From Victivallales bacterium (GTDB lineage Bacteria; Verrucomicrobiota; Lentisphaeria; Oligosphaerales; Oligosphaeraceae), in the NCBI GenBank assembly GCA_017963875.1, contig JAGCTA010000314.1, positions 1 to 5,927 on the forward strand: a DNA stretch of 5,927 bases, given 5' to 3'. Positions within the stretch are counted from its first letter, which is position 1, and every line of letters starts with the position of its first letter. Position numbers and translations under genes: made by a program. The notes under the pieces are model-generated. The model searched no databases. It worked only from the letters and a program-made list of their open reading frames with translations, and was not told where the DNA came from. Below, in pieces: positions 1 to 5,927 of the stretch.

Positions 1-485
1 CGGTACACCTCGTAGGAGTCCATCAGGTCCGCCAGCTTGTCCGCCAGCTGCCACGTCATCGCCGCCTGCTTCTGTTCGGTGACCGCAACTGCATCTGCGG
101 AATCCGAATTCATGATGTACTTGCGGAACGGGGCGAGCTTGGCATACTCCTCCTGTTCCTCCGGACCCGCCAGCAGGATGGACACGATCGCCTTCGCGTA
201 GGCATGGTCTGGCAGAAGTTCGACGTCCGCCCGATCTTTCGGCGACAGCCCCGCCATCATCAATTCCGTCAGCTCCTTCTCCATAAACGGAAACTGGATG
301 CCCGCGCAGAGATCCGGCTCCTTGGCGAACATCCGTATCTGCAGCCACTTCGCCAAATTGCCGTTCGGCACCACGACCTTGGTGAACACAAACGGGTCCT
401 TGCCCTGCCGCTCCTTCAACAGGCGTTCTTTCAGCTTCTCCGCCAGATCCTCGATCCGGCTTCCGCAATAGATCTTCAATGACAT
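1..485 (-). CDS. recC: RecC, exodeoxyribonuclease V gamma subunit (N-terminal part, runs off the left edge)
   Basis: RecC is the subunit of the RecBCD helicase-nuclease that recognises Chi and helps split the DNA duplex during double-strand-break repair and degradation of foreign DNA in the cytoplasm. Only about 161 N-terminal residues are present, of the roughly 1,100 usual for the family. The start MSLKIYCGSRIEDLAEKL, then DPFVFTKVVVPNGNLAKWLQ, then AGIQFPF at about residues 62-68 and a later MTWQLADKLADLMDSYEVYR follow the RecC N-terminal pattern (short beta start, 'WLQ' motif, 'I.FPF', then 'W.L...L....D.Y..YR' before the cut). The ATG at 485 is well supported by AAGGAG seven bases upstream. 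It lies 40 bp downstream of the HD-domain gene on the same strand, so the two are probably co-transcribed. recB and recD would be expected further left but cannot be seen. The assignment is by recalled family pattern, not by a search. Confidence 0.82.
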   Translation of the reverse strand, partial: MSLKIYCGSRIEDLAEKLKERLLKERQGKDPFVFTKVVVPNGNLAKWLQIRMFAKEPDLCAGIQFPFMEKELTELMMAGLSPKDRADVELLPDHAYAKAIVSILLAGPEEQEEYAKLAPFRKYIMNSDSADAVAVTEQKQAAMTWQLADKLADLMDSYEVY

Positions 486-525
486 AATTCCACTCCTTCA
501 CGCGTTGTCCATTCACAATCCACTG

Positions 526-1122
526 TCAGCTCCTCGCCTCGACGAGGTGAGAGGCCAGAGTGTCGGCACAGCTGATGAGCGTCACAAGCGGCGACTTGTC
601 ACCCGCTGCCGCGTAGTTGCCACGGGCTTCAGGCGAATCTGAGATGTCAAACGCCGACATGTGCCATCGGATTGCCAGCATCTCCTCGTCGGTCATCTCA
701 AGACCAAAGCGTAGCAGCCTTATCACCGATTTCTCGCCATGCCCCATTGGGAAGTCCGAGTAGTCGACCCCGTACGTCGTGTACTTCTCCCACTTCCCGT
801 CCTTCCCCTTGCGAGACTTCTCGACTTCCTTGTAGACCTCGGCCTTGCAGACGTCATGCAAAAGCGCCGCAATCGCCACGCTCGCCTCAGGCAACTCCTC
901 CGCAAGCGAGGGACTTAGCCCAATCTCCATGCCACGCAGGGCCATCGCCTGATCATATACGTTAAGCGAATGGGCAAGGAGACCGCCCTTCTCCGCGCCA
1001 TGAAAGCGCGTAGAAGCCGGCGCGTCAAAAAAACCGAGTTCCTCAAGTCCAGCCAAAACGGCGTCGACTCCGCTCCGCCCAGTCGCCTTAAGTGCTTCAA
1101 TGAATCTATCCTTGTTCTCCAT
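526..1122 (-). CDS. HD-domain metal-dependent phosphohydrolase
   Basis: This is a 198-aa cytoplasmic protein of the HD superfamily, whose members hydrolyse phosphate esters of nucleotides using bound divalent metal. Visible signature residues: H51 in GGLLAHSLNVYD, the H89-D90 doublet in AALLHDVCKAEVY, H128 in MGHGEKSV, H154 in IRWHMSAF, and a late D187 in LISCADTLASH. This order (H, HD, H, H, D) fits a single catalytic HD domain spanning most of the chain. The preceding FFDAPASTRFHGAEKGG is typical of a common HD-hydrolase family of bacteria and phages. The natural substrate is unknown. I chose the ATG at 1122 because AAGGAG lies directly upstream (4-nt gap); in-frame ATGs at 1146 and 1149 lack a ribosome site. 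A promoter lies at 1166-1195. It precedes recC by 40 bp, which suggests a two-gene or longer operon. Confidence 0.85.
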   Translation of the reverse strand: MENKDRFIEALKATGRSGVDAVLAGLEELGFFDAPASTRFHGAEKGGLLAHSLNVYDQAMALRGMEIGLSPSLAEELPEASVAIAALLHDVCKAEVYKEVEKSRKGKDGKWEKYTTYGVDYSDFPMGHGEKSVIRLLRFGLEMTDEEMLAIRWHMSAFDISDSPEARGNYAAAGDKSPLVTLISCADTLASHLVEARS

Positions 1123-1165
1123 ACGTCTCCTTTTTTTTACTTCCATCAATCGCCGCGTCGCCTAT

Positions 1166-1195
1166 ATTATACACTATCGGCCGCCTCACCCGCAA
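1166..1195 (-). promoter_or_regulatory. Sigma-70-type promoter for the HD-hydrolase/recC operon
   Basis: On the minus strand there is a perfect TATAAT at 1171-1166 and TTGCGG at 1195-1190, separated by 18 bp. Transcription would start near 1158, giving a leader of about 35 nt before the chosen ATG at 1122. This makes the ATGs at 1149/1146 nearly leaderless and less likely. The -10 is perfect and the -35 is moderate (4 of 6). Confidence 0.6.
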
Positions 1196-1218
1196 CCTTC
1201 GTACCCATAAGATTTATA

Positions 1219-1266
1219 TTTGTGATTTGTGAACAATTGTGGCAATTGTCATTTGTGAACAATCTC
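1219..1266 (-). repeat. Dispersed 48-bp intergenic repeat, copy 1 (full form)
   Basis: Plus-strand reading: TTTGTG, then the 13-mer ATTTGTGAACAAT (1225-1237), a 13-bp insert TGTGGCAATTGTC (1238-1250), the same 13-mer (1251-1263), then CTC. ACAATTG and CAATTGT around TGG give a 7-bp hairpin with a 3-nt loop. It is identical to copy 2 over 48 bp. Each 13-mer contains the near-palindrome TTGT-GA-ACAA. This copy lies between the HD-hydrolase promoter and the end of the 267-aa gene, and is followed on the plus strand by the 26-bp repeat at 1284-1309. Confidence 0.9.
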
Positions 1267-1283
1267 AAATCCCTCGCTATGTA

Positions 1284-1309
1284 TAACGCCATCGAGGATG
1301 TTTTCTTAC
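1284..1309 (-). repeat. 26-bp companion repeat, copy 1
   Basis: The 26 bases from TAACGCC to TTCTTAC are identical to 5542-5567. In both places the repeat sits at the same distance from the end of the dispersed repeat: CTCAAA, then 14 poorly conserved bases, then the 26-mer. On the minus strand it lies just past the stop codon of the 267-aa gene. It contains CATC-GAG-GATG, a short stem, but no T-run follows, so it is not a standard intrinsic terminator. Role unknown. Confidence 0.8.
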
Positions 1310-1327
1310 GATTTTGGCCGTGGCATC

Positions 1328-2131
1328 TCACGCCATGGTGGCGCACCACGTGTCATCCTCTCGGGCAATCTCGCGCCATGCGTCCAATACGAAATCAATC
1401 TTGCCGCAGTCGTGCCGCTTCAGATACTCTGAAAAGGCCGCGACATCAATCGTCGTAGGATTGTCTTCGGACAATCCCAGGCCGCAATAGGCGAGATCCG
1501 CCTTCGGCACTTGCGTCTCGAGAACGCATATCCAACCGTCTTCCCGCTTAGACACCAATGCCGAATCCCGCAGATAGACATTCACATTCTTCATATCCGT
1601 GCGCCGCGAAGAGCTGGGGGGACGTGCCGAACAGGAAAACGGCTCGACAATCCCGTTTCGCAGCCAATTGGACTCTTCCTGCTCAAAGGCAATCAATTCC
1701 AGAGCCTGAATGGCCTTGTTTATGGGCACTATGCCCAGCTGATAGGTGCGTTGATCCACACTCCCGTCCTTAAGTTGCCTCTTCCATGCTTTCCGTTCGG
1801 CGACGAGCGCCTCCACATACTTTTGCACAATGCCTATCCGCCGCTTCGCCTCCCGTCGGCGAGCACTCACTTCGTCCGGATGCGAAGAAATCCACCGTCC
1901 TTGCGCCACGAGTTCCTCAAGCAGTTCCCAGGCGGCCTTTTTCCAGTACTCGTTGGCCGTATATGTCCATGGGGACATGAACATGATGTGGCGTCCTGCA
2001 TGCAGCCCGGGATACGGGGAAAGCAGCTCGACGGAAATGTCTTTCGCCCAGTACCGGCACTTCGCCTTGACCGGCGTTCCATCGGCTAAAACGCCTTCAA
2101 TCGTCACGTCAATTTCTTCTGCCGCGTTCAT
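1328..2131 (-). CDS. Unknown 267-aa protein, possibly a two-part chimera
   Basis: I do not recognise this protein. It has no signal peptide or membrane segment, so it is probably cytoplasmic. Residues 1-80 look like a compact mixed domain (IDVTIEGVLADGTPVKAKCRY, later SPWTYTANEYWKKAAWELL). Residues 86-160 are charged and helical (SARRREAKRRIGIVQKYVEA), with coiled-coil potential. Residues 166-178 are a low-complexity stretch, CSARPPSSSRRTD. Residues 180-267 look like a second globular part beginning MKNVNVYLRDSALVSKREDG. The linker includes a run of six C on the coding strand, and an internal ATG at 1594 begins the second part without a visible ribosome site, so an old frameshift or fusion is possible. 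The start at 2131 is fixed by AAGGAG eight bases upstream. Its whole block lies between repeat copies 2 and 1. Function unknown. Confidence 0.75.
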   Translation of the reverse strand: MNAAEEIDVTIEGVLADGTPVKAKCRYWAKDISVELLSPYPGLHAGRHIMFMSPWTYTANEYWKKAAWELLEELVAQGRWISSHPDEVSARRREAKRRIGIVQKYVEALVAERKAWKRQLKDGSVDQRTYQLGIVPINKAIQALELIAFEQEESNWLRNGIVEPFSCSARPPSSSRRTDMKNVNVYLRDSALVSKREDGWICVLETQVPKADLAYCGLGLSEDNPTTIDVAAFSEYLKRHDCGKIDFVLDAWREIAREDDTWCATMA

Positions 2132-2155
2132 TTCAGTTTCTCCTTCGTATTTGCA

Positions 2156-2203
2156 TTTGTGATTTGTGAACAATTGTGGCAATTGTCATTTGTGAACAAT
2201 CTC
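2156..2203 (-). repeat. Dispersed 48-bp intergenic repeat, copy 2 (full form)
   Basis: Identical to copy 1 over 48 bp. The 13-mers are at 2162-2174 and 2188-2200. It fills the gap between the reading frame that continues past the SLOG gene's stop (ending 2206) and the ribosome site of the 267-aa gene (start 2131). The repeat therefore forms nearly the whole 5' region of that gene. I see no convincing -10 box inside it on the minus strand. Confidence 0.9.
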
Positions 2204-2205
2204 CG

Positions 2206-2256
2206 TCATTTCACATACCCCTTTTCTCGTAAAATAGCATCTACAGCATCATCATC
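2206..2256 (-). other. In-frame coding-like tail beyond the SLOG gene's stop codon
   Basis: Directly after the TAA at 2259-2257 the same frame stays open for 16 codons, reading DDDAVDAILREKGYVK, and then ends with TGA. The tail is protein-like and in phase, which suggests the SLOG gene once ended here and that the TAA is a recent nonsense change. The alternatives are chance, or a leftover gene end brought in by recombination. Repeat copy 2 begins within 3 bp of the second stop. Confidence 0.4.
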
Positions 2257-2871
2257 TTACTCTCCTATCCAGTCCGATGAAATCCATCCGCAAAGCGATC
2301 CATCGTCGTCGATCTGGCAGATGTCGCCGCCGGACCCGTTGCGGAACATCACGAATACATGGAGAAGCGCTTTCTTCGCTTTTTCGAAAATACCGGGCGA
2401 AACGGATTCCCGCAGGCCCGCGACATTGAGTACAACCTGTTTCTTCTCCATAGGAACCGTGCTTTCAAGCGAAAGCATCCACTCGCGTATCTGCACATCC
2501 ACATCTTCCGCATTGAGGTCAACGGCCTTGCATGGCTTGCCTCGCTTGGCAGCATATTCGGCCGTGTATGCCGTTCCGCCAGACAGCAGAAGCCTGTCAA
2601 CGAGAATCAACGTCGCGTCGGCGCTGTCCACGTTTGCGCGGGTACGCTCGCGGTAGCCGCCGTCGCATTCCCGCAAGGCATAAAAGTTCTCCGGAACAAC
2701 GCCGTCCTCGGCAAGGCGCCCCTTCGGAACCCATCCGCCAAAGGGAATGCAGTACGACATCGCAGCGACAAGGCCGGCTCGGTCTACGCCGGTCTGCCCG
2801 CCACTGATGATTTTCCAGGGCCGCTTGTTGACGCTCCTCGGCACCCGCAGCAATGTAACGTCTTCTTCCAT
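2257..2871 (-). CDS. cpYpsA-type SLOG family protein (MoCo-carrier-like), with a C-terminal extension
   Basis: The SLOG superfamily has Rossmann-like proteins that bind nucleotides or nucleotide-derived ligands. This subgroup is annotated as putative molybdenum-cofactor carrier and is also proposed to act in nucleotide sensing and conflict systems. Visible motifs: KIISGGQTGVDRAGL (20-34), GGWVPKGRLAEDG (45-57), YRERTRANV (73-81), LSGGTAYTAE (96-105) and VVLNVAGLRESVSPG (146-160). These cover the full usual fold (about 150 residues). Residues 172-204 (FVMFRNGSGGDICQIDDDG and on) are an extra tail I do not recognise, and the frame reads on past the stop. Start ATG 2871 lies 4 nt after the TAG of the upstream BspA-like fragment and has only weak GGGA ahead, so translation is probably coupled to that upstream reading. 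It is the last gene of the block between repeat copies 3 and 2. Confidence 0.82.
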   Translation of the reverse strand: MEEDVTLLRVPRSVNKRPWKIISGGQTGVDRAGLVAAMSYCIPFGGWVPKGRLAEDGVVPENFYALRECDGGYRERTRANVDSADATLILVDRLLLSGGTAYTAEYAAKRGKPCKAVDLNAEDVDVQIREWMLSLESTVPMEKKQVVLNVAGLRESVSPGIFEKAKKALLHVFVMFRNGSGGDICQIDDDGSLCGWISSDWIGE

Positions 2872-2875
2872 GTCC

Positions 2876-3155
2876 CTATTTGGCTTCTTCGATTGAAATC
2901 CTCGACAAGTCTACTTCCGCATCCGCGAGCAACTTCTGCACCCGTTCAGCATCTCCAGCGGATACCCGCACCGTCAGCGTACTGGAACGCCCAGGTACCG
3001 ATGCCGGTCACCGCGCATCCGCCGAGCTTATCGGGTATCACCACCTCGCCTTCGGGTTCAGGCGATGGCTTGCCGATGATTTCTGCGGTTCCATCGTCCT
3101 TGATTTGGTACGGCCAACTGTAGCCGCCAACAGTCTCAATCCGTTTCTCGGTCAT
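2876..3155 (-). pseudogene. Frameshifted, truncated BspA-like leucine-rich-repeat protein
   Basis: From ATG 3155 (AAGGAG seven bases upstream) the frame reads YSWPYQIKDDGTAEIIG, then GEVVIPDKLGGCAVTGIG and TWAFQYA. This is the characteristic first unit of BspA-type (LRR_5) proteins, which usually have many such repeats and are often surface-exposed. It meets a stop after 66 residues. The neighbouring frame is open from about 3000 down to the TAG at 2876 and reads STLTVRVSAGDAERVQKLL, then ADAEVDLSRISIEEAK, a plausible protein C-terminus. The total span of 280 nt is not a multiple of three, in line with one frameshift near 2975-3000. Only one repeat unit survives between the two ends, so an internal deletion has probably occurred as well. 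No signal peptide is visible. A real short protein made only from the first frame cannot be excluded. Confidence 0.65.
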
Positions 3156-3211
3156 TGCTATTCTCCTTGTCACACATATTGTCTATAGAAAACCTTTTTG
3201 GACATGAAAAA

Positions 3212-3700
3212 TCACATGGCATGGCCCTGTGTCCCCGTGCGGAGCAGGATCCACTTGCGGAACCACTCCGGCTCGTTCGCGATGCTGTCGGCAAGTGCCT
3301 TGATCCGGCGCTTGCCAAGGCGCGCGTCCAGGACGGCAAGCAGACGGATGAAGTAGTTGTCATGCGCAACCGCCTCGTCGATGGACAGCTCGTTCAGGTA
3401 CTGGTGGATGTATTCCAAGGCATACATTCCATCCTCGCAAGGGACTTTCCCTGTCTCGCGTATTATGTCAACGTCTTTCGGTTCAGGATTATAGCACTTG
3501 TACTTCTCGATCCAAAACCCCTGGTTGGTGCAGAACCAAGGCGTGCCATCCACAAGAATAGATATCACATGAGCCTCGGCATACCAATCTGGCTTGACGG
3601 GATGCTTCTTTCCACGATATACATCATAGTGGTAGCAAACCCTTCCTTTCAGGTCATCCGCCAATCTGCTTTCCAGCACCTGTCTCGTCTTACTCCACAT
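3212..3700 (-). CDS. SF0329-family protein
   Basis: This 162-aa soluble protein resembles the SF0329 family of small, poorly characterised bacterial proteins. The opening MWSKTRQVLESRLADDLKGR with a following Y.VYR matches the family's 'WSK....LES.L...LKGR....Y.YR' start, and the end IRLLAVLDARLGKRRIKAL...EPEWFRKWILLR matches its typical 'LA.LD.R.GKRR' C-terminus. Members often sit in accessory or toxin-immunity-type regions, but no biochemical role is established that I know of. The ATG at 3700 has GGGAG eight bases upstream; the frame stays open further upstream only because it runs through the repeat. It is the first gene of its block, right after repeat copy 3, and 56 bp ahead of the BspA-like fragment. 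Its 5' end is duplicated at 5391-5471. Confidence 0.72.
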   Translation of the reverse strand: MWSKTRQVLESRLADDLKGRVCYHYDVYRGKKHPVKPDWYAEAHVISILVDGTPWFCTNQGFWIEKYKCYNPEPKDVDIIRETGKVPCEDGMYALEYIHQYLNELSIDEAVAHDNYFIRLLAVLDARLGKRRIKALADSIANEPEWFRKWILLRTGTQGHAM

Positions 3701-3706
3701 CTTTCT
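3627..3706 (-). repeat. 80-bp duplicated gene start, copy A (in the intact SF0329-family gene)
   Basis: Bases 3627-3706 match 5392-5471 at 79 of 80 positions (the difference is T versus C within CCAAT/CCAAC). The copy covers the first 24-25 codons of the SF0329-family gene and 6 bp before its ATG. Similarity weakens through the ribosome-site region and returns at ATTTGCC plus the dispersed repeat, so the homologous tract extends to about 3784 with a diverged middle. Confidence 0.92.
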
Positions 3707-3736
3707 GTCTCCCGTCTGACCTCTCCTTGATTTGCC

Positions 3737-3784
3737 TTTGTGATTTGTGAACAATTGTGCCAATTGTCATTTGTGAACAATCTC
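3737..3784 (-). repeat. Dispersed 48-bp intergenic repeat, copy 3 (full form)
   Basis: Same layout as copies 1 and 2 with one change: the central insert reads TGTGCCAATTGTC instead of TGTGGCAATTGTC. The change falls in the hairpin loop, so the 7-bp stem is kept. The 13-mers are at 3743-3755 and 3769-3781. It occupies the gap between the SF0329-family gene start and the end of the tandem-repeat-protein gene. Confidence 0.9.
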
Positions 3785-3789
3785 TGACA

Positions 3790-3803
3790 ATTCTACATTC
3801 TAC
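3790..3803. repeat. Two tandem ATTCTAC units
   Basis: ATTCTAC occurs twice in a row and is followed by the near-match ATTCATG, between repeat copy 3 and the stop codon of the 294-aa gene. It may be a slippage product. No function is evident. Confidence 0.7.
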
Positions 3804-3805
3804 AT

Positions 3806-4690
3806 TCATGATGTTTCTCCCTCCCTTTCATCTTCTGGAGGCAAACCTTCTTTTTTAAGACGCGCATAATATCTTTTCGTCACCACATCACCCAATCCGC
3901 TCCAATCAATCTTGGATTCATCAACGTACTCCATGATGCGGGGCTGGACGCGGAGCAGAAAGCGTCGGACGGTTTCGCTGAGCTTGTCCCATTCGCAGTG
4001 GCCGACATACTGCGGCTGGAGCTCAAGCAGCTTACCCCAGCCCCAGTCATCCAGGCTCGCCCAGTCAAGATGCTCTTCGAATTGCGGTTGATGCCCAAGA
4101 AGGAGTCCCCAATTCTCGCCTGACAACTTTGTCCAATCGCAGAATTCAGCAAACTGGGGCTGATTGGACAGTAGCCTCGCCCAAGCCAACCCATCCAGTT
4201 TCTGCCAACATTCTCCGTCGGCATACTTGGCAAGGGCCGGCTGACTTGAAAATATCATCCACAGCCAACCGCTGTCCAGCTTCTTCCAGTCGCAATACTG
4301 TCCGTACTGCGGGCTTTCCTTGAGCAAGCAGCACCAGTTAATGCCATCAAGCCTGTCCCATGCGACATATTTCGCCAAGGAAGGATGTTTCCTGAGAAGC
4401 GTCAACACCGAGTGGCCGGGCATCCTTTCCCAATTGCACTTCTCTGCAAATTGCGGTTGCCGTTCCAGAAGATATTCCCAGCCGCAGAATTCCTTGTAGC
4501 ATTCGTAAGGCAGCAGATTCCACGGACACTTGTCGGCGAACTGCGGCAGTTCGGACAGCAGCCTTACCCACTCGTCGCCGGTGAGTTTCAGCCAGTCGTC
4601 CCGTCCACATTGCTCTGTCGTTTCCGGCTTCTCGAGGATGAGGTCCGCCAGTTCCTCGGCGGACAAGTCAGGGTCTATTTCTTTTTTCAT
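3806..4690 (-). CDS. Trp/Leu-rich tandem-repeat protein (about nine 24-residue repeats)
   Basis: This 294-aa protein is nearly all tandem repeats, at about residues 33-57, 58-87, 88-111, 112-135, 136-162, 163-186, 187-210, 211-234 and 235-258. The core unit is 'KL.G..W..LL..QPQFAE.CDW', for example at TKLSGENWGLLLGHQPQF. Repeats 2 and 5 carry small insertions. Each unit probably forms a helix pair, building a curved alpha-solenoid suited to protein binding. The Cys and Trp just before each unit boundary are strikingly regular. The N-terminus (EIDPDLSAEELADLILEKPE) is acidic, and no signal peptide or membrane segment is visible. I recognise the repeat style from gut PVC-type genomes but know no function. 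ATG 4690 has AGGGG upstream and overlaps the end of the 231-aa gene by 23 bp, so the two are probably translationally coupled and may work together. Confidence 0.78.
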   Translation of the reverse strand: MKKEIDPDLSAEELADLILEKPETTEQCGRDDWLKLTGDEWVRLLSELPQFADKCPWNLLPYECYKEFCGWEYLLERQPQFAEKCNWERMPGHSVLTLLRKHPSLAKYVAWDRLDGINWCCLLKESPQYGQYCDWKKLDSGWLWMIFSSQPALAKYADGECWQKLDGLAWARLLSNQPQFAEFCDWTKLSGENWGLLLGHQPQFEEHLDWASLDDWGWGKLLELQPQYVGHCEWDKLSETVRRFLLRVQPRIMEYVDESKIDWSGLGDVVTKRYYARLKKEGLPPEDEREGETS

Positions 4691-5363
4691 TCTTTTCCCC
4701 TATTCTTTTCCATAGTTTTCCCAACTTCCCGGCGACCTTCTTCAGCAAAGGTTTGTGCCGCTCCAGCACCTGGGCCTTGAATGCGTCTTCATGGTCCGGG
4801 TCTATGTTCTTCAGGCGCATGACGACTTCGAGGAGCGAATACGCCTCGAAACGCCTCCGTTCCGCGAGATACCGCATATGCGCATCGGAGAATTCCTTCA
4901 CCAGGTTCAAGAAGATTCCGAGGGACTGCAACGGTACGAGCGAACCGTCCTTCGCGATGGCCTTGCTCACGTTCGCCCCGCTTAGCGGACTCCCGCTCAC
5001 GAAGTACGCAAGTTCATCCTTCCCGCGCCGTAGCCACCATTCGATATATGTGCCTACCGTCGGCTTCACGAGCGCACCGATATAGGCCGCCCCGCTCATG
5101 ACATTGACCGGCGTCAGGAACATCCTGCTGTCCGCGAATATCCGCTCCCTGTTCTCAAAAATAAAGTGCGCGTAATCCTTGAAAAGGTTACTGTCGAGAC
5201 GCTGCGCATCCTCATCCGGCCACGCAAACACCGCATCGTCCGGCTTCTCCCTGGGATATCCCTGAAGAACCATGCCGTTCTCTATCGTGAATTGATTGCT
5301 GCCGTCCGCAACCGCTTGAGTGACATCAGGCACACGAAACGTTTCTACATTTGCTGCAATCAT
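4668..5363 (-). CDS. Unknown 231-aa protein
   Basis: I do not recognise this protein. Visible features: an N-terminal beta-rich part (NVETFRVPDVTQAV, GSNQFTIENGMVLQG), a central stretch FLTPVNVMSGAAYIGALVKP (82-101) that is mildly hydrophobic but probably not a membrane span, a YIEWWLRRGKDELAYFVSGS motif (106-125) followed by PLSGAN, a helical segment at 145-190, and a very basic C-terminus (HKPLLKKVAGKLGKLWKRIG, then KNEKRNR) that might bind nucleic acid or be an amphipathic helix. The start at 5363 is supported by AAGGA seven bases upstream. It follows the truncated SF0329 start by 27 bp and overlaps the downstream tandem-repeat gene by 23 bp, which indicates one transcript. Confidence 0.75.
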   Translation of the reverse strand: MIAANVETFRVPDVTQAVADGSNQFTIENGMVLQGYPREKPDDAVFAWPDEDAQRLDSNLFKDYAHFIFENRERIFADSRMFLTPVNVMSGAAYIGALVKPTVGTYIEWWLRRGKDELAYFVSGSPLSGANVSKAIAKDGSLVPLQSLGIFLNLVKEFSDAHMRYLAERRRFEAYSLLEVVMRLKNIDPDHEDAFKAQVLERHKPLLKKVAGKLGKLWKRIGEKNEKRNRP

Positions 5364-5390
5364 CTCTCCATCCTTCCTGCAGTCTACATC

Positions 5391-5465
5391 CTAGTGGTAG
5401 CAAACCCTTCCTTTCAGGTCATCCGCCAACCTGCTTTCCAGCACCTGTCTCGTCTTACTCCACAT
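5391..5465 (-). pseudogene. Truncated SF0329-family gene start (24 codons)
   Basis: ATG 5465, with AGGAG eight bases upstream, opens a frame reading MWSKTRQVLESRLADDLKGR, then VCYH and TAG. The first 24 residues are identical to those of the intact gene at 3700. The intact gene continues CACTATGATGTA where this copy has CACTAGGATGTA, and similarity then fades. It is best read as the stump left when recombination replaced the rest of the gene with the 231-aa gene. Because its ribosome site and ATG survive, it could still be translated as a short upstream peptide; the next ATG is 27 bp beyond its stop, so it may affect translation of the 231-aa gene. Confidence 0.75.
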
Positions 5466-5471
5466 CTTTCT
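5392..5471 (-). repeat. 80-bp duplicated gene start, copy B
   Basis: Matches 3627-3706 at 79 of 80 positions, in the same orientation and about 1.77 kb away. Homology resumes upstream at ATTTGCC and the short repeat copy 4, so the copied unit probably included its 5' repeat. Confidence 0.92.
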
Positions 5472-5502
5472 TACTCCTGCCTAAACACTCCTTGGATTTG
5501 CC

Positions 5503-5524
5503 TTTGTGATTTGTGAACAATCTC
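5503..5524 (-). repeat. Dispersed intergenic repeat, copy 4 (short form)
   Basis: This copy has TTTGTG, a single ATTTGTGAACAAT (5509-5521), then CTC. It lacks one 13-mer plus the 13-bp insert, exactly 26 bp, compared with copies 1-3. The flanking sequence aligns on both sides: ATTTGCC as in copy 3, and CTCAAA as in copy 1. Confidence 0.88.
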
Positions 5525-5541
5525 AAAGTCCTCATTTTGAT

Positions 5542-5567
5542 TAACGCCATCGAGGATGTTTTCTTAC
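5542..5567 (-). repeat. 26-bp companion repeat, copy 2
   Basis: Identical to 1284-1309 and in the same position relative to the dispersed repeat. It shows that the short copy 4 here and copy 1 belong to one larger element of roughly 65-95 bp. Confidence 0.8.
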
Positions 5568-5743
5568 ACCTTGCCATCTTCACCTTGATTTGCTCAAACA
5601 AGTCGCCCGTGGCTATCACCACGTGGCCATCCGCCGCCCGTGCAGAACGCCTGCGTTCACGGATTTTGTGCATTCTGCTTTCTCTTCTCTGTGTATCGCT
5701 TGCTTTCATTTACAACGTTTTTCTTTGTTTGCCGTATGGGAAT
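5568..5743 (-). other. Leader region without a convincing gene
   Basis: This stretch lies between the minus-strand promoter and the 26-bp repeat. An open frame of 84 codons on the minus strand (5709-5455) crosses it and then the repeats. It lacks a ribosome site, and its C-terminal third is translated repeat sequence, so I do not call it a gene. MHKIRERRRSARAADGHVV from 5673 could be a remnant of one. Two small inverted repeats are visible: CGTGG/CCACG at 5608-5623 (6-nt loop) and GAACGC/GCGTTC at 5645-5658 (2-nt loop). Neither is followed by a T-run on the minus strand. Confidence 0.4.
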
Positions 5744-5773
5744 AGTATACGACATTGCCTATAGAATTGTAAA
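5744..5773 (-). promoter_or_regulatory. Sigma-70-type promoter reading leftward into the gene blocks
   Basis: On the minus strand TTTACA (5773-5768; 5 of 6 to consensus) and TATACT (5749-5744; 5 of 6) are separated by 18 bp. Transcription would begin near 5737 and run through the short repeat, the truncated SF0329 start and the 231-aa and 294-aa genes, which are tightly packed and lack an obvious promoter of their own. Confidence 0.55.
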
Positions 5774-5829
5774 GGGGGGGTCCAAACTGGGTGCAACGAG
5801 AAATTTCTGCAAAAACTTCAGAAAGGCGG

Positions 5830-5858
5830 TTGACAATATGGGTGTTCTTTAGTAATCT
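5830..5858 (+). promoter_or_regulatory. Possible plus-strand promoter for the gene at the right edge
   Basis: A perfect TTGACA at 5830-5835 and a weak TAATCT at 5853-5858 are 17 bp apart. The predicted start site would fall at or next to the ATG at 5866, implying a leaderless transcript; no ribosome site is visible there. The proposed -10 falls in the loop and second arm of the inverted repeat at 5843-5866. Confidence 0.4.
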
Positions 5859-5866
5859 AAAGAACA
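5843..5866. promoter_or_regulatory. Perfect 10-bp inverted repeat, candidate operator or mRNA hairpin
   Basis: TGTTCTTTAG and CTAAAGAACA are exact inverted copies around a TAAT loop. The second arm ends on the A of the ATG at 5866. The position over the proposed -10 and start codon fits a repressor site controlling the plus-strand gene. It could also be part of a mobile-element end. Confidence 0.6.
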
Positions 5867-5927
5867 TGAAAACACAGCAGCGCCGCAGGGCCGAAATACT
5901 GGCAGAAATCGAGAGCATCCCGTACGC
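5866..5927 (+). CDS. Unknown plus-strand gene, first 20 codons (cut by the right edge)
   Basis: The frame from ATG 5866 reads MKTQQRRRAEILAEIESIPY and runs out of the window. The basic, helical start resembles short proteins often found beside transposases, but 20 residues are too few to assign a family. The upstream TTGACA and the inverted repeat touching the ATG support a real start. It is divergent from the minus-strand gene blocks and would mark the right boundary of that locus. Confidence 0.4.
   Translation, partial: MKTQQRRRAEILAEIESIPY

Follow-up and report, generated by a model that had tools for sequence, protein, structure and literature searches.

What accounts for a short repeat that recurs, always in the same orientation, in gene gaps of the window (the whole 5,927-nt stretch analysed)? 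The earlier note took its copies for boundaries of exchangeable gene modules. We consider it highly probable that each is one arm of a palindromic element, non-autonomous and dispersed, of bacteria related to Kiritimatiellae, and not a module boundary.

Repeat copies and duplicated flanks in the window

Comparison of the window with itself gave 64-nt family matches at 1212-1275, 2149-2212 and 3730-3793 (86-100% identity). By eye, no base differs between the 48-mers at 1219-1266 and 2156-2203, one base sets that at 3737-3784 apart, and the short form (5503-5524) is missing precisely one 26-nt unit of the internal direct repeat ATTTGTGAACAAT. A 15-mer repeat word, with up to 2 mismatches, matched the window 7 times against 0.02 expected, and none of 200 shuffles reached 7, confirming the earlier observation of four same-direction copies (three full, one short) as far above chance. 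The copies were all read on one strand, and the eight called genes all lie on the opposite one, which gives each copy one and the same polarity relative to transcription. A better delimitation of the unit is an arm of 52-53 bp on the gene strand (1211-1263, 2148-2200 and 3729-3781), and CAAAT or CAATT forms the end of most of the 25 solo arms aligned. The features, with arms drawn in this way, are as follows.

3..485, minus strand: start of a recC-like gene (Exonuc_V_gamma), the anchor for comparison with relatives
526..1122, minus strand: HD-domain gene, of which genome G003 retains the 3' end only
1211..1263, minus strand: copy 1, solo left arm in gene-strand polarity, with the 284-aa ORF on one side and the HD-domain gene on the other
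1328..2131, minus strand: called gene without a Pfam family, about 267 aa long, or 284 aa if started at TTG
2148..2200, minus strand: copy 2, solo left arm, in the gap that separates the cpYpsA gene from the 284-aa ORF, 17 nt ahead of the called gene start
2257..2871, minus strand: cpYpsA-family (SLOG) gene
3212..3700, minus strand: SF0329-family gene, with an internal deletion in G003
3729..3781, minus strand: copy 3, solo left arm, ahead of the SF0329 gene; the 294-aa gene stops 24 nt before it
3806..4690, minus strand: 294-aa gene, no Pfam family; a C-terminal piece stands behind a short-form copy in G003
4668..5363, minus strand: 231-aa gene, no Pfam family
5385..5494, minus strand: duplicated SF0329 gene start (remnant), copy of 3620-3729
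5495..5521, minus strand: copy 4, short arm minus one 26-nt unit, with chimeric flanks (copy-1-type upstream, copy-3-type downstream)
5522..5567, minus strand: copy 4 upstream flank, duplicate of the copy 1 upstream flank (1264-1309)

The earlier note had each gene block begin with a copy. This holds for four of the eight gaps (seven between the called genes, one upstream of the 231-aa gene); the other four (recC/HD, cpYpsA/75-aa, 75-aa/SF0329 and 294-aa/231-aa) carry none, and the wording was partly circular. An Rfam scan of the window gave no match, and a 33-nt pattern had 0 matches in a viral sequence collection. Single-strand folds of solo arms were no better than shuffles in 3/4 sequences; for copy 1, the minus strand gave a somewhat better fold (z -1.8). 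The HD protein, scanned against viral contigs, returned a single 39% match and no lead.

The duplicated gene start (3620-3729 and 5385-5494) was recovered at 92% identity. A second duplication, absent from the earlier note, flanks copies 1 and 4 (1246-1309 and 5504-5567, 88%). Upstream, copy 4 is identical to copy 1 at 36/43 nt and to copies 2 and 3 at 9/43 each; downstream, it matches copy 3 at 92% over 110 nt, a likeness that an ungapped count (36/117 versus 33 and 37) misses because the register slips. Judging by these flanks, copy 4 looks as if a crossover had joined one copy like copy 1 to another like copy 3. A single crossover joining the first 13-mer in one copy to the second in another would explain both the chimera and the loss of 26 nt.

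A dispersed palindrome that inserts

The window repeats correspond to single arms of a dispersed imperfect palindrome with sharp ends, 97-134 bp long in 20 measured copies. The full element consists of an arm, a variable loop and the inverted arm; solo arms, which also exist, may be either units of insertion or remnants of full elements. Its inverted ends are ATTGTTCACAAAT, and with terminal inverted repeats (about 4-30 bp in MITEs) and a length <500 bp it has the size and ends of a MITE. Across all 17 aligned full elements 25/29 base pairs are unchanged, with variation in the interior loops and the loop; since only 1 of the 29 pairs has a double change, covariation lends the consensus structure no support.

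Many pairs of non-orthologous loci align from about the first base of the element to 105-140 nt only, and copies in G001 and G013 have more sequence in common than the element alone. G001 carries identical 104-bp elements on separate contigs. This finding largely refutes local expansion, in which 7-9 nt word-like repeats would arise independently by slippage and resemble each other by convergence, not descent. The make-up of the arm from CAAAT/CAATT words, the other short-period repeats around it and the loss of one 26-nt unit in the short form would fit such an origin, but sharp ends and clean insertion relative to empty sites also count against it, and we regard it as extremely improbable.

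A search of 84,980 species genomes by exact pattern gave 22 stretches, spread over 13 of them. With up to 3 mismatches allowed, those 13 genomes had 91 places and the reversed control 0. A 21-nt end word matched 45, 47, 51, 16, 27 and 2 times in six relatives, counted as words, so that one element may enter more than once. Host names were Kiritimatiellae, Verrucomicrobia or Lentisphaerae at 15/22 loci and 'uncultured bacterium' at 7/22. By Pfam, neighbours of copies genome-wide include gyrB-type, ackA, trkA and phosphomannomutase genes, which are functionally unrelated. Even scatter beside core genes, with no block variation between strains, had been named as the mark of an ordinary REP-like repeat, and most of that description fits: copies adjoin core genes and also occur inside metabolic genes. 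A limited literature search (top-ranked titles, subscription literature largely outside) found no such element in Kiritimatiellota. By the searches made, it is a new family of a known kind of mobile repeat, and it adds a mobile palindrome family to a little-studied group of gut bacteria.

Comparison of orthologous sites demonstrates that the repeat itself moves. Downstream of the gyrB-type gene, G006, G011 and G007 are empty, and G003 carries a full element that follows the stop codon and precedes the RBS; in G012 there is a left arm plus other DNA, and the remaining 8 of the 13 orthologs examined do not show the junction of these genes. Upstream of ackA, a solo arm is present in G003, G006 and G012, and a separate, degraded copy of the same orientation in G011. 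No copy was found there in the other 13/17, with readable empty sites in G007 and G018. The same sites, occupied in some genomes and empty in others, show that the element inserts. By eye, the ackA site has no target duplication >1-2 nt; one 7-nt candidate was seen at L081.

Copies lie mostly in small intergenic gaps, according to our own gene caller, which missed UxaC of G003 and was hand-corrected at 4 sites. Relative to their neighbours, 49 intergenic sites (neighbouring copies in one locus entered separately) are 32 co/co, 5 anti/anti, 7 co/anti and 5 anti/co; the bias of 32 versus 5 has p about 7e-6. In alignments to relatives, in-frame inserts were identified in UxaC (two in G003, one in G010) and in an NspC-like decarboxylase (one, in G012). 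Reading frames that stay open for 60 codons or more on each side of a copy run through 13/83 copies in antisense and 21/83 in sense. Of the 21 copies classed as intragenic, 6 are antisense as well; on these figures, the firm in-frame cases are limited to the aligned ones. From these alignments, in-gene copies appear sometimes to leave working genes unbroken.

How the site pattern may have arisen

On this reading, new insertions would be made by an enzyme supplied in trans, and copies would persist where they are harmless: mainly past a stop codon and ahead of the following RBS in one-direction gene runs, and elsewhere in frame, in protein loops. Selection would then have caused the site pattern. 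Persistence at harmless sites, in an accessory locus lying all on one strand, would make copies look like punctuation; apparent punctuation of gene blocks can thus come from insertion tolerance alone. A resident copy may also provide homology for an occasional crossover, as presumably at copy 4, and would not delimit modules. The strong orientation with transcription may reflect either selection or the insertion mechanism. Sense insertion into gaps past stop codons or into coding loops, its polarity fixed by transcription and its route linked to mRNA or transcription-exposed single strands, with in-frame loops repeatedly built into core enzymes, is a conceivable but unlikely course.

Comparison with G003 bears directly on whether copies are recombination points, site-specific or not, bounding blocks that are gained, lost or swapped whole. 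Its recC is 92% identical to that of the window and the copy-3 region is common to both (97.8% over 316 nt); between them, the genes differ. This strong difference, the single orientation of all copies and the copy-1 and copy-3 flanks joined at copy 4 are as expected of such an array. The alignments end at window 3931, 3616/3252, 2983/2979, 2917, 658 and 529/512, however, which is 113-750 nt from the nearest window copy. No window/G003 breakpoint falls within a window copy, and G003 is without copies 1 and 2. One alignment end, at L034 2188, lies 36 nt from a short-form copy present in G003 and absent there in the window, near enough to leave some room for modular exchange. Half of the gaps lack a copy, copies occur singly next to core genes and within genes, and no integrase was found among the 9 window ORFs scanned (one may lie outside the window). 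Integron cassette arrays consist of an integrase and attC sites bounding cassettes; copies here adjoin core genes. We judge the exchange array improbable. The variable locus and the chimeric copy 4 support the earlier proposal in part; it is the repeat itself that was seen to move, and no block was seen moving as a unit.

A regulatory role, with the arm acting as operator, leader or mRNA-stabilising hairpin ahead of regulon genes, is about equally improbable. Polarity with transcription agrees with it, as do closeness to the next gene (22/26 copies within 40 nt of the downstream start are co-oriented), conserved stems with variable interior loops, and the ATG that precedes some copies and opens a short reading frame. 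Yet the adjoining genes are functionally unrelated, the copy is absent at the same gene in close relatives, and copies lie within ORFs too. In a promoter scan, weak matches (9 of 12 bases, both strands) overlapped copy 3 alone of the four.

Candidate mobiliser and known mobile repeats

Y1_Tnp matches were present in 14/14 genomes. None of the 30 Y1_Tnp places fetched had copies on both sides, and four (L138, L264, L266 and L270, of which L266 and L270 are orthologous) had a copy on one side within ~1.1 kb, by raw count. A further Y1_Tnp place, G010:C39, shares a UxaC ORF with an arm ~0.6 kb from it. No transposase or parental IS with these ends was found, Y1_Tnp being the sole family sought. 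A RAYT is a candidate mobiliser. As a separate observation, two genomes have a RAYT transposase frame fused within UxaC.

By analogy, the element would work like MITEs, REPs or Rickettsia palindromic elements (RPEs). The passages cited describe MITEs as AT-rich, <500 bp and ending in terminal inverted repeats, for example Coxiella QMITE2 and ERIC; QMITE2 is found chiefly at the 3' ends of genes, which it overlaps slightly, and its truncated forms resemble REPs (PMC10969869, PMC5896051). Our element is likewise AT-rich, 97-134 bp long and bounded by terminal inverted repeats, but differs in having no parent IS found in the Y1_Tnp search and no consistent target duplication.

REP/BIME sequences, as described in the cited passages, occur singly or as inverted pairs close to the 3' ends of genes that run in one direction, and at times within genes, notably in the verrucomicrobium Opitutus terrae (PMC3733652). 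Single arms, inverted pairs, placement in gene gaps and some intragenic copies liken the element to REP/BIMEs and to REPINs with RAYT. However, GTAG/CTAC occurs in 0/42 aligned copies and CGTC/GACG, at any position, in 1/42, so that by its tags the element is not a REP of the GTAG/CGTC class; its arm is also long and AT-rich, and no fetched Y1_Tnp place is flanked on both sides.

RPEs are described in the cited passages as palindromic, about 150 bp, dispersed and in frame in unrelated genes, adding peptide (PMC10969869, PMC3733652). Compared by description and tag, the element differs from them in phylum, in its non-rickettsial hosts, in that most copies are called intergenic, and in lacking the reported CGTC tag in 25/25 solo arms and 16/17 full elements. 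It resembles them in being palindromic, dispersed and in frame in unrelated protein genes (UxaC, NspC-like). The aligned cases of enzyme lengthening make the idea drawn from RPEs, that DNA parasites add protein segments, testable outside Rickettsia.

Single arms in the window and the full element

Self-comparison of the window recovered three near-identical repeat copies and one short copy, far in excess of chance expectation, so the repeats described in the earlier note are real:

Copy 1, 1211-1263, minus strand
Copy 2, 2148-2200, minus strand
Copy 3, 3729-3781, minus strand
Copy 4, 5495-5521, minus strand, short form

The minus strand also carries all eight called genes. Read on that strand, the copy is ATTGTTCACAAATGACAATTGCCACAATTGTTCACAAATCACAAAT, copy 3 differing at one base, and each copy lies downstream of one gene and upstream of the next. 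Of the 8 gaps, 4 are occupied. A Pfam scan of nine ORFs named recC (start), an HD protein, a cpYpsA protein and an SF0329 protein, and gave no family for five.

The window copies are solo left arms of a longer element, which spans ATTGTTCACAAAT to the reverse complement of ATTGTTCACAAAT around a variable loop and measures 97-134 bp (n = 20 measured copies). In many pairs of non-orthologous loci, similarity starts at about the first element base and stops at the element end. Between copies of G001 and G013, likeness judged by eye extends past the element by up to ∼48 nt on the upstream side and 17 nt on the downstream side. A stretch rich in GC is common to the upstream flanks there (loci L071-L087), together with a GAGG resembling an RBS and either ATG or GTG ahead of the element; in some copies a short reading frame opens there and runs into it. 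Pairing of the arms covers 29 positions, of which 25 are identical in all 17 aligned sequences, and variation lies in the interior loops and the loop. Because the stem is nearly invariant, it gives no covariation evidence. A further 22 arms, picked by hand for alignment, are likewise solo left arms. At four loci (L035, L037, L121 and L124), solo arms lie between two other dispersed word repeats, forming one composite in the order CACAAAGA words, solo arm, TTCTACATG words.

Insertion, placement and spread

Judging from sequence comparison, the element inserts: the same junctions were found empty in some relatives and occupied in others. At the 3′ junction of a gyrB-type gene, the relatives G006, G011 and G007 are empty, the stop codon being separated from the next ATG by 13-14 nt; in G003 a full element lies between stop and RBS, and in G012 a left arm is followed by other DNA (in the other 8 of the 13 orthologs compared, this gene junction is not seen). 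Upstream of ackA, G003, G006 and G012 carry a solo arm whose first A finishes the stop codon of the preceding gene, and the spacer of G011 contains a separate, degraded copy in that orientation. No copy was found in the other 13 of 17 orthologs, and the empty site is readable in G007 and G018. At the ackA site, no target duplication beyond 1-2 nt can be seen; one 7-nt candidate was found, at L081.

A site survey of 80 of the 91 places from a ≤3-mismatch search, plus later-found loci, grouped 123 copies into 83 flank clusters. Gene calls placed 53 between genes and 21 within genes (15 sense, 6 antisense). Removal of 4 of the 53 that lay within open frames (UxaC of G003; the L035 frame) left 49 intergenic sites, at which both neighbours are co-oriented with the copy (co/co) in 32, both opposed (anti/anti) in 5, and mixed in the rest, co/anti in 7 and anti/co in 5 (29, 5, 7 and 5 without the window). 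Co/co exceeded anti/anti for full elements (18 vs 4) and for solo arms (14 vs 1). Where the upstream gene ends ≤10 nt before the element or in its first 15 nt, it is co-oriented in 19 of 20 copies. Immediately adjacent genes are, among others, gyrB-type, ackA, trkA and phosphomannomutase genes. The bias may reflect selection against the opposite orientation or a transcription-tied insertion route.

When 84,980 species genomes were searched with an exact pattern containing two free bases, 22 stretches matched, distributed over 13 of the genomes. Record titles named Kiritimatiellae, Verrucomicrobia or Lentisphaerae in 15 of the 22 and "uncultured bacterium" in 7; five named the sample (sheep rumen, roe deer and goat omasum, yak rumen). 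A slightly longer pattern had no match in the viral collection. Allowing ≤3 mismatches gave 91 places in the 13 genomes, and none with the reversed control. Counts of a 21-nt end word (≤1 mismatch), in which a single element may be counted more than once, were 45 in G001, 51 in G006 and 27 in G012; in G003, G017 and G011, whose recC starts are 88-92% identical to the one in the window, they were nonetheless 47, 2 and 16. With a full-element model, and with only ten candidates scored in each genome, matches at E ≤ 1e-6 were obtained in 7 of the 387 genomes sampled across the phylum.

Proposed exchange at the repeats, and inserts within protein genes

The earlier note suggested that the repeats are boundaries at which gene blocks can be exchanged. 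The orthologous locus in G003 (contig 177, L034; recC 92%) shares the copy-3 region (97.8%, 316 nt) with the window, as well as the start of the next gene. There, the SF0329 gene is internally deleted, the 75-aa gene is in a longer version, the HD gene is reduced to its 3′ end, and a large gene, ATPase-like by eye, and another gene before recC are present. Alignment ends fall 113-750 nt away from the window copies; one of them is 36 nt away from a short-form copy that G003 carries. Copy 4 of the window stands apart: its upstream flank is that of copy 1 (36/43 nt), its downstream flank that of copy 3 (92%, 110 nt), and its deficit of 26 nt equals one period of the internal repeat. All three observations would follow from crossing over between two copies. 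A C-terminal segment of the 294-aa protein (window 3806-3931) is found again in G003 (L034 2123-2312), where it forms a small ORF following a short-form copy, and similar pieces occur there twice more.

Arms also lie within proteins. UxaC of G003 has two in-frame inserts, LFTNDNCHNCSQITN or LFTHDNCHNCSQITN, in two loops, flanked by pieces of other repeats, and UxaC of G010 has one; aligned UxaC of G011, G007, G029, G014, G001 and G017 have no such arm insert, some having other inserts. A G012 decarboxylase, placed by Pfam in a PLP decarboxylase family and taken here to be NspC-like, has an arm within a loop that in relatives is short or holds other inserts. Single sequences place arms within or between Pfam domains of a glycyl-radical enzyme (L120) and a glycosyltransferase (L100). 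Frames that stay open for ≥60 codons on each side run across 21 of 83 copies in the sense direction and across 13 of 83 in the antisense direction, so in-frame insertion is firm only where sequences were aligned. Among the NspC-like decarboxylases (L200-L213), two loops hold in-frame insert peptides differing between genomes, several being short-period repeats.

Candidate mobiliser and known elements

Domain matches to Y1_Tnp (RAYT-type transposase) occurred in all 14 genomes. None of 30 fetched places had element copies on both sides; four had a one-sided copy within ∼1.1 kb, two of these being orthologous. In G006, a full element lies ∼100 nt downstream of a RAYT-like gene (L264 1409-2713, G006:C170), a lead to the mobiliser, not evidence. 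A RAYT-type frame also lies in frame within the UxaC (glucuronate isomerase) ORF of G010 (L121 499-2769, G010:C39) and G017 (L249, G017:C98), in the same loop; six other aligned UxaC are without it. The two match over query 67-421 at 77% identity, some UxaC included. Pfam at E ≤ 1e-5 gave UxaC only, and Y1_Tnp scored above its own cut-off in a separate domain search.

Most likely, a non-autonomous palindromic element would spread via a trans-acting enzyme, be retained where harm is least, and now and then provide copies that act as homology. It most closely resembles RPE, REP and MITE elements (PMC10969869, PMC3733652, PMC5896051). Because it has neither the GTAG nor the CGTC tag, we do not file it as a REP of the GTAG/CGTC class; it appears to work like RPE, yet is not filed as one.
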